Shown: positions 1 through 64,000 of the stretch, one piece after another
Layout of the letters: every line of letters begins with the position of its first letter
Numbering within the stretch: the stretch's first letter is position 1
NCBI RefSeq assembly: GCF_001189515.2
Contig: NZ_CP012069.2
Location: forward strand, 2,108,001-2,172,000
Direction of reading: 5' to 3'
Length of the DNA stretch: 64,000 nt
From: Olsenella sp. oral taxon 807
Lineage (GTDB): Bacteria > Actinomycetota > Coriobacteriia > Coriobacteriales > Atopobiaceae
Made by a program: the position numbers and the translations under genes
The notes under the pieces: generated by a model
What the model saw: the letters and a program-made list of their open reading frames with translations, nothing else
Database searches by the model: none
Told to the model about the DNA's origin: nothing

Positions 1-11
1 TAGATGAGCAT
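1..11 (-). CDS. First codons of a gene leaving the left edge
   Basis: An ATG reads leftwards from base 11 and is preceded on the minus strand by a strong ribosome binding site (AAAGGAGGCAGC). Only three codons (Met-Leu-Ile) are inside the window, so the product cannot be identified. It lies about 130 bases downstream of ispF on the same strand. In many Gram-positive bacteria cysS follows ispF, but nothing here confirms that. Confidence 0.4.
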
Positions 12-143
12 GCTGCCTCCTTTGGCGGCGTCATCTTGGCGTGGTCATGCCCTGGCGACGTTTTCCTACAGGACGTTCAATACGTCCTTCTCGGTGCGTC
101 CTTCGGCTCGGGCAGCGTAAGAGGGCAAAGAGAAGCCCACTTG

Positions 144-623
144 TCACCCCGCCCCCTCGAGCAGGCAGACAGCCCAGGCGGCAATTCCCTCCTCGCGTCC
201 CACAAAGCCCAGATGCTCCGTGGTGGTCGCCGAGACACCAACGCTTGTCATTGGAACGCCCATGGCATGGGCAAGGTTCTTGCGCATGGCCTCGCAGTGC
301 GGCGCCAGCCGAGGCGCCTGCGCCGCGATCGTGCAGTCACAGTCCAAGATCAGGTAACCCCGATCGCGGGCAAGCCCCGCGACGCGGGCGAGCAACTCGC
401 AGGAGTCGGCACCCGCATAGGCGGGGTCAGTGTCTGGGAAGAGCTGACCGATGTCTTTGGCTCGCATCGCCCCGAGCAGAGCGTCCATGAGGGCGTGGGT
501 GACGACGTCCGCGTCCGAGTGACCCAGAAGCCCCCTAGGGGCGTCAATGCGCACGCCACCAAGGATGAGTGCGCGACCCTCAGCGAAGGCGTGCACGTCA
601 AATCCGTGTCCTATGCGCAGCAT
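144..623 (-). CDS. ispF: 2-C-methyl-D-erythritol 2,4-cyclodiphosphate synthase
   Basis: IspF cyclises CDP-ME 2-phosphate to MEcPP in the cytoplasmic MEP isoprenoid pathway. The 159-residue length is normal for the family. Visible signatures are the metal-binding DVH at residues 9-11, GHSDAD at 34-39, DIGQLFPDTDP, and the C-terminal SATTTEHLGFVGREEG block. The ATG is preceded by GGAGGGAGCA. It starts 25 bases after the ispD stop, so ispD and ispF are very probably cotranscribed and catalyse nearby steps of the pathway. The third enzyme of this set, ispE, is 39 kb away in this window. Confidence 0.97.
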   Translation of the reverse strand: MLRIGHGFDVHAFAEGRALILGGVRIDAPRGLLGHSDADVVTHALMDALLGAMRAKDIGQLFPDTDPAYAGADSCELLARVAGLARDRGYLILDCDCTIAAQAPRLAPHCEAMRKNLAHAMGVPMTSVGVSATTTEHLGFVGREEGIAAWAVCLLEGAG

Positions 624-648
624 TGCTCCCTCCCTCCGTCAGTGATCC

Positions 649-1467
649 TTAGTCCTCGGCCGTGGTCGTACCCGTCGCATCATCAAGCAAATCGATGCCA
701 CAGCCCTCCCGCATGAGGCGCGTCTCCAAGAGGGCACGGACGACGAGGAGGTCCTCGGGCACCGTGACCTTGATGTTGGCGCGAGGCGAGGGCACGCAGG
801 CGACCCTGCCATTACAGCGCTCCACGAGCGAGGCGTCATCGGTACCCCCAAAGGCATCAAGCTGTGCCGCGCGATGCGCCGCCACAAGCTGCCTCATCCT
901 GAACACCTGTGGTGTCTGTGCGCACCAATAGGAGCGGCGATCAGGCGTAGCGCGTATCACCCCATCCTCGACTATCTTGAGCGTGTCGATCGAGGGCAGC
1001 GCACAGATGGCGCCAGCGAGGCTCGCATCATCACGCACGCAGGAGATGCAGCCCTCGATGGTCTGGGCGTCGATCAGAGGACGGGCCCCATCGTGAACAG
1101 CCACAAGAGCGAGTCTCTCGTCCATGGCGCGAAGGCCTGAGAAGACTGACTCCTGCCTCGTTTCGCCCGCCTTGGCGAGCACCACCGGCGTGGCGAGCGA
1201 GACACGCGAGAGCACGCGCTCACGCACCTCCTCCTCACGTCCGTCCTCGATCACTAAGACTAGCTGCGCCACTGAGGGCGCCCTATCAAACGCGATCAGG
1301 GACCACGCGACGAGCGGCAGGCCACAGAGGCCTACGAACTGCTTGCCGAGCGGATTGCCGAAGCGCGTGCCAGAGCCACCCGCAACGATGATCGCGCAGC
1401 TGTCTGCCACCCCCGCCTGCTGAGCGAGGCGCTTTGGTGCCGCGCAGACACAGGCCTGGACGCTCAT
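649..1467 (-). CDS. ispD: 2-C-methyl-D-erythritol 4-phosphate cytidylyltransferase
   Basis: IspD joins CTP to MEP to give CDP-ME. The nucleotide-binding loop AIIVAGGSGTRFG lies near residue 30, followed by LPLVAWS and a VHDGARPLI block, all typical of the family. I take the ATG at 1467 because it overlaps the disA stop as ATGA, which suggests translational coupling; a GTG five codons upstream is also open. The first ~23 residues before the conserved strand are longer than usual and a later start cannot be excluded. The 272-residue length is slightly above the usual ~230. Confidence 0.95.
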   Translation of the reverse strand: MSVQACVCAAPKRLAQQAGVADSCAIIVAGGSGTRFGNPLGKQFVGLCGLPLVAWSLIAFDRAPSVAQLVLVIEDGREEEVRERVLSRVSLATPVVLAKAGETRQESVFSGLRAMDERLALVAVHDGARPLIDAQTIEGCISCVRDDASLAGAICALPSIDTLKIVEDGVIRATPDRRSYWCAQTPQVFRMRQLVAAHRAAQLDAFGGTDDASLVERCNGRVACVPSPRANIKVTVPEDLLVVRALLETRLMREGCGIDLLDDATGTTTAED

Positions 1468-2540
1468 GCCCGCTTGCCCCACATCCTATAGAGGCTGTCT
1501 GCAAGGATATTTGGGTTCTTGACGCCGACGTCATCGAGGCGCTCGGGGTTACTCTCGATATTGTCAAGCACCTGCTGGAGCGACCCAAACTTATCGACGA
1601 TCTTGTCAGCCATACCCTCGCGCACGACCGACACGTTTGAGAGCGTGCGCAGCCCGAGCGGCTTCATGATGGAGTCCTCCGCCATGTCCTCGTAGCCAAG
1701 CAGCTCGGCCACGCTCTTGGGTGAGCGCAGCTTGGCGTTATCGGTCGCATGCAGCGTCTTGCGTAGGGCGGCGGCATTTGCCTCGGAGTGATCGCAGGCA
1801 TAGTCGCGCAGCAGTAGCGTGTAATCCTCCGAGGTGTCTCCCATGAGCTCCTCACGCTGCATCTCGATGGACTTTCCCTGACTTCCCAGCTGCAGCACAA
1901 GATCATTGAGCTCGGCCGAGACGGTTATGAGCATCTCAAAGAGGTAGATCGTCTCGGCGATGTCTGCGAGCGTAACGTAGTCGTCGAGCTCGAGCGTGGT
2001 CAGGCGCAGCAAGCCGCGGTCAAGGCGAGTCCGCGTGCTTTCCATAGAGACAAGCAGCTGGTTGATAGTGCTCATGAGCTCGGAGGCACTCTTGAGCTGG
2101 TGTCCGCGGCCGCTCACATAGACGGTGACGACCTGCCTGCGCTCCGAGACCGAGATGACCATCGCCGTGGTGAGCAGGCTCATGCGCGCGGCGGTACGAT
2201 GCCGCATGCCCGTCTCTGACGTAGGCAGCGATGGATCGGGGTTGAGGTGGTAGTTGGCGCGCAGTATCTGTGTCATGTCCCTGTCGATAACAATGGCGCC
2301 ATCCATCTTCGAGAGCTCGAAGAGGCGGTTGGCCGTAAACGAGATGTCGAGCTTGAAGCCATCGTCACCGGCCCGGATGACGTTATCCGTATCACCGATA
2401 CAGATAAGGGCACCAAGGTGGCCAGCGATGATCATGTCGAGCGCATGGCGTAGTGCCGTGCCGTGCGCCGTCTTCTTGATTGCGTCACGCATGCGACCCC
2501 GCGCGTCGTCTGGACTCTGGGTCGAGTGAGCATCTTCCAT
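1464..2540 (-). CDS. disA: Diadenylate cyclase / DNA-integrity scanning protein
   Basis: DisA makes the second messenger c-di-AMP from two ATP and scans DNA for branched structures. The DAC domain shows DGAIVID (residues 80-86) and the RHRTA nucleotide-binding motif (113-117). A helical linker and a C-terminal helix-hairpin-helix part follow (VGVKNPNILADSLYRMW region). The length of 358 matches the family. The ATG at 2540 has the ribosome binding site AAGGGGGGTAT. It sits downstream of clpC and overlaps ispD by ATGA. radA, a common neighbour of disA, is not present here. Confidence 0.97.
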   Translation of the reverse strand: MEDAHSTQSPDDARGRMRDAIKKTAHGTALRHALDMIIAGHLGALICIGDTDNVIRAGDDGFKLDISFTANRLFELSKMDGAIVIDRDMTQILRANYHLNPDPSLPTSETGMRHRTAARMSLLTTAMVISVSERRQVVTVYVSGRGHQLKSASELMSTINQLLVSMESTRTRLDRGLLRLTTLELDDYVTLADIAETIYLFEMLITVSAELNDLVLQLGSQGKSIEMQREELMGDTSEDYTLLLRDYACDHSEANAAALRKTLHATDNAKLRSPKSVAELLGYEDMAEDSIMKPLGLRTLSNVSVVREGMADKIVDKFGSLQQVLDNIESNPERLDDVGVKNPNILADSLYRMWGKRA

Positions 2541-2599
2541 ATACCCCCCCTTATGGGCAGGTCTGCCCGCAGTCGCAGGCAGACCGAACTGTCACACAT

Positions 2600-2605
2600 A
2601 GTATA
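2600..2605 (-). promoter_or_regulatory. Possible -10 box for disA-ispD-ispF
   Basis: On the minus strand TATACT lies about 60 bases upstream of the disA start, in the 139-base gap after clpC. No convincing -35 box is seen at the usual distance, so this is only a candidate. Confidence 0.35.
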
Positions 2606-2679
2606 ACGTTACTGATACGCGCGCTCCTTGATGCCCGCTCATTGTGCGGCAGCTCTCGCCCAGACAGAAGAGCCAAGAG

Positions 2680-5301
2680 CTACTCGGCGGCAGACGTGGC
2701 GCGTCCATCGGAACTCGCGGCGGGCGTGGGCCGTGCGGTGTTCCACCGCTCGCGGGCCTTCGGCAGCTCCATGTGAACACGCTCCGTAGGCGCGGGTATC
2801 TCGCCCGTACCCTTGGTGAAGACAAGCTTTCGATCATCCCCCTCGCCGTCTGCGTCCACGAGGATGATGTCCCCCTCGTGCCACCTGCCACGCAGCAGCT
2901 CCTCGGAGAGCGGATCCTCGATGAGCGTCTGGATTGCGCGACGCAAAGGACGAGCCCCATAGATGGGGTCAGTGCCCTCCTTGACGATGTGATCGCGGGC
3001 GGCATCGGTCAACTCGATGGACATGCCCTGGGCGATCATACGGTTGCGCAGATCCGTGACCATGAGGTCCACGATGCCGCGTAGCTGCTCGTGGGTAAGC
3101 GACCCAAAGACCACAATCTCGTCCACGCGGTTCAGGAACTCGGGGCGGAACAGACGCTTGAGCTCACTCATCACGCGGGAGTTTATCTCCTTATCAGAGA
3201 GCCCGCCTGCGCCCTGCGCCGAAAAGCCCATGGTGTTGGTCTGGGCGATGTCGCGCGCGCCGACGTTGGAGGTCATGATGATGACCGTGTTGGAGAAGTC
3301 GACCGTGCGTCCCTGCCCATCGGTGAGCCTGCCCTCGTCCAGTATCTGGAGGAGGACGTTGAAGACGTCGGGATGGGCCTTCTCGATCTCGTCGAAGAGT
3401 ACGACGGAGTAGGGCCTGCGACGCACCGCCTTGGTCAGCTCACCGCCCTCATCGTAACCCACGTATCCGGGAGGGGCACCAACGAGCTTGGAGACCTCGT
3501 GGCGCTCTATGAACTCCGACATGTCGAAGGAGATGAGCGCATCCTCGCTACCAAAGAGGAACTCGGCGAGCGACTTGGCGAGCTCGGTCTTGCCGACACC
3601 GGAGGGTCCGAGGAAGATGAACGAGCCTCCGGGACGACGGGGGTCCTTGAGGGGCGAGCGGCTGCGCCTGATGGCCTTGGCCACCTTGGTCACGGCCTCC
3701 TGTTGGCCCACGATGCGTTGGTGCAGAGCGTCCTCGCAGCGCAGGAGCTTGGAGGCCTCGGCCTCCGTGATGTTGGAGACGGGGATGCCCGTGATATCGG
3801 ACACGACGTCGGCGACGTCTTTGTCGGTGACGACCGTCACGGCCTTGTCGGTGCTCTCGCGCCATGACGCCTCAAGCTCGTCGCGCTTGGAGGCAAGCTC
3901 CTTCTCGCGGTCGCGCAGACGAGCAGCCTCCTCGAACTCCTGGGCACTCGCCGCCTTGGACTTCTCGTCCTTGATGCGGGCAAGCTCCTCGTCCACCTGG
4001 GCGAGCTCAGGAGGCAGGCTCATCTTGTGGACGCGGGTGCGCGCGCCCGTCTCGTCGATGATGTCGATGGCCTTGTCGGGGAGGAAGCGGTCCTGGACGT
4101 AGCGGTTGGAGAGCGTCACAGCCGAAGCCAGCGCGTCTTCGGTGTACTTGACGTGGTGGTGCCTCTCGTAGGCCTCCTGCAGGCCATGCAGGATCTCGAG
4201 GGTATCCTCGGGCGTGGGCTCTCCGATGTTGACAGGCTGGAAGCGACGTTCGAGGGCGGAGTCCTTCTCGATACGCTTGCGGTACTCCTCGGCGGTCGTG
4301 GCACCGATGACCTGAATCTCGCCGCGCGAGAGGGGCGGCTTCAGGATAGAGGCCGCATCGATGGAGCCCTCGGCCGAGCCCGCGCCGATAATGGTGTGGA
4401 TCTCGTCGATGAAGAGGATGTCGTCCTTGTTCTCCATGACCTCGGAGATGACCTTCTTGAGGCGCTCCTCGAACTCGCCGCGATACTTTGATCCGGCAAC
4501 GAGGCTCGCGACGTCGAGCGTCCAGATCTGCCTGCCGCGCAAGATGTCGGGAACATTGCCCGTGGCAACGAGCTGGGCGAGCCCCTCGACGATGGCCGTC
4601 TTGCCAACACCGGGGTCACCCAAGATGAGGGGGTTGTTCTTCTGCCTGCGTGCAAGGACCTGCATCACACGCTCCACCTCACGGTCGCGCCCTATCACGG
4701 GGTCGAGCTTGCCGTCTGCGGCGAGCTGGGTGAGGTTTCTACCAAACTGCTCGAGCATGGAGCCGTCCTCCGATTGTTGCGGACCCTGTCCCATGCCGCT
4801 GAAGAACTGCTGACCAAAGCCGACGCCCGTTGGCTGCGGGCGACCCTCCCTACCCTTGCTGTCGCTCTTCTCGACCAACTCGTTGACGGCGTTGCGAACC
4901 GCGTCCGCCGAGACGCCCATGCAGGAAAGTGCCGTCATCGCACGGTCGTCGCTCTGGGATACGATGCCCAAAAGTAGGTGCTCCGTGGCGATGTAGGTTT
5001 GGTTGCGTGCCATGGTCTCACGGTAGGCGTCCTCGAGCACGCGCTTTGCGAGCGGCGTGAAGGGAATGTGGCCTCCGGGAATGGGCTCGTTGTCTTCGGA
5101 GGAGATCTCCTTGACCGTGGCGAGGGCCTCCGTATAGGTGACGTCGAGCTTGGCAAGGGCTTGGGCGGCGATGCCCTCCCCCTCCTTTATCAGAGCCAGG
5201 AGCAGGTGCTCCGTCCCTACATACATCTTGCCGAGGCTACGCGCCTCGTCCTGCGCAAGGCTCATGACCTTGCGCGCCTTGTCGGTGAACTTCTCGAACA
5301 T
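2680..5301 (-). CDS. clpC: ATP-dependent Clp protease ATP-binding subunit ClpC
   Basis: ClpC is the AAA+ unfoldase that feeds substrates to ClpP. The 873 residues contain two Clp N repeats (about 1-145), a first ATPase module with Walker A GDPGVGKT (228-235) and Walker B LFIDEIH near 297, a UVR/coiled-coil middle segment (about 440-470), and a second ATPase module with GPSGVGKTE (565-573). The C-terminal ~35 residues are basic and low-complexity. The region between clpC and lysS, genes that lie close together in many actinobacteria, is here expanded by 7.6 kb of accessory DNA. No CtsR or HspR operator could be recognised upstream. Confidence 0.98.
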   Translation of the reverse strand: MFEKFTDKARKVMSLAQDEARSLGKMYVGTEHLLLALIKEGEGIAAQALAKLDVTYTEALATVKEISSEDNEPIPGGHIPFTPLAKRVLEDAYRETMARNQTYIATEHLLLGIVSQSDDRAMTALSCMGVSADAVRNAVNELVEKSDSKGREGRPQPTGVGFGQQFFSGMGQGPQQSEDGSMLEQFGRNLTQLAADGKLDPVIGRDREVERVMQVLARRQKNNPLILGDPGVGKTAIVEGLAQLVATGNVPDILRGRQIWTLDVASLVAGSKYRGEFEERLKKVISEVMENKDDILFIDEIHTIIGAGSAEGSIDAASILKPPLSRGEIQVIGATTAEEYRKRIEKDSALERRFQPVNIGEPTPEDTLEILHGLQEAYERHHHVKYTEDALASAVTLSNRYVQDRFLPDKAIDIIDETGARTRVHKMSLPPELAQVDEELARIKDEKSKAASAQEFEEAARLRDREKELASKRDELEASWRESTDKAVTVVTDKDVADVVSDITGIPVSNITEAEASKLLRCEDALHQRIVGQQEAVTKVAKAIRRSRSPLKDPRRPGGSFIFLGPSGVGKTELAKSLAEFLFGSEDALISFDMSEFIERHEVSKLVGAPPGYVGYDEGGELTKAVRRRPYSVVLFDEIEKAHPDVFNVLLQILDEGRLTDGQGRTVDFSNTVIIMTSNVGARDIAQTNTMGFSAQGAGGLSDKEINSRVMSELKRLFRPEFLNRVDEIVVFGSLTHEQLRGIVDLMVTDLRNRMIAQGMSIELTDAARDHIVKEGTDPIYGARPLRRAIQTLIEDPLSEELLRGRWHEGDIILVDADGEGDDRKLVFTKGTGEIPAPTERVHMELPKARERWNTARPTPAASSDGRATSAAE

Positions 5302-5706
5302 ACGGTGCTTACGCCCCCTCCTGGGTCACGTGCCGGCCTGCGTGTTGGTGACCGGCAGCTGGGCCGGCCCTGTTTTGATGGTTGTGCTTGTACCCCGATG
5401 ATGTGCCTGCGAAACCTGCAGGCGATGGAGCGGGCGAAACTCCTCAGGAGGCAAGTGTAAAAAAATGGACATAGCCCGCGCGGAGATGATGCGCCTCCTG
5501 CCACGGGCGAGACATCGGAGCATGTGGGCATGAGAACGCCTGGGCCGTTGGCGAAAGGCTGGCGGTAAGGACGCAGGTAGAGTCGTAGACGAGCTGGTTT
5601 GGCCTCGCCACATCCTGTCTCGTACCAGGAACCTACGCCTTCGTTGGCAACTCCGACGCAGCGTCAAGCAGCTGGGCCAGGCAGGACGACGGCAGCTTCG
5701 TGCTAG

Positions 5707-7057
5707 GAAAGCGATGATAAAGTCGCCGATCCCGTCCCTTCGGGACCAGCATGGGTGATTTTTGACGTGAGGAGGGCTCCAACGCCCCCAAGCGGGCTAC
5801 GCCGGTCTCCGGGGGCCATGCCGCAGCCTCCCAGACCATGGCGGGACGGCCAGCGGTAGGCTATGCCGCGGCCGGCGCCCCACCCTCCGCCCTCCGTCGC
5901 CGCTCCTCGAGCCTCTCGCGTTGCAGGGCTATCCTCTCCGCCGACAGCGCGAGGGGCGGCCCGCAGAGCCGCCGTCCCCGCCTCGCGATCATGCAGCCGG
6001 CTGCGGCGACGGCGGCGAAGGCCTGGTTGGACACCTTGGCGAGCCCCTTATAGCGCGTCTTCCGCAGCCCGAATATGTCCTTGACCCAGTGGAAGACGTG
6101 CTCGACGACACTGCGGGCGGCCGACTTGGCGGCCTCTGCGACCAGGTCGTCCTCGCCGACCTGCGAGCGCCTCTTGGCGACGATCCACTCGACGCCGGAG
6201 AGGGAGGGGTCGCCGGCGACCTCCGGCCTCCTCCCGACGCCGACGTAGCCGGCGTCGGCCCAGACGCGCTCGTCACCCTCGCGCACGAGGTCGGGGACCT
6301 GGTCGAGGTCGTGGACGTTCGCGGCGTCCATGCGCACCGAGTGCGGCACGCCCGTCTCGGCGTCCACGCCCACCCCGAGCTTGTACCCGAAGTGCCAGTT
6401 CTGCCCCTTCTTGGCCTGGTGGGCGTCGGGATCCCGCGCGCCGTCGGCGTTCCTCGTCGACGACGGGCTCTCGATGAAGGTGGCGTCCACGATGGTGCCC
6501 CGGCTCACGGCGAGCCCTCCGTCCGCGGCGGACCCGAAGGCCGAGGAGACCATGGCCTCGCCGACCCCGCAGCGCTCGAGCAGGTGGCGAAACTTGCACA
6601 GGGTCGTGGCGTCGGGGACCTCGAAGGGCGCCACGCCGACGAAGGAGCGCATCGTCGCGGAGTCCCAGACCTGGTCCTCGCACTCGCGGTCGGAGAGGCC
6701 GAAGCAGACCTGCACCATGTACATGCGCAGCAGCACGAGGTCGTCGACCCTCGGCCTGCCCATCGCGGGGCCGGCCCCCCTCGCCCCGGCGTCGGCCCCG
6801 CGGGCCTCCCTCACGAGGGCGAGCCAGGCGTCCCAGGGGCAGGACTTGGAGAGGCGGTCGAGGAACCGGGAGCGCCTGGTCTCGCGCTTCCGTCCCATGC
6901 CCATCTCGACGTCAGAGAATGTGAGCTGTGCCATGCGGATACCCCCAACCTAGTCGCCAACGACCTCGAATTATATCATATCCGCAGGTAGGAGGTATGG
7001 ATGGACAGCGATCCGCCCCTGTCCCGGGCTTCTCGGCGGGACTTTATCATCGCTTTC
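5707..7057 (-). mobile_element. IS5-family insertion sequence, complete
   Basis: The element is 1351 bp, with near-perfect terminal inverted repeats GAAAGCGATGATAAAGTC and its complement at 5707 and 7057. It is bounded on both sides by CTAG (5703-5706, 7058-7061), which fits the YTAR target of the IS5 subgroup. CTAG is self-complementary, so it could be either the target duplication or the outermost repeat bases. One transposase gene fills most of it. Confidence 0.9.
5861..6934 (-). CDS. IS5-family DDE transposase
   Basis: This 357-residue protein has the IS5 layout: N-terminal QLTFSDVE and PWDAW, a DUF772-like helical region with LSDRECEDQ and VPDATTLCKFRHLLE, then the DDE catalytic core. 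The probable catalytic residues are the Asp of IVDATFIE, the Asp of WADAGYVG and the Glu of VVEHVFHWVK. The KKGQNWHFGYK segment between the first two is typical. The frame is intact and full length, so the element may still be active. The Ala-rich C-terminal tail is not informative. Confidence 0.93.
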   Translation of the reverse strand: MAQLTFSDVEMGMGRKRETRRSRFLDRLSKSCPWDAWLALVREARGADAGARGAGPAMGRPRVDDLVLLRMYMVQVCFGLSDRECEDQVWDSATMRSFVGVAPFEVPDATTLCKFRHLLERCGVGEAMVSSAFGSAADGGLAVSRGTIVDATFIESPSSTRNADGARDPDAHQAKKGQNWHFGYKLGVGVDAETGVPHSVRMDAANVHDLDQVPDLVREGDERVWADAGYVGVGRRPEVAGDPSLSGVEWIVAKRRSQVGEDDLVAEAAKSAARSVVEHVFHWVKDIFGLRKTRYKGLAKVSNQAFAAVAAAGCMIARRGRRLCGPPLALSAERIALQRERLEERRRRAEGGAPAAA

Positions 7058-7127
7058 CTAGGCTTCCCTGACAGCGACGGTGCCCTCACGTTCCAGTACC
7101 GCAGGTGAGCGAACCCCACGACCATGC

Positions 7128-7278
7128 CACTCGATGGCATCGAGTGTACGGCTGTCGTGCCACTCGGTAGCGCCGAATGGCACAAGATAATGCCGTACCT
7201 GCGCGTTTATGGCTTGCCGTGCCACTCGGTAGTGCCGAGTGCGCAATTGTTGTACCACTCGGTGACGTCGCGTGGCAC
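7128..7278. repeat. Array of four hairpin palindromes, copy A
   Basis: Four short palindromes stand in a row at 7128-7146, 7157-7183, 7219-7244 and 7252-7278. Each is built on the core CCACTCGGTnnnnCCGAGTGG or a variant. The second and third are separated by a 35-base spacer that is conserved in the other copy at 12682-12835. The array begins about 20 bases after the stop of a zinc-ribbon gene remnant. Confidence 0.8.
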
Positions 7279-7284
7279 CACCGC

Positions 7285-7390
7285 AGGCTGACGTCCCATC
7301 GACCGCGAAGAGCACCCGCCCATCCGTCTCTTGGGCCCAGGGGAGGCCTGGGTTCCCATCGAAGGCATGGGTCTAGCCCTTCGGGCGCAC
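7285..7390 (-). pseudogene. Fragment of the lysS HD-domain region
   Basis: Read on the minus strand this gives THAFDGNPGLP, then GRVLFAVDG, which aligns without gaps to THTSDRNPDLP and ERVLFAADE in the HD part of LysS (coding 13.18-13.26 kb). The codon before THAF is a stop where LysS has Gln. It is joined on one side to hairpin array A and on the other to the DUF6020 fragment, so it looks like debris of a duplication of the lysS 3' end. Confidence 0.7.
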
Positions 7391-8340
7391 CCCCGTGTCC
7401 CCCATGGTTGGAGGGCGGTCCCTAGGAATATCGGATAGCAACACACAAGGGGAAGCAGGTAGCGCATGAGGCTCGCCGGCCCCACCGTGAAAGTCAACCA
7501 GACGGCAAGTGCTGGCACAAAGGGAAGCGCAGCTCTGCGCTTAGCGGCGGCAACGCTCGCACCCAAGCACCCAAGCATGAACCAGAACGGAAAGGCCAGA
7601 CCAAACATAACAGAAAGCAGGGGGTTGCCCCTAAACGCATCGAAGATGGCCACATCGACATAGCGGGCAAGCAGCCAGGGAATACGACTCTGCCGCACAA
7701 AGCCATACTGGTCGTTTCCCAACGACGCGCCATCAGCCATGTCCTGACCTATCACGACTACGCCAACATAAACTCGCTCGGATGCCTTGTTATCAGAGGA
7801 GAGTGGATACCAGTACGGCACATTGAGCGAGAGGAAGGCGTCCAGATAGGTCACGGGATGACTCGCCCCTAGGCTCACCCACACGCCAAGCAGCTCTGCG
7901 AGCTGTCCACCTTGTGCAGAGAAGCTGCCCTTGACCGGGTCTGCCAGCCGAGGGGTGTAGAGATCGCCGATCTGGTCAACGGGCAGGAAGGCGGAGAGGA
8001 CCTTCCTCTGCTCCGCAGTGAGTGAGTCCGGATCATCCCGCACAACACGGGCAAGCTGCTGCAAGGGGACGCTCAGCGCCTCCCCCACACTACCGGGGAC
8101 AACATCGAGCACCCCATACAGCACCCCCGAGGCGACAAAACCCAGCGCCACAGACAGGAGCGACAAGATGAGCATGCGGCGCCAGCCCGTGCGGCCAGCC
8201 ATACACGCGCTCACCGGTACTGCCAAGGCCAGCGCATAGATCGCGTTATTGCGCAAAAGGCAGCAGGCCAGGGCGACGGAATGGTCCCATAAGCATGTAT
8301 TGTACCTATATGCGAGGGTCCATGAGTGCGGTGAGGATCC
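7391..8340 (-). pseudogene. DUF6020-type membrane protein, truncated at both ends
   Basis: The open frame runs from just after a TGA at 8341-8343. It encodes several hydrophobic segments and conserved-looking blocks (LRNNAIYA, SVPLQQLARV, LADPVKG, PYWYPL) that I recognise as the C-terminal half of DUF6020 integral membrane proteins, usually much longer. No start with a ribosome binding site is evident and the N-terminal half is missing. The frame runs on to 7207, but past VCCYPIFLG it reads through the lysS fragment and the hairpin array and is no longer family-like. I treat it as a remnant; a TTG or ATG start inside could still give a short product. Confidence 0.6.
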
Positions 8341-8658
8341 TCACCATCTGCGCAGGTAGCGTCCATTCGACAAGGTCAGGTGGCGAGCCACACCCTTCTC
8401 GACAGGTCGCTTCTGCTCGTCTCAGCAAACGCGGCGCGTACCATGCGAAACGGCTCAAGTACGCTTGGAGGTGCTCCACATGACGCCTGGCCCACGGGCG
8501 GGGTGGTCTGCGGGCACCCCGCTGATCCTTTGTGGCGGACGGATTGCCCTTCTCGCCAGTGACGAACATTGCCAGCCCGTGCGGGCCGGTCGCAACCGGG
8601 GATGATAACCGTCCGTACGCCTCTCGCAACCCCAAACATCTCTTTTATGATCCGCGCA
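8341..8658. other. No gene recognised
   Basis: About 320 bases between the truncated DUF6020 gene and the leader of the first zinc-ribbon gene. Short frames exist on both strands, but none resembles a known family or has a ribosome binding site. Confidence 0.5.
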
Positions 8659-8767
8659 AGCCGGATGGGACCCGCCCGTCACGGGTAGCCAAGGTGTAAA
8701 ATCGCGAAGAGGAACCACACGGCAGGCGCGGGCGGTCTCACTTGCGCCACGATGACGGGAGGCACCC
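8659..8767 (+). promoter_or_regulatory. Leader of zinc-ribbon gene 1 (diverged copy)
   Basis: This leader has the same layout as those at 9608 and 10622: a GTGTAAAAT block that can serve as a -10 box, then about 60 bases ending in GGGAGGCACCC directly before the ATG. It matches the other leaders only partly. Confidence 0.5.
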
Positions 8768-9532
8768 ATGTTCTGCCCGGGCCGCAACATGAGAAACTCT
8801 GACAAGGGCGGGTCCTGCGGGGCCGACCTGTCAAGCACAAGCACGGGTGCGCCCGGATCCCAGGTGACCGCCCAAGCTCCGGCATCCGGCGCGTCCACCC
8901 CGTCTAGGCCCACAACCGCAACGCACAGGCGTGTTGGGCGCGTCATCGCGGGAGTCATTGCGGTCGCCATCGTCGTCGCGGCGGGACTGAACACAAGCTG
9001 GTTCGGCCTAGCCGGGCCCCACCTTGTACCGGGAAACTACACCCTCAGCGGCTCGTCGGCATCGAACACGATAGTCGCCTCCGTCACCCAGGGCAATCAC
9101 GTCAGCCTTGAATACGAGGGGCACAGCTGGGTGGGAGACGCGCAGGTCAGCCGAGTGGGGAAGGACCATCTTCACGTGCGGGTACCGATCGCAGAGGAGG
9201 GTGGCCAGCTCTCGGGCTGCATGCTTAACCTCGTGATCCCGCAGGGCGTCCCTGGCAGCGTCATCGGAACCTGGGCGATGTGGTTCACGGACGAGAATGG
9301 CTTTCCAAACCTTGGCGGCATTGCGTGGGCGGTGATCGAGGATGGCGACACCCTCAGAGGCGGGGTGGTCTCGTCTTCCGATGCGCCGGCCGCAGCTAGG
9401 TCCCTTGGGATGGGCACCTTCCAGGGCGATTCCGGCGCGAAGCCAGGCAGCTGGACCAGGCAGGACGACGGCAGCTTCGCGCTGACCTTCCCTGACAGCG
9501 ACGGCGCCCTCACGTTCCGATACCACAGGTGA
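8768..9532 (+). CDS. Zinc-ribbon-family membrane-anchored protein, ribbon degenerate
   Basis: First open member of a paralogue family of unknown function. The plan is a short N-terminal zinc ribbon, a Pro/Thr/Ala-rich linker, one transmembrane helix (about residues 60-76), then a ~170-residue domain of alternating polar/hydrophobic strands predicted outside the cell, ending in SWTRQDDGSFALTFPDSD and FRYHR. In this copy the ribbon has lost most ligands: MFCPGRNMRN replaces the MFCPSCGTRN of its sisters, and the second knuckle keeps a single Cys. It is 254 residues long. GGGAGGCACCC before the ATG is the ribosome binding site. It may be a gene in early decay. Confidence 0.75.
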   Translation: MFCPGRNMRNSDKGGSCGADLSSTSTGAPGSQVTAQAPASGASTPSRPTTATHRRVGRVIAGVIAVAIVVAAGLNTSWFGLAGPHLVPGNYTLSGSSASNTIVASVTQGNHVSLEYEGHSWVGDAQVSRVGKDHLHVRVPIAEEGGQLSGCMLNLVIPQGVPGSVIGTWAMWFTDENGFPNLGGIAWAVIEDGDTLRGGVVSSSDAPAAARSLGMGTFQGDSGAKPGSWTRQDDGSFALTFPDSDGALTFRYHR

Positions 9533-9607
9533 GCAAACGTCCATAGCGGCGCTCGATGACATCGGATGCGTAGCCGCGTGAGGGCGCGCCGCACCAACTT
9601 CGGTCGG

Positions 9608-9722
9608 CGTACGAGCGGGATGGGGAACCTGCCCGTTACAGGCGACCGGGGTGTAGAATTGTGGACAACGATCCACATGGACGGCGTGGGCGGCGTCCCG
9701 CGCCGCGATACGGGAGGCACCC
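9608..9722 (+). promoter_or_regulatory. Leader of zinc-ribbon gene 2 (identical to the next one)
   Basis: These 115 bases are identical to 10622-10736, and identity continues about 23 bases into the coding region. A likely -10 box TAGAAT lies at 9654-9659. The predicted 5' UTR of ~55 bases holds a small hairpin (GTGGA/TCCAC) and the GGGAGG ribosome binding site. Confidence 0.65.
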
Positions 9723-10583
9723 ATGTTCTGCCCAAGCTGCGGCACACAAATCCCCGACGGAAGCAGGCTCTGCGGGTCCTGCGGGGCCGACCTGTCGGCA
9801 AGAGGCACGGGCGCGCCCGCAGCACCGGCGCCTGGACAGGTGCCAGTGCTGCGCGTCCTCATCCCCGCCAAGCACGCGTCTGCGGCGCGCGGCCGCGTCA
9901 TCGCGGGGGTCGCCGTAGCCGTCACTGTCGCCCTCGTCGTCGCGGTGGGGCTGCACACTGGCTGGTTCGGCCTCGCCGGGTCCCACCTCGTACCAGGGAC
10001 CTACACCTTCAGTAGCTCATCGGTATCGTACGAGATGGTCCTCTTCGTCACTGAGGGCGATCACGTCGGCCTCACGATAGGGAAAGACAGCTGGGTTGAG
10101 GGAGACGCACGGGTCAGCCAGGCGGGAAGTGACCACCTTCACGTACAGGCGCCGCTCACAACCGCAGTACTGCATGAGCCTGGGGCTACTACTACCACAT
10201 TCGAAGAGATGGGGGTCAGCCGGGCAGGCATCGCGGCGCTCGGACTCGGCGATGACCAGCCCTCGGGCTACACGCTCAACCTCGTGGTCCCACGAGGCGC
10301 CCCTGACAGCATCGTCGGGACCTGGGCATGGTGGATCGAGGACGAGAGGGGCTTGCCACATGAGAGCGAGGACTATTTTGGGTGGGTGGAGGTCGAGGGC
10401 GACGGCAGCTTCAGAGTCGGAGACGTTTCGTCCTCCGACGCAGCGGCTGCGGTCGAGTCCCTCAAGGCGGGCAACTTCCGGGGCAACTCTGAATTTATGT
10501 CAGGCAGCTGGGCCAGACAGAGCGACGGCAGCTTCGTGCTGACCTCCTACGGTAACGCCGTCACATTCCAGTATCGTAGGTGA
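9723..10583 (+). CDS. Zinc-ribbon-family membrane-anchored protein
   Basis: This 286-residue paralogue has an intact zinc ribbon: CPSCG at residues 3-7 and CGSCG about 15 residues later, as in zinc_ribbon_2 proteins. A Pro/Ala linker follows, then one transmembrane helix (about residues 58-80) ending in GWFGLAGSHLVPGTYTF, which opens the predicted outside domain. That domain is larger than in gene 1 because of an insert around HEPGATTTTFEE. It ends in SWARQSDGSFVL and FQYRR. No catalytic motif is visible. It is presumably a surface protein; whether it binds a ligand or another protein cannot be told from sequence. Confidence 0.8.
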   Translation: MFCPSCGTQIPDGSRLCGSCGADLSARGTGAPAAPAPGQVPVLRVLIPAKHASAARGRVIAGVAVAVTVALVVAVGLHTGWFGLAGSHLVPGTYTFSSSSVSYEMVLFVTEGDHVGLTIGKDSWVEGDARVSQAGSDHLHVQAPLTTAVLHEPGATTTTFEEMGVSRAGIAALGLGDDQPSGYTLNLVVPRGAPDSIVGTWAWWIEDERGLPHESEDYFGWVEVEGDGSFRVGDVSSSDAAAAVESLKAGNFRGNSEFMSGSWARQSDGSFVLTSYGNAVTFQYRR

Positions 10584-10621
10584 GCGAGTCGTCACCGTAG
10601 CGCGCCATAGATCCCATCAGA

Positions 10622-10736
10622 CGTACGAGCGGGATGGGGAACCTGCCCGTTACAGGCGACCGGGGTGTAGAATTGTGGACAACGATCCACATGGACGGCG
10701 TGGGCGGCGTCCCGCGCCGCGATACGGGAGGCACCC
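10622..10736 (+). promoter_or_regulatory. Leader of zinc-ribbon gene 3
   Basis: Base-for-base the same as 9608-9722, including the TAGAAT box and GGGAGG site. The two genes behind these leaders differ in most of their coding sequence, so the leader has either been copied recently or is under selection. Confidence 0.65.
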
Positions 10737-11570
10737 ATGTTCTGCCCAAGCTGCGGCACGAGAAACCCCGACGGAGTCCGGTTCTGCAGGGCCTGCGGAA
10801 CCAACCTATCGGGCAGAAGAGCTGGTACGACCCAAAGGCCAGTGCCCGCCGCGTCGGCGACACCCACGCCCGCAGCCCAGGCGCCCACTCCTGCCGTACC
10901 TACGGGCAGGGTCATCGGACAGGGCAGGCGCAGGTCTAATCCCTTCGCGGCAGTGGCGGCCATGGTCGTGGTAGGCATCTTCGTTCTCGCGGTGGGATTG
11001 CAGGTAGGATCGAGCACAAGCTGGTTCGGCCTCACCAAGCCCCACCTCACGCCGGGAACCTACACCCTTAGCCGGAGCTTGTCGATCCTCTTCAACAGCT
11101 GGTTGCCGCCAGCCACAATGACCGTCTCTGTCGCCGAGGGCGATCGTGTCAGCTTCACGGTCGAGGGAGCTAGCTGGGTGGGAGACGCACAGGTCAGCCA
11201 AGCCGGGAAGGACCAGCTTCACATACAGGTACCAATCGCAGCGAAAAATGGCCAGCCCTCGGGTCACTCGTTCAACTTCGTGGTCCCGCAGGGCGCTCCA
11301 GACAGCGTCACTGGGATCTGGGCATCATGGACCACAGATGAGAATGGCCTGCCAGATAACGGCGTCGCATGGGCGATGATCGAGGACGGCGGCACCTTCA
11401 GGGCGCAATCCGTTCCAAACCCCGACGCGGCGGCTGTAGCCGAGTCCCTCAAGGCGGGTAACTTCCGGGGCGATCCCGACAGGAAGCCAGGCAAGTGGGT
11501 AAAGCGAGAGGACGGCAGTTACAAGCTAACTCTTAACGATTACACCTATGTGTTCCAGTACCAAAAGTGA
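10737..11570 (+). CDS. Zinc-ribbon-family membrane-anchored protein
   Basis: 277 residues. The N-terminal ribbon CPSCGTRNPDGVRFCRACG is complete (four Cys). After a Pro/Thr/Ala linker comes one transmembrane helix (about residues 75-95), then STSWFGLTKPHLTPGTYTL and the family's outside domain with SWVGDAQVSQAGKDQLHI, matching gene 1 closely, and the C-terminal FQYQK. It shares its leader with gene 2, but its outside domain is closer to gene 1, which suggests recombination among the copies. Confidence 0.8.
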   Translation: MFCPSCGTRNPDGVRFCRACGTNLSGRRAGTTQRPVPAASATPTPAAQAPTPAVPTGRVIGQGRRRSNPFAAVAAMVVVGIFVLAVGLQVGSSTSWFGLTKPHLTPGTYTLSRSLSILFNSWLPPATMTVSVAEGDRVSFTVEGASWVGDAQVSQAGKDQLHIQVPIAAKNGQPSGHSFNFVVPQGAPDSVTGIWASWTTDENGLPDNGVAWAMIEDGGTFRAQSVPNPDAAAVAESLKAGNFRGDPDRKPGKWVKREDGSYKLTLNDYTYVFQYQK

Positions 11571-11760
11571 ACAAGAACCCATCGACACGCTCGGTAAGGT
11601 CGGGCGCAACGCCATGGGAGGCTCGCGCGTCGTCGACTCCGATTGGCACGCAAGTCGACGGGACCTTGCTCTCCGCAGGTGGTCCCAAGTGTAGAATCTC
11701 AGAAGAGACATCGCGCGGGCGGCACGGGCGGGGCGCGCATCAGGACGACGGGAGGCACCC

Positions 11761-12665
11761 ACGTTCTACCCGAGCTGCGGCACGAGAAACCCCGACGGGA
11801 GCAGGTTCTGCGGGTCCTGCGGAACCGACCTGTCGAGCAGAGGAGCCGGTACGACCGCATCCCAAGCGGCCACCCAGGCTCCGGCGCCCGGCGCACCCGC
11901 CTTTGCCAGACCCGCAGCTGCGGCGCGTGGGCGCAGCGCCGGTCGCGGCCGCGTCATCGCAGGGATCGCTGCGACCGTCGCAATCGCCCTCGTCGTCGCG
12001 GTGGGGCTGCGCACAGGCTGGTTCGCCTCGCCCAGCCCCATCTCACGCCAGGGACCTACACCTTCACCAGCTCCCTCGTGGACAGCTCGCTTTCGTATAC
12101 GATGGTCCTCTCTGTCGCCGAGGGCGATAGTGTCATCTTCACGTTTGAACGAGGGCAGAGCTTTGGGGGAAACGCACGAGTCAGCTGGGCCGGGAGGGAC
12201 CACCTTTATGTGCAAGTGCCGGTCACGCGTGCGTCGCTGGGTCTTGGAGAGAACAGCAAACCCGAATTCGTCAATGTAAAGGATAGCCTGAAAAGCGTCA
12301 CGGCACTCAGTCTCGGCGACGACCAGCCCCTGGCCGGCTCGATCCACTTCGTGTTCCCACGGGGCGCCCCAGACAGCATCGTCGGGACCTGGGCAATGTG
12401 GATCACGGACGAGAATGGCTCGACGGTACCGTATGGAGATATGAACCTTTTCATATGGCAGAGATACGAGGATGACGGCAGCTTCAGAGACGGGTACGTC
12501 CCGTCCTCCGACGTGGCGGCCACAGTCGACTCCCTCAAGGCGGGCACCTTCCAGGGAAACTCCAATGTGGAAGTGTCAGGCAGCTGGACCAAGCAGGACG
12601 ACGGCAGCTTCGTGCTGAACACCCCCTACGGTAGCTCCACCAACACGTTCCAGTACCACAGGTGA
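11761..12665 (+). pseudogene. Zinc-ribbon-family gene 4, broken
   Basis: Three lesions are visible against the sister genes. The start ATG is ACG at 11761. The first ligand Cys is Tyr (FYPSCG for FCPSCG). Near 12026 one base is missing in TGGTTCGCCTCGCC compared with TGGTTCGGCCTCGCC, shifting the frame just after the transmembrane helix. The downstream frame then runs intact from HLTPGTYTF to FQYHR and TGA. Another frame opens upstream at 11643, but it is not homologous in its first part. The leader keeps the GTGTAGAAT block. Confidence 0.85.
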
Positions 12666-12681
12666 GCGAACCCACGCGACC

Positions 12682-12835
12682 GCGCACTCGGTGGCGTCGA
12701 GTGGACGATTGTCGTGCCACTCGGTGACGCCAAGTGGCACAAAATAATGCCATACCTGCACGTTTACGACTTGCCGTGCCACTCGGTGGTACCGAGTGCG
12801 CGGTCGTAGTGCCATTCGGCGCTATCGAGTGGCAG
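12682..12835. repeat. Array of four hairpin palindromes, copy B
   Basis: Same arrangement as 7128-7278: palindromes at about 12682-12705, 12714-12740, 12776-12801 and 12809-12835, with the spacer between the second and third conserved in both copies. It lies between zinc-ribbon gene 4 and the convergent end of lysS, so it could act as a terminator region for either, although no T-run follows. Confidence 0.8.
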
Positions 12836-12924
12836 AGCACTCGCGGAAGGTACGACATTGGCCGCCGACAGCACGAGTACGCGTCATACGCGAGTCCACA
12901 CCTCACCCGTCACGAGGCCTTCTG

Positions 12925-15180
12925 CTACTCCCCAGTCTCCTTGGCCTTCGCGTTATAGTCGCCGACAGGCGCGATGGCCTTCATGGCCTCGAGCACGGAG
13001 GCGAGCAGGTCGTCGAGCTCCATATCGTTGAGTTCGGCACCCATACGGATGACGTCGCGATCGCAGCCTGCGGCGAAGCGCTTGTCCTTGAACTTCTTCT
13101 TGAGGGACTTGAGGGGCATGTCGGTCACGGAGCCCGACGGCCTCATACGGGCCGCCGCCTGGATGAGGCCCGAGAGCTCGTCGGCCGCAAAGAGCACCCG
13201 CTCCATCTTCTTCTCGGGCTTGGGAAGGTCTGGGTTCCTGTCAGAGGTATGGGTCTGGATGGCGTGCGCAAGCTCGGGATTCGCACCCGCCTCGGCCAGA
13301 AGCTCGGCGGCCTTGACGGTATGGGTCTTCTCGTCCTGCCACTTCTCCCAGTCGAGGTCATGGAGAAGACCAACCTGACCCCAGAAATCGACGTTCTCGG
13401 GATCGTAGGTAGCGGCATAGTAGCGCATAAGACCCTCGAGCGTCTCTCCGTGCTGAATGTGGAACTCATCCTCGTTGTACTTCTTGAGCAGCTCGAAGGC
13501 CTGCTCTCGGGTAAGGCCGCTCTCCAGCTTCTTAGCCATGTCACTCTCTCCGTCTCTCTCCGCGCTCGCACCGGCGGCGGAGTCTGCCGCAATCGTGTCC
13601 ACGTCCGTCACGCCCAGGCCACATGTGCCAGCAACCTGCTCCGCGATCTGTGCCCTCGTGATCGTCTCGGGCTTCATCTGCGGAAAGAGCAGCACGTCGC
13701 GGATGGACGGCTGATCGCAAAAGAGCATGACCATGCGGTCGATGCCGTAGCCGATGCCACCTGTGGGGGGCATGCCGTACTCGAGCGCACGCACGTAGTC
13801 GTAGTCATAGCCCATTGCCTCGTCATCGCCAAGACCCTTGGCGGCAACCTGCTCGGCAAAGCGGCCGGCCTGGTCAATGGGGTCATTGAGCTCCGAGAAG
13901 GCGTTGGCGTACTCATGCCCGCCGATGACCAGCTCGAAGCGGTCCGTGAGACGCGTATCCTCGTCCTTACGCTTGGCAAGCGGCGAGACCTCCTCCGGGT
14001 AGTCACACACGAAGGTGGGGTTCACGAGCGTAGACTCGCCAAGCTCGTCATAGAGCGAAAACAGCAGCTTTCCCGCACCCCAACCCTCCTGCCACTCGAT
14101 GTCGTGCGCCTCGCACAGCTCACGCAGACGCCCGATGGGCGTATCCATATTGACGCACTCGCCGACACGCTCAGACACTATCTCGATGAGCGAGCGAGAG
14201 GCCCAGCTACCGCTCATGTCTATCGTCTGGCCTTGGTAGCTGATGAGCTCGCGGCCCTCCTCACAGCCGCAGATGCCGCGCGCGATGGCCTTGAAGAGCC
14301 CCTCGGTGAGCCGCTTCATGCCCTCGAGATCGGAGTAGGCGCAGTAGGCCTCCATCGAGGTGAACTCGGGGTTATGCGTAAGGTCCATGCCCTCGTTGCG
14401 AAACTGCCTTCCGAGCTCGAAGACGCGCTCCATGCCTCCCACGACGAGGCGCTTGAGCGGCAGCTCGGTGGCTATGCGCAGATAGAAGTCGCGATCAAGC
14501 GCATTGAAGTGCGTCGCAAACGGCTTGGCGTTGGCACCTCCCAAGATGGCGTGCATCATGGGCGTCTCGACCTCGAGGTAACCCGCAGACTCCATGTAGC
14601 GGCGGATGAGGCTAATGATGGCTGAGCGCTTGCGAAAGACCTCGCGGACCTCGGGGTTCATGATCAGATCGATGTAGCGCTGGCGGTAGCGGACCTCTCG
14701 GTCCGTGAGGCCATGGAACTTCTCGGGCAACGGGCGCAGGCTCTTGGAGAGAAGCCTCACCGAGCTCGGTGCAATGGAGAGCTGCCCGCGACGCGTACGC
14801 AACACCACGCCCGTCGCCTCTATGATGTCACCGAGATCGAGCTGGCCGAGCAGTCCCCAGTCAACCTCTGCCATGTCGTTGACACGACAGAAGAGCTGGA
14901 TCTGTCCTGTTGCGTCCTCGAGCACGATAAAGCGGGCCTTGCCCTGCTTGCGCAGCGCCCTCACGCGTCCAGCGACGCTGTAGGCATCCTTGGTGCTCGC
15001 ACCGTCCTCGAGCGAGGCGTAGCGCTCCTCGAGTTCTGCCGCATGCACTGTGACCGTACTTGTGGCGGGATACGGGTTCACGCCCGCGTCGATGAGCGCC
15101 TGACGCCTCGCCCGGCGCACAGCCCGCTCGTCGTTGATGTCTATGTTTGCGTTTGGCGCACCCGCGTCCACTTGTGCCAC
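12925..15180 (-). CDS. lysS: Lysyl-tRNA synthetase with C-terminal HD domain
   Basis: Class II LysRS charges tRNA-Lys. The protein has an OB-fold anticodon domain (about residues 50-140), then the catalytic domain with motif 1 (near VETPMMH), motif 2 (FRNEGMDLTHNPEFTSME) and motif 3 (GIGYGIDRMVML), ending near residue 500. About 190 extra residues follow a Ser/Ala-rich linker and begin MAKKLESG. They carry an HD-type core (GLLHDLDWEKW, then AIQTHTSDRNPDLP), so this is a fusion with an HD phosphohydrolase-like protein. I chose the GTG at 15180, preceded by GGGGAGGGTCAG, over a TTG 21 codons upstream. It lies downstream of greA. Confidence 0.95.
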   Translation of the reverse strand: MAQVDAGAPNANIDINDERAVRRARRQALIDAGVNPYPATSTVTVHAAELEERYASLEDGASTKDAYSVAGRVRALRKQGKARFIVLEDATGQIQLFCRVNDMAEVDWGLLGQLDLGDIIEATGVVLRTRRGQLSIAPSSVRLLSKSLRPLPEKFHGLTDREVRYRQRYIDLIMNPEVREVFRKRSAIISLIRRYMESAGYLEVETPMMHAILGGANAKPFATHFNALDRDFYLRIATELPLKRLVVGGMERVFELGRQFRNEGMDLTHNPEFTSMEAYCAYSDLEGMKRLTEGLFKAIARGICGCEEGRELISYQGQTIDMSGSWASRSLIEIVSERVGECVNMDTPIGRLRELCEAHDIEWQEGWGAGKLLFSLYDELGESTLVNPTFVCDYPEEVSPLAKRKDEDTRLTDRFELVIGGHEYANAFSELNDPIDQAGRFAEQVAAKGLGDDEAMGYDYDYVRALEYGMPPTGGIGYGIDRMVMLFCDQPSIRDVLLFPQMKPETITRAQIAEQVAGTCGLGVTDVDTIAADSAAGASAERDGESDMAKKLESGLTREQAFELLKKYNEDEFHIQHGETLEGLMRYYAATYDPENVDFWGQVGLLHDLDWEKWQDEKTHTVKAAELLAEAGANPELAHAIQTHTSDRNPDLPKPEKKMERVLFAADELSGLIQAAARMRPSGSVTDMPLKSLKKKFKDKRFAAGCDRDVIRMGAELNDMELDDLLASVLEAMKAIAPVGDYNAKAKETGE

Positions 15181-15295
15181 CTGACCCTCCCCGCTACGTT
15201 TTGGCCTGACGGCGTGGTGCGCCGACAAGGTCCAACCTGTCAAAAAGAGCCTCTTGTTAGTCCGCAGACCCTCTGGCTGCCAGCGACCTTGTCAC

Positions 15296-15799
15296 CTAGA
15301 GGCTTCTGTCGTCGCCCTGATCCCTATGCTTGATGGACACTATCTTGACGCTCTCCCGCTTGCCCGAGGGCATAACATACGATACCGTGTCGCCCACCGA
15401 GTGGTTGAAAAGGGCGGCACCGAGGGGTGAGGCGTTGGATATCCTGTTCTCGAGCACGTCAACCTCCGCCGTGCTCACGATGGTGATGGTCTCCCTCTCG
15501 CCTGCGCCATCCTCAAGCTCAACCTCATCGTCGAGAGACACGGCGTCTGCGTTGCCCTCGATGATCCTGGCGTTGGCAAGCTGGCTTCGCAGCTCGCTGA
15601 TAAGCGACTCGTTCTGCCTCTGAGCCTCCCTGGCAGCATCGTACTCGGAGTTCTCAGAAAGATCACCGTGCTCGCGTGCGCGCTGGATTTCGGCGACGAT
15701 CTTGGGACGCTCGACATCCTCAAGCTGCGCGAGTCTCTCCTCGAGGCGCTTGTAGCTCGCCTTGCTCATGATGTTCACATCTGGTTCCACGTTCTCCAT
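15296..15799 (-). CDS. greA: Transcription elongation factor GreA
   Basis: GreA rescues backtracked RNA polymerase by stimulating transcript cleavage. The N-terminal coiled coil shows GDLSENSEYDAAREAQ, with the acidic tip residues of the family. The C-terminal FKBP-like domain has SPLGAALFNHSVGDTV. The ATG at 15799 is preceded by GAGGGGAAG and gives 167 residues, about 10 longer than typical at the N-terminus. An internal ATG (MSKASYKRL) would give the standard length. Same strand as lysS, 115 bases upstream of it. Confidence 0.96.
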   Translation of the reverse strand: MENVEPDVNIMSKASYKRLEERLAQLEDVERPKIVAEIQRAREHGDLSENSEYDAAREAQRQNESLISELRSQLANARIIEGNADAVSLDDEVELEDGAGERETITIVSTAEVDVLENRISNASPLGAALFNHSVGDTVSYVMPSGKRESVKIVSIKHRDQGDDRSL

Positions 15800-15888
15800 T
15801 GCGCGTCTTCCCCTCGCTATTGGGACTGAGCCGAGTTGCCACCTCGCACGCACATGCGTAAGGCAGCCTCCTGACCGCCGTCACCTAC

Positions 15889-16197
15889 CTACTGAGCCTG
15901 CTCGATCTTGGAGCCGCACTTGTTGCAGTACTCTGAGCCAGCGACGTTCTTGGCGCCGCACTTGTTGCAGAAGACCACGTCGTCCGAGTCGGCGGACTCC
16001 TCCTCGACGGTGTCGCTCACGTCGGTGACATCGGTGTCCTTGGCCTTACCCTCACCCTCGTCCATACCCTCGCGGATGCTCTTGACCGTTGCCCCCAATG
16101 ACTTGCCCAGTTTCGGGAGGTTCTTGGGTCCGAAGAGAAGGAGGGCAATGGCCAAGATAACGAGGAGCTCTGGAACGCCCATGCCAAAGATTGACAT
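15889..16197 (-). CDS. tatA: Twin-arginine translocase TatA with a C-terminal zinc ribbon
   Basis: TatA forms the channel part of the Tat exporter for folded proteins. The start at 16197 follows a strong site (CAGGAGGTTATTG). The N-terminal membrane helix MGVPELLVILAIALLLFGP and the amphipathic helix KNLPKLGKSLG are canonical. An acidic tail follows, then CNKCGAKNVAGSEYCNKCG at the very C-terminus: four Cys in two CxxC pairs, as in a zinc ribbon. TatA proteins normally end in an unstructured tail. tatC is not in the window. The protein is 102 residues. A Tat-type signal is present on the tannase-like protein at 49.3 kb. Confidence 0.93.
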   Translation of the reverse strand: MSIFGMGVPELLVILAIALLLFGPKNLPKLGKSLGATVKSIREGMDEGEGKAKDTDVTDVSDTVEEESADSDDVVFCNKCGAKNVAGSEYCNKCGSKIEQAQ

Positions 16198-16924
16198 CAA
16201 TAACCTCCTGAGGAGTCGAGAGAGCACGTGGCTTGTCGTTCGGTTTTCGCATATGGTAGTATATGACGATGAGTGTGTGTACTCACAATCTCTATCACGG
16301 ACCGCCCCACAGGGCGCCTGCGGGAAGACCCTCGTTTGGGGTGGGAGACACGCAACAGATCGGTCCGGCAAATGTCCGGTCCCCATACCCTCGTCCGGCG
16401 GGTCATCCAAGGGTCCTTACTTGACACCGATAGCTGCTGCCGGTTGTTGCCTTTCGTGAGGACATCCGCCGCGTGCGCAACGTCCTAAAGAGCGCGTCAG
16501 GCGCCGATAGCCCCCGCATCGGCGCCTTGGGCATCTACGGCGGCAGTAGGCACACGCTAGACGCAACCTAACCTGACGCCCCGCGTGAAAGCCTGCGCCA
16601 CCCTGCCCACGTTCAACGCGGGACGCGTACGCCGCCTTGGCTCAAGAGAAGCTGAGTATATAAGTTCTCGCGATAGAAGAGAAGTTATGCACCCACGCCG
16701 AGCAAAACAGTGTACACAAACCGTCGAATTTCAAGAGAGCGAGCCCAGAAAGCTGATCTGTGTACACTGTTGCAGACGACCCTGTGCGACCTGTCTATGG
16801 CGGCGAGTAGCCGCACGAAGGAGTATCACGAGCTGCCCTCCGGGCAAACCTTCCAAGCGATGTCGTACCGGTAGCAACCAGAGCGGTCGGGATGCGGGAG
16901 CTCCCCCTACATCCCGTGGCTCCC
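16198..16924. other. 727-base gap with hairpin and paired palindromes
   Basis: I find no gene I can support. Contents: a perfect hairpin AGGCGCCGAT/ATCGGCGCCT at 16499-16528, and the paired GTGTACAC element at 16706-16771 listed separately. A ~45-codon open stretch before the hairpin (16.43-16.57 kb) has no start signal and matches nothing I know. Confidence 0.5.
16706..16771. promoter_or_regulatory. Paired GTGTACAC palindromes, site 1
   Basis: AACAGTGTACACAAA (16706-16720) and ATCTGTGTACACTGTT (16756-16771) face each other. The octamers GTGTACAC start 50 bases apart (16710 and 16760). The same pair, in the opposite orientation and with the same spacing, occurs at 36863-36923. It looks like a double operator or recombinase site. 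The nearest gene is glycerate kinase, whose 3' end faces it. Confidence 0.55.
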
Positions 16925-18091
16925 CTACGTTCGGTAGCTCTCGCCAACGGCAAGCAGCGCGAAGAGCCTCTCTGCCGCCCTGGCGTAGAGGTCTTCGGCG
17001 CGGTTGGCAGCCTCATCAAGGGACATGGGGGCGTCAACGGCGGGCATCACCGCGCTCAGTCCACGCACACCACTCGCGCTCGCACCGTCCCCGATGCCGC
17101 CCACGATGGCAACACAGGGAACGTCATGCTGCTCACAGGCACCCGCGACGCCAGCAACGACTCTTCCACTCGTCGAGCGGGCGTCGAAGCGCCCCTCTCC
17201 CGTTATGCACAGGTCGGCCCCCTCTAGAAGCTCGTCAAAGCCCACGATGTCAAGAACACTCTCGATGCCGCTCTCGAGGCGTGCCGAGAGGAACGCCGCA
17301 CATGCGGCACCAAGGCCACCGGCCGCGCCTGCTCCCGGGACGTCACGGACACCCACGAGCCCCACGCCACTAAACTCTCCCTCGAGCACACTGGCATAGC
17401 TCTCCATACCACGCTCAAGCGCCTGTACGGACTGGGGGTCGACCCCATCGAGGCTGGCGCAGCTGGACACGGCACCGTTTGGGCCCAGCAGAGGGATCTT
17501 CTCGTCGCACATCACGCGAAAACGGGCAGTGCCCACGTAGAGCCTAAAGAGGGTGAGGTCGACGGAGTGCACGCGGGCGAGGTCACGCCCACCGCCAAAG
17601 AGTTCGGATCCGTCCTCGTCAAGGAAGCGGACCCCCAAGGCGCGCATGCACCCCATGCCACCATCGATCGCGACTGAGTCGCCAAGGGCGACCGTAATGT
17701 CGGAGCAGCCTCGCGCCAGCGCGTCTGAGATGAGCTCTCCCGTGCCATAGGACGTAGCGGCAAGAGGGTCACGCTCCTTTGGCGCAGGGAGTCGGTCACC
17801 CGATGCGGCGGCCATCTCGATAACGGCGCGCTCGCCGCTCAGAAGACCGTACGAGGCGCGGATCGACCTGCCAAAGGGATCGTGCACGCTCACGTTTCGC
17901 TTCTCTCCACCGCAGGCAGCGATGAGCACGTCGACGGTGCCCGTCCCACCATCCGCCATGGGAACGCCCACGCAGTCGCAGTCGGGAAAGCGAGCGCACG
18001 CAGCATCCTCAAGCAGAGCGGCAGTCTGTGCGGAGGACAACGTCCCCTTGAAGGCGTCAGACGCAAAGACGAAGCGATGAGGTGAGGCCAT
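16925..18091 (-). CDS. Glycerate kinase
   Basis: This GarK/GlxK-type kinase phosphorylates glycerate to a phosphoglycerate, feeding it into glycolysis. Signatures are the N-terminal SDAFKGTLSS, the PMADGGTGTVD block near residue 45, AIDGGMGCMRALG, and the C-terminal TGEGRFDARS. The 388 residues fit the family. ATG at 18091 with AAAGGAAG upstream. It stands alone on the minus strand, so there is no pathway context. Whether it makes 2- or 3-phosphoglycerate cannot be read from sequence. Confidence 0.93.
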   Translation of the reverse strand: MASPHRFVFASDAFKGTLSSAQTAALLEDAACARFPDCDCVGVPMADGGTGTVDVLIAACGGEKRNVSVHDPFGRSIRASYGLLSGERAVIEMAAASGDRLPAPKERDPLAATSYGTGELISDALARGCSDITVALGDSVAIDGGMGCMRALGVRFLDEDGSELFGGGRDLARVHSVDLTLFRLYVGTARFRVMCDEKIPLLGPNGAVSSCASLDGVDPQSVQALERGMESYASVLEGEFSGVGLVGVRDVPGAGAAGGLGAACAAFLSARLESGIESVLDIVGFDELLEGADLCITGEGRFDARSTSGRVVAGVAGACEQHDVPCVAIVGGIGDGASASGVRGLSAVMPAVDAPMSLDEAANRAEDLYARAAERLFALLAVGESYRT

Positions 18092-18474
18092 GGGTTCTTC
18101 CTTTCATCGCGCGGATCGTGCGACGCACGCACGTGGCTCCCCGCACTTACGTATCGTATCGTATCGAGACGCGAATCGCGCGATGCCGTGCGATGGCGGT
18201 GCAGCTGCCGCGACCGCACGTCATGGACGCACATTCACCTATGCACTATAGCGCACTCTGGCGACGTGCTCCCGCGAGACGGTACTATTCTACCTCGCGA
18301 GGCGAAACGGATGCCCGAGGTTAGAGACCAGCGAGGAAGGTCACGACACGAGCTCGCCCTCCTGCGCCTTTAAGGCCCCGGGGTACTTGAGCAGAGGCGC
18401 TTGAATAAAGATGGGTACGATTACGCACAGAGCTATGAGCGACACAACCTACGGACAGAGAGACGGAGACACCT
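18092..18474. other. Divergent intergenic region, glycerate kinase / flavin reductase
   Basis: 383 bases that must hold both promoters. A short direct repeat (CGTATCGTATCG near 18.15 kb) lies on the glycerate kinase side. No clear sigma-70 boxes or operator were identified. Confidence 0.4.
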
Positions 18475-19023
18475 ATGCCCACGAAGCGCACGGTCGACTA
18501 CAGTGACTACGCCAACCAGATCGTAAAGGCCATCCCTAGAGGCATCTTGCTCACGACCAAGGCCGACGAGAAGGTCAACGCCATGACCATCGGCTGGGGC
18601 ACCTTGGGCACCAACTGGAGCAGGCCGGTCTTTGTCGCCTACGTCCGCAGGCATCGCTCGACCATCGTGCTCCTCGACCGAAATCCCGAGTTCACGATCA
18701 ACGTCCCCCTTGAGGAACGGCCGTCTGACAGGAAGATCATCGGTATCTGCGGTAGCGAGCGCGGAGACGAGGTGGACAAGGTCGCGCTGGCAGGCCTCAC
18801 GCTCGTCGACTCGGATATCGTGAGCGTACCCGGTATCGCCGAGCTACCGCTCACGCTCGAGTGCAGGGTCATCTACCGCCAGGACCAGGAGCTCTCGCTC
18901 TACTCGCCGGACATCATGGCCCACTACCCGCAGGACGTGGACGGCCGCGCGACTGGCTCCAACAGAGATCCCCACATCACCTTCTTCGGCGAGATCGTGA
19001 ACGCATACGTCATAGAGGGCTAA
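18475..19023 (+). CDS. Flavin reductase-like, FMN-binding split-barrel protein
   Basis: A 182-residue member of the DIM6/NTAB flavin reductase family, which binds FMN in a split barrel and reduces it with NAD(P)H or serves an unknown redox role. Characteristic features are the N-terminal PRGILLTTK, MTIGWGTLGT, the FVAYVRRHR strand, and FTINVPLEE. ATG has CGGAGACACC upstream. It is monocistronic between a divergent kinase gene and a convergent histidine kinase gene. Substrate and partner unknown. Confidence 0.85.
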   Translation: MPTKRTVDYSDYANQIVKAIPRGILLTTKADEKVNAMTIGWGTLGTNWSRPVFVAYVRRHRSTIVLLDRNPEFTINVPLEERPSDRKIIGICGSERGDEVDKVALAGLTLVDSDIVSVPGIAELPLTLECRVIYRQDQELSLYSPDIMAHYPQDVDGRATGSNRDPHITFFGEIVNAYVIEG

Positions 19024-19108
19024 GTCAGGGGGATCGGGTCTGAGGACGACGACCTCGACTCACGGTTGGCCCGTGGACGCCACGTTGCACGGCCACGGGG
19101 CCTTAGAC

Positions 19109-20629
19109 TTAACGGTCGGCATCGGCCGAGATCGTCGTTCTGGCTCGCGTCGCCGCCCCGCTTCGCCCCGTCTCTTTCTTGTCCGTGTCGTGTTCCGCTC
19201 CTCGCGGAATGGTGAGGACAAAGCGGCTGCCCACACCCTCGCACGACACGACGGAGATGCTGCCGCCGTGGCTGTCGGCGATCCACTTGGCGATGGAGAG
19301 GCCCAGACCAGAGCCTGCGGCGTCCCTGCGCGCGTCCTGCGCTCGGTAGAAGCGCTCGAAGATGTGTCTTACCGTCTTGGCGGACATACCCCTGCCCTCG
19401 TCCTGCACGCCGGCCGAGACGCTCGTCTCGTCCTGCGTGAGCGAGAAGCCTATGGTCGTCTGTTCGGGCGAGTACTTTGCCGCGTTCTGCACGATGATGC
19501 GCAGCGCCTGCTTGACGAGGACGGCGTCGGCCATAAGCAGGAAGCGCGGGTCCTGCGCCTCGGCGGCGGCCTCGGCTCCCGAGCTCAGCTCGTAGCGATG
19601 GCCTGCATCGATCATCTGCGACTCCTCCGCAATCTCCGCCACGAGCGTTGCCACGTTGCACGGCCGCCTGTGGAGCTCGTTTCTCCCCGAGTCCCCTCGG
19701 GCTAAGAACAGCAGCTGCTCCACAAGCTCCTGCATGTGCTCGCCCTCCAGCTTGAGAGCGGCGATCGACTCCTCAAGCACCGCCTGGTCATCCTTGCCCC
19801 AGCGATCCAGCATGTCCACGTAGCCGCGAACCACGGCGATGGGCGTGCGCAGCTCGTGACTCGCGTCATTCACGAAGCGCATCTGCTGCAGCTTGGCGTC
19901 CTGCATCTGCCGAAGCAGTCGGTTGAGCGCAACCTCGATGCTCTCGAGGTCCTTGTCACCGGTCCTTACGCGCGGGGCGTCGACGCTTGCCCGCTCGATG
20001 GCCTGCTCGAGGCTGGCCATCTTGTCCTCACCGGATGCCGTCTGCCCGCGCGTCGCGGCTCCCAGGGTGTCCGCGCTCACGAGCGCGTCTGCCTTCAGGG
20101 CCAAGTCGTTCAGAGGCTTGAGTTGCCTGCGCACACGGCGCATGTCAGGGAAGAAGGACACGAGCGAGAAGAACTCTGTGACCACCAGCGGGGCGAGGGC
20201 GCAAAGCAGAACGGGGAGGAGCGTGCCTAGCGTAAAGGTCGCATTCCCGCCCTCAACCGCGACATGGCAGCCGAAGTCGAGGGGCTCAGGGCCTCTCATG
20301 CCAAGCTGGACGGAGCTCGGAAGCGGCCATATCCCTGAGGCGACATCGGCCGAGCGCACGGCTGCGGCGTAGGTCTGGACCATGAGCAGGGAGACCACCA
20401 GCGCAAGGTCGAGGCAGACCATGGCGAGCACTCGCCGCCACCAGAAGCCCCAGCTGATGGAGCGGACGATGGAGGGAACGAGGACGCGCGTGGGCCGAGG
20501 TCGGGACGTGCGTGCGTCCAGCTTGTCCGTTCCTTTGTCCGCCCTCCCTGCGGATCGGTCGCCTACAGGTCGGGTTCGCGTCTTCCCCGCTCCTCGAGTA
20601 CCTTTGGCCTCATCTCTCGCGGATGACAT
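19109..20629 (-). CDS. Two-component sensor histidine kinase
   Basis: This 506-residue membrane kinase has two hydrophobic segments (around MVCLDLALVVSLLMV and LLPVLLCALAPLVV) flanking a short outside loop, then a HAMP-like linker. The HisKA motif is FVNDASHELRTPIAVVRG, with the phospho-accepting His. The ATPase shows the N box LRIIVQNAAKYS, DEGRGMS and GSGLGLSIAKW. The start ATG at 20629 lies 20 bases inside the end of the response regulator gene, so the two are coupled. The basic N-terminal ~55 residues are unusual but lie in the same open frame. The signal sensed is not inferable. Confidence 0.93.
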   Translation of the reverse strand: MSSARDEAKGTRGAGKTRTRPVGDRSAGRADKGTDKLDARTSRPRPTRVLVPSIVRSISWGFWWRRVLAMVCLDLALVVSLLMVQTYAAAVRSADVASGIWPLPSSVQLGMRGPEPLDFGCHVAVEGGNATFTLGTLLPVLLCALAPLVVTEFFSLVSFFPDMRRVRRQLKPLNDLALKADALVSADTLGAATRGQTASGEDKMASLEQAIERASVDAPRVRTGDKDLESIEVALNRLLRQMQDAKLQQMRFVNDASHELRTPIAVVRGYVDMLDRWGKDDQAVLEESIAALKLEGEHMQELVEQLLFLARGDSGRNELHRRPCNVATLVAEIAEESQMIDAGHRYELSSGAEAAAEAQDPRFLLMADAVLVKQALRIIVQNAAKYSPEQTTIGFSLTQDETSVSAGVQDEGRGMSAKTVRHIFERFYRAQDARRDAAGSGLGLSIAKWIADSHGGSISVVSCEGVGSRFVLTIPRGAEHDTDKKETGRSGAATRARTTISADADR

Positions 20630-21347
20630 AGCCCACACCCCTGACTGTCGCGATGAGCCTCTCGCCCAGACGATCATCGATCTTCGCGCGCAGGTGAGCG
20701 ACGTGCACATCCACGTTGTTCGCCTCCCCCATGAGCTCGTAGCCGAGGGCGTCTGACGCGATGCGCTCGCGGCTCATGACCACGCCAACATGCTCCATGA
20801 GGACGCGCAACACCTCGAACTCGCGGTTCGTGAGCTCTACGGGATCGCGCCCCACCAGCAGCTCACGCCGGTCCAAGTCGAAGGAGACGCCTCTGAGGGA
20901 GATGACCCGCGTCTGCGGCGGATGCAGAAGCAGGTTTGCCTCGACGGTTGAGGCCTCCTCGCCGGTCTGCGTGGCGGACGGGGTCGCCTCACGTCGCTTG
21001 AGGGCCACGCGGATGCGCGCGAGCAGCTCCTCGATGGCAAAGGGCTTGGTCACGTAGTCGTCGGCACCAGCGTCCAGGCCTGCGACCTTATCCATCACAG
21101 CATCCCGGGCCGTGAGCATGATGACGGGTGTGTCCTTCTCGCGACGTATGCGCCTGAGTACCTCAAGGCCGTTGAGTCCCGGGAGCAGCACGTCAAGCAA
21201 GATCAGGTCGTAGTTTGACGAGAGCGCCTTGTCCACACCGGCGCGGCCGTCAGCGGCCTTATCGACCTCGTGGCCCTCATGGAGCAGCTCGAGCTCCACG
21301 AAACGCGCGATCTTCTCCTCGTCCTCCACGATCAGAATCCTTGTCAT
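20610..21347 (-). CDS. OmpR/PhoB-family response regulator
   Basis: 245 residues. The receiver domain has EDEEK (acidic pocket near residue 9), the phospho-acceptor Asp52 in LILLDVLLPG, the switch region VIMLTARD and the Lys of VTKPFAI. After a ~20-residue linker comes a winged-helix domain with ELTNREFEVLRVL and a YELMGEANNVDVHVAHLRAKI recognition-helix region. It is the first gene of a pair with the kinase. Target genes are unknown; the next upstream gene on the same strand is a DUF4342 protein. Confidence 0.95.
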   Translation of the reverse strand: MTRILIVEDEEKIARFVELELLHEGHEVDKAADGRAGVDKALSSNYDLILLDVLLPGLNGLEVLRRIRREKDTPVIMLTARDAVMDKVAGLDAGADDYVTKPFAIEELLARIRVALKRREATPSATQTGEEASTVEANLLLHPPQTRVISLRGVSFDLDRRELLVGRDPVELTNREFEVLRVLMEHVGVVMSRERIASDALGYELMGEANNVDVHVAHLRAKIDDRLGERLIATVRGVGYVIRER

Positions 21348-21386
21348 GACGCGCTGCTTCCCCTCCGCCGCCTGCCCCGCTCGCCG

Positions 21387-21926
21387 CTACTTTGCCGCAA
21401 CATCCTGCTTTATGGTCTCTGCCGCATCGGCCGCCGTGTCCATCGCATCGTTTATGTTATTGGCCACGGTGCTCGCGTCACCCTCGATGCGGTAGCGCAG
21501 CCCAAAGAACAGGCCGACGATCAAGATCCAGATCGTGGCGCCCCAGAACAGGAGACCACAGATTGGCACGAGCACCGGTACCCTGATGATCTCCTCACCC
21601 CTACTCAGCACGATGAGTTTGTAGTCTATGCTCTTTCTGAACACATTCTTGACACCCTCCCAGAACTCTGACGTCCCCACCGAGCGCCTATAGGCCTCCT
21701 GGGCCCGCCCCATCTCGGGCGAGACCGACTCCGACTGCTCCTGCACCTGCGTACTGTAGCTGGCATAGCTCGCGCTCGTTGTGTGCGCCTTGCCCGAGCG
21801 CTCCAGCTCGATGATGGCGTCCAGCACGTTGCCATCATGTGCGTCCAACGCGGCCTTGGCATCCTCATAGCTCGCCTGCGTCTTCTCGCGAACCTGCTCG
21901 ACCTTATCGAGCTCGTCCATGATCAT
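21387..21926 (-). CDS. DUF4342 membrane protein with UBA-like N-terminus
   Basis: The N-terminal ~45 residues (EQVREKTQASYEDAKAALDAHDGNVLDAIIELE, in two blocks) form the UBA/TS-N-like helical motif of DUF4342 proteins. A polar linker, a DUF4342 strand region (DYKLIVLSRGEEIIRVPVLVP) and one hydrophobic helix (CGLLFWGATIWILIVGLFFG) follow. Function unknown. The start may be 21926 or the ATG two codons later, which is better spaced from GGGAG. It lies 39 bases upstream of the response regulator gene on the same strand and is probably cotranscribed with the two-component system. Confidence 0.8.
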   Translation of the reverse strand: MIMDELDKVEQVREKTQASYEDAKAALDAHDGNVLDAIIELERSGKAHTTSASYASYSTQVQEQSESVSPEMGRAQEAYRRSVGTSEFWEGVKNVFRKSIDYKLIVLSRGEEIIRVPVLVPICGLLFWGATIWILIVGLFFGLRYRIEGDASTVANNINDAMDTAADAAETIKQDVAAK

Positions 21927-22186
21927 CCACTCCCTACGTCATGTGAGGGCGCCTCTCGCCCTCGATTGATTGTATGGTCGCAGGGCAAGATTAAGCAATC
22001 CTTGGCGCAGGATTAAGTTTCGGTGATGGTTTGGCACCAAAAAAGGGTTTGTGCCGGATATTGTGCCGTGCCGGGCGCTGCCGCATCGTGCAAGGTGCTG
22101 CCGCATCGCATCAGGGCCGTCGCACACGGCGCCCGCGTATTCGGAACGGCCTCTAAGGCAAACGGCCAAGAGATTCCCGTACCTTG

Positions 22187-22243
22187 TTGACAGGTACATT
22201 CACGAGGGTTACACTTATCATACAGTATGAGCAGTTGCTCATA
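22187..22243 (+). promoter_or_regulatory. Promoter and ArsR-type operator of the P-type ATPase
   Basis: TTGACA (22187-22192), 17 bases, then TACACT (22210-22215). Ten bases after the -10 box lies a perfect palindrome TATGAGCA-GT-TGCTCATA (22226-22243), which closely resembles ArsR/SmtB-family (CzrA/CadC-like) operators. A repressor bound here would block initiation and release it when Zn or Cd is bound. No ArsR gene is in the window. Confidence 0.8.
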
Positions 22244-22268
22244 TGTTCATAGGCGAAAGGAGCTGGAC

Positions 22269-24263
<1,995 letters not shown>

Positions 24264-24867
24264 TGAATGGGGCCGCCCCGTCCCCCCGGCGTAGCCGGAA
24301 GCTTTAGTGACGCCCCATAGGGGCCCGTCACGACAGGGGCTAAAATCCTGAGTTCCCGGCACCTTCTTAGCCCACAACCGGCAGCCTGATGGTGCCCCGG
24401 CCTGGCCCAGGGCGCGCCCTCAGCGAGGCTCTCTGCCCAGACTGCGCTTTTCCGTGCAGTCGGGCCCCAGGCCGAGGCCTGCGGGCCTTGGCACAAACCC
24501 CCCCGCCAGGCTGGCGGGGGGGTTGCTCGAGCGCATTTGCCCAGTTGAGCCATTTTCCATAGTGCCCCGCAGGCTGGCGGGGGGTTGCGCCCCGCGCCCC
24601 CCCGGGCGGCGACGTGACGGAAAAGCGCATTCTGCGCGACATGGGAGCCGCAGACTGCGCCTCTCCGTGAGATTGCACGCGCGGCCCTCCTCTGCAGCCC
24701 CGGCGCCGTCCCTCGCGCCGTCCCTCGCGGGCGGCGGCCCATGGGTCCCCGCAGCCAGGCGCGGGCCCTCGGGGCAGGCGACGGTCCGGGCCTGTGTCCA
24801 GTGGGCTAAGGAAGTGCCGAGAAGCTGTGGTTAATTAGCTTGATGGCACTATCCTCTCCGTCTCAGC
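24264..24867. other. GC-rich non-coding stretch after the ATPase
   Basis: About 600 bases without a supportable gene. It holds a perfect 29-base palindrome, AACCCCCCCGCCAG-G-CTGGCGGGGGGGTT (24496-24524), and at 24539 a unit (GCCCAGTTGAG followed by a CCCCGCAG..GGGG hairpin) that recurs near 58.25 kb. The stretch marks the left border of the mobile-DNA region. Confidence 0.6.
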
Positions 24868-25745
24868 CGCACGTTCTCCGACGGTGACCTCGGCATACAG
24901 ACCATCTACGGCCGTGAGATCGTGGTCATCGAGGTCCCCCAAGTGGGAAAGCGCCTCCGCCCCGTCTACGAGGGCACGACCCCTTCAAGGGGACTTACCG
25001 CCGCAAGCGCATCGGCGACTACCGCTGCACGCGCAGCGAGGTGGCAGCGATGCTGCGCGACTCTGCGGATGACCCGCTCGACATGCTCCCGGCCGAGCAC
25101 TCCGGCCTGAACGATCTCGATTGGGGCGCCATCCGAGCGTACCGGTCTCTCTGTGACGGGAGCCACGCGACCGGCGGCATCCGCAAGATGCCCGACACCG
25201 ACTTCCTGTGCCATATGGGCGCCGCCGTCATGGACGGGGACGGCTCTGCGGGGCCATCGCGCGCCGGGCTGCTCATGTTCGGACAGAAGTGGTACATCGT
25301 CCAGGACTTCTCCGGCTGCTTCCTCGACTACCGCAGGCAGGTCGGCGACAACCGCCGGTGGGAGGACCGCTTCACCTTGCAGGAGCTCGAGTGGTCGGAC
25401 AACTTCTTCGACTTCTACGAGCGCTCCTACAGGACGCTGGTCCAGACGCTCGACGTGCCTTCCAGGCTCGAGGAGGACCCCCTCGTGGACGAGACGCCCG
25501 CGCACGAGACGGTCCGCGAGGCCATCGTCAACGCGCTGTCGAACGCGGACTACAACTCGAGCAGGGGCGTCGTGTCCCGGTGGACGGCCAAAGGACTGGA
25601 GTTCACCAACCAAGGCAGCTTTTGCGTAGGGGTCGAGCGAGCGTACGTCGGCGGCACGTCGGACGCCCGCAACAAGACGGTCCTCAAGATGCTCTCCCTC
25701 ATCCAGGTGGGCGAGAGGGCGGGCAGCGACATGCCGAACATGGTC
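24868..25745 (+). pseudogene. AlbA_2/COG2865 ATP-binding regulator, broken
   Basis: The first part reads IYGREIVVIEVPQVGKRLRPVYEG, split here by a lost base near 24.98 kb. Reading resumes with FKGTYRRKRIGDYRCTRSE, the AlbA_2 (schlafen-like) DNA-binding domain. The main frame (from 25041) carries GLLMFG, FLDYRRQVG, HETVREAIVNALSNADY and GERAGSDMPN, typical of the ATPase half of COG2865 regulators. The N-terminus and the C-terminal winged helix are missing. At about 25745 it runs directly into an integrase fragment, a recombination scar. Confidence 0.75.
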
Positions 25746-25906
25746 AACAGCGAGCTCACGCTGGGCGTGAGGCTCGGCCTCTCTGCGGGGCTACGCCGCA
25801 AGGAAATCTGCGGGCTCAGGTGGCGCGACGTCGACCTGAAGGGGGCGTCATCCACATGCGCAACGCGGTGACCGAGGCAAACGGCAGGACATACGCAAGG
25901 GCGTAG
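25746..25906 (+). pseudogene. Tyrosine-integrase fragment
   Basis: VRLGLSAGLRRKEICGLRWRDVDL is the first catalytic-Arg region of phage-type tyrosine recombinases. One base is wrong in the G run at about 25846. In the next frame the usual continuation VIHMRNAVTEANGRTY follows and ends at a stop. No His-x-x-Arg or catalytic Tyr region is present. It is fused in frame to the preceding regulator remnant. Confidence 0.75.
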
Positions 25907-25951
25907 TGGGGGGACGCCCTCACCCCACCGTGGAGTGTGCGCCCACTCCAT

Positions 25952-26340
25952 AAGTACGACGGCAGCGATCGCGCCGCCGTGGTCACACTGATGGGCTGCG
26001 ACGACTTCCTGCAGATGTGCAGGCGCGACCTGCTACGCGGATACATCGACAGGGCGATGGGCCACCCCAACGCCACCATGGCCGACTTCCTGCCCCGCCT
26101 CTCGATGGCGCTGCGCACCCTCGCGTGCCACGACGTCTCCATGGAGCCGCGCCGCGCTTGCGAGTACGCACTCGACCTCTTGGAGCTCCCCTCCAAGACC
26201 CGCCGCGGACGCTCCTACAACCTGCAAATCTGGATGGACTGCCTGCGCGAGCAGCTGGACGTGCGCGAGCTGCGCAGGCACCGGGCCAGCGACGAGGCCA
26301 TCGAGCACCGCCGCCGCATGGCTTATGGAGGGTTCGCCAT
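25952..26340 (+). CDS. Unrecognised open frame, probable remnant
   Basis: The frame that opens at 25937 has natural-looking composition up to about RRRMAYGGFAM: DDFLQMCRRDLLRGYIDRAMG, then a helical stretch rich in Leu and Arg. Beyond that it becomes Arg/Ser/Thr-rich and looks like read-through. I do not recognise a family and see no ribosome binding site. It lies just behind the integrase fragment and may be the tail of another mobile-element gene. Confidence 0.3.
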
Positions 26341-26570
26341 GGGCGCGGCGTCGGGACTCTTGTCCGCGCGGGACGCGGGTTCGGACAGGCCCACCCACAC
26401 GACCCCAGGAAAAGCTATGGAGGCGTCGGGCAAGAGCCGCCGGGATGCGGGGCGGCACCCTCTCGAAAGGCATCGCCGAGCGCGAGCGAACTCTTACCTG
26501 CTCTTACCGAGGGGCCCGAGCAAAAGGGCCTCGTTGGCGCGATGGGTAAGACGGCATACCGCAGCCCAAC

Positions 26571-26597
26571 TCTTACCTACTCTTACCTACTCTTACC
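26571..26597. repeat. Tandem decamer TCTTACCTAC, 2.7 copies
   Basis: Two full copies and a partial one stand directly at the 3' end of the regulator fragment on the other strand. A related pair (CTCTTACCTGCTCTTACC) lies at 26491-26508. The array is too short for a CRISPR. Confidence 0.7.
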
Positions 26598-27114
26598 TTG
26601 GCAGTTCATAGTACTGGGAGGGGTCCCGCGTGTTCGACCCGTGCCATACGAGAAGGTCCCTCTCGGCAAGCCCCCTGAGCGTCTGCCTGGAGACCTTCAC
26701 GCTCCGCCCCAGGTGGCCAGCGAGATCGCGCACAGTGGCCCTCCCCCTGGCATACACGTACTGCATGGCCGAGAGCTCGTACTCGTTGAGCGACTCCGGC
26801 ACTGCCTCACCGACACCGTCCGCAAGCGCGTCCCGCCGCCTCAGAACGCGCGACGTGATGCTGTTCTCGAGCGTCAGCCGCACCGAGGCGTCGTTCGGCT
26901 CCTCGAAGATGGGATCGTTCAGGAAGAAGCTCGCCATCTCGTCGTAGATGCGCTGCACACCCTCGTTGAGCTCCCTTACCCAGCCGAACTCCGTCAGCGT
27001 CCTGGCGATGATGGGGTTTCGCGCCCACCGGGTGTGCCGCATGTTCTCCAGCGTCACCACGTTCGGCAGCTTACCCGGACTTGTGATCTCCATGCGGTCG
27101 TCGTACATCATCAC
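26593..27114 (-). pseudogene. C-terminal part of a COG2865 ATP-binding regulator
   Basis: 173 residues remain: RMEITSPGKLPNVVTLENM, RNPIIARTLTEFGWVRELNEGVQRIYDEM, then a winged-helix end (LAGHLGRSVKVSRQTLRGLAERDLLVWHG). These match the back half of AlbA_2/COG2865 proteins, i.e. the end of the GHKL-like ATPase and the C-terminal helix-turn-helix. The N-terminal DNA-binding and ATP-binding parts are absent. It is not the missing end of the copy at 24.87 kb, since it is on the opposite strand. Confidence 0.75.
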
Positions 27115-27148
27115 GCGAACGTGGTCGCCACTGTGAGCGTAGTTGCGG

Positions 27149-27234
27149 TGTTATCGGAAGCCCCGCGTTATGAGAAGCCGCCAGGCAAGCCCGCAGGTCG
27201 CGGGCTTTTTTGATGCCCGACGGCTTCGCATAAC
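27149..27234. repeat. Inverted repeat beside the recombinase, with terminator
   Basis: GTTATGAGAAGCCG (27167-27180) faces CGGCTTCGCATAAC (27221-27234). A third related copy GTTATCGGAAGCCCC stands at 27149. Between the arms is a rho-independent terminator. The layout resembles the end of an element mobilised by the adjacent tyrosine recombinase. Confidence 0.6.
27187..27211 (+). terminator. Rho-independent terminator
   Basis: AAGCCCGC-AGGTC-GCGGGCTT followed by a run of T (TTTT). It is oriented for plus-strand transcription, although both neighbours are minus-strand fragments. Confidence 0.75.
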
Positions 27235-27242
27235 TCAGTGGC

Positions 27243-27954
27243 CTAGAAGTTGTCCTTCAGCCACTTCACGAGGTCGTTCCTCTCCTCGGGCGTGTACTTC
27301 TCGCCCGTCGAGTAGGTGGCGCTGTGCTCCGTGAGGTACTTGCGCTTCAGCTCGGGGTTGGTCTTGGCATATATCTCGGTCGTCGTGACCGACGCGTGCC
27401 CCAGTATGTCGCGGATGTAGATCAGGTTCACCCCCGCCTCAAGCAGGCGCGTCGCACGCGAGTGCCGCATGGAATGGCACGTTATCCTCTTCCGCCCGAT
27501 GCTCGGCATCGACGCGGCGGCGGCGGCCAGGCGCTTGCCGAGCACGTAGGCCACGCCCCTCTGCGTGAGCGGTCTCCCGTACCGGTTGGCGAGCGGCGGC
27601 TCGTCTCCGCCCCCGATCCCGAACGCCCCCGCGTAGTCGCCGACGAGCTCGGCGAACGACTCGGTGACCGGCACGTTGCGCGCCTTGCCGCCCTTGCCGC
27701 GCGGCCCCGCGTAGGGCGCCGACCCGAGGCGCAGCTGGCAGGAAAGGCAGCCGCAGAGCTCGTCGACGCGCGCGGCGGTCTCGCAGGGGAAGGCGAGCAT
27801 GGCCTTGTCCCGAAGGCCCCGGCGGTCCGACTCGTCGATCGAGGCGAACAGCCCCCCGCCTCTGCGACGGTGAGGTACGCAATCGCCGGCCTGGGCGGCT
27901 TCTTCCTCGGGATGTCGAGGACCGCCGCGTACTGGCCGTACAGCTCGGTAGACA
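27243..27954 (-). pseudogene. Tyrosine recombinase, truncated and frameshifted
   Basis: The catalytic domain is present: the first Arg in CETAARVDELCG, the HSMRHSRATRLLEAG box, LGHASVTTTEIYA with the catalytic Tyr, and a C-terminal tail ending in KWLKDNF. At about 27857 a G run is one base short, so the start (LYGQYAAVLDIPRKKPPRPAIAYLTVAEAGG) is in another frame. The N-terminal core-binding domain is cut off where an IS5-type remnant begins. A single base would restore ~235 residues, but the SAM-like domain would still be missing. Confidence 0.8.
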
Positions 27955-28048
27955 CAAAACAAAACAAATCAGGCTGATGGATGGGTTTGGGGCCGCGCCC
28001 GGGCGGGCGAAAAACATGGGAGGATATGGCATATCCGTAGTTGGAAGG

Positions 28049-28998
28049 CCATTTTTGCGCCATGATGGAACGGTCGGGACGGACGGGCGGCGGGAGGACC
28101 GGGGATGGCACCGGGCAGACAGGCGAGCCTCACGCAGGCCGGGTGGGAGGGCAGGGCCAGGCGCACGAGGCGGGCCGAGCTCCCCGGCCAGACGCGCCCC
28201 GCGCGGTGCTGGCCGGACCTGTCCGACGTCGCCTGCGAGGACGCCTGCCACGGCTCGCGCTCGGTCCGCGACTTCGTGGGGTGCCGGTACCGCGTGCCCG
28301 ACGCCTGCGACCCCCGGGGACTTTCGCCACCTCCCGGGGGAGAGCGACGTCGGGAGGGCCCTGCCCGGCGTCGTGGTCGCCCGCCCCGGGGCGGCCGGCC
28401 TGGCCGTGCGCGGCGGCTCGGTGGCCGGCGCCACGACCATGGAGGCGCCCGGCCCGCCCGAGAGCGTCTCGGGCTCGCGCGAGCCCGAGACGCGCCTGGC
28501 CGAGAGGGGCAACCAGTGGCACTTCGGCACGAGGTGCCACTCGGGCGAGGACGCCGGCAGCGGCCACGCCGACGCGACCTGGCGGGGCGTCGCCAGGCGC
28601 GAGAAGGTCCGCTCGGACCCGCGCCTCCCCGGGGCCGGCTGGCGCGTCGCGATGGGCCCCTCCAGGCCCGGGGCCGCACGGCGGGCCCGGTGGGACGGGC
28701 GCGGGGAGGGGCGGCGCCGAGGCCTCCGTGCGCGCGAGGGCAAGCGCCCCTGCCAGATCGCCAGGCGGACCTTCGGCTACGCGAGGGTCCGCTACCGCGG
28801 CATCGCGAAGGGGGCGAGTGCACATCCCCGCCCTGCTCGCCAGCGCCAACCTGCCCGTGTGCGCCAGGGCCGGGAGACAGGCGGAGTTCCTGGGGGGCCG
28901 CCTGACGGCGGCCGAGGGGACAGGTGTGCCGCGAGGGCGCCCGGAGGGGCCCGGGACGCCCGGGGAGGCCGCAGGGGTCCGAATATGACCAAAAATCG
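28049..28998 (+). pseudogene. Degenerate IS5-type transposase and element
   Basis: Spread over frames are LSDVACEDACHGSRSVRDF and VPDACD, then AVRGGSVAGATTMEAP, ERGNQWHFGTRCHSGEDAGS, and finally ARRTFGYARVRYRGIAKG. These match in order the helical region, first-Asp strand, KKGNQWHFG segment and C-terminal RYRGLAK part of IS5-family transposases of a different subgroup from the intact one at 5.7 kb. Frames change at least twice, and the Glu box reads EGKRPCQIARR. Imperfect inverted repeats (CCATTTTTGCGCCAT / ATGACCAAAAATCGA) mark both ends. Confidence 0.75.
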
Positions 28999-29519
28999 AC
29001 CGATTGCCAGGGGTTCTAGCAGGGGTTGAACACTTATTCTGCGTCTCCTTAGTGACTGGAGCTTACTCCACGGCAAGAGCCGGGGAGGTCTCGCCGAACT
29101 ACATTTAGGTGTGAACTCAGCCGCTCGCCATCGTTCGGTGTTCTCGCAGCCCCTGCGTTTACTCACCAGCTGGTTGCGCTTGTTCTCCGTTATCGCGCCC
29201 GAAGTGGGGCTTGGTGCCGGGTTCCAGGCGAGTTCCGGTCTTTGGACGATCTCGCGGAGCTGGAGATAAAAATGGCCGCTGGTCAGGAGGCTCGTTGAGT
29301 TCACGCTTCCCCGTTTTGCGTCTATTGAGCGGGAATGATGAAAGTGAAGCAGGTATGGCTTAAATCCGCCATTCCTGAGTCCCCAATAAGTGGTCTGATA
29401 ACAAATTGACAACATCCTATATCCTGACCTTACTTCTGTGATGCCTGCGGCTTGTGGGCAACGGACAGAAAGTAGGAGGAGCAGGCTTCCACCAAGCCGT
29501 ATGTTCGGTAGAGACCTGC
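28999..29519. other. Lower-GC stretch, no gene recognised
   Basis: About 520 bases of visibly lower GC than the flanks, where the composition shifts into an imported island. It contains one half of an AACAAATTGACAACA direct repeat (29400-29414). A 481-codon minus-strand frame crosses this stretch and several unrelated remnants and is spurious. Confidence 0.5.
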
Positions 29520-30018
29520 TCTTCTTTGTTCCGGGGTATCTATCAGACGGATGAGGAAAAGGAACATGCCTTTGAGTATGCCGAGAAGATTGCAGGCAAG
29601 TTTGACGCGGATGCCCATCTGACCAGACCAAAGCCCCATCCGACAACGCTCGCCCAGAAGATGCATGCCCACGCCATGCCGAGACAGCTTGCCATGCCGA
29701 GGGACGCTCCATGCGGTTGCCCCTGTTTTCAGGCGCAAGGAACTGAACGGCGAATGTGTCTCGAAGCTGAATCCGTTCTTCACCATCTGGTGCGTGATAG
29801 AGGACATCTTCCTGGCGGCAACATCCGAGGGGCTGGCCTGCTCTATGCGGGCACCGCCGAGCGAGGAGCATGGCCGCGTGAAGATAAAGCTGAAGGTGCC
29901 GGCTGCCTACATGATTCCGGCTTTCATTGGCATGGGCTACGCTGATCCGAAAGAGCCGGAGGTAGAACAGGACATTGCGAACCTTGAGGAACAGGTGCAT
30001 TCTGGCAGATGGAAATAG
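29520..30018 (+). pseudogene. Nitroreductase-family remnant
   Basis: The 3' part (from about 29.75 kb) reads LNPFFTIWCVIEDIFLAATSEGLACSMR, in two blocks, then VPAAYMIPAFIGMGYADPKEPE and ends with HSGRWK and a stop. That is the C-terminal FMN-binding half of nitroreductases. The 5' part is in another frame (QTDEEKEHAFEYAEKIAGKF) and the N-terminal Arg/Ser FMN-contact region is not found. GC is clearly lower than in the neighbours, so it was imported and then damaged. Confidence 0.7.
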
Positions 30019-30079
30019 GGTGCTCCAGACAGATCCCGCTTTCGCGAGGAGAGCGAGATGCACGCGCTGGCAGGGATGA

Positions 30080-30108
30080 TTGACACCATATATGACACCA
30101 TATATAAT
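30080..30108 (+). promoter_or_regulatory. hicAB promoter with repeat operator
   Basis: A textbook sigma-70 promoter: TTGACA (30080-30085), 17 bases, TATAAT (30103-30108). The spacer is formed by two tandem copies of GACACCATATAT, a likely binding site for the HicB ribbon-helix-helix domain and so for autoregulation. Confidence 0.85.
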
Positions 30109-30125
30109 GAAGACGGGAGCTAAGG

Positions 30126-30374
30126 ATGTCCAGATGGGATAAATTACTGAGCAGGATCCTTTCGCTGTCGAAGGATATGCGATTTGGCGAATTGAAGAAG
30201 ATCCTCGAAAGCTACGGCTACGAAATGAACGCACCAAGGAGCGGAGGCAGTCACTATACGTTCCGTAAGCCGGGGAAGAATCCGATCACAATTCCAAAGC
30301 ATGAACCGGTCAAGAAGATATACGTCGATATGGTTCGAGAAGTAGTGGAGGAATCGGCACATGAAAACGATTGA
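30126..30374 (+). CDS. hicA: HicA-type toxin (mRNA interferase)
   Basis: 82 residues. HicA toxins are dsRBD-fold ribonucleases whose active site is a conserved Gly-Ser-His. Here GGSHYTFRKPGK is followed by ITIPKHEPVKKIYVDMV, the typical second half. An 17-residue N-terminal extension precedes FGELKKILESYGYEM and is seen in a subset of HicA proteins. GGGAG before the ATG supports this start. The gene ends 14 bases inside hicB, so toxin and antitoxin are coupled. It lies in a lower-GC island and appears intact. Confidence 0.93.
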   Translation: MSRWDKLLSRILSLSKDMRFGELKKILESYGYEMNAPRSGGSHYTFRKPGKNPITIPKHEPVKKIYVDMVREVVEESAHEND

Positions 30375-30723
30375 GTATTATATGGGTCTTCCGTATCGCC
30401 TGGAAATCCTTCCGGATCCGGATGAAGGCGGCTATGTAGCGCGTTATCTGGATCTTCCTGGATGTATTACAGTTGGGGATTCCATGGAGAGCGTTGCAAA
30501 AAACGCCGAGGACGCAAAGAAGGAATGGCTGACTGCGGCCATGGAGAATGGCACCCAGATTGCAGAGCCAGTGGATATGGCAGGGTATTCAGGGCAGTTC
30601 AAGCTCCGTATCCCAAAGAGCCTTCACAGGAGGTTGGCTGAGCACTCCAAAGAAGAAGGAGTCAGCATGAATCAGTACTGTGTCTATCTGCTCTCCAAGA
30701 ACGATGCGTTGGAGAGGGTATGA
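30361..30723 (+). CDS. hicB: HicB-type antitoxin
   Basis: 120 residues. The N-terminal partial RNase H fold shows YRLEILPDPDEGGYVARYLDLPGC, in blocks, and GDSMESVAKNAEDAKKEWL, which binds and covers HicA. The C-terminal segment FKLRIPKSLHRRLAEHSKEEGVSMNQY is a ribbon-helix-helix DNA-binding domain, so this is the RHH class of HicB and probably represses the promoter at 30080. Overlaps hicA by 14 bases. Confidence 0.94.
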   Translation: MKTIEYYMGLPYRLEILPDPDEGGYVARYLDLPGCITVGDSMESVAKNAEDAKKEWLTAAMENGTQIAEPVDMAGYSGQFKLRIPKSLHRRLAEHSKEEGVSMNQYCVYLLSKNDALERV

Positions 30724-30763
30724 GTATGGACTGATGGCAGCTTGTGACAACAATTTGACAACA

Positions 30764-31033
30764 GCAGGTCGTATGCCCTGCAGAAGTAGGATAAACGGAG
30801 CCAATCGGAGTCAGACCATACCAAGGAACAAAACCTAAATGGGGTTAGAAAGCGTATTTCATTCTCGAGCTGGAATAGGGTTCCCCGAAGTAAAAGGCAT
30901 AGTTAACGGGGTGCTTTTCACTAATCTATAGAATGTACCCCGGTAACTTGCCAATTCTGCCGCCGTCAGTGTTTCGACATGGGTTGTCGTAAATTGAGGC
31001 TGGGGACGATTTGCATCCTAAATTCCCGGAGAG
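30764..31033. other. Short gap with no feature recognised
   Basis: 270 bases of low GC after hicB. It contains several short inverted stretches but no gene, promoter or repeat that I could support. Confidence 0.4.
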
Positions 31034-32500
31034 TTATGACGTGGTCGGCAACCCGTAGCCCAGCCTGTCGAAGATGTCGCGCTGCCTCCCGGTGACCTCG
31101 CACGCGCGGGGGCGGTGGCCCTCCCGCGCGTGGCGCCCGGTCGCCCCCGCCTCGTCGAGGAGGCCCCCGGGCGCGTGGTCTTCGTCGAGGCCGCCCCCGC
31201 GCGTCCGCCTGCGCAGCCACGCCGCCGGCACGAGCGCGACGAACACGACGAGGGGCCTGCCGGCCAGGGTCCCCTCGGCGGACACGCGCGGCGTGCGGAA
31301 GCCGGGCAGCCCCCTGGCGTCGCCGGAGCGCTTCTCGATGGCGTCCTTGTCGTGGCAGGCCGCCAGCGCCCCGAGGGGCCCCGTGACCTCGTTCGAGAGC
31401 GGGGCGAGGCGTCCCGCGCGGGCCGTGGCCGCCGCGATGGCGCCGTCCCCGCCCACCGGCCTGCCGCGCACGACCCCGGAGCGCTGTCGCAGTGGCGCCC
31501 GTGGACCCGGGCGCGCCTGCCGGCGGCGAGCTCGGAGGCGCAGGCGCGCGGCAGCGCCACGAGCTCCCGCTCGGCCTCGGCCGCCCTGGAGGCGTCGAAG
31601 AAGAGGTGCACGTAGCTGCGCCGCCTGGCCCCGGCGACGTCGCCCCTGCGCGGCCGCCTCTCCCCGTGGTCCCACCCGTGCGCGATCCCCGTGCCGCACG
31701 GCCCGGTCGCCGGGTCGTAGTTCCCCCAGCCCCCGGGCTCCCCGGCGCGCGCGTCGACGGCGTCCCTGAACAGCCTCAGCGACGTCGGCATGCCCACCGG
31801 GAACTCGAGGTGCCCGCGACCCCGCGGTAGCACGGCGGCATGCCGCCGCCGTGCCCCACCGGCATCGCGAGGCTCGCCTGCGGGAGCGGCACGCGGTCCT
31901 CGTCGCGGCCCCGCCGGACCTGGGCTAGCGCCTCCGAGCGCGACGATATCGACGTGGTGTCGCAGGACAGCCGGTCGCCCTCCCCGTGCCTCCTCGCCAG
32001 GGAGTCGCAGAGGGCGTCGCGCTCCGCCTCGCCGATCGAGGCCAGCAGCTCCGAGGAGCGCTGGGAGGCGATCGGGGCGCCGTGGGGCGTGGCGTGGGTG
32101 GCCGCGTACCTGGGGAAACGCGACAGCGGGGCGGAGCCCTCGCAGACCACGTGGTGGGCCAGTGACAGCACCTGGTCCCACGTCCCCGGCAGCGCGCGCC
32201 CGGGCGCGGCGGCGACGCCCGACTCGTCGGCCACGGCGTCGAGCAGCGCGCACGCGCCGCAGGACCCCCGCCTGGAGGCGGGCGACGGGGCCGACGCCTT
32301 GGTCGGCCTGTTGGGCACGGCCTTGCCGGTCTCTGGGTCGACGTGCCCGACCAGCCCGCGCCTGCCGTAGCGCGACTGCTTCCTCCTTGGCTCCCACCTC
32401 GCCTCGGCCTCGCACGCGCACGCGGTGCCCGTGCGCCCGTCGGCCTGACTCATCGGGGCCACGCCAGCCCTCCCCGCCGTCAGGGGACCGCGTCATGCAC
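31034..32500 (-). pseudogene. IS1634/IS4-type transposase, multiply frameshifted
   Basis: Blocks found in order on the minus strand, in changing frames: ALLDAVADESG, LPGTWDQVLSLAHHVVCEGS, RFPRYAATHATPHGAPI, RLSCDTTSIS (first catalytic Asp), NYDPATGPCGT, LSNEVTGPLGALAACHDKDAIEK (Glu region), RTPRVSAEGTLAGRPLVVFVAL and EVTGRQRDIFDRLGYG at the end. This is the layout of IS1634-type DDE transposases, distinct in sequence from the intact one at 37.4 kb. At least three frame changes make it inactive. Its 5' end abuts the truncated yhcG-like gene. Confidence 0.8.
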
Positions 32501-32588
32501 TATGTGACGCATGGCGTGGTCACAGGGCACAGGACATGGGAGCCGGACGGGCTCCCATGCACGATTCATCTACATGATGTGGTGGCAA

Positions 32589-33077
32589 TCAGCTCGCGTC
32601 ACACAAAGACGGGAATGCAGGGGACTCAATCTTCATCGCAAGGACGTTTCGACTCCAACCGTTTTTCACTGCCTCTTCTGCGTACCAGAGCCTAGCCTCG
32701 GTCGTATTGAGCTTGGACATGAGAACGATATTTGTGCCCCAAGGCAATTCTCCAACAGCCTGTTGGAGAATTGCCTCCTCGGACCACATCTCCGAGAATT
32801 GCCTCATATAGTGAAGGTTCGTGGGAGAAAAGCCGCGCATATTAGGAAATGCCTTGCGCAAATCCCAAGAGACACGATCAATGACTTTAGCGCCCCAGCC
32901 ATGTTCTTCTTGCGCCTGGCGGATTGCATTGCCAACGCGCCAATAAAGCAGAGTCATCTCCGTATTCGCATGCAGCACGACGCTCAACCGTGTGCTTTGT
33001 ATCTCGTCCTTTATGTGACCTATCAGCTCGGCGTACGGCACACCATAGCTTGCGGCTGGAACGGATGCCGGGAACAA
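32589..33077 (-). CDS. YhcG-like DUF1016 N-terminal domain, truncated
   Basis: 162 residues. The conserved start of DUF1016/YhcG proteins is visible: YAELIGHIKDEIQSTR, LLYWRVGNAI, GAKVIDRVSWDLRKAFP, GFSPTNLHYMRQFSEMW, LPWGTNIVLMSKL and ARLWYAEEAVKNGWSRNVL. Just after AMKIES homology stops and ten unrelated residues lead to a stop, so the C-terminal PDDEXK nuclease domain is missing. The start is a TTG with GGAGGGTGGCGCC upstream. Full-length relatives are RNA/DNA-binding nuclease-like proteins often near restriction systems; this one probably cannot cut. Confidence 0.75.
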   Translation of the reverse strand: MFPASVPAASYGVPYAELIGHIKDEIQSTRLSVVLHANTEMTLLYWRVGNAIRQAQEEHGWGAKVIDRVSWDLRKAFPNMRGFSPTNLHYMRQFSEMWSEEAILQQAVGELPWGTNIVLMSKLNTTEARLWYAEEAVKNGWSRNVLAMKIESPAFPSLCDAS

Positions 33078-33228
33078 GGCGCCACCCTCCTCTTATCCGA
33101 AGTGGAGTCTTTCCTCGTCGTTTGCCATTGCCAAATCATCCATCTATCGGTATCGAAGACTCAACACTCGCTACTACCGAATTTCAGCCAGACGCTCGCC
33201 CCCCTGTTAGCATCGGGTGATTATAGCC

Positions 33229-33261
33229 CCCATTTGTTCAAAACAACTTGACAGAACACAC
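33229..33261. repeat. 33-base element end, copy 1
   Basis: CCCATTTGTTCAAAACAACT plus 13 more bases is identical to 35482-35514. Sequence on the left side differs between the copies, and to the right both stop after ACACAC-like bases. It looks like one end of an insertion sequence left behind without its body. Confidence 0.6.
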
Positions 33262-33262
33262 G

Positions 33263-33487
33263 AGCCGGTGAGGCCCACCGTCGTCAGCCTAGACCCGGAC
33301 GTGAGCCCCTGCCCCGGGGCGAAGCTCATCGAGCGCGAGGTCGTGCGCGACAGCCGCGCCGCATGGGTCGAGGAGTGGCGGGTCACGGTGTTCTCGGTCG
33401 CCGAGCTTCTGGAGATCCAGCGCGGGGTGGGCGCCCCCCGTCGTCATCGACGGGAGCCGGCTCACCGCCATGGCGAGGGAGGTGTAG
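33263..33487 (+). pseudogene. Unrecognised gene tail
   Basis: Reads EPVRPTVVSLDPDVSPCPGAK, in two blocks, then EREVVRDSRAAWVEEWRV, TVFSVAELLEIQRGVGAP. After a C run with one base too many or few it gives VVIDGSRLTAMAREV and a TAG. It begins right at the repeated element end, so the 5' part was lost by insertion. I do not recognise the family. Confidence 0.45.
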
Positions 33488-33782
33488 GTCCGCTCTGAAG
33501 GTCAAGCAGAAATTAGGCGTACGAGAACGCACTCGATAAGACCCCAACGACGAGTCGCCGCATAACCGGAAGCGAGAATGCCTCAGCTGCCTTCTGCCCA
33601 TTCGGAAATGTCTCGTTATCCAGCAGCCTAAAGATCATGTGGAAAACGAACAACGCGTCCCTACGTCTGCGAAGAGGACCAAGCATCGCTCGCCTCTACC
33701 GAAGTGGCAGGTACGGAGCAAAGCGACAGCTTCTACCGTGATACAATCACTCGAAGCACCCCGCTGACAGAAAGGCTCAACA

Positions 33783-34754
33783 GTGCCACCCAAATCCATC
33801 GACTCCCTCACGAAGCATCTTCGAGATCAGGGGATCTCAATCGGCAGATCAGGGCAAAAGCGGAAACTCAAGAACATCGGCTATTACCACGGATACAAAG
33901 GATTTCGGTTCGTGGGAGATTCGTCAAAAAGGCTTCCCATCAACGATTTCAGTCAGATAGCATCGCTCCATGCCATGGACATGCAGATCAAAACTCTTTT
34001 TTATCCGTACATAATGACGATTGAAACTGCTCTAAAGAACTACACTCTTGAAGCCGTACTCAGCTATGCCAAAAGCGAAGACTTCGATGACATCTACAAG
34101 AACTACCTGACAGCATACAGGGGATATCATCCCAACACGGGAGATTACAAAAAGTCTTGGGCAAACAGGCTCAGACTGCGGCAAACCGTTGACGGGCTAA
34201 TCTTTCGCGAGCAGGATAAAAAGCCATTTTTCAAGCACTTTCGCGATCGAGGAAGGACAATTCCGATCTGGGCCATCTTCGAAGCCATGACCTTGGGAGA
34301 ATTCGGTAATTTCTACGCGTGCCTCGACCGCCCTATTAAAAGCGCAATCGTCGCCGATTTGGGAATGCCTGCCCAGTTTGACTCAGAGGCTCTCCTTCTT
34401 TCCATTATTTTCTCACTAAAGGATTTGAGGAATGCCATCGCTCATAACGCCATTGTTTCGGATGTACGATTCAAGACGGGCGGCATCTCAAAGAACATCG
34501 GAAAGCTATTGAAAAGCGAAGCGGGCATCGACTCGATTAACTTCTCCGACATCACGGACTACGTCATCCTCGTCGTCTATCTTCTCGGGCTACTCAAGCT
34601 CCCCAAAACCGATAGGAAACGACTTGTTTCCGGCTACGAGGGGATTCTTCTTCGCTACAAGAAAGAGCTTCCTCGTGGGATTTACGGTCATTTTGTGCGC
34701 ACCGAAGCCCAGAACAAACTCAAGCTCCTCAAGAAATATGTCATGAAATCGTAG
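33783..34754 (+). CDS. AbiF/Abi_2-family HEPN protein
   Basis: This 323-residue protein has the Abi_2 plan: N-terminal DSLTKHLRDQGISIG, NIGYYHGYKGFRF, LHAMDMQIKTLFYPYIMTIETALKNY, in blocks, IPIWAIFEAMTLGEFGNFY, and LKDLRNAIAHNA. The last holds a HEPN motif Arg216-x4-His221, the catalytic site of HEPN ribonucleases. Family members act in abortive phage infection, presumably by RNA cleavage. The start is a GTG with GAAAGG upstream. A -10-like TACAAT lies at 33742-33747. GC is low compared with the host. The gene is intact and is followed by the structured RNA at 34764. Confidence 0.9.
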   Translation: MPPKSIDSLTKHLRDQGISIGRSGQKRKLKNIGYYHGYKGFRFVGDSSKRLPINDFSQIASLHAMDMQIKTLFYPYIMTIETALKNYTLEAVLSYAKSEDFDDIYKNYLTAYRGYHPNTGDYKKSWANRLRLRQTVDGLIFREQDKKPFFKHFRDRGRTIPIWAIFEAMTLGEFGNFYACLDRPIKSAIVADLGMPAQFDSEALLLSIIFSLKDLRNAIAHNAIVSDVRFKTGGISKNIGKLLKSEAGIDSINFSDITDYVILVVYLLGLLKLPKTDRKRLVSGYEGILLRYKKELPRGIYGHFVRTEAQNKLKLLKKYVMKS

Positions 34755-34763
34755 AAAGCAAGA

Positions 34764-34848
34764 TATTGTGATAGATTATGTTCGTAATAGCGGTGGTAGC
34801 CTTCGGGCGACACCTGGAAGGGTCCGACAAGTTCGGGCCCTTCTTTTT
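34764..34848 (+). ncRNA. Structured RNA behind the AbiF gene (abiF RNA candidate)
   Basis: Directly after the AbiF stop lies a stem GGTG/CACC (34792-34814) enclosing a GCC-TTCG-GGC tetraloop hairpin, then a strong terminator stem GAAGGG..CCGA/TCGG..CCCTTC with five T (34817-34848). The 3' end is therefore well defined; the 5' end is a guess. An 'abiF RNA' motif has been described beside such genes and proposed as an RNA antitoxin. I recognise the context, not a scored match. Confidence 0.6.
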
Positions 34849-34879
34849 GGCTCTCCGGGGTTTTGGTGGGTAGCACGGG

Positions 34880-34923
34880 CTAGGACAGCGATGATAAAGT
34901 CGCCGATCTTGTCCCTTCGGGAC
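34880..34923. repeat. Solitary IS5-type end
   Basis: CTAGGACAGCGATGATAAAG and the following bases to GTCCCTTCGGGAC match the left end of the IS5 element (5703-5746) with about three differences. No transposase follows; the sequence goes on into a degraded IstB/DnaC-like gene. It is a remnant of a related element. Confidence 0.75.
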
Positions 34924-35029
34924 TGTTAGAGTCAGGTTATTTTAGCCTTCCGTAGAGTCAGGTGAGAATCGCCAATCCCAGTCAAATCAGAATCGCCAGT
35001 ACGCCGGAATCGTCAATTTCCTTGTCCTT

Positions 35030-36007
35030 ATCTTCCCTGCCCAGCCTGCGGGATGCCCGGCTGGGTCTTGGCCGCCACAGGCGCCGTCCCCGCCGCATAG
35101 GTCCTCGGGCCCGCACCGCGGAGGCTTGGCCCCCTCGCCACGAGCAGCGTCGCGTCATCGAGGACGCGCAGGAGCGTCGGGCCCTCGCGCTCGCATCGGC
35201 GTTCGACAACGCGGAGTGGCGGCCCGGCGCGCTCCCTGCCGGACGCGCGGCGCCCGATCTCGTCGACCGCAAGGCAGTCTGCCCTCGCGAGCGTGCCCGT
35301 CACGCTGTCCCCGCCTCCGGGCCCGGCGGGGCCCGCCAGCCTGTCGCGCAGCTCGCGGGCCTTGACATGATGCGACCGCGCGCCCCGCGCGCGGCACCCG
35401 CGCGCGTAGGTCCGGGCAAGATGGGTCTTCCTGTGCCCACGGGCCCGTAGATTGTTTTGGTCCAAGATTCCCACCGCAGTCCCATTTGTTCAAAACAACT
35501 TGACAGAACACACCGTGGATGAAAAGCCCTATTCCGCGCCCAGGAGCGTAAGACTCGACGAGCGCGGCGCAGGTGGGGTCGTTGATCGCCGCGTCCTGCG
35601 TCCTGGTAGTGCTTTCCCACGCCTGCCCACCGGACCCTGGCGCAGCGCTCCTCCGCCTCCTTTGCAGCCTCGCGGGTCTCCGTCTCGGCCGCAGCCCTGA
35701 GCTCACCCGGTCAGCCACACGGCTCGTGGGAGACCCAGAGCACCCTGCCCTCGACGTTGATGCCGAGCCTCCCCAGGGGCTTGCCGCAGTGCGGGCACAG
35801 CAGCGGATCCGGCGCCTGCGGCTCCAGATCGAGCTCCCTGGCGTCCTTGGGCGTGAGCATTCCCAGACCCTCCTCGCGCACCCACGCCCGCGCGGTCCTT
35901 TCCTCTCTCCACTTTCGTATCCTCTCTTTCATATTGGGTAACATCACGTCAACTTGGCCGGGACACGCTGTCATGCGAACCGGGATGCCGGGGTGACCTC
36001 GCGTCAT
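35030..36007 (-). pseudogene. DnaC/IstB-like AAA+ ATPase with Cys4 N-terminus, disrupted
   Basis: The start (MLPNMKERIRKW at 35944, or upstream to 36007) leads to CPHCGKPLGRLG and GRVLWVSHEPCG, a zinc-binding N-terminus, and then an in-frame TGA. Other frames continue with YAPGRGIGLFIHG, and after a ~60-base foreign insert with KTHLARTYARGCRARGARSH and RADCLAVDEIGRRASGRERAG (Walker B). The insert sits exactly where the P-loop GxxGxGKT should be. Such helicase-loader-like ATPases are typical of phage and integrative-element replication modules. Clearly dead. Confidence 0.65.
35482..35514. repeat. 33-base element end, copy 2
   Basis: Identical to 33229-33261, here inside the Walker A region of the DnaC/IstB-like remnant. 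With ~30 further bases (to about 35452) it forms the foreign insert there. Confidence 0.65.
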
Positions 36008-36036
36008 CCCCCCTCGCAGACGGATGACGCGAGGTC
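35995..36036. terminator. Perfect 15-bp hairpin
   Basis: GACCTCGCGTCATCC faces GGATGACGCGAGGTC across a 12-base loop, between two minus-strand remnants. No T-run follows on either strand, so a terminator role is uncertain. Confidence 0.5.
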
Positions 36037-36319
36037 AGGGGTCGAAGAGAGTCGGATCATGCCTCCGGGCGACGTCGAGGGCGCGCTTGCTGACGCGGAT
36101 GTTTCTATCGACGCGCTTCTCGGGAAGGAGGCCTCGGCCGGCGATCCTGCATACCGTCTTGCGGGAAACGTGAGCGTAGAGTTCGATGTCGCGCTCGTCG
36201 AGGAGCAAGTCCGTGCCCGCAGCCTCTGCGGCAGCTATGCGCGCGAGCCCCTCGCAGTCAGCCTCGTTTTGCGGGAAGAAGCGGTCCTCTCGGAAGGGAG
36301 CGTCGCCCTCCTTTGTGAA
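36035..36319 (-). pseudogene. Unrecognised gene remnant upstream of the DnaC-like remnant
   Basis: About 95 codons without a start: PFREDRFFPQNEADCEGLAR, LLLDERDIELYAHVSRKTVC, LPEKRVDRNIRVSKRALDVA, ending HDPTLFDP and TGA. It begins straight after an in-frame TGA. The helical, basic character and position ahead of a helicase-loader-like gene suggest a replication or excision gene of an integrative element, but I recognise no family. Confidence 0.4.
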
Positions 36320-36791
36320 TCAAAACGTAAACTTCTGGTAGCCAATGGACGCCTCTCTATCACTCAGGTGGACTGCCGTAGCCGCACGGTGCCCGCAGGG
36401 GACCCGCATGACCCCGGATGAGGCGGTTATAGGGCCGTGGGGAAAGCGCCTGCTGGGGGCGAGGGAGACAAGTGGCCGCAAGTGGCCGAGCCACAGAACC
36501 GACACGTAGAGGGCGAGGCAGGCCAAACGTCTCTGGCCATGATTGAAGGGCCGACCGGCCAAGCCTGCTGCGAACTTCTTCGCCCCTTGGGAGCGTGATC
36601 AGATGACCTCCGACTCGGTGTTGCCCCCTATGTTTCCGTTCGACCCTCCCATGCTCGGCCATCCCCCTGCCGTCTGACGGCAGGTGACACCAACGTGCCC
36701 AAAAGACGTCCTGGCGTCACCGCATCACATGGCACGAGGAAGCGTGGACACAAAACGTCCCATGAAGGAGTCTAAAAGAGAGGCTTCGTGA
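36320..36791. other. No gene recognised
   Basis: About 470 bases with short overlapping frames on both strands and no homology I recognise. Confidence 0.4.
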
Positions 36792-36960
36792 GTTCGTGTG
36801 GGTAGGTGGTTGCGTCATCGCCCCGGTGGCGTGGCCCTCACCGCCAGGGCGGCGACGCAGGAGTGTACACAGATTGGCTAAAATGACCCCTCGGTGCCAC
36901 TTTGGGGCGTTTGTGTACACTGTTGCGACGCAATTCGCCAAGGCGTCAACCCACACGAAC
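36792..36960. promoter_or_regulatory. Inverted-repeat locus with paired GTGTACAC palindromes, site 2
   Basis: GTTCGTGTGGGT (36792-36803) faces ACCCACACGAAC (36949-36960). Inside are AGTGTACACAGAT (36862-36874) and TTTGTGTACACTGTT (36911-36925), the octamers GTGTACAC starting 50 bases apart exactly as at 16.7 kb. Both strands can encode a short peptide starting Met-Trp-Val just inside the outer repeats. Its function is unknown. Confidence 0.5.
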
Positions 36961-37094
36961 CCCCGAAGAGCTCTAAGAGACGGTTTATCGGGGTTAGGTC
37001 AACTTCCGGCCAAGGGCATTCGCTCATACCACTTGCCAAAGCCATCCGTTTCGGTCAAAGCGGCTATGCCTCCGGTTAAGAAGAAGTGTGGGTA

Positions 37095-37128
37095 AAGAAA
37101 AAGGTCAGAGACTTTTTGCCTCTGACCT
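37095..37128 (-). terminator. Terminator of tRNA-Pro, left copy
   Basis: On the minus strand AGGTCAGAG-GCAAAAAGT-CTCTGACCT is followed by TTTTTCTTT. The same structure is present in the right copy at about 39193-39227. Confidence 0.85.
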
Positions 37129-37139
37129 GTGATTTCTGG

Positions 37140-37213
37140 TCGGGACGACTGGATTTGAACCAGCGACCTCTCGGTCCCGAACCGAGCGCGCTACCAAACT
37201 GCGCTACGTCCCG
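37140..37213 (-). tRNA. tRNA-Pro (anticodon CGG), left copy
   Basis: The minus strand gives a full cloverleaf: acceptor CGGGACG/CGTCCCG with A73, D-arm GCGCAGTTTGGTAGCGC, anticodon arm CTCGG-TTCGGGA-CCGAG (anticodon CGG), and T-arm CTGGTTCAAATCCAG. It reads codon CCG. Confidence 0.95.
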
Positions 37214-37233
37214 AATCATGCCCATCTCCGCAG

Positions 37234-39183
37234 TTCCGCAGTATAGAGATCGAGTTTTCTTTCATTGTCCCTGCTGGAGTGCTCATCCTCTTGTCAAATC
37301 AGATGAATTTTTTTACTCGCGCTTCCTACCGTAGTATCATACGGACAGGGAAACGGAAGGGAGCGCGATGTACCTCAAGCAGACGCCGCAGAGGGGCGGC
37401 AGGGTCAGCCTCTCGATAGTCGAGAGCTGGTGGGACCCCGGCAAGGGCCGCTCGCGCCAACGCACCGTGGAGAACCTGGGCCACCTGGACGCCCTCGCCG
37501 CCGAGCACGCCGACCCCGTGGCCTGGGGCAGGGCGCGCGCCGCCGAGCTGACCGAGGCCAGGAGGGCGTCCGAGCAGTCGGTCCCCATCGAGGTCCACCC
37601 CGCCCAGAGGATCGACAAGCGCGCCTCCAACAGGAAGAACCTGGGGTGCGCGATAGCGCTCTCGCAGTACGCCGCGCTCGGCGTCGAGCGGCCGCTGCGC
37701 AACCGCATGCGCGGGAGGCGCGTCGGGTACGACCTTAACGCCGTGCTGAGGCTCCTCGTCTGCGAGCGGATCGTCGACCCGGGCTCGAAGAGGGCGGCCT
37801 GGCCCGACAGGGGGCGCCACTTCTTCCGCGCGGAGTTCACCGACGACGACGCCTACCGCGCGCTGGACGAGCTGGCGGCGTCGAGGGACGCCGTCGTCTC
37901 CGCGATGAACAGGTCGATCGCCGCCTCCGGAGCCCGCGACCTGTCGGCGGTGTACTACGACGTGACCAACTACTACTTCGAGGTCGACGGGGAGGACGGG
38001 CTCAGGAGGAAGGGGGTCAGCAAGGAGCGCAGGCCCAACCCCATCGTGCAGATGGGCCTGCTCCAGGACGCCAACGGCATCCCGATGGCCTACCGCAAGT
38101 TCCCCGGGAACACCGCCGACTGCCGGACGATGATCCCGGTGCTATCCGACATGAAGCGCGACTGCGGCGTCGACCGCGTCGTCACCGTGGCCGACAAGGG
38201 GCCCGACTGCTCGGAGAACATCGCCGCCGCAGCCGCCTCCGGCGACGGGTTCGTCCTCTCCCAGTCGGTGCGCGGCACCAGGTCGGACAAGGAGCTCAGG
38301 GCGTGGGTGCTCTCTGAGGAGGGCTACGAGCGCGGGGCGGGCGGCGACGCGAGGTTCAGGTCGAAGTCGAGGCAGGGCTTCAAGACCGTCCACCTCAGGG
38401 CGGCCGACACGGCGTCGGGCAGGGCCCAGGACGTGCGCATCGACGTCAAGTACGTGGCCTTCTGGTCCGAGAGGTACGCACGCCGGGCACGCCGCGAGCG
38501 GGAGAGGGTCATCGAGAAGGCCAGGGGGCTCGTGGCGAACCCGGGCGCCTACACGAGGGCCACCAGCCACGGGGCCGCCCGGTTCGTCAGGAACCTGCAC
38601 TTCGACGGCAAGACCGGGGAGGTCATCGAGACGCGCAGGCTGGAGCTCGACGAGGAGGCCATCGCCGAGGCCGAGAGGTGCGACGGCTACTACCTCATCG
38701 TCACCAGCGAGACCGGCTGGCCAGACGGCAAGGTCATCGACACCTACCGGGAGCTCTGGAGGATAGAGGAGTCGTTCAGGGTCACGAAGTCCGAACTCAG
38801 GACGCGACCCGTCTACGTGTGGACGCCTCGGCACATAGAGGCTCACCTCCTCGTCTGCTACGTGGCGCTCACGATACTGCGGCTGCTGCAGCGCGCGACC
38901 GGCCTGCCCTGCGGACGCATCCGCGAGGAGATCGCCGCCATGTCGGGCACCAACGTGGACGCCAACTGGTGGGTCTTCGACCATCGCACAAATGAGTCTG
39001 ACCTGCTCGTGGGGGCCGTGGGTCTGGAGGACCTCAAGCTTAGGGTCCTGACCACGGGCAGGGCGACGGAGATCCTGGCAAAGGCGGCAAAGGGTAGGAT
39101 ACCGCAGGCAAAATGATCATGGGGGACAAGACATGTCCGCAGGCCTGGGCCCCTTTTATTTGAAATTTGCTGCGGAAGTCAGG
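37234..39183 (+). mobile_element. IS1634-family insertion sequence
   Basis: About 1950 bp between the two long direct repeats. TTCCGCAG at 37234 is inverted as CTGCGGAA at 39170-39177, close to the right end, so the terminal repeats are short or offset by six bases. One intact transposase gene lies inside. Elements of this family (IS1549, IS1634) are known for target duplications that are very long and variable in length. Confidence 0.85.
37368..39116 (+). CDS. IS1634-family DDE transposase
   Basis: 582 residues, intact. The IS1634 pattern is present: N-terminal YLKQTPQRGGRVSLSIVESW, RTVENLGHLD, LRLLVCERIVDPGSKRAA, the first Asp in VYYDVTNYYFEV, GLLQDANGIPMAYRKFPGNTAD, in blocks, the second Asp in VVTVADKGPDC, and YRELWRIEESFRVTKSELRTRPVY with the catalytic Glu, followed by HIEAHLLVCYVAL. 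ATG with AAGGGAGCGCG upstream. It probably can still transpose. Confidence 0.95.
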   Translation: MYLKQTPQRGGRVSLSIVESWWDPGKGRSRQRTVENLGHLDALAAEHADPVAWGRARAAELTEARRASEQSVPIEVHPAQRIDKRASNRKNLGCAIALSQYAALGVERPLRNRMRGRRVGYDLNAVLRLLVCERIVDPGSKRAAWPDRGRHFFRAEFTDDDAYRALDELAASRDAVVSAMNRSIAASGARDLSAVYYDVTNYYFEVDGEDGLRRKGVSKERRPNPIVQMGLLQDANGIPMAYRKFPGNTADCRTMIPVLSDMKRDCGVDRVVTVADKGPDCSENIAAAAASGDGFVLSQSVRGTRSDKELRAWVLSEEGYERGAGGDARFRSKSRQGFKTVHLRAADTASGRAQDVRIDVKYVAFWSERYARRARRERERVIEKARGLVANPGAYTRATSHGAARFVRNLHFDGKTGEVIETRRLELDEEAIAEAERCDGYYLIVTSETGWPDGKVIDTYRELWRIEESFRVTKSELRTRPVYVWTPRHIEAHLLVCYVALTILRLLQRATGLPCGRIREEIAAMSGTNVDANWWVFDHRTNESDLLVGAVGLEDLKLRVLTTGRATEILAKAAKGRIPQAK

Positions 39184-39332
39184 GTGTGGGTAAAGAAAAA
39201 GGTCAGAGACTTTTTGCCTCTGACCTGATGATTTCTGGTCGGGACGACTGGATTTGAACCAGCGACCTCTCGGTCCCGAACCGAGCGCGCTACCAAACTG
39301 CGCTACGTCCCGAATCATGCCCATCTCCGCAG
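39184..39332. repeat. Long direct repeat, right copy (target duplication)
   Basis: 149 bases, one more than the left copy. It continues into the ispE side and so probably represents the original chromosomal site. Confidence 0.9.
39239..39312 (-). tRNA. tRNA-Pro (anticodon CGG), right copy
   Basis: Identical in sequence to the left copy, with its own upstream bases and terminator. It lies about 120 bases from the ispE 3' end on the same strand. Confidence 0.95.
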
Positions 39333-39430
39333 AGCGGCACGGCCTCTCGCACGACCGCCCAAAACCCATCGCGACCGCTTGTCTGTACCGATCGCCGCCA
39401 GACTGCGCCGTGCCCCACGGCATGGATACT

Positions 39431-40402
39431 TTAGCAGAACTGCGCCTTCGAACCAACCGTCTCGCAGGAGATCGACCACCAATCTTCGCAAGCCTCCCGT
39501 GCTGCCGCAGCTATCCTCCTCGCGCTCATCGCGGTGTCGCACAGCGCAAACGCACAGCTGCCCGAGCCCGTGACCTGAGCTCCCATCACGCCCTCCTGTG
39601 CACGGAGCCAGCGGGTGACCTCACCGCAGGCCGGCACGAGGCGCTCCGACGCGGAAGCGAGGTTGTTATGGAGCCGCGACGCCACCGCCTGGCGATCGCC
39701 TGCCGCCAAGGCATCGCACATCGCATCTGCAGGCTCGGGCATCTCGGGCGCGACGTCAAACTCGCGGTACGCCTCTGCCGTAGAGACGCCCGCACGCGGA
39801 CGCACGAGTACGACGGGAAGGCCATCCATCTGGGGAAACACACGCTCAACCACATCTCCCGCCCCTGTGAGCAGCGAGGGCGCCGGGTGCAGGAAGAACG
39901 CGACGTCCGCGCCGACCGAGCGGGCAACGTTGACCACACGCGGGTTACCTGCAGCCGCATCCACGTCGATGCCCCACAGCTGACAGAGCGCCAAGATGAC
40001 GCTTGCGGCATCGGATGACGCGCCACCGAGACCGCTCTGAGAAGGAATGCGCTTCTCGATGCGTATGGCATAGGTAGGTGGGCGACCGAACTCCTCGCAA
40101 AGCCGCGTCGCCGCGATCCAGGCAGTGTTCTCTCGAGAGGGAACTCCCACGTCCTCACTCAACAAGAGCGCAGGACCCACACCCTCCGCACCGGTAGCGC
40201 CCCGCTCGATCACTGTCACGAGATCAGCGAGGCTGAGCGCCACCATAACTGAGTCCGTGTGGTGATACCCACGCCCATCTCGACCGGGATAGACTCCCAG
40301 ATGCAGATTGAGCTTAGCCGGGGCACGCAGCTTGACTGCGTGGCGGTGCGGATCATCTGCCGCGCGAGAAGGCGCAAGGCCAGCGGCCGACGCTGTGTCC
40401 AC
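39431..40402 (-). CDS. ispE: 4-diphosphocytidyl-2-C-methyl-D-erythritol kinase
   Basis: IspE phosphorylates CDP-ME in the MEP pathway, between the IspD and IspF steps whose genes are at the left end of this window. GHMP kinase motifs are visible: VKLRAPAKLNLHLGVYPGRD at the N-terminus (residues ~22-41), IPSQSGLGGASSDAASVILA (ATP loop) in the middle and QVTGSGSCAFAL near the end. I take the GTG at 40402, which follows GGAGGAATAGGGGC at the end of veg and gives 323 residues. The longer open frame upstream overlaps veg and is not family-like. Confidence 0.94.
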   Translation of the reverse strand: MDTASAAGLAPSRAADDPHRHAVKLRAPAKLNLHLGVYPGRDGRGYHHTDSVMVALSLADLVTVIERGATGAEGVGPALLLSEDVGVPSRENTAWIAATRLCEEFGRPPTYAIRIEKRIPSQSGLGGASSDAASVILALCQLWGIDVDAAAGNPRVVNVARSVGADVAFFLHPAPSLLTGAGDVVERVFPQMDGLPVVLVRPRAGVSTAEAYREFDVAPEMPEPADAMCDALAAGDRQAVASRLHNNLASASERLVPACGEVTRWLRAQEGVMGAQVTGSGSCAFALCDTAMSARRIAAAAREACEDWWSISCETVGSKAQFC

Positions 40403-40406
40403 GCCC

Positions 40407-40697
40407 CTATTCCTCCTCGGAGAAGTCGAGCAGACGCTCCCCCGTATCGGGATCGTAGATCTCGACCGTCGAGGTGAGCACGTCAACGTATTGGTACGAC
40501 TGACGTGACTTGCGCCCACGTCTCTCCTCGACCTCAATGATGAACAGGGCATCATAGGTCCCCACGAGGATGCCTGTACGCTCGATGGTGCGAGAGCGAC
40601 CGAGGTTTGCGCGGACCTTCAGACGCGTGTTCTTGAGTCCCTCAAGTTCGGTATAAATCTGGTCTATTCTGTTGGCAGGCGGAATTTCCTCTTCCAT
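40407..40697 (-). CDS. veg: Veg-family protein (DUF1021)
   Basis: 96 residues. The core RANLGRSRTIERTGILVGTYDALFIIEV, in blocks, with YQYVDVLTSTVEIYD is the SH3-like fold of Veg proteins, which in Bacillus influence biofilm matrix genes. The acidic tail LDFSEEE is short. It ends four bases before the ispE start, so the two are one transcription unit. veg next to ispE is a common order in Gram-positive bacteria. Confidence 0.92.
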   Translation of the reverse strand: MEEEIPPANRIDQIYTELEGLKNTRLKVRANLGRSRTIERTGILVGTYDALFIIEVEERRGRKSRQSYQYVDVLTSTVEIYDPDTGERLLDFSEEE

Positions 40698-40883
40698 TTA
40701 AACCTCCAAGAGGCAGCGTAGCGCAGCGGCGCGCTACGAACCACAGTGGTGCAAGCATCCATTTTATGGCAAGATATGCCGTGCGGACGTATGTTCACGA
40801 AAGGCAGATAGCAACGCTGATTATCGCGAATACTACACCCAAATGACACTGAACGACCAGCTTGAGATATGTGAGGCTACAGT

Positions 40884-41975
40884 ATGCTGAATAAAGCGAG
40901 AGCCAGCGAGGTCATGAGGCGGCTGGGAACAATGGGTCTCTCGCAGGCCCTGATCTGCGATCCCCTGTCCATCTGGTATCTGACGGGCTACTACACCGAG
41001 CCCTACGAGCGCTTCCTTGCCCTGTACCTGACGGGATCGTGCAACAAGGCCGAGGGCGTGCTCTTCGCGAACTACCTCTTTCCCGACGCGACAACTGCCG
41101 CCGACAGGCTCGTTCTGTACTCAGATGCCGACGATCCCATCGCACTTGTGGCGGGTGAGACGAACTATGGGCAGACGCTGGGAGTGGACAAGGAGCTCAC
41201 AGCCCGCTGGTTGCTGCCGCTCATGGAGGCGAGGGCTGGGAGTGGCTTTGCCTTGGCGTCAGGCGCGGTCGATGCGGCGCGCTCGATCAAGTCCGCAGAG
41301 GAGCAAGACCTGATGCGCGAGGCCAGCCGCGTGAACGACAAGGCCATGGCCTGGCTTACCACTCAGGTGCATGTGGGCGCGACCGAGCGCGAGATCGCAT
41401 CGAGACTACTCGACGAGTATCGAAGGCTGGGAGCGGACGACCACTCGTTTGAGCCCATCGTGAGCTTTGGCGTGAACGCCGCAGATCCCCACCACGAGCC
41501 AGACGACACGACGCTCGCCCCAGGCCAGATGGTCCTCTTTGATGTGGGCTGCAAGCGTCGGTGGTACTGTTCCGACATGACGCGCACCTTCTTCACGGCA
41601 AAGCCCACGGCCCGACAGCTCGAGGTGTATGAGACGGTGCGCCGCGCGAACGAGGCAGCGGAGGCCATCGTCCGGCCCGGTGTGAGCTTTGCCGAGATAG
41701 ACCTGACGGCGCGACGTCTGATAGAGGACGCTGGCTTTGGGCGGTACTTCACGCACCGCCTCGGACACCAGATCGGCCTTCAGGACCATGAGCTAGGCGA
41801 CGTCTCGGCAGCACACGACGAGCCGGTACAAGCGGGACAGTGCTTCTCCATTGAGCCAGGCATCTACATAGAGGGCGAGATAGGCGTGCGCATCGAAGAC
41901 CTGCTCATCGTGACCGAGGATGGCTGCGAGCTGCTGAATCACTATGAGAAGGCCCCGACGGTGCTTGAGACGTAG
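40884..41975 (+). CDS. M24-family Xaa-Pro peptidase
   Basis: 363 residues. The N-terminal creatinase-like domain (LICDPLSIWYLTGYYTEP) is followed by the pita-bread metalloprotease domain. Its five metal ligands are recognisable: Asp in LFDVGCKRRWYCSD (two Asp), His in HRLGHQIGL, Glu in FSIEPGIY and Glu in VRIEDLLIV. This fits aminopeptidase P/prolidase-type enzymes that free N-terminal residues from Pro. Cytoplasmic; no signal. Monocistronic, divergent from veg and convergent with nagB, sharing a hairpin at the end. Confidence 0.93.
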   Translation: MLNKARASEVMRRLGTMGLSQALICDPLSIWYLTGYYTEPYERFLALYLTGSCNKAEGVLFANYLFPDATTAADRLVLYSDADDPIALVAGETNYGQTLGVDKELTARWLLPLMEARAGSGFALASGAVDAARSIKSAEEQDLMREASRVNDKAMAWLTTQVHVGATEREIASRLLDEYRRLGADDHSFEPIVSFGVNAADPHHEPDDTTLAPGQMVLFDVGCKRRWYCSDMTRTFFTAKPTARQLEVYETVRRANEAAEAIVRPGVSFAEIDLTARRLIEDAGFGRYFTHRLGHQIGLQDHELGDVSAAHDEPVQAGQCFSIEPGIYIEGEIGVRIEDLLIVTEDGCELLNHYEKAPTVLET

Positions 41976-41986
41976 CCGTCAGGGCC
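41951..41986. terminator. Hairpin between the peptidase and nagB
   Basis: GGCCCCGACGG and CCGTCAGGGCC pair across the peptidase stop codon. There is no clear T-run, so efficiency is uncertain. Confidence 0.45.
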
Positions 41987-42040
41987 TGCCTGGAGCCCTC
42001 CTAGGTCACAGGGACGTACGGTGGTCCCTCGCCCTCCTCC

Positions 42041-42766
42041 CTAGCAAGCCGAAAGCGCAGCGGCATCAGCTATCACAATGCAGTCCGGGTGCAGCTGCAG
42101 TACGGAGGCAGGGCAGGCCGGCGTCACGGGCCCGTAGCACATCGCGTGTACGGCATCTGCCTTGGCCGTTCCGCTCGCGATCACCAAGATGCGACGTGCA
42201 TGCATGATGGCGCCGATACCAAGGGTGTAGGCCTGCCTCGGCACCTCGTCGATGCTCTCGAACAGGCGGCTGTTAGCTTTGATGGTGCTCTCGGTCAGGT
42301 CGACGCAGTGTGTGCCAACGACAAACTCGTCACCCGGCTCGTTGAAGCCAATGTGCCCGTTGTTGCCGATGCCCAAAAGCTGCAGGTCAATGCCACCGGC
42401 AGCCTCGATTGCCGCGTCGTAGTTCGCGCAGGTCGAGGCGGCGTCCTCGTTCGACCCGTCCGGCACGTGCGTCCGCGTCACGTCGATGTCCACCCGCGAG
42501 AACAGGTTCTCCCACATGAAGTGGTGGTAGCTCTGCGGGTCATCGTGCGTAAGGCCTCGGTACTCATCCAAGTTGTAGCTCTGGACCTGAGCAAAGCTTA
42601 TCTTGCCTGCAGCGCACATCTCGACCAGGCGCACGTAGGCACCCAAGGGCGTGCTGCCCGTGGCCAGGCCCAAGGTCGAGTTCGGCTGTAAGGTCAGCTG
42701 TGCTGCGATCACGGCTGCGGCATGCTCGCTCATATGGTTATAGTCACGCGTGCGAATGATTCTCAT
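42041..42766 (-). CDS. nagB: Glucosamine-6-phosphate deaminase
   Basis: NagB converts glucosamine-6-P to fructose-6-P and ammonia. The family blocks are clear: LGLATGSTPLGAYVRL (phosphate loop), YNLDEYRGL, and LLGIGNNGHIGFNEPG with the catalytic Asp/His area. The length of 241 fits. I choose the ATG at 42766 because AGGAG lies about ten bases ahead of it, whereas the ATG three codons upstream touches the AGGAG. No nagA or PTS gene is nearby. Confidence 0.95.
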   Translation of the reverse strand: MRIIRTRDYNHMSEHAAAVIAAQLTLQPNSTLGLATGSTPLGAYVRLVEMCAAGKISFAQVQSYNLDEYRGLTHDDPQSYHHFMWENLFSRVDIDVTRTHVPDGSNEDAASTCANYDAAIEAAGGIDLQLLGIGNNGHIGFNEPGDEFVVGTHCVDLTESTIKANSRLFESIDEVPRQAYTLGIGAIMHARRILVIASGTAKADAVHAMCYGPVTPACPASVLQLHPDCIVIADAAALSAC

Positions 42767-42848
42767 GGTTCTCATCTCCTATAGTCTGTTCCATAGCTTG
42801 ACTCACGTGTCCAAAGCGCACAAGCGCATGATACGGAAGATACACGGC

Positions 42849-43496
42849 CTACAGCTTACTCGCTAGGTCAACAAGCGCATGGTGTCGGTGAGAGACAGAG
42901 TTCTTCTCGGCAGGCGTAAGTTCGGCCATGGTCCTACCTGTGACTTCGTCGAGCGCAAACAGGGGATCGTATCCAAAGCCACCCGTGCCCCGACGCACAC
43001 GACCAATGGAGCCTGCGCAGTCGCCCTCACCCGAGAGAACCCGCTCGCCCTTTTCATCCCTCAGCACGAGCACGACCGTGCTGTGAAAGTGGGCCGTCCG
43101 CCTTCCTTCGGGAACGCTCGCGAGCTCGGCAAGCAGCTTGTCGTTGTTGGCGTCATCGTCACCATGCCTGCCCGCCCAGCGCGCGGAGTGGACCCCCGGA
43201 GCGCCCCCTAAGGCGTCCACGCACAGGCCCGAGTCGTCTGCGACCGCCATGGCAAGCCCCGTCTCGTCGAGCGCCGCGCGGGCCTTGATGAGGGCGTTCT
43301 CAAGGAAGGTCTGACCGTCCTCGACCGGGTCGGGAAAGTCTCCCAGCTCGCTGAGGGCCACAAAGTGCATGCCTCCCATAATGGGCGCGAGGATGGCCCT
43401 TATCTCGTCCAGCTTGTGGGCGTTGCCCGTCGCGACGACGACGGTCGCCTTTGGGTCCAGCCCAGCGAGTCCCAACTCGTCCACATCAGTCACCAT
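42849..43496 (-). CDS. rdgB: XTP/dITP diphosphatase (RdgB/HAM1)
   Basis: House-cleaning nucleotidase that removes deaminated purine nucleotides. Motifs: VVATGNAHKLDEIRAIL at the start, DGQTFLENALIKARAA, VADDSGLCVDALGGAPGVHSARW, in blocks, GFGYDPLFAL and SHRHHAL at the end. The ATG at 43496 has GAAGGAGTGGCT upstream; nine more codons are open ahead of it. It follows rph by ~70 bases on the same strand, the classic rph-rdgB pair. Confidence 0.96.
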   Translation of the reverse strand: MVTDVDELGLAGLDPKATVVVATGNAHKLDEIRAILAPIMGGMHFVALSELGDFPDPVEDGQTFLENALIKARAALDETGLAMAVADDSGLCVDALGGAPGVHSARWAGRHGDDDANNDKLLAELASVPEGRRTAHFHSTVVLVLRDEKGERVLSGEGDCAGSIGRVRRGTGGFGYDPLFALDEVTGRTMAELTPAEKNSVSHRHHALVDLASKL

Positions 43497-43568
43497 AGCC
43501 ACTCCTTCATCCTGCCGCCTCATGACCCTCGGCTCCCCCGCGCGGGCAAGAGACCCGCATCTGTCGGA

Positions 43569-44345
43569 CTAGCCCGACGAGCTGTGGCCAGAAAACCCCG
43601 TCACCTCGCCCTGAAGCTCGATGAGCCTGGCTATGCCCGTCTGCCCCAGGTCAAGCAGGCAGGCGAGCTGCGAGCGATCGATGGTGGCGCGCTCGGCGGT
43701 ACCCTGCACTTCCACGATGCCACCCGTATCGGTGCCCACGAGGTTCATGTCAACCTGAGCATTGGAGTCCTCGGGGTAGTCAAGATCAAGGAGGGGGCGT
43801 CCCTCCACCATACCCATGCTGATGGCCGCCACCTGTCCCGTGAGCGGCAGGCGATGAAGCTTATCTACCTCCACGTAGCCCATGAGCGCTTCGTAAAGCG
43901 CCACCCATGCGCCTGTGATGGATGCCGTACGCGTTCCGCCGTCGGCCTGAAGCACGTCACAGTCGCAGGTTACCGTGAGGTCGCCGAGCCGGCGCAGATC
44001 GACCACCGCGCGCAGGCTGCGCCCCACCAATCGCTCTATCTCCATGGAACGACCCTTGCGCCCCCTGTACTCACGCCTGCTCCGCGTGTTGGTGGCGGCC
44101 GGCAGCATCGCGTACTCGGCCGTGACCCAGCCCTGGCGAGAACCCCTGCGCCAGGCGGGCACGCCCTCCTCAATCGTCGCGGTGCAGATCACGCGCGTGT
44201 CGCCGAACTCGGCAAGGCAGGAGCCGTCAGCGTTCTTCATGACCCCCGGCGTGAGGGTAACGGGACGCAGCTGGTCCGCCGCCCGCCCATATGAGCGCAC
44301 CGATGTCCGTGCGGCCAGATCAACCCCGCCGCTCGCATCGTCCAT
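43569..44345 (-). CDS. rph: Ribonuclease PH
   Basis: Phosphorolytic exoribonuclease that trims tRNA 3' ends. 258 residues with RPVTLTPG, FGDTRVICTAT, the RSRREYRGRKGRSMEIERLV block, VTCDCDVLQADGGTRTASITG, in blocks, and SMGMVEGRPLLDLDYPED. All match the family. The N-terminus is some ten residues longer than typical. It begins just beyond tRNA-Val on the same strand and could be transcribed together with it, as seen for other tRNA-rph arrangements. Confidence 0.96.
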   Translation of the reverse strand: MDDASGGVDLAARTSVRSYGRAADQLRPVTLTPGVMKNADGSCLAEFGDTRVICTATIEEGVPAWRRGSRQGWVTAEYAMLPAATNTRSRREYRGRKGRSMEIERLVGRSLRAVVDLRRLGDLTVTCDCDVLQADGGTRTASITGAWVALYEALMGYVEVDKLHRLPLTGQVAAISMGMVEGRPLLDLDYPEDSNAQVDMNLVGTDTGGIVEVQGTAERATIDRSQLACLLDLGQTGIARLIELQGEVTGFSGHSSSG

Positions 44346-44405
44346 GAGACTTCCCCCACATCATAAAAACGGACCTCGCGTGAGCGAGGCCCGAGACCGT
44401 CATGG

Positions 44406-44478
44406 TGGGCGATGAGGGATTTGAACCCCCGGCCTTGTGCGTGTAAAGCACCTGCGCTAGCCACTGCGCCAATCGCCC
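44406..44478 (-). tRNA. tRNA-Val (anticodon TAC)
   Basis: The minus strand folds with acceptor GGGCGAT/ATCGCCC and A73, D-arm GCGCAGTGGCTAGCGC, anticodon loop TTTACAC (TAC) and T-arm CGGGGGTTCAAATCCCT. The anticodon stem has one mismatch at its outer pair. Reads GTA. Confidence 0.9.
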
Positions 44479-44591
44479 CTGCAGACGAAGTGTATCACAG
44501 GATGCGGCTTCCTTCGTGTCTCTTCGCGTGGATACTGCGTTTTTGCCAACCAAGAGAATCGCACGTCTCGCCACAGGCTATACTAGGCTTT

Positions 44592-46151
44592 ATGAATACC
44601 ACACTCTTGGCCTTGGAGCAGCTGCTTTGCTCCAATGCCATCACAGCGGGCATCACGAATACGGCGGGCGCCTCTCACCAGGAAGACGTACCCATAGATG
44701 GAGCGGACTGCGACTCCCGTCTTGCAATGAGAGACCACCTCTTCATCTGCAAGGGGGCTGCCTTCAAGGCGGCCTACCTGACGGATGCGCTTGCCAAGGG
44801 CTGTTGTGCCTACCTGTGTGATAAGAGCCGCGCAGACGAATTGGCGAAGGTCGCACCGGGGGTACCTGCTCTCGTGGTCGCCGACGACGCGCTGCGACAG
44901 GCCATGGCACGTGCCTCGGCAGAGGCCTGGGGCCACCCCGACCGCGACGTCAAGATCGTTGGCATCACGGGCACGAAGGGCAAGTCCACCTGCGCCTACA
45001 TGCTACGCGCAATTCTAGACGCGGGTCACGACGCTGCGCAGGCAGCCATCTTGGGATCGATAGACACCTTCGACGGCGTCGAGCGCTTCGAGAGCGTCAA
45101 CACCACACCCGAGGCCCCCGACCTCTGGCGCCACATAGCCAATGTCCGCAGCTCGGGCCTTCCCTACCTCGTGATGGAGGTCTCAAGCCAGGCGCTCAAA
45201 TACGATCGCGTCGTGGGTCTTGACCTGGACGTAGGCTGCTTTTTGAACATCGGGCGCGACCACATCTCGCCGGCAGAGCACCCCGACTTCGAGGACTACT
45301 TCTCAAGCAAGCTGCGCATCTTTGACCAGACTCGCGTAGCTGCGGTGAACCTGGACATGGACCGTGCGGACGAGACGCTCGCTCGCGCACGGGCCTGCAA
45401 GCGCCTGCTAGCTTTCTCGGCAAAGGGTCCCACCACACAGGGCACTCCCGACATCTGGGCACGTAACGTGAGGCCCACAGGCGCTGGCATCCATTTCGTG
45501 GCTCACACGCCAAGTTGGGAGGAAGAGCTGTTCCTCTCCATGCCGGGCCTCTTCAACGTGGAGAATGCGCTCGGCGCCATCGCCGCCTGCGAGGCTCTCG
45601 GCGTGGAACAAGGGCAGGTGCGCGAGGGCCTCGCACACACCCGCGTCCCAGGGCGCATGGAGCTTCTTACCACGAGCTCCCCCAAGATCACGGGCATCGT
45701 GGACTACGCGCACAACAAGCTCTCGTACCAGCGCTTTTTCTCATCTCTAAGCAAGGAGTTCCCCGACTGCGAGATCATCGCGGTCTTTGGCGCGCCCGGC
45801 GGCAAGGCCTTCGAGCGCCGCCAGGAGCTACCACAGGAAGCCTCCAGGTGGGCGGACTACCTGATCTTCACTGAGGAGGACCCCGCACACGAACCGGTTG
45901 GGGAGATCTGCGCCCAGATGGCGCGCTCGACGCCCAAGGGACAGCCACACGAGGTCATCCTGGAGCGCCCTCGTGCCATCGAGCGCGCGGTCGAGCTGGG
46001 CTTGGCAGCCAAGCGCGACGCCATCGTATGCCTCCTCGCCAAGGGTGACGAGACCCGCCAGCACGAGGGCGACGCCTTCGTGCCCTGTGAGACTGACACT
46101 ACCCTCTTCTATCGCGCCGTAAGCCGGCAGCTGGGCCAAGCTGAACCCTAG
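44592..46151 (+). CDS. MurE-type UDP-MurNAc-tripeptide synthetase
   Basis: 519-residue ATP-dependent Mur ligase that adds the third amino acid to the cell-wall stem peptide. It has the Mur N-terminal domain, P-loop GITGTKGKST (~residue 125), MEVSSQAL, LNIGRDHISPAEH and the C-terminal VDYAHNK. At the position where meso-DAP enzymes carry DNPR this protein has EDPA, so a different third residue such as Lys or Orn is likely. ATG at 44592 was chosen; the open frame upstream overlaps tRNA-Val. It may be the main MurE or a paralogue, which one window cannot settle. Confidence 0.88.
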   Translation: MNTTLLALEQLLCSNAITAGITNTAGASHQEDVPIDGADCDSRLAMRDHLFICKGAAFKAAYLTDALAKGCCAYLCDKSRADELAKVAPGVPALVVADDALRQAMARASAEAWGHPDRDVKIVGITGTKGKSTCAYMLRAILDAGHDAAQAAILGSIDTFDGVERFESVNTTPEAPDLWRHIANVRSSGLPYLVMEVSSQALKYDRVVGLDLDVGCFLNIGRDHISPAEHPDFEDYFSSKLRIFDQTRVAAVNLDMDRADETLARARACKRLLAFSAKGPTTQGTPDIWARNVRPTGAGIHFVAHTPSWEEELFLSMPGLFNVENALGAIAACEALGVEQGQVREGLAHTRVPGRMELLTTSSPKITGIVDYAHNKLSYQRFFSSLSKEFPDCEIIAVFGAPGGKAFERRQELPQEASRWADYLIFTEEDPAHEPVGEICAQMARSTPKGQPHEVILERPRAIERAVELGLAAKRDAIVCLLAKGDETRQHEGDAFVPCETDTTLFYRAVSRQLGQAEP

Positions 46152-46240
46152 GAACGACCACATCAAAGAGCTCACGGGCACATCGATACAGAGTGAGACC
46201 ACCGCAGTCCGCGTGCGACCAGACGAAAGGAGTCCCCACC

Positions 46241-47179
46241 ATGCCCGCCCTGTCACTTCCCACCTTCCCCGTTGACGCCTCGACACTACCTGAGCCCATG
46301 GCAGAGCAGCTCTCGCGCATCAGACACATCATCTCTGACACGGATGGCACGATGCTGGGCAGCAGCTGCGCACTTACCTCCACAGGCGGCACACCTTCCG
46401 TCGAGCTCGCGCAGACCCTCATCGATGCCCGACGCTTTGGCATCGACGTGATTCCCTGCACGGGACGCAACCGGGCGATGGTGCGCGAGGACGCGCGCAT
46501 CCTGGGGCTGCCCGGCTGGATAGGCGAGATGGGCGGCATCCTCTGCCTCCATGAGGGCAGCACGAGCGACTGGCGCTACTTCACGGCCGACATGCCCTAC
46601 GACGAGTCGTCCGGCCAAACACCGCACGACCTCATCATGGCGACCGGCGTTATCGAGCACATGCTCGCGCGCTGGTACGACTGCCTGGAGACCTATCATG
46701 ACAACAACATAGGCTACCAGTACCGCGAGGTCACGGTGGCGCTGCGCGGTGCTGTCATCGAGGACGAGGCCCAGGCGATGCTCGACGAGACGGGTCTGCC
46801 CCTCTACCTGGCTGACAACGGCTTCGTGGGCCACATCACCGGGGCGACCATCCTACCAACCTTCGAGGGCGGCAGGATCGAGGACGTCCACACCTATCAC
46901 GTCACGCCGCGAGGCCTCAACAAGGGCACGGCAGTGCGCCGCTACATCGAACTCATGGGCTGGGATCCCACCGAGGTCATGGCCTGCGGCGACTCTCCCG
47001 CCGACTGCGCAATGGCCCCTGAGGTCGGCACCTTCATGCTCATGAGCAACGGCATCAAAAACCCCAAGGCCCAGGCAGCGCTGGCCACGGCCGGAAACGC
47101 CTATGTCTCTGCGGCAGACGCCACGGACGGGTTCTGCCGGGCACTGCGGACGCTCATGGCACTTCGCACCCTGACGTAG
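46241..47179 (+). CDS. HAD-superfamily phosphatase, Cof type
   Basis: 312 residues. Motif I is SDTDGTML (nucleophile Asp). Motif II is the Thr of IPCTGRNRAMV, motif III the Lys of LNKGTAVRRYIELM, and motif IV GDSPADCAM. A large cap between motifs II and III makes it type IIB, like sugar-phosphate or mannosyl-3-phosphoglycerate phosphatases. ATG at 46241 with AAAGGAGTCCCCACC upstream. Follows murE by 90 bases and could be cotranscribed. Substrate unknown. Confidence 0.87.
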   Translation: MPALSLPTFPVDASTLPEPMAEQLSRIRHIISDTDGTMLGSSCALTSTGGTPSVELAQTLIDARRFGIDVIPCTGRNRAMVREDARILGLPGWIGEMGGILCLHEGSTSDWRYFTADMPYDESSGQTPHDLIMATGVIEHMLARWYDCLETYHDNNIGYQYREVTVALRGAVIEDEAQAMLDETGLPLYLADNGFVGHITGATILPTFEGGRIEDVHTYHVTPRGLNKGTAVRRYIELMGWDPTEVMACGDSPADCAMAPEVGTFMLMSNGIKNPKAQAALATAGNAYVSAADATDGFCRALRTLMALRTLT

Positions 47180-47212
47180 CAAGATCGCGAGACATACCAA
47201 GCGGAGGCTGGT

Positions 47213-47239
47213 GGCGCAGGCGATGGCATCGCCTGCGCC
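47213..47239. terminator. Bidirectional hairpin between convergent genes
   Basis: GGCGCAGGCGAT-GGC-ATCGCCTGCGCC, perfectly paired, between the HAD gene and the ABC permease gene. No T-run. Confidence 0.6.
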
Positions 47240-47245
47240 CGCGCC

Positions 47246-48625
47246 TCAACGCAAGGGCTCTTGGGCCGCACGCGCATCGGTCACACAGATCCCCGCAAGG
47301 GCCACGGCATAGGCGCAGCCGCCACAGGCCGCCCAGAGCGGCCCCACGAGCGAGAGACCCCCAACTCCCAGCAGGTAGAAGAAGACAAGAAGTAAGAAGT
47401 CCGGGCGCGCCCGTGCTGACCTCCTCGAGAGGACATCGATGCCACCGGCAAAGAGCGGGGTCGCCACGAGCGAGAGCGTGATGGCCAGCATTGACAGGAT
47501 GCCTGGGGCGCCACAAGCGGACGAGGCGATGGGGGAAAACGGCAGGGACAGACACGCGACGACCACCAGGCCCAGCAAGACAGTGAGGGCCACGGCAGGA
47601 AGCGAGTCTAGAAGCAGCAGCCTGAAGAGAGTGCGGGGACGAGCAATTGCATCGCCCACGAGTCGAACGCGACAGTCATCCCTGAACACGCGCGTCAGCT
47701 CACGCGCTCGACCAAGCGACAGAGAGCCGAGTGTCATCCACATGAGCCTCAGTCCCAGATCGGCAGAGGAGGCGACGAGCACGGCTCCGGCGGGGACGAG
47801 AAACGCGCCCCACTCCATGAGGTCCTTTAGTCCCTCGCGTTGACGAAGGTGCGAGAGCAGGGCACGCGCGACAAGAAGCCGAGCGCCTGTTGTTTGAGGA
47901 AGCGAGAGAATGGGCCTGCGTCCTGCCAAGATCCTGCGTCGGCGCTGCTCCTCGTAGGTGATGGGAGCTTGGGCCGCCCATGAGGTCATCGACTGCAGGT
48001 CGGCATAGAGCGCGTTCGACTGGACGATCGAGGCCCTGTCAAAGCAAGGATGCGGCACCAGACGCATGAGGCGAGCGAGGCCGCACGCCCATCCGAGGGC
48101 AACCGCAAGGACGAGCGCCACGGCAACTGCAAGCGTCAGTGCCACGGGCGAGACCACGGCTTGCAACACGGCCCCCATCAGGCGACCGCCGATCAGGCCC
48201 AGGACCACAGATCGCAGCAGCACGGGGACGGCACTCGCGACCACCCAAGCCGCAGGGGTCAGGACACCCGAGAGCAGCTCGATATCAGGATGCGTGAGTG
48301 GGACGGACGGGGTACGCAGGTAGTGCACGACCGACGTCACGCAGACGACAAGCGGTATCACCCACAGAAGACCGAGCAGGGTGCTGGCGCCCGGCACACC
48401 AAGGGTCGCGCCGATGCCCTCGGCCAGATCCAGAAGATAGGCCCAGGTCATGACGAGGGTTACCAGCAAGACAAGTACGACGTAGAGCTGGTACCAGCGG
48501 TCCATGAGGCTCGTTTCCTCGCTAAAGTCAGTTCCCGTCGCGTACAGGAGCTGCGTGACTCGCGCCTTGGTATGATGGAGGCGAAGCCGCAACAGTATCC
48601 GTACGCCCCTCAGCGTCTCAGCCAC
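47246..48625 (-). CDS. ABC exporter, membrane subunit
   Basis: 459 residues with about ten hydrophobic segments, e.g. LYVVLVLLVTLVMTWAYLLD, LLGLLWVIPLVVCVTSVV and LTLAVAVALVLAVALGWACG. It has no soluble domain of known type. The GTG at 48625 overlaps the end of the ATPase gene by eight bases, so the two form a coupled pair. The general shape is that of ABC-2-like permeases partnered with single-ATPase subunits. The substrate cannot be inferred. Confidence 0.8.
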   Translation of the reverse strand: MAETLRGVRILLRLRLHHTKARVTQLLYATGTDFSEETSLMDRWYQLYVVLVLLVTLVMTWAYLLDLAEGIGATLGVPGASTLLGLLWVIPLVVCVTSVVHYLRTPSVPLTHPDIELLSGVLTPAAWVVASAVPVLLRSVVLGLIGGRLMGAVLQAVVSPVALTLAVAVALVLAVALGWACGLARLMRLVPHPCFDRASIVQSNALYADLQSMTSWAAQAPITYEEQRRRRILAGRRPILSLPQTTGARLLVARALLSHLRQREGLKDLMEWGAFLVPAGAVLVASSADLGLRLMWMTLGSLSLGRARELTRVFRDDCRVRLVGDAIARPRTLFRLLLLDSLPAVALTVLLGLVVVACLSLPFSPIASSACGAPGILSMLAITLSLVATPLFAGGIDVLSRRSARARPDFLLLVFFYLLGVGGLSLVGPLWAACGGCAYAVALAGICVTDARAAQEPLR

Positions 48626-49238
48626 GTTCCAGCCTACCGTCCCTCAGACACAAGGTCTGACTGGCGACAACGGCCGACACGCTCGCGTGGCAGCTCATGA
48701 GGATGGCTATACCACGACCTGCTGCCGCCGTAAGATCCCCGTCAAGGATATGCGTCGCCTCCTCGTCCAGAGGGGCGTAGGGCTCGTCGAGCAGCAGCAG
48801 GCGCGGTCGTATGACAAGCGCGAGGGCCAGGGCAAGCTTCTGTCTCATGCCGCGCGAGTACGCGGAGGGATATCGGTCGAGTGCGTCTGCGAGCTTGAGG
48901 CGCCTAAGCAGGTCCGTAGCGTAGGCGGACTCGCCCTCGATGCCTCCCGCGCGCAGCAGAAGCTCCATATGCTCTTTCGCGGTCAGGTCATCATAGAAGG
49001 CAGGCACGTCGCATACGAACGCCACCTGAGGACGTGGGCCCTGCGCGATGACCTGGATGTCACCAGATGAGGGTCGCAGCCAGCCGGCAAGGCACCTCAG
49101 GAGGGTCGACTTACCCGACCCGTTCGCACCCACCAGAATGGCTATCTCGCCCTCTTTGAGCGAGAACGTCACATCCTCCCACACCGGAACCCTCGCGTAT
49201 GAGAACGCGAGGTTCCGCACACTCACGACCTCAGCCAT
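48618..49238 (-). CDS. ABC transporter ATP-binding subunit
   Basis: 206 residues. Walker A is GANGSGKST, the Q-loop region lies near QVAFVCDVPAFYDDLT, the signature is YSRGMRQKLALALAL (a YSRGM variant of LSGGQ usual in ABC-2 systems), Walker B LLLLDEPYAPLD, and the H-loop His is in MSCHAS. ATG at 49238 with GAGGAGGCCGAT upstream; a longer open frame exists. First gene of a pair with the permease downstream. Confidence 0.93.
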   Translation of the reverse strand: MAEVVSVRNLAFSYARVPVWEDVTFSLKEGEIAILVGANGSGKSTLLRCLAGWLRPSSGDIQVIAQGPRPQVAFVCDVPAFYDDLTAKEHMELLLRAGGIEGESAYATDLLRRLKLADALDRYPSAYSRGMRQKLALALALVIRPRLLLLDEPYAPLDEEATHILDGDLTAAAGRGIAILMSCHASVSAVVASQTLCLRDGRLERG

Positions 49239-49322
49239 ATCGGCCTCCTCACATGCGACCAAAGGGACTGCCATGCCCGACGTCGGACGGCGCGTCTCGC
49301 AAAAATGGGACTGCCACGGGCA

Positions 49323-51056
49323 TCAGGAGGTGCACCTCCTCACCCAGGCGATGAAGTTCTCCGTGCCCAAACCTGTCCGCTCAGCCATCGAGTGGCCCAC
49401 CCCCCAGACGGTCGCGAAGTCAACGTCCTCGACACTGTCGTTCGCCCGCAGGGCAAGCGCGAGGTTGACCTCGGTCGTGAGCGAGGTGTCGCCCTGCTCG
49501 ATGCCTGTGCGGATCCTCCAATACTTGGCAGGCGTCGAGGTACCGTAACCCTCGTATGAGCCGCACAGATAGTACAGGGGATTGTAGAGGTTCTCGCGCT
49601 CCGCCATGCTCGTGCCGAGCGCGTCTGCGTTTGCCAGGTCGGAGGCGAAGCTGGAGGGGTACGTCTCGTCCCAGCCCGAAAGCGAGGCGTAGGAGGATGC
49701 GTTCCTATTGAGCAGACCCGCCATCGTCGCGTCAAAGTGGCGCGCGTCAGAGTCGTGGTCACCAAAGAGCTGGTTCTCCTTTGCGCTCCTGTCAAGCATG
49801 TCGAAGGCACCGACACCTTTGGTCACCGCCTTGCGGTGGCGCACGAAGGCACCGACGCTCGCGATGGAGGCGCTGTTGGTGGCACTGTCATAACGTATCC
49901 AGGGATCAGCGCCATTGAGGGAGGCAACGTAGTCCTCGGCCGTGTCATACGTCACCTCTGAGCCCGTCGGGTCAGGGGCATAGGGAAACGCCGTGATGGC
50001 GAGGAAGTTGTTAAGCGACCCCTCGATCACCGAGAGCAGGTGATCGTAATAGCTCCCCGAGCAAAAGGAGCCCTCTCCGCCTGCGGCAAGCGACAGGACG
50101 TTGTCGTCCCCGTCCACGAACCCGACGAGGTTGACATAGGTCACAAACTCGTTGGCAAGGTCGCTCGAAAGGGCCTTCGCGAAGCTGCCCGCGCTACGCA
50201 CCCCGTTCGTGACGTACTGCCCCATCATCCACTCGTACGCCTCGTCGGCCACATCAAGTGACGTGATCGGACACCAGCACATCGCCCCCGCCACGGCGTC
50301 CGAGACGTCATGTCCCAACCTGTCCGTGAGCACGGCGCCTATCGCGTCGAGGTAGACCTGATAGCCCCTCACATCACCCGTAGCACCCATAAGCGCGCTC
50401 TGGGCGCCCCCGCTGGAGTGACCAAAGGTGAAGATGCGGTCCATGGAGCCCGGAAGCGAGTCCGCGTTGTAGCGCAGGTAGCGCACGGCCGCCTTGAGGT
50501 CGGTGACACCCCACGGAACACCACCATCATAGTGGCTGCCGTCACCGCTCGTGCCGCTCGCACGACCACGACAGCCGGCGCGCACATACACGAGGCCGGC
50601 CGACGTGTACGGCACGACGCCCTCCGCAGAGTACGACGAGGGTGCCTCCTGCGCCCCAAAGCCAACGGTATCAATGGGCATGACGACGGGTGCCGTCGCA
50701 GCAGTGTAGCCGCCTATGGAGCCGTCAGGGTTGACGCTGCAGGTGTAGGTCTCGCCGCCCACATTGGCCCTCGCGCTCAGATAGGCTCCCGGCACATAGA
50801 CGCCCAACGACTCAAAGTCGGGCGCGGCGGGACTCAAACAGTAGCTCACGCCCACCTGATAGTAGATGTCGTTCGCCTCATCATGGCGCCAGGCACCCCT
50901 ATCGAGTGAAAGCGGGCTGTAGTCCCTGGCCACCAGGGCGTCCTTCGATGGGCGTATGGCACAGCCCGAGAGCCCCATCCAGGCAAGCCCCGTGGCGGCA
51001 GCACCGGCAGCGCGCAGGAGCATCCTTCTTGTCACATGTGCCGCCTCTCTTCCCAT
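49323..51056 (-). CDS. Tat-exported tannase-like alpha/beta-hydrolase lipoprotein
   Basis: 577 residues. The N-terminus has a twin-Arg start (VTRRMLL), a hydrophobic run and the lipobox LSGC at 29-32, so it is probably exported by Tat and lipid-anchored. The hydrolase has the nucleophile elbow GHSSGGA (Ser214) and, near the C-terminus, a likely Asp in QGDTSLTTEVNLAL and His in GVGHSMAER. This matches subtype B tannases, which release gallate from plant tannins. Family membership is likely, the substrate less certain. Downstream of an Fe-alcohol dehydrogenase gene, with a terminator between. Confidence 0.78.
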   Translation of the reverse strand: MGREAAHVTRRMLLRAAGAAATGLAWMGLSGCAIRPSKDALVARDYSPLSLDRGAWRHDEANDIYYQVGVSYCLSPAAPDFESLGVYVPGAYLSARANVGGETYTCSVNPDGSIGGYTAATAPVVMPIDTVGFGAQEAPSSYSAEGVVPYTSAGLVYVRAGCRGRASGTSGDGSHYDGGVPWGVTDLKAAVRYLRYNADSLPGSMDRIFTFGHSSGGAQSALMGATGDVRGYQVYLDAIGAVLTDRLGHDVSDAVAGAMCWCPITSLDVADEAYEWMMGQYVTNGVRSAGSFAKALSSDLANEFVTYVNLVGFVDGDDNVLSLAAGGEGSFCSGSYYDHLLSVIEGSLNNFLAITAFPYAPDPTGSEVTYDTAEDYVASLNGADPWIRYDSATNSASIASVGAFVRHRKAVTKGVGAFDMLDRSAKENQLFGDHDSDARHFDATMAGLLNRNASSYASLSGWDETYPSSFASDLANADALGTSMAERENLYNPLYYLCGSYEGYGTSTPAKYWRIRTGIEQGDTSLTTEVNLALALRANDSVEDVDFATVWGVGHSMAERTGLGTENFIAWVRRCTS

Positions 51057-51209
51057 TGCCTGCCTCCTTCGCCGTATATGGACGCCTGCGACGAGTGCAC
51101 CGCAGTGCCAGGCGTACGGTGCGTGCTCACGAATGCCGCTCGACTACCAACGATAGTATGATGGGAAGAAAAGAGATGCGACATATATCTTGGGTTTCTT
51201 GAAAAGAGT

Positions 51210-51233
51210 CCCGCACAGGCGCTCCTGTGCGGG
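51210..51233 (-). terminator. Terminator of the alcohol dehydrogenase gene
   Basis: On the minus strand CCCGCACAGG-AGCG-CCTGTGCGGG is followed by ACTCTTTTC. A second GC-rich hairpin lies at about 51258-51288. Confidence 0.75.
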
Positions 51234-51320
51234 GGATGCGCATCGCCCCAAGGCGAGCGGGCCCGCCGACCGGTTCCGACGGGCCCGCAGGGCAGGTCAT
51301 GCGAAAGACACTGGACGCTT

Positions 51321-52547
51321 CTAGAAGTCCACGGGCTCGTCGTGGTAGCAGCATGTGAGGATGCGCTCGAAGTCCTCTGCCTCGGTCTTGCGCGGGTTCT
51401 CGGGCGTACAGGCGTCGAGGACGGCATTGGCGGCGATGGAGGGGAGCTTCTCGAGGAACTCCTTCTCGGGAACCATGACGGCCTCACCACTGTCGCTGGC
51501 CTTGATACCGCCATTGGCGTAGTCGTTGACACCCTGTGGGATGTCGAGCTTGTCGTTCAGGTCGCGGATCATCTGGACGAGGCTATCGACGAGCTGCTCG
51601 TCTGTCGTGCCACCAAGGTGCAGGACCTCCTTGGCGACGAAGGCGTAGCGCTCGCGGGCACGGGAGTCCCTGGAGTTCCACTGGATGGCCTTTCCCAAGT
51701 ACATGGCATTGGCAGCACCATGTATGATGTGGCCGCCCTCGAAGACGGCCCCGGTCTTGTGTGCCATCGAGTGCACGATGCCGAGCAGGCCGGAGGAGAA
51801 GGCTATGCCGGCAATGCACTGGGCCTCGTGCATGTGCTGGCGAGCAAGCTCGTCTCCCGTGTAGGAGATGGGCAGCCACTTGGTGATCTCGCGGATGCCA
51901 TGCAGGGCGTTGGCGTCAGTGAACATGCTGGCGGCCGTCGAGACGTAGGCCTCGAGGCAGTGGGTCAGCGCATCCATGCCCGTATGCGCACAGAGCTTGG
52001 CGGGCATGCTGTAGGTGAGCTCGGGGTCCACGATGGCGATGTCGGGTGTGATCTGGAAGTCGGCTATCGGGTACTTGACGCCCCGCTCGTAGTCGGTGAT
52101 GATCGAGAAGGCCGTGACCTCGGTCGCAGTACCGGAGGTCGAGGAAATGGCGCAGAAGTGCGCCTTGGTGCGCAGCTCGGGGAGGCCGAAGACCTTGCAC
52201 ATGTCCTCGAAGGTGGTCTCGGGGTACTCGTACTTGATCCACATGGCCTTGGCCGCGTCGATTGGGCTACCGCCGCCTATGGCGACGATCCAGTCGGGGC
52301 TAAACTCGGCCATGAAGGCGGCGCCTCTCATGACGGTCTCGACGGAAGGATCGCTCTCGACGCCCTCGAAGAGCCTGACCTCAAAGCCCGCAGACTCGAG
52401 GTCGGCTTGGATCTCTTGCAAAAAGCCGCCACGACGCATCGAGCTGCCGCCCGAGACGATGACGGCCCGGGAGCCCTTGAGGTTCTTGACCTCGTGGCGG
52501 GCACCCTCTCCAAGATAGAGATCACGTGGATTGGTAAAACGTCCCAT
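51321..52547 (-). CDS. Iron-containing alcohol dehydrogenase
   Basis: 408 residues of the Fe-ADH family, related to butanol dehydrogenases. Visible are the NAD(P) loop VAIGGGSPIDAAKAMW, the SSTSGTATEVTAFSII block and metal-ligand segments HTGMDALTHCLEAY, GLLGIVHSMAHKTG and GGHIIHGAANA. ATG at 52547 with GAGAAGGAACC upstream. It probably disposes of reducing equivalents by reducing aldehydes in fermentation; the substrate is not readable. Single gene with its own terminator. Confidence 0.93.
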   Translation of the reverse strand: MGRFTNPRDLYLGEGARHEVKNLKGSRAVIVSGGSSMRRGGFLQEIQADLESAGFEVRLFEGVESDPSVETVMRGAAFMAEFSPDWIVAIGGGSPIDAAKAMWIKYEYPETTFEDMCKVFGLPELRTKAHFCAISSTSGTATEVTAFSIITDYERGVKYPIADFQITPDIAIVDPELTYSMPAKLCAHTGMDALTHCLEAYVSTAASMFTDANALHGIREITKWLPISYTGDELARQHMHEAQCIAGIAFSSGLLGIVHSMAHKTGAVFEGGHIIHGAANAMYLGKAIQWNSRDSRARERYAFVAKEVLHLGGTTDEQLVDSLVQMIRDLNDKLDIPQGVNDYANGGIKASDSGEAVMVPEKEFLEKLPSIAANAVLDACTPENPRKTEAEDFERILTCCYHDEPVDF

Positions 52548-52960
52548 GGTTCCTTCTCCTCTCTCTGTTGTCGCCCCCTGCGACGACAAGCTTCAAACCA
52601 TTCTAGGGAAGGGTGTAGGCCCCCACCAGGGACGGAGGCGTACGACGGTGTTATCTACATGATATTCACTAACTTATTAACTACATGAGTCAATCCACGC
52701 GCGGAACGAAGACACGCGGACGCGGATCCCACGCCTCAGGGGCCACCGCTTAAGGAGCGCAACAGAAACGTAGTTATGCCGCTTGCGCTGGTGACATGCA
52801 GCCCCAAGTCGGCTAGGATGTGACACAGTGGCGCCTTAGGCTGACAATTGGTTGTGCACCGTGATCACGAGTGCGGTCCCAAGTCAGGTAGGATGGAGCA
52901 AGGGTGGATGGAACATGCCAATGACCAAGAGCATGCGGCGGCTGCGGAGAGGTGACGCGC
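52548..52960. other. Divergent intergenic region
   Basis: 413 bases between the dehydrogenase and the TPR-like pair. It has an AT-rich patch (TATTCACTAACTTATTAACT at about 52.66 kb) where the dehydrogenase promoter probably lies. No clear Rex-type operator is seen. Confidence 0.45.
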
Positions 52961-54049
52961 ATGACGTTTGACCCGCACAGAGAGGATTATCAGAGGATGG
53001 GGCTGCGCTTTGCACGCTCCCTTGACGGCCAGAGTCCCAGCGCGGCCGCACGTTCCTTCTCGAGCTTTGGCAGGCGCTTCGTCCAAAACCGTGACTCGCT
53101 GCCCCAGTGTGATGAGGATCGTGCCTTTCATTTGGTGGTCAGTGCCGCCACGCTGATCGACTACGAGCTCCCTTTCGCTGATGACGACCATGCGGAGTCG
53201 ATCATCCAGAAGGCCCATACGATCCTGAGTGAGGCCCTTAAGCTCGACCCCATGAACCCCGATGCCCTGCGCATGGAGCAGGCCTCCACAATCCCCTCGT
53301 TCGAGGGCTACTACGACTACCTCCTCGAGGGACGTGCCCAGATCAAGGAGAGCTGCGAGAGGCGCCGCGCGGGCGCCCAGAGGGCCAATGGTGGTGAGCG
53401 CGCAGAGCTCGCGCAGCTGCTCGCGATGAGTCCCTACCTGCGCTGGCTCCATGCCCTCGCGTCAAAGGCCGTGGTCTGCGGGCACAATCACGCCGCCTTG
53501 GAGTTTTGCGACGAGCTCCTGAGACTTGATCCCACCGACCGGGCAGACGCCCGCTTCACCGCAGCCATCGCCTATGCCAAGCTCGAGGATGAGGAGGGAC
53601 TTCTCGCCCTGAGGGGGCGCATCGCGTGCCTCGACGTCGCACGTCCCCGCGAGCCAAAGGACGCCTGGCTACAGCTCGCACTCTGCGCCCTCGCGTACAA
53701 GCGCTACGACCTCTCGGGTGCGGCCTCCATCGTAGAGGACCTCTGCGAGAGCTATCCGCACGCGGCCCTCACCCTGGTCATGCAGAAGGAGCTCCCCGAC
53801 GGCGTCTTCGCACGCCTGTCAGTACCGGCCCTCAGCGAGGACGAACTGATCCTCGCCGTCTCAGAGGCTACCGTACTGCTACAGGAGGGGCGAGACTCTG
53901 CGGCGCGTGGTAGCTTTGGTGCCTGGATATCGCGCGAAGCCGAGAAGCGCCTTACCGAGCGGGAGCGCAGGATGCTCGAGCTGGATATGGCAGAGACGCC
54001 GTCGGGCAACTCTGCGGGGGGCAGACCCGCAGGCGGGAACAAGAGCTGA
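52961..54049 (+). CDS. TPR-like helical protein A
   Basis: 362 residues of helical repeats (IIQKAHTILSEALKLDPMNPDALRME, in blocks; AALEFCDELLRLDPTDRADARFTAAIAYAKLEDEEGL, in blocks). The LDP turns are typical of TPR motifs. No signal, membrane helix or enzyme motif. ATG at 52961 has GAGAGGTGACGCGC upstream; a GTG three codons earlier is possible. The stop overlaps the next start (TGATG), and the second protein is similar, so they look like a coupled, duplicated pair. Function unknown, probably a scaffold. Confidence 0.75.
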   Translation: MTFDPHREDYQRMGLRFARSLDGQSPSAAARSFSSFGRRFVQNRDSLPQCDEDRAFHLVVSAATLIDYELPFADDDHAESIIQKAHTILSEALKLDPMNPDALRMEQASTIPSFEGYYDYLLEGRAQIKESCERRRAGAQRANGGERAELAQLLAMSPYLRWLHALASKAVVCGHNHAALEFCDELLRLDPTDRADARFTAAIAYAKLEDEEGLLALRGRIACLDVARPREPKDAWLQLALCALAYKRYDLSGAASIVEDLCESYPHAALTLVMQKELPDGVFARLSVPALSEDELILAVSEATVLLQEGRDSAARGSFGAWISREAEKRLTERERRMLELDMAETPSGNSAGGRPAGGNKS

Positions 54050-55077
54050 TGGATGCCCATGAGGAGCTTGTCCTAAGGATCGCGACGCGGCAGCGCAAGC
54101 AACTGGGACTCTCGAGCGCAGGCTATGGCGAGCTGCTGATCGCGGTGCGCAATGATCCGAGGCACTTCGTGGACAGTCCCGAGGACGAGGCCATGGCGCT
54201 GATGGCCAAGGCGCTCAAGCAGTACAACGACTCGCGTGGAGGGGATGACCTCCTCGATGACGCGGAGTACATGCAGGCCCGCACCAGGCGCATGGCTCGC
54301 ATGCGTCGTGACTGCGCCGAGGCACTGGCGATCGATCGAAACTGCATCGATGCCCACCTATGCGACATCATCGCGAGCGACGCAGAGCCAGATGCCCTCC
54401 TCGACCTCCTACTGCCCCTCGAGGCGGATGCAGAGAGGCTTCTTGGACCCCACCTGCATGAGGCGAGCCGTCCCGCAGGCTCCGGCGTCGAGGCAGGACA
54501 CGTCGACGAGATCATCAGCGTCTCGGACGACCTTTGGAACGACGTCTTCGCTCGTCCGCTGCTGCGCGTGCGAGCAACGATGGCACGCGCCTACTTTGAC
54601 GCGGCCCGCTATCGGCTGGCCTGTGCCGAGGCCCTCGGCACCATAGACCTCTCTCCTTTGGACCTCCTAGGTGCCAGGCACACGGCTGCCCTCGCCTACG
54701 CGCGCCTTGAGGACGAGCAGGGGTTCGAGTCCCTGGACGCGCGCTTTGGTCGGCGTGGCAACGCATGGCAGAGCCTCGCCCGCATCATCCTGCTCTTCAA
54801 GCTGGGGCGGCCAGGCGCGGCCAAGCGTGCCTTGCATGGCTTTGACCAGCTTTGCGAGGGGGGCGTCTATGCCCTGCTCAGGCCCATCCTCATTGACACG
54901 TACATGCCCGACAGACCCGCTATCGCGCCGTATAGCTTCGAGGAGGCCACACTCGCCGTCCACGAGGCGGACCCCATTATCGTGGACGTTCCCGACCTCC
55001 TCGCATGGGTGGAGTCACAGGAGGACATGGCTGCCTCGGCCCTGCGCTTTGCCCGGCGCTCAGGCTTTGACTGGTAG
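54049..55077 (+). CDS. TPR-like helical protein B
   Basis: 342 residues, paralogous to the preceding gene: the same helical architecture, the shared ARHTAALAYARLEDEQGFESL segment against ADARFTAAIAYAKLEDEEGLLAL, and the same SEDELILAVSEA/SFEEATLAVHEAD element near the end. The first half also has EDEAMALMAKALKQYND. Starts one base inside the previous stop. Converges on the transketolase gene 48 bases away. No family recognised beyond TPR-like. Confidence 0.72.
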   Translation: MDAHEELVLRIATRQRKQLGLSSAGYGELLIAVRNDPRHFVDSPEDEAMALMAKALKQYNDSRGGDDLLDDAEYMQARTRRMARMRRDCAEALAIDRNCIDAHLCDIIASDAEPDALLDLLLPLEADAERLLGPHLHEASRPAGSGVEAGHVDEIISVSDDLWNDVFARPLLRVRATMARAYFDAARYRLACAEALGTIDLSPLDLLGARHTAALAYARLEDEQGFESLDARFGRRGNAWQSLARIILLFKLGRPGAAKRALHGFDQLCEGGVYALLRPILIDTYMPDRPAIAPYSFEEATLAVHEADPIIVDVPDLLAWVESQEDMAASALRFARRSGFDW

Positions 55078-55125
55078 GGCAAGACAAGGTCCTTGCACGA
55101 GGACGATCGCTCGTCAGAGGGTCGC

Positions 55126-56151
55126 CTACGTCAGGTTCTCCGCCTCGATCCTGCCTGCGATGGCCTCGACGATGCCGTGCGCATCGAGTCCGGCCCGGGC
55201 AAGGAGGGCGTCTCTCTCATCCGCCTCGAGGTAGCGATCCGGCATGCCGAGGCGCAGGAGAGGGACGCCTACGCCAAGGTCGCACAGATGCTCCGCGATG
55301 GCGGATCCGAGACCGCCGAGCACACTGTGCTCCTCGACGCTCACCACGAGCCCACACGACGCAACGCCGTCGAGCGCAGCTACGTCCAGTGGCTTTATCG
55401 TCGCCATTTCGATCAGCTCACAGGAGATCCCCCTCGCGGCGAGCAAGTCCACTGCCGCGAGCGCCTGCGCGCAGAGCGTCCCACACGCGACCACGCAGAC
55501 GCGTGACATCCTCCCTGTGGCAGCACCCGAACGTGCCGACCTCAGGGTCTGCGCCCGACCGATGACGCGCCCAACGCCGCAGGGATGGAGGTTGACTCCG
55601 CCGACATCGTTCATCCGCACGTAGGCGGGGCGGGGCCTCTCGGCAAGCTCCATGAGCACGGCCGCGAACTCGGCGTTGTCCGAGGGACATACGACCGTCA
55701 CACCCGGCACCTGGCGGGTGCAGCCTATATCCTCGAGCGCCATGTGGCTCGCACCTAGGACCGCAGAGTCACAACCACAGCTCACGCCCACGAGCGCCAC
55801 GGGCGAGGCCATGATGCCCAAATTGACGCGGAGCTGGTCAAGGACGCGCGAGGTGATGAAGATCGCATAGGATGGCGCGAACACGCAGAAGCCCTCGTTG
55901 GCCAGGGCCGCCGCAACCTCGACCTGGTTCTGCTCGGCTATGCCACACTGCACGAAGCCATCGGGTCTCAGCTCGCGCATGCGGTCGAGGTTGAGCCTGC
56001 GCCCATAGTCCGAGACGACGACGGTGAGGTCTGCATCCCTCTCGGCGATGCGACCCATGATTTCGCCAAAGACCTGCTTATGAGAGAGCGTGGCCAGGCG
56101 TGCAGCATCCGCCGCGCCAACCAAGAGCCCTCCGTCTGCCCCCTCCGCCAC
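55126..56151 (-). CDS. Transketolase, C-terminal subunit
   Basis: 341 residues with the pyrimidine-binding domain (LTVVVSDYGRR, FVQCGIAEQNQVEVAAALA with the TPP-activating Glu, FAPSYAIFITSRVLDQLR) and the C-terminal transketolase domain (VCVVACGTLCAQALAAVDLL, EMATIKPLD, VSVEEHSVLGGLGSAIAEHL). It pairs with the TPP-binding half encoded by the overlapping gene to form a split transketolase of the pentose phosphate type. GTG at 56151, immediately after an out-of-frame TAA, with GAGAGGGGGGG upstream. Overlaps the upstream gene by 74 bases. Confidence 0.9.
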   Translation of the reverse strand: MAEGADGGLLVGAADAARLATLSHKQVFGEIMGRIAERDADLTVVVSDYGRRLNLDRMRELRPDGFVQCGIAEQNQVEVAAALANEGFCVFAPSYAIFITSRVLDQLRVNLGIMASPVALVGVSCGCDSAVLGASHMALEDIGCTRQVPGVTVVCPSDNAEFAAVLMELAERPRPAYVRMNDVGGVNLHPCGVGRVIGRAQTLRSARSGAATGRMSRVCVVACGTLCAQALAAVDLLAARGISCELIEMATIKPLDVAALDGVASCGLVVSVEEHSVLGGLGSAIAEHLCDLGVGVPLLRLGMPDRYLEADERDALLARAGLDAHGIVEAIAGRIEAENLT

Positions 56152-57841
56152 TTACGCCCCCCCTCTCAAGCGCCGCAAACTCCCTGACGGCCTGCCTGTA
56201 GGTTTCCTCCGAGAGCGCGTTATCATGCCACGTGACGTTGTTCTCGGCAAACGAGAGACCCTTGCCCTTCACTGTGCGCGCGACGACAGCACGCGGCCGC
56301 TCGGAACGTACGGACAGCGCATCGACGAGTGCCAGCACGTCGTGGCCATCGACCTCTGCCACCTCGAAGCCAAACGAGGCAAACTTACGTTGGATGGGTC
56401 CGTTGTCAAAGACCTGGGAGGTAGGGCCGTCAAGCTGCATGCCATTGGCATCCACAATCACACAGAGGCTCGAGAGGCGCATGAAACCGGCAAGGCCGGC
56501 GGACTCCCAGACAGCGCCCTCGTCGCACTCGCCATCCCCCACGATACAGAAGACCCGCGAGTCCTTGTGCCGACGACGCAGCGCCAGTGCAAGGCCCGTC
56601 GCATAGCCAAGTCCCATCCCCAGGCTACCGCCCGACATCTCGATGCCACGCGTCGGGTCGCGGCGGGGGTGCTTAAAGAGGACCGCATCCGGACCGAAGA
56701 GGCCCTTGTCCAGGTCATCTTTGCTGATAAGGCCCGCCTTGAGCATCGCAGGATAGAGCGCCACCGAAGCGTGGGCCTTCGAGAGGACGAAGCGATCCCT
56801 TTCGTCCCACGGCGTCGCGTCCTTGCCTGTGCGCAAGATGCATCCAAAGAGGACCGAGCTGATCTCGGCAAGAGAGAGCGCACCGCCGATGTGGAAGGGG
56901 GAGCCCTGATAGCGGTGGGCGATCTCGATAACGCCACGGCGCACCTCGAGGGCCCCTCGTTCAAGACGGCGGCGAAGCGCCCTGCGCTCATCACGCACCC
57001 TATCAACGCTCGCCTCACGTGGCGTCTCGAGGTGGCCGGATGCGAGCTGATCCTGCAAGGACTCAGCCACGACCGACGTCCCGGGACGTAGCCACGTGAG
57101 GCTCCACTCTATGGTGGTTCCGTTATCAAGACGGATGTCCTGCTCAAGGACGAGTGTGGGATCACTCGACCCACAGGCGAGCAGCGCCGCGTGCTCCTCG
57201 CCTGCGGGACGCGACGAGTAGTGCACGGTCGAGTCACCAATGGCACAGCAAGAGCAGCGCTCGACGGCGTCAAAGAGCGATTCGCGCTCGAAGTCCGAGT
57301 CCTCAAGACCGGGACAGGCGGCGAGATTCGACCAGCTCTCCTGACAGACCATGGGGGCACCCGCGACGCTGCGAACCCGACGCATGAAGAGGGTCGGACT
57401 CCCCTGCCCTACGCCCAGGTGCGCAGCCACAGCCTGTGGGGCGCCCATCACCTCACGAGAGAGGACCCTGGTGCTAAAGTCCATGCCCCGCTCGCGCAGG
57501 AGCACCGCGAACGAGAGCGGGCTGCGTGTCGCGGGCCTGGGAATACCGCCTTCGGACACGAAGCTGCCGCTACCCTTCTTGGTGATGAGGTAACCCTCTT
57601 GCACCAACGTCTGGATCGCCCGACGGACCGTGCCGCGGCTCACGCCATAGCGCTCGCAGAGCTCGGCCTCAGAGGGGATGGCCTCTCCGTTGCGCCACGC
57701 GCGGGCATCTATCTTGTCTCGCAGGAGCATCTCGAGCTGCACGTACAGCGGACTCGCGAGCCTGTCCGAGAGCATGTCATCATCGCCCGCATCGGCACGA
57801 AGGGCGCCCGGCGTGGGGAAGTAGAGACCTTGACGTACCAT
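56078..57841 (-). CDS. GntR/UTRA regulator fused to transketolase N-terminal subunit
   Basis: 587 residues in one frame. Residues ~28-98 are a GntR winged helix (PLYVQLEMLLRDKI, EAIPSEAELCERYGVSRGTV, LVQEGYLITKKGSGSFV). Residues ~108-262 are a UTRA ligand-binding domain (FMRRVRSVAGAPMVCQESW, LVLEQDIRLDNGTTIEWSLT). After a ~25-residue helical linker, 295-555 is the TPP-binding half of transketolase: RYQGSPFHIGGALSLAEI, DRFVLSKAHAS, SGGSLGMGLGYATGLA, TPP motif GDGECDEG ... NG (435-467) and VKGKGLSFAENN. ATG at 57841 with GAGGGAGCGTC. It looks like a metabolic enzyme half that can bind its own promoter, listed at 57870. Confidence 0.9.
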   Translation of the reverse strand: MVRQGLYFPTPGALRADAGDDDMLSDRLASPLYVQLEMLLRDKIDARAWRNGEAIPSEAELCERYGVSRGTVRRAIQTLVQEGYLITKKGSGSFVSEGGIPRPATRSPLSFAVLLRERGMDFSTRVLSREVMGAPQAVAAHLGVGQGSPTLFMRRVRSVAGAPMVCQESWSNLAACPGLEDSDFERESLFDAVERCSCCAIGDSTVHYSSRPAGEEHAALLACGSSDPTLVLEQDIRLDNGTTIEWSLTWLRPGTSVVAESLQDQLASGHLETPREASVDRVRDERRALRRRLERGALEVRRGVIEIAHRYQGSPFHIGGALSLAEISSVLFGCILRTGKDATPWDERDRFVLSKAHASVALYPAMLKAGLISKDDLDKGLFGPDAVLFKHPRRDPTRGIEMSGGSLGMGLGYATGLALALRRRHKDSRVFCIVGDGECDEGAVWESAGLAGFMRLSSLCVIVDANGMQLDGPTSQVFDNGPIQRKFASFGFEVAEVDGHDVLALVDALSVRSERPRAVVARTVKGKGLSFAENNVTWHDNALSEETYRQAVREFAALERGGVSGGGGRRRALGWRGGCCTPGHALS

Positions 57842-57869
57842 GACGCTCCCTCAAAGTAGACATATTATG

Positions 57870-57879
57870 TACAGCTGTA
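57870..57879. promoter_or_regulatory. Operator-like palindrome ahead of the GntR-transketolase gene
   Basis: TACAGCTGTA is a perfect 10-base palindrome 29 bases upstream of the start, set between a possible -35 (TTGTTC) and an AT-rich -10 area (ATAATATG) on the minus strand. It is a plausible site for the GntR domain encoded just downstream. Confidence 0.5.
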
Positions 57880-58046
57880 GATGAACAACCCTTGGACATG
57901 ATAGGGCGACTGGCTAAGGAAAGCTGTGGCATTGTGGATATGGGGAGAAAGTACACAGTCGCCTAGGGTGGGGCGACTGGTGGTGATGGCATGCCCCTTT
58001 TGATGTGAGGGCAGACAGCGTACGCGTCTGATATACTGGCAGCTGC

Positions 58047-58118
58047 GTCCCCATCGTCTAGAGGTTAGGACATCGCCCTTTCAAGGCGACGACACGAGTT
58101 CGATTCTCGTTGGGGGCA
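58047..58118 (+). tRNA. tRNA-Glu (anticodon TTC)
   Basis: Acceptor GTCCCCA/TGGGGGC with A73, D-arm CGTCTAGAGGTTAGGACA, anticodon arm TCGCC-CTTTCAA-GGCGA (TTC), T-arm ACGAGTTCGATTCTCGT. A -10-like TATACT lies at 58032-58037. Confidence 0.95.
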
Positions 58119-58206
58119 CCTCTGTCTGGCGCGAGCGGTCCCGAGCTTCTCCTCGAGGGCCGCTTTTTTCGACTCCTCGGGGCTTTTCTGCCTCTTCGCG
58201 TCTCCT

Positions 58207-58296
58207 TAGTGCCCGGGAATCTGAGGGGCACTAACACGATGGCATGTGCCCAGTTGAGGACATTTCTTAGGTACCCCACAATCTGCGGGGCACTAT
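58207..58296. repeat. Interspersed unit shared with 24.54 kb
   Basis: TTAGTGCCCGGGAATCTGAG and GGGGCACTAA form one hairpin, then GCCCAGTTGAG (58248-58258) and a second hairpin-like CCCCACAATCTGCGGGGCAC. The 11-mer and the following CATTT..CCCC.CA..CTG.GGGG pattern recur at 24539-24590. Confidence 0.55.
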
Positions 58297-58377
58297 CGCG
58301 AGGGCGCGTGGCCGACCCGATGCCTCCGGTCTGGTGGTCCGGCCCGATGCATCCGGTCGGAGGTCTCACGTAGGTGG

Positions 58378-58459
58378 TAGGGGCGGTGGGACTCGAACCC
58401 ACAATCCTTTCGGCCGTGGATTTTAAGTCCACTGCGTATGCCAGTTCCGCCACGCCCCC
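58378..58459 (-). tRNA. tRNA-Leu (anticodon TAA)
   Basis: Class II tRNA, 82 bases: acceptor GGGGGCG/CGCCCCT (G1-U72 wobble) with A73, anticodon arm GTGGA-CTTAAAA-TCCAC (TAA), variable arm CGGCCGAAAGGATT, T-arm GTGGGTTCGAGTCCCAC. Reads TTA, a rare codon in such a GC-rich genome. Confidence 0.94.
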
Positions 58460-58606
58460 AGATAGCCGCAACCACGAGAAGCATAGCACGTCACGCTCAC
58501 TCGTGTGCCCTCACATCCCGCTCTCATGAGCGTCGCCACCGCACGGTCGGCAGCACTGCCGCGCGTCGGGCCGCAGCAGTGGCGGTTGGTGGCGCGCCTG
58601 TCCCGC

Positions 58607-59599
58607 TCACCTGCAGGGGACGCTTAGGGTCGGCTCCCAATCGAGGGGAGCCTCTGCCTTGGCAGCGGCCTGACCGGCACAGGTCGCTAGACCAAAGAGC
58701 AGGTCGCTCTCGCTCACCGTGAGAAGATCAAAGTGTGTCTGGGCCATGAGCTCACTGATGGCGATCGCACCCGCAAGGATCACGGGAGCACGCTTGGCCT
58801 GGATGCCGGGCAGCGCTGCCCTCTCCTCGACCGTAAGGGCGGCCAACTTCGCGACCATGGCGTCAACACGTTCGCGCGGGAGCACGCTACGATGTACCTG
58901 GGTGGCATCGTAGGGCTCAAGTTTCTTCTCGAGCGCGACAAGACTCGTGGCTGTACCGCCTGTCACGACAAGGAGCGCGGGTTTCTTCTCGAGTATGTGT
59001 TCCTTAGCGATGGCCACAGAGAAAGACTCACGCGCAAAGGAGCGCGCGGCCTCTATGTCGCGCCCAGAGGGTGGGTCCGACGCGGAGAGGAAGCGCTCGG
59101 TGATGCGCCTACACCCGACATCGGTCGAGCGCACGCACTCGAGCTCGAGCACACCCCCACCCATCATGCTACCGAGGGCAAGCTCGGTGGATCCGCCACC
59201 GTTGTCCGCAACCAGGATACGACTGCCCACAAAGTCTCGCGCGACGCCCAAGAAGGTGAGAGACCCCTCCACCTCACCGGAAATGACCTGCGGATCAAGG
59301 CCACGCCGGTACAGCTCAGCGAGTAGGTCTGAGGCGTTCGAGGCATCGCGAGCGGCAGAGGTGAGCGTGCAGCAGGTGTACGTAGCACCCGCATCCAAGG
59401 CGATCTGAATGTAGGCGTCAACACAGCCCATGACACGACCGCGCGCGTCGTCTGAGATGCGGCCCGAGGCAGAGAGACCCTCCCCCAAATCACAGATAGT
59501 CGAACGCTTGATCAGACGCAGCACCTGGGCGTCCTCGACGTCGGCCACGGCAAGACGTACCGTCACGGTTCCAATGTCAATACAGGCTACCCGTTCCAT
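58607..59599 (-). CDS. Ppx/GppA-family phosphatase
   Basis: 330 residues of the ASKHA fold. N-terminal phosphate 1 loop IDIGTVTVRLAVAD (where most members have DxGSNS), VISGEVEGSLTFLGVARDF, the second loop VADNGGGSTELALG and VVTGGTATSLVALE. Members hydrolyse polyphosphate or pppGpp; short versions like this lack the C-terminal HD domain. ATG at 59599 lies inside the end of the ftsB-like gene by 13 bases, so they are coupled. This ftsB-ppx linkage is usual in actinobacteria. Confidence 0.92.
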   Translation of the reverse strand: MERVACIDIGTVTVRLAVADVEDAQVLRLIKRSTICDLGEGLSASGRISDDARGRVMGCVDAYIQIALDAGATYTCCTLTSAARDASNASDLLAELYRRGLDPQVISGEVEGSLTFLGVARDFVGSRILVADNGGGSTELALGSMMGGGVLELECVRSTDVGCRRITERFLSASDPPSGRDIEAARSFARESFSVAIAKEHILEKKPALLVVTGGTATSLVALEKKLEPYDATQVHRSVLPRERVDAMVAKLAALTVEERAALPGIQAKRAPVILAGAIAISELMAQTHFDLLTVSESDLLFGLATCAGQAAAKAEAPLDWEPTLSVPCR

Positions 59600-60729
59600 G
59601 TAACCTCCGGGTCATAGAAAAACAGCCTATCGAGCGCCTTGATGTGCCAAGGCCTGTCATCAGGATAGACCCGTGGTGCGGAGGGGTCTTTTTGCGTAGT
59701 GGCAGACTGTGCCTCAACGATCGAGGGAGAGTCGGGATGATCGGGGTCCTTACCGATCTCGTCTGTCGACACGTAGCCGCGCTTGCGAGCCTCGTCCTCG
59801 ATGCCCTGCTTGGTCTGAAGGCGGTTGACGTCATGCGTGAGGCTCGCGTTCTCGTCACTGAGCTGATCGTACTTCACCTGGAGAACCTGACCCGTGCGCC
59901 TGGCAACATAGTAGTTGCGAACCGGGCTATAGAGTGCCACGGCGGCAACGAGAAGCATCGCAACAGTAGCGCAGAGTCTCGGATGGTGAAGCAGCCAGTC
60001 TTTTGCAGCGACACATCGCTCGCCCACACTCATGGTGGGCGCCGGAGTAGACTCGCGCTCGGTCCTGCGCCCCTTTGCGTGACCTCCCCCAGAATCGCTC
60101 CTACGATGCAGCAGCAGCGACAGGCGCCCGGGCTTGGTTGCGGCATGGGCCGAGCTGTCCTCCTGCGCGGGCTCAGAGGTGAGGGAAGCATCCGAAGGAG
60201 ATGTCTGCAATGATCCCTGACCCACGGACGACTTACCCTTACGCAGGCCAGCGAGCCTGCCAAAGAAGGTGCGCGTGGCAACCATCTTGTGGGCAGTATC
60301 AGACCCAGACCCCTGTCCCTTATTAGCATGCGGGGTATCCCGGGCAGCGGAAGCGGCGCCAACGCGCTGACTCTTCTCCTTCTTACTCTCCTTCTTACGA
60401 GCACAAGCGCGATCGGAGCCGCCAACACGGGAAAGTTCCTCTGCACTCACCGTCTTGAGCGGCTTGTTGTCTATCTTGCCCGTCTTCTTGCGACGCGTGC
60501 CACGCTGGGGCTTCCTTGTGCTAGCGGCAGCATCCTGGGTTCGCAGCGTCTCGCCCTTAGATGGCGTACCACACACCGCCTTGGTCCTCGCGGTCGTGCT
60601 GTCAGCCGCCTCCTCGTCGCTCACCTTGACCTGTAGCGCCGCATCGTCTGTCGCAGCCTTGGGACCCACCGCCGCAGGAACCCCCGACACTCCGGACGCA
60701 TCCGCTCTTAGCTGGTCGTCTACACTCAT
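59587..60729 (-). CDS. FtsB/DivIC-type septum protein with long cytoplasmic extension
   Basis: 380 residues. The C-terminal third is FtsB-like: a membrane helix (about 251-267, LCATVAMLLVAAVALY), a coiled coil (VKYDQLSDENASLTHDVNRL) and EDEARKRGYVSTDEIG. Such proteins join FtsL and FtsQ in the divisome. Ahead of the helix lie ~245 residues rich in Ala, Ser, Lys and Arg with no fold I recognise (KKESKKEKSQRVG, TRKPQRGTRRKKTGK), predicted inside the cell. An internal ATG at residue 233 would give a standard-sized protein but lacks a ribosome binding site. Confidence 0.82.
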   Translation of the reverse strand: MSVDDQLRADASGVSGVPAAVGPKAATDDAALQVKVSDEEAADSTTARTKAVCGTPSKGETLRTQDAAASTRKPQRGTRRKKTGKIDNKPLKTVSAEELSRVGGSDRACARKKESKKEKSQRVGAASAARDTPHANKGQGSGSDTAHKMVATRTFFGRLAGLRKGKSSVGQGSLQTSPSDASLTSEPAQEDSSAHAATKPGRLSLLLHRRSDSGGGHAKGRRTERESTPAPTMSVGERCVAAKDWLLHHPRLCATVAMLLVAAVALYSPVRNYYVARRTGQVLQVKYDQLSDENASLTHDVNRLQTKQGIEDEARKRGYVSTDEIGKDPDHPDSPSIVEAQSATTQKDPSAPRVYPDDRPWHIKALDRLFFYDPEVTWNG

Positions 60730-60950
60730 GTCACCCTGCTTCGTCTCATCATCATTAGGGCGGGGCGCCTTGCCGCCACATAGACGGGGACACCGACTGC
60801 TGTAAATATACCACAGGAAGGGCGGAAGACGAAAGGACGTATCGGCGAATTTCGCAAGCTCAGCAGAGCAGCGGCGTCACAGACCGAATCAACACGTTTT
60901 GCATCGACAATCGGCATGTTCCGCTTCTGCCGGCGCGTGACCTTAGCTCC

Positions 60951-61841
60951 TCACTCGGCCCGTTCCCTGGCCTTTGCCGCGTCCCACAGCTCGTTGAGCT
61001 CGGTGGTAGAGAGACCATCCATCTCACGCCCCTCCTCGCGACAACGTTTCTCCATGGCAGCCCAACGCCTGCGAAACTTGCGGTTGCTCGCGGCGAGGGC
61101 CTCTTCGGCATCGATGCCCTCCCAACGCGCGACGTTGACCAACGCGAACAGGATGTCACCAAACTCCTCGGAGGCAGCCTGGCTGCCGTGCTGCTCGTCT
61201 TCGAACTCCCTGCGCTCGCGCTCGACCTGATCCCACACGTCGGCAACGCCCGTCCAGTCGAAGCCCGCCTTTGCCGCTCGCTTCGAGAGCTTCTGGCATT
61301 GCATGAGCGCTGGCAGAGAGACGGGTACGCTGTCGAGCAACCCCGGCTCTCCTTCGTTTGCTGCGCCCGCCTGGGCCCTGCGCTCTTCCCGCTTCACACC
61401 GTCCCAGATATCGAGCACCTGGTCCACGGAGGTGGTGGGCCCAACGACCGTGGGATCCTTGAAGACGTGAGGGTGGCGGCGCACGAGCTTCTCGTTGAGG
61501 CCTTCGCACACCCCGTCGATATCGAACTCGCCGTCGTCTGCGGCGATCTGCGCATGCAGAAGCACCTGCTCGAGCACGTCACCCAGCTCCTCACGCAGGT
61601 GGGTGGCGTCATCTGCCTCTATGGCGTCAACCGCCTCGTAGGCCTCCTCGATCATGTTCCTCGTGATCGAGCGATGCGTCTGTGCCCTGTCCCAGGGACA
61701 GCCATCCGGCTGGCGCAGGCGCCAGATCGTGCGCACGAGCCGATCGAACTCGGGGTGCGCGGCAGGGGCACCCTCACGCTCGCGCGTCTTTGCATCAATC
61801 TCGTCGATCTTCCTTTGAGTCTCGCTGTCCTGTCTTGCCAC
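60951..61841 (-). CDS. mazG: Nucleoside triphosphate pyrophosphohydrolase MazG
   Basis: 296 residues with two MazG repeats. The first is LRQPDGCPWDRAQTHRSI, MIEEAYEAVDAIEA, REELGDVLEQVLLHA. The second is EREFEDEQHGSQAASEEFGDILFALVNVARW-like, with conserved Glu/Asp metal ligands. It cleaves NTPs to NMP and PPi, cleaning the pool or lowering ppGpp. I take the GTG at 61841, preceded by GAGGGGGAGACA. The frame is open to 61997, but that part runs through a palindromic repeat. Downstream of mfd, as in many actinobacteria. Confidence 0.93.
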   Translation of the reverse strand: MARQDSETQRKIDEIDAKTREREGAPAAHPEFDRLVRTIWRLRQPDGCPWDRAQTHRSITRNMIEEAYEAVDAIEADDATHLREELGDVLEQVLLHAQIAADDGEFDIDGVCEGLNEKLVRRHPHVFKDPTVVGPTTSVDQVLDIWDGVKREERRAQAGAANEGEPGLLDSVPVSLPALMQCQKLSKRAAKAGFDWTGVADVWDQVERERREFEDEQHGSQAASEEFGDILFALVNVARWEGIDAEEALAASNRKFRRRWAAMEKRCREEGREMDGLSTTELNELWDAAKARERAE

Positions 61842-61860
61842 TGTCTCCCCCTCATCTTGC

Positions 61861-62038
61861 GATGTGAGTGAATCACTCACATCGCAAAGCTGAAGTGAGT
61901 GATTTTTCCCGTCGAACATGCCGAGCCCCGAGAACCCAGAATCGCATATACGCAGCTCAGAGCCTTCCATAAAGAAACCTCGATGTGAGTGATCCACTCA
62001 CATCGCAAAGCTGAAGTGAGCGGATCACTCACATCGCG
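61861..62038. repeat. Palindromic repeat pair between mazG and mfd
   Basis: GATGTGAGTGAATCACTCACATC (in full 23 bases, 61861-61883) and a near-identical unit at 61982-62004, each followed by GCAAAGCTGAAGTGAG. A third half-unit GATCACTCACATCGCG ends at 62038. On the plus strand AATCACTCAC/GTGAGTGATT is followed by TTTT, a terminator-like arrangement. Confidence 0.75.
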
Positions 62039-62057
62039 CGCAGGCCGGACCCACACG

Positions 62058-64000
62058 TCAGGCAGCCTCGTCGGACGCATCACCACCACCGACGTCCTCG
62101 AGTACGCCAAGCGCGACGCCCAGCAACTCCTCCTTGCCAGCGTTGAGGGGATACGAGAGTCGCTTGCTCTTGACCTGATAGATACCTCTGCGCTCCTTGA
62201 GTGCAATCGCCTGCTGGCGCGTGAGCGAAAGGCCCTGAAAGACAAGGCGACCGCTCACGAGCGAGATGCTCGTCACACCCAGGCGCTCGGCACGTATGCG
62301 CACGCGGGCGCGATCGAAGAGGTTCTGGCCTGCGAGCGGCAGCGCGCCGTGCTTCTCCTCAAGCTCCTCTTGTAGCGTATCGACACTGGCGAGTTCCGTC
62401 GCCGAGGCAAGCTTACGGTACGCGAGCACGCGCTCGTCCACCTCAGGCAGATACTCCTGTGCCAGGTAGAAGTCGGCCGGCAGGTTGATCGTGACCTCCG
62501 GGGGCTCCACGTCCTGCGTCTCGCCCCGCGCCTCGGCAACGGCTTCACCCAACATCTGAGAAAAGAGGTCAAAGCCCACATTCGAGAGGTTGCCGTGCTG
62601 CTCCGCACCCACCAGCGACCCCGCTCCCCGGATCTCGAGGTCGCGCATCGCTATGCGCATGCCGCTACCCAGGTCCTGGTACTCGTTGATCGCGGTAAGA
62701 CGATCGGTCGCCTCGGGCGTGAGGGGACGGTCGACCGGGAACATGAAGTATGCGAAGGCCTGGACGCGCCCTCGCCCCACGCGTCCCTTGAGCTGGTAGA
62801 GCTGGGCGAGGCCCAGGCGCTGTGAGTCCTCAATAATGAGCGTGTTGGTGTGAGGGTTGTCTATGCCGCTCTCGATGATGGTCGTCGCCACGAGCACGTC
62901 GATTTCGTGCTCCTGAAACTCGAGCATCACGTTCTCGACCGCCGCCGCACTCATCTGCCCATGTGCGACGCCGACACGGGCCTCGGGCGCCGCCTCCGCC
63001 ACGCGCGCGACCGCGTCATCTATCGTAGTCACGCGATTGCTCACATAATAGACTTGACCCTTGCGGCTCAGCTCGCTACGGATGGCGTCAGAGACCACGT
63101 CGGGGTCCCACTCGCCCACCGAGACCTTCACGGGAAGGCGTCCCGGAGGCGGCACCATGATCAGGCTCATGTCACGCACACCGCTCACGGCCATCTGCAT
63201 GGTGCGCGGAATGGGCGTCGCAGAGAGCGTCAGCACGTCCACCTGCTCGCGCATGTTCTTGAGCTGCTCCTTGTGCTGCACGCCAAAGCGCTGCTCCTCG
63301 TCTATGATGACAAGGCCGAGGTCGTGCGGGTTCACGTCCGACGAGAGCAGGCGGTGCGTCCCGATGAGCACGCTCACCGATCCGTCGGCAAAGCCCATGA
63401 GTGTGCGTCGCTGCTGTGCCGGCGTCACGAAGCGTGAGAGCACCGCTACCTTGAGGCCAAACGGGGCGAAACGTCCAAAGAAGGTCTCGAAGTGCTGCTG
63501 GGCCAAGATCGTCGTCGGACAGAGCACCATGACCTGCTTGTCGTCCTGGCAACACTTGAAGGCCGCGCGCAGGGCGACCTCGGTCTTACCAAAACCCACG
63601 TCACCGCAGAGCAGCCTGTCCATGGGCCTGGGCGCCTCCATGTCGGCCTTGATGTCAGCAAGCGCCGAGGCCTGGTCCACCGTCAGCTCGTAAGGAAAGC
63701 TCGCCTCCATGTCGCCCTGCGCCGACGTGTCCGGCAAAAAGGCGAAGCCCGCGACCGCCGATCGACGCGTGTAGAGGTCCACGAGGTCAAAGGCGAGCTT
63801 TTTTGCGCTCTTGCGAGCCCTGCCTGTCGCCCGAGACCAATCGGCCGTGTTGAGGCGCGTGAGCCTAGGGGACGTCCCGTCCGGACCCACGTAGCGCGTG
63901 ATACGGTCCACCTGCTCAAGCGGCACATAGAGCTTGTCCTCGTCTGCATACTTGAGAAGAAAGTAGTCGCGCTCGCGACCGTCAACCTCTAGGCGCACGA
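62058..64000 (-). CDS. mfd: Transcription-repair coupling factor Mfd, 3' part
   Basis: Mfd releases stalled RNA polymerase and recruits the UvrABC repair proteins. At least 646 residues are inside the window; the N-terminal UvrB-like third lies beyond the right edge. Visible are the RNA-polymerase-interacting domain (DKLYVPLEQVDRITRYVG), the RecG-like helicase with Walker A GDVGFGKTE, CPTTILAQQHFETF, DEEQ in LVIIDEEQRFGV, LSATPIPRT, TIIESGIDNPHTNTL and QLKGRVGRG, and the TRCF C-terminal domain. Ends 217 bases before mazG starts. Confidence 0.97.
   Translation of the reverse strand, partial: VRLEVDGRERDYFLLKYADEDKLYVPLEQVDRITRYVGPDGTSPRLTRLNTADWSRATGRARKSAKKLAFDLVDLYTRRSAVAGFAFLPDTSAQGDMEASFPYELTVDQASALADIKADMEAPRPMDRLLCGDVGFGKTEVALRAAFKCCQDDKQVMVLCPTTILAQQHFETFFGRFAPFGLKVAVLSRFVTPAQQRRTLMGFADGSVSVLIGTHRLLSSDVNPHDLGLVIIDEEQRFGVQHKEQLKNMREQVDVLTLSATPIPRTMQMAVSGVRDMSLIMVPPPGRLPVKVSVGEWDPDVVSDAIRSELSRKGQVYYVSNRVTTIDDAVARVAEAAPEARVGVAHGQMSAAAVENVMLEFQEHEIDVLVATTIIESGIDNPHTNTLIIEDSQRLGLAQLYQLKGRVGRGRVQAFAYFMFPVDRPLTPEATDRLTAINEYQDLGSGMRIAMRDLEIRGAGSLVGAEQHGNLSNVGFDLFSQMLGEAVAEARGETQDVEPPEVTINLPADFYLAQEYLPEVDERVLAYRKLASATELASVDTLQEELEEKHGALPLAGQNLFDRARVRIRAERLGVTSISLVSGRLVFQGLSLTRQQAIALKERRGIYQVKSKRLSYPLNAGKEELLGVALGVLEDVGGGDASDEAA

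What the first reader, a model, noticed from the sequence alone, without database searches (positions are those of the whole stretch)
5542..12665. Decaying family of zinc-ribbon, single-TM, secreted-domain proteins
At least five copies of one architecture lie in 7 kb and form a decay series: two with complete Cys4 ribbons, one with a ruined ribbon but open frame, one with lost start codon, lost Cys and a frameshift, and one internally deleted and split by an IS. The outside domain is not one I know. Tandem paralogues with shuffled segments suggest surface variation or interaction with a fast-changing partner.
Basis: partly seen in the sequence, partly recalled or inferred. Interest (0 to 1): 0.6.

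Follow-up and report, generated by a model that had tools for sequence, protein, structure and literature searches.

The report
Decaying tandem zinc-ribbon membrane protein family
A bacterium related to Olsenella carries five side-by-side copies, two of them intact and three broken, of a membrane-anchored protein whose outer part is a previously uncatalogued beta-barrel-like domain, rare and patchy among its relatives; the kind of protein is common in these bacteria, the outer part is new to the databases searched.

Summary
Between lysS and clpC lie five tandem copies of one design: N-terminal Cys4 ribbon, one membrane span, about 170-210 outside residues. C and D are intact, B has a ruined ribbon, E lost its start codon, one Cys and the frame, A is deleted internally and cut by an IS5-family element. 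Each of B-E has its own leader. The array is absent from 4 of 4 other genus genomes; in two of them lysS and clpC are neighbours. The outside domain matches no non-ribbon Pfam or NCBIfam family above cut-off. Its nearest relatives are in two Olsenella genomes (an independently duplicated tandem pair, and a single copy inside a ribbon-protein island); weaker relatives are scattered in the order (14 of 395 genomes at E <= 0.001, 8 of them in the profile). AlphaFold predicts a confident all-beta, barrel-like domain without significant PDB match. Antigenic shuffling is not supported: no mosaic signal in the coding part, loops no more variable than strands; only a 138-bp promoter/start tract was exchanged between C and D. 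Best reading: a lineage-specific, fast-evolving, partly decayed expansion of an envelope-binding or sensing protein of the common Coriobacteriales ribbon-TM-ectodomain kind.

The parts
5589..5702 (+). Copy A, 5' remnant: membrane exit motif (TSWFGL), first strand, then a large internal deletion to the last part of the outside domain
   Evidence: translation; repeat families D7, D10, D11
5703..7061 (-). IS5-family insertion sequence in copy A, 22-bp perfect inverted repeats, CTAG at both ends (probable target duplication, inferred); transposase 5861-6934
   Evidence: inverted repeat I5; NCBIfam transpos_IS5_4 231.6 bits against cut-off 140
7062..7108 (+). Copy A, 3' remnant (FPDSDGALTFQYRR, stop)
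   Evidence: translation; repeat family D6
8768..9532 (+). Copy B: open frame of 254 aa, ribbon cysteines mostly lost, span and outside domain present
   Evidence: ORF; no ribbon match at E <= 1
9723..10583 (+). Copy C: intact, 286 aa, Cys4 ribbon, one span, outside domain with a loop insert also present in E
   Evidence: ORF; Zn_Ribbon_1 33.7 bits; alignment A1
10737..11570 (+). Copy D: intact, 277 aa; the copy whose structure was predicted
   Evidence: ORF; Zn_Ribbon_1 35.7 bits; model
11761..12665 (+). Copy E: ATG lost (ACG), first ribbon Cys lost, frame broken near 12025; outside domain open at 12027-12662
9608..9745 (+). 138-bp tract of copy C identical to 10622-10759 of copy D (leader, start, first ribbon codons): recent exchange or conversion
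   Evidence: flanks are far less alike
10622..10759 (+). the same tract in copy D
9652..9659 (+). TGTAGAAT, -10-like motif 63-65 nt before the start position; counterparts at 8695-8702 (TGTAAAAT, copy B), 10666-10673 (D) and 11690-11697 (E)
   Evidence: read; the consensus promoter scan did not flag it

Best explanation
A lineage-specific tandem expansion, now partly decayed, of one N-in/C-out single-span membrane protein. The N-terminal Cys4 zinc ribbon sits in the cytoplasm, one helix crosses the membrane, and an outside domain folds as an all-beta, barrel-like unit of about 12 strands with one helix. Such ribbon-TM-ectodomain proteins are a common kit in Coriobacteriales, sometimes in islands and carrying different outside modules (PASTA, C-type lectin, DUF5050, this domain). 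The likely mechanism is that the outside domain binds a ligand at the cell envelope (wall polymer, lipid or other small molecule) and the ribbon docks to or reports to a cytoplasmic partner. The array arose by repeated duplication at the lysS-clpC junction; each copy kept its own leader; C and D remain functional candidates while B, E and A are losing function. Shown: architecture, copies, lesions, relatives, absence in sister genomes. Predicted: fold. Inferred: topology, ligand binding, docking role.
For: Copies, lesions and leaders. The four window copies group with 100/100 support apart from the Olsenella rows, whose tandem pair is 56% identical to each other and 42% to KH3B4. lysS and clpC adjacent without the array in G001 and G003. 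The ribbon kit is common: 34 ribbon matches in the own genome, 28 of them over cut-off; 73 of 120 genomes searched match the whole protein at E <= 0.001, mostly through the ribbon. Island in Olsenella sp. KH3B4 with kinase, FHA, ABC/FtsX, ribbon + PASTA + C-type lectin and ribbon + DUF5050 proteins around the homologue. Fold: outside domain pLDDT 63-92 by blocks of ten in D, mean 83.2 and pTM 0.78 for the KH3B4 domain alone. Past coding constraint: branch dN/dS for D 0.51 (bootstrap 0.31-0.81, P(>=1) = 0.004), for C 0.59 (P = 0.043); E's outside domain has no stop in 212 codons (P = 0.063 after 100 random changes, 0.009 after 200).
Against: No structure match is significant: Foldseek best E 0.005 and 0.072, VIA best Z 7.4 and 8.0, values the tool calls typical of models without a clear match; the Z 8.0 row is a transmembrane autotransporter barrel, so shape alone. 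No ligand, partner or expression data. Branch dN/dS for B 0.73 (0.42-1.36) and E 0.63 (0.37-1.16) does not exclude neutral drift. No gene beside the window array was seen beside the Olsenella homologues. Most genomes of the order lack the outside domain, so it is not part of a general function.
Confidence: 0.55

Rival explanations
1. A dispensable relic: duplication at a permissive intergenic site followed by drift, with no function kept by any copy at present.
For: Three of five copies broken, an IS inside one, a truncated DUF6020 gene in the middle; absent from 4 of 4 other genus genomes; dN/dS 0.5-0.7 is high for a constrained gene.
Against: C and D keep intact ribbon, span, domain, start and leader; D's branch dN/dS is below 1 (P(>=1) = 0.004).
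Confidence: 0.25
2. Surface or antigenic variation: the copies exchange segments of the outside domain to change what is displayed.
For: Tandem paralogues; the larger indels fall in predicted loops; one recent 138-bp exchange between C and D.
Against: The exchanged tract is leader and ribbon start, not the outside domain; no mosaic signal in coding sequence (p = 0.53); strands and loops about equally divergent; no silent promoterless donors.
Confidence: 0.08
3. Receptor of the VtrC/ToxS type: an outside lipocalin-like barrel binds bile salt or lipid and signals through the span to a cytoplasmic output.
For: VtrC (5kew) Z 5.5 with the KH3B4 model and 4.5 with D, and streptavidin-, FABP- and MoaF-type barrels among the same rows; VtrA/VtrC-like systems are described as fast-evolving (PMC9214523, abstract and outline read).
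Against: Z values near background; no DNA-binding family and no two-gene cassette; the ribbon is a generic one.
Confidence: 0.1

Closest known systems
Staphylococcus aureus TcaA (ribbon-TM-ectodomain wall protein)
   Same: Single span, intracellular zinc finger, most of the protein outside, as predicted for TcaA in PMC10328498 (passages read)
   Different: No Pfam or NCBIfam match of the outside domain beyond ribbon families and weak sub-cut-off rows; 277-286 residues in all against 454 for TcaA (PMC10611510, passage read); tandem copies
Olsenella sp. KH3B4 ribbon-TM protein, L091:7767-8555 (FOHD01000002.1)
   Same: Same order of ribbon, span with SWFGL exit motif and homologous outside domain, 27-30% identical to the window copies
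   Different: Single copy, inside an island of ribbon proteins with kinase, FHA and ABC genes
Uncultured Olsenella RUG001 tandem pair, L092:1185-2072 and 2109 onward (OMVS01000056.1)
   Same: Same architecture and also tandem; the second copy seems to leave its frame near the 3' end
   Different: Duplicated independently: pair 56% identical, 24-33% to the window copies
Calycin-like and MoaF-type beta-barrels in the PDB
   Same: Best-ranked similar shapes for D: 5hal Z 7.4 over 97 residues, rmsd 3.4; 4q51 Z 7.2 over 103, rmsd 3.4
   Different: Not significant in Foldseek; about 12 predicted strands; no sequence match in the PDB

Membership tests
Zn_Ribbon_1 (PF13240) | Match over Pfam's curated cut-off of 25 bits | tested here: met
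   C 33.7 and D 35.7 bits, E remnant 34.2 bits; B none at E <= 1
Ribbon-TM-ectodomain membrane protein | N-terminal ribbon, one span, large C-terminal part | tested here: met
   One hydrophobic span from residue 54 (C) and 66 (D) by hydropathy; Arg/Lys before the span and none just after it (read), so N-in is inferred
TcaA | TcaA-type outside domains | tested here: inconclusive
   No TcaA family among Pfam or NCBIfam rows at E <= 1; whether these libraries hold TcaA models was not checked
Lipocalin/calycin-like barrel | Significant structural similarity to a solved member | tested here: inconclusive
   0 Foldseek PDB matches at E <= 0.001 in two searches; VIA Z at most 7.4 for such barrels
VtrA/VtrC co-component receptor | Two-gene cassette with DNA-binding output domain | tested here: not met
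   Ribbon, span and outside domain lie in one protein; no DNA-binding family over cut-off in the Pfam scan
Antigenic variation by gene conversion | Mosaic exchange within the displayed domain | tested here: not met
   62 informative sites in the outside domain, 25/23/14, permutation p = 0.41
Antigenic variation by gene conversion | Changes concentrated in exposed loops | tested here: not met
   Identical cells: 283 of 564 in strands (50%), 202 of 376 in loops (54%)
Known anti-phage defence protein | PADLOC match | tested here: not met
   0 families for 3 proteins at E <= 0.1

The most novel reading that the evidence does not exclude
The outside domain is a new, fast-evolving ligand-sensing beta-barrel of Coriobacteriales, in which a generic cytoplasmic zinc ribbon serves as a common plug for interchangeable outside sensors; in this species the sensor was amplified, and conversion of the promoter and start region keeps the surviving copies under common control while their outside domains diverge.
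Probability: 0.12. Interest if true: 0.6.

Novelty: new variant of a known kind. Interest (0 to 1): 0.32.

Why it matters
Ribbon-TM-ectodomain proteins are abundant and unexplained in these bacteria (28 ribbon matches over cut-off in this genome alone). A defined new ectodomain family with a confident predicted fold, intact and broken sister copies as natural controls, and clear relatives in two Olsenella genomes gives a handle on what the kit does. The decay series itself is ordinary gene-family turnover.

Tried and rejected
Searches that gave nothing for the outside domain: Pfam and NCBIfam (only sub-cut-off rows), PDB sequences, PHROGs (weak ribbon rows and one row at E 0.042), PADLOC, plasmids and phages, IMG/VR with two alignments, the genome collection with the window copies alone (the second scan with the Olsenella rows found 2 loci). 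NCBIfam's CsgH row for copy B (20.9 bits, cut-off 35) was dismissed as sub-cut-off and not seen in the other copies.

Structure: VIA lists no row with Z above 8.0; this does not exclude a known fold. BFVD gave no match at E <= 0.001. The promoter consensus scan found nothing on the plus strand.

Rejected: surface variation by shuffling, a known defence protein, plasmid or phage cargo. Paper searches; passages read in PMC10611510, PMC9239133 and PMC10328498, abstract and outline in PMC9214523. No paper on such proteins in Olsenella or Coriobacteriia turned up in these listings; only the held open library was searched.
Full report
What is there. The window is part of one 3.21-Mb contig (G000:C1:2108001-2172000). 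Genomes of its family include Olsenella. Between clpC (2680-5301, minus) and lysS (12925-15243, minus) lie five plus-strand copies of one gene. B, C and D are open frames of 254, 286 and 277 aa. E begins with ACG where the others have ATG, reads FYPSCG where C and D read FCPSCG, and breaks frame near 12025; beyond that the outside domain is open for 212 codons. A keeps TSWFGLATSCLVPGTYAF, jumps over most of the domain to SSSWARQDDGSFVLG, and is then cut by an IS5-family element with 22-bp ends; its last 14 codons lie on the other side.

Leaders and exchange. All four readable copies have GGGAGGCACCC directly before the start position and TGTARAAT 63-65 nt before it (read). C and D are identical over 138 bp, 9608-9745 and 10622-10759, while their outside domains are only 50% identical with synonymous divergence 0.69. 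This tract must have been exchanged or converted recently (inference). Elsewhere there is no sign of shuffling: 118 informative sites support the three possible pairings 40/40/38; clustering is significant only with leaders included (p = 0.016), not in the coding part (92 sites, p = 0.53) or the outside domain (62 sites, p = 0.41).

Selection. Pairwise dN/dS of the outside domain is 0.53-0.65. Per branch, over 171 shared codons: D 0.51 (bootstrap 0.31-0.81), C 0.59 (0.33-1.10), E 0.63 (0.37-1.16), B 0.73 (0.42-1.36). D is constrained; for C the evidence is moderate; B and E cannot be told from neutral. E's domain without a stop suggests that its breakage is recent compared with its divergence. 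Strand residues and loop residues are about equally different between copies (283 of 564 against 202 of 376 identical cells).

Relatives. With the four window domains as profile, 1 of 140 family genomes (the own one) matched at E <= 0.01. The whole protein had hit G056 beyond the ribbon; adding its two rows brought G066, later named Olsenella sp. KH3B4, at 5.2e-28. With seven rows, 21 of 395 order genomes matched at E <= 0.1, many of them weakly. With twelve rows, 14 of 395 matched at E <= 0.001; eight of these supplied rows of the profile, six are further ones, of which G310 (3.2e-23) is strong and the rest lie between 3.9e-7 and 6.8e-4. Of the five distant proteins read, four carry a ribbon and a span before the domain; G309's open frame begins with a span and shows no ribbon. 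None of the four other genomes of the genus matched at the thresholds; at E <= 1 G001 has one row at 0.251. In two of them, G001 and G003, lysS and clpC are neighbours with a gap of a few hundred bases; in G002 and G004 clpC was not found in the 12 kb fetched beside lysS. The seven-row tree holds the window copies together with 100/100 support; C and E group with 85/96, and both carry a loop insert. The twelve-row tree is poorly resolved and places the very long branch G082 beside the window copies.

Surroundings in relatives. In KH3B4 the single homologue lies among a Pkinase protein, an FHA protein, several ribbon proteins (one with PASTA and C-type lectin, one with DUF5050) and an ABC/FtsX protein. 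The RUG001 pair is flanked on both sides by proteins related to the large KH3B4 ribbon protein. The own genome keeps part of such an island elsewhere (homologues of the gene after it and of the ribbon/PASTA/lectin protein at about G000:C1:2441800-2444200), without the domain discussed here. This is the ground for calling the window proteins members of a ribbon-TM-ectodomain kit.

Fold. D's outside domain is predicted with fair to good confidence as strands and one helix, and the KH3B4 domain alone with mean pLDDT 83.2 and pTM 0.78, 12 strands and one helix. Foldseek finds nothing at E <= 0.001 in PDB or BFVD. VIA ranks beta-barrels first: 5hal Z 7.4 and MoaF 4q51 Z 7.2 for D; autotransporter barrel 3qq2 Z 8.0 (147 residues, rmsd 4.6), a designed 12-strand barrel Z 6.5, 4q51 Z 6.1 and VtrC 5kew Z 5.5 for KH3B4. 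The tool warns that such values are common for models without a clear match, so 'barrel-like' is as far as I go.

Mechanism. Shown are architecture, copies, lesions and distribution. Predicted is the fold. Inferred are N-in topology, binding of an envelope ligand by the outside domain, and docking by the ribbon. The closest studied architecture is S. aureus TcaA, predicted with one span, an intracellular zinc finger and most of the protein outside, and linked to wall teichoic acid (PMC10328498, passages); homology of the outside part is not indicated. The reading of a VtrC-like sensor is kept as a rival.

Verdict. A genuine, lineage-specific, partly decayed expansion; a new ectodomain family on a known kind of protein; surface shuffling not supported.

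Noticed in passing
window 7128-7277 and 12685-12834; about 20 places in the genome: A dispersed repeat of about 150 bp made of four hairpin units (CACTCG-GTGGCGT-CGAGTG, some with the loop inverted) around a conserved AT-richer spacer. The own genome gives 22 and 34 matches to two query copies, 0 of 4 other genus genomes any. Y1_Tnp-type transposase genes exist twice in the genome, but no link was tested.
   Followed up: partly
window 15892-16197, minus: A TatA protein (TatA_B_E 49.5 bits) with a C-terminal zinc ribbon (Zn_Ribbon_1 28.8 bits, over cut-off): the same ribbon type fused to a protein-export component.
   Followed up: partly
window 12925-15243, minus: Lysyl-tRNA synthetase with a C-terminal HD-domain extension (HD 22.0 bits, at cut-off).
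   Followed up: no
window 7207-8256, minus: C-terminal part of a DUF6020 membrane protein (profile positions 315-587 of 604), apparently a truncated gene that runs into the repeat; it sits between copies A and B.
   Followed up: no
L092:2109-3161: The second RUG001 copy seems to leave its frame near its 3' end and runs on for some 80 codons without the usual C-terminal strand: decay of a tandem copy there too.
   Followed up: no

Follow-up and report, generated by a model that had tools for sequence, protein, structure and literature searches.

Fusions of a transcriptional regulator to an enzyme are already known as a kind, with MocR, PutA and BirA as examples. In the MocR/GabR/PdxR regulators, a GntR winged helix is joined to a domain of aminotransferase fold, while PutA and BirA are bifunctional enzyme-repressors in which a single polypeptide both catalyses a reaction and binds its own operator. 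Within the window (the whole stretch of DNA that was analysed, 64,000 nucleotides), we found a gene whose product likewise joins a GntR winged helix to an enzyme fold, but which departs from the MocR type in also having a UTRA domain and in having as its enzyme partner a TPP transketolase half that needs a second subunit. The PLP-dependent aminotransferase-fold C-terminal domain is absent from this fusion, its C-terminal domain being Transketolase_N, and MocR-type models match mainly its winged helix. The combination of enzyme and own-operator repressor in a single polypeptide that we propose for it recalls PutA and BirA (the latter also named in PMC5882156), although the DNA-binding and enzyme families are unrelated and the enzyme here is half of a heteromer.

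With the GntR/HutC repressors NagR/YvoA and DasR, the fusion shares a winged helix, a UTRA domain and, by prediction, an operator near the promoter, but it adds an enzyme half of ~300 residues after UTRA. With 6yak, a split-chain transketolase whose deposition describes an active alpha2beta2 heterotetramer, it shares the placement of the TPP-binding half and the C half on two chains and the conserved catalytic motifs, except that its N half forms the tail of a transcription factor. Unfused GntR-UTRA orthologues (~44-52% identity) with the same operator belong to a galactitol-type PTS operon that is widespread in the class (L123, L158-L187; GntR-UTRA, TIM-type isomerase, YjbQ, GatB, GatC, a small protein, class II aldolase and GatA) and lie in some genomes in the same chromosomal slot as the fusion, but there the regulator is free and transketolase is missing. 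Searches of the open literature turned up no case in which half of a heteromeric TPP enzyme is fused to a GntR-UTRA repressor, and a survey of the domains that accompany prokaryotic transcription factors makes no mention of transketolase in its main text. The arrangement seems to be a combination of enzyme and transcription factor that has not been described before, although subscription journals may mention it or a database may list the bare architecture.

The fusion gene (56078..57841, minus strand) encodes 587 aa from an ATG at 57841. The initial annotation had proposed a one-chain GntR-UTRA-transketolase fusion and had named a stop or frameshift between the halves as the finding that would undo it; the open reading frame runs uninterrupted with neither, and Pfam assigned all three domains to the product, GntR at residues 32-95 (9.7e-18), UTRA at 117-252 (2.2e-26) and Transketolase_N at 317-552 (7.9e-34). 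A probable flexible linker (~253-278) separates UTRA from the transketolase TPP-binding half (~279-556). Both halves are confident in an AlphaFold (AF2) model (mean pLDDT 77, pTM 0.50), with low confidence at residues 258-277, a probable flexible linker. The best Foldseek matches were 6yak, with which the structural alignment showed 38% identity, and the GlcNAc regulator YvoA/NagR. An N-terminal peptide with an FPTP motif recurs across several genera, in support of 57841 as the start. Production of a free transketolase half from an internal start was considered and rejected, as start codons within the linker are not conserved in position and lack consistent ribosome sites.

The fusion is present at full length in 25 of the 140 genomes of the window's family, including the window's own (a single contig of 3.21 Mb), and spans nine genus-level groups (g1, g4, g5, g7, g15, g23, g25, g26 and g34), the relatives being at 50-66% identity. 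This check of conservation in related Coriobacteriia, which the initial annotation had called for, favoured its proposal, and its second potential refutation, that the two parts are always separate genes in relatives, fails. A 26th carrier, G043, is interrupted exactly at an N of its assembly, and this coincidence led us to reject it as a natural split. Since 25 separately assembled genomes show the same full-length frame, the fusion is not an assembly slip, and a chimera of assembly or read-through was rejected on that ground. In its broadest form, in which a chimeric gene call arose through misassembly, read-through or the remnant of a decayed regulator before an ordinary transketolase, such an explanation could draw on a one-base frame oddity at a seven-G run at the 3' end of the window gene. 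We nevertheless consider it scarcely credible against open frames in 25 assemblies at the identities given, invariant helix-turn-helix residues, the conserved FPTP start peptide, a retained operator and a single broken case that breaks at an assembly N.

No fusion was detected outside the family among the 398 class and 396 phylum genomes sampled, sets that overlap each other and the family set. Beyond Actinomycetota, one pattern-based scan of genome contigs returned free transketolases and one short GntR match, and no plasmid record covers most of the fusion protein in one place. The Cryobacterium plasmid pA10BH1 (L231) carries GntR and a split transketolase as separate genes, with triose-phosphate isomerase TpiA, class II aldolase, dihydroxyacetone kinase DhaK/DhaL and an RpiB-type isomerase as neighbours, a set of parts pointing to C3-C4 sugar metabolism.

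The partner gene (55126..56151, minus strand, 341 aa) encodes the transketolase pyrimidine-binding and C-terminal domains (Pfam Transket_pyr 1.0e-20, Transketolase_C 1.1e-22), in agreement with the earlier assignment of the C-terminal transketolase subunit to the overlapping gene, and retains the catalytic GIAEQN motif with its catalytic Glu. Wherever the junction is readable, a transketolase C half always follows the full-length fusions with a stop/start overlap of 4-8 nt, and in the relatives a GAGGAGG-type ribosome site precedes the ATG of the partner. Given this short overlap behind such a site, translation of fusion and partner in step, and hence their translational coupling in the relatives, is very likely. 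Compared with these junctions, the overlap of 74 nt in the window is peculiar to this assembly. Comparison of the sequence and junctions traced it to the seven-G run (56157..56163, minus strand), beyond which the fusion frame passes the stop that the relatives would predict, a TAA of the neighbouring frame at 56152-56154. The frame shift at this run accounts for both the 74-nt overlap and a tail of ~30 residues, and the run itself may reflect a sequencing error or slippage.

Motif discovery in 18 diverse fusion promoters yielded TTGTACAYAACNTGTCC, which is not a simple palindrome, with a log-likelihood of 141 compared with 55 for shuffled sequence. Using a matrix built from these sites and a score of >=16 as a match, the operator was identified in 23/25 fusion promoters, a partly circular proportion, since fusion promoters also served to train the matrix. 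Matches occurred in 12/22 promoters of unfused GntR-PTS orthologues, which lay outside the training set, and in 0/10 unfused-transketolase promoters, compared with a background of 0.7% of random 400-nt windows. Two genomes, G039 and G040, keep the fusion and lack a recognisable operator. G027 has the 17-mer TTGTATACTACTTGTCT before its fusion, G024-G026 have the identical one before their free regulator, and in G164, from another family, a site lies just upstream of the PTS operon itself.

In the window, motif discovery, the matrix scan, genome pattern searches and comparison with unfused relatives together place a predicted 17-bp operator, CTGTACATAATATGTCT, at 57858..57874 (minus strand). 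The expectation of a DNA element in the fusion's own promoter stood, although not in the form first given: the palindrome TACAGCTGTA is present at 57870..57879 (minus strand), but conservation between genomes covers no more than its last five bases, where it runs into the left end of the operator, and it was rejected as the operator itself. In six fusion loci, a -10-like hexamer precedes the first operator by 10-12 nt (chance ~1.25% each), so that the operator would cover the transcription start, as expected for a repressor; no such hexamer was seen at that spacing in the window promoter.

Genome-wide sites were sought by pattern, and in the window's 3.2-Mb genome the sole exact match was the fusion's own promoter. 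Across the 14 genomes searched in this way, 11 had the operator at the fusion promoter, and matches elsewhere were few and no more frequent than those of a control pattern; the operator is essentially confined to the fusion promoter. Additional exact matches in G041, G052 and G023 were no commoner than those of the reversed control pattern, and a wider regulon was rejected, these sites serving as leads only. One perfect operator-like site (L226 8446-8462, contig 40 of G041) precedes a DRL-type oxidoreductase in the context of a glucitol-type PTS operon (GutM, EIIA-Gut, EII-Gut) and could be a second target or a chance occurrence.

The chromosomal neighbourhood is fixed across much of the family and consists of genes that we take from their sequences to be mfd, a small septum-type protein, mazG and ppx, then the slot itself, a convergent paralogous pair and an iron alcohol dehydrogenase. 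In the window, the conserved slot is marked upstream of the fusion by a presumed Ppx/GppA-like gene (58607..59599, minus strand), with tRNA-Leu (58375-58459) and tRNA-Glu (58047-58120) between it and the fusion. By synteny, the other boundary in most relatives is the paralogous, uncharacterised pair (52952..55077, plus strand), for which Pfam gave no match. Three states of the slot were observed: the fusion with the transketolase C half; transketolase N and C halves without a regulator (group g35, G020); and a free GntR-UTRA orthologue (G021, G036, G042, G024-G026, G001, G002), followed in most of these genomes by TIM-type isomerase, YjbQ, GatB and GatC, with class II aldolase and GatA nearby. 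Within the PTS operon, YjbQ is thiamine-phosphate synthase-like, and the small protein had no Pfam match in L123.

Whether fused or unfused, slot transketolases group in a single clade (100/100), to which the canonical copy does not belong. An orphan GatB adjoins the slot transketolase in group g34 and G020 and lies near the transketolase in G128, which ties this enzyme to the PTS system. From these comparisons, the GntR-UTRA part of the fusion is best read as descending from a sugar-PTS operon regulator. In AU tests, a single origin of the fusion was rejected neither by the GntR-UTRA tree (p = 0.27 with all fusions, 0.52 without G005) nor by the transketolase tree (p = 0.53), and repeated independent fusions are therefore not claimed.

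Residues expected to matter in both halves, to which the initial annotation had assigned DNA-binding, effector and TPP-binding roles, are conserved across the 25 fusions, with one genome, G041, as the exception for the catalytic set. The recognition-helix residues S68, R69, G70, T71 and R73 are invariant (25/25), as are R155 and R157, which align with Arg133 and Arg135 of NagR. These two arginines are among the phosphate ligands of NagR (PMC4333415). At S188, aligned to NagR Ser165, the fusions have Ser or Thr, while NagR Thr90 aligns with A112 of the fusion and the nearby S110 is invariant. In the transketolase N half, the TPP/Mg motif GDG...N and the catalytic histidines are intact in 24/25 fusions, with H317, H357, H391, D436, G437 and H539 lost in G041 and N466 present in all 25.

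Taken as a whole, these features suggest that the fusion is probably a bifunctional transketolase subunit that represses its own gene until a sugar phosphate from a dedicated pathway induces it. Its N-terminal GntR-UTRA part would act as a HutC-type repressor, the ligand-free dimer occupying the operator where its own gene begins, so that the two-gene transketolase operon is kept low. The C-terminal half and the coupled partner would assemble into an alpha2beta2 transketolase, the twofold symmetry of which would suit a GntR dimer. Binding of a sugar phosphate from the dedicated pathway in the UTRA pocket could then release the operator, so that enzyme and repressor, made in fixed proportion, would rise together in simple negative autoregulation.

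The initial annotation had instead suggested direct feedback between pentose-phosphate flux and transcription, which was not upheld. A second split transketolase in the genome, 42% identical, adjoins transaldolase and is likely the pathway enzyme; with this copy elsewhere and the operator local, the fusion is unlikely to control the main pentose-phosphate pathway, and local autoregulation of a dedicated transketolase fits the evidence better. A role for the fusion as a global regulator of the pathway would be in keeping with its transketolase chemistry and a UTRA pocket of the sugar-phosphate type, but we judge it very improbable, given an operator essentially restricted to its own promoter, the canonical transketolase beside transaldolase and the location of orthologous regulators on PTS operons.

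G041 keeps a full-length fusion and the coupled partner (L109 9152-10951), with GntR and UTRA regions 69% and 67% identical to those of the window, yet its transketolase half is without H317, H357, H391, the GDG motif and H539. In the transketolase tree its branch measures 1.61 compared with 0.12 for its sister, the window, while its GntR-UTRA branch (0.40) lies inside the range of the other fusions. The frame of the altered half is open, with a pairwise dN/dS of ~0.3 at which synonymous sites are near saturation. Because of these lost residues, transketolase activity would not be universal among the fusions; the enzyme half of G041 may be either decaying or now serving regulation, and the protein is a candidate pseudoenzyme regulator.

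An arrangement of the trigger-enzyme type, in which the transketolase half serves as a sensor, either in place of its enzymatic role or in addition to it, would explain the retention of a dead enzyme half and its partner beside a regulator of normal divergence. TPP or ketose substrate occupancy would then alter operator binding, joining catalysis and transcription allosterically, with the enzyme half of G041 as a dead sensor. We hold this only tentatively, since the case comes from one genome, its synonymous sites are near saturation, it could be one of early decay, and the catalytic residues are kept in all other fusions. Somewhat more plausible, though still short of an even chance, is that regulator and enzyme act independently and that the shared chain merely fixes their ratio and co-expression. 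The linker at 258-277 is predicted to be disordered and varies in length and sequence among genera, so that tight mechanical coupling is not evident, and unfused relatives of each half occupy the same slot; conservation across nine genera and the dead-enzyme relative, however, suggest more than convenience.

Under the favoured reading of an autorepressing transketolase subunit, half of a heteromeric enzyme of central metabolism is predicted to form the tail of a repressor. A free regulator with a PTS operon, a free split transketolase, the fusion and a fusion with a dead enzyme all survive in one family, and across these evolutionary states the operator tracks the regulator domain. One small protein complex could thus serve to address what gives rise to such fusions and whether occupancy of the enzyme can be read out as DNA binding.

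Elsewhere in the window, positions 8768-12665 hold a tandem array of three to four paralogues, which start with a zinc ribbon of the MFCPSCG type followed by a hydrophobic segment; the fourth called open reading frame of this set may be in the wrong frame.
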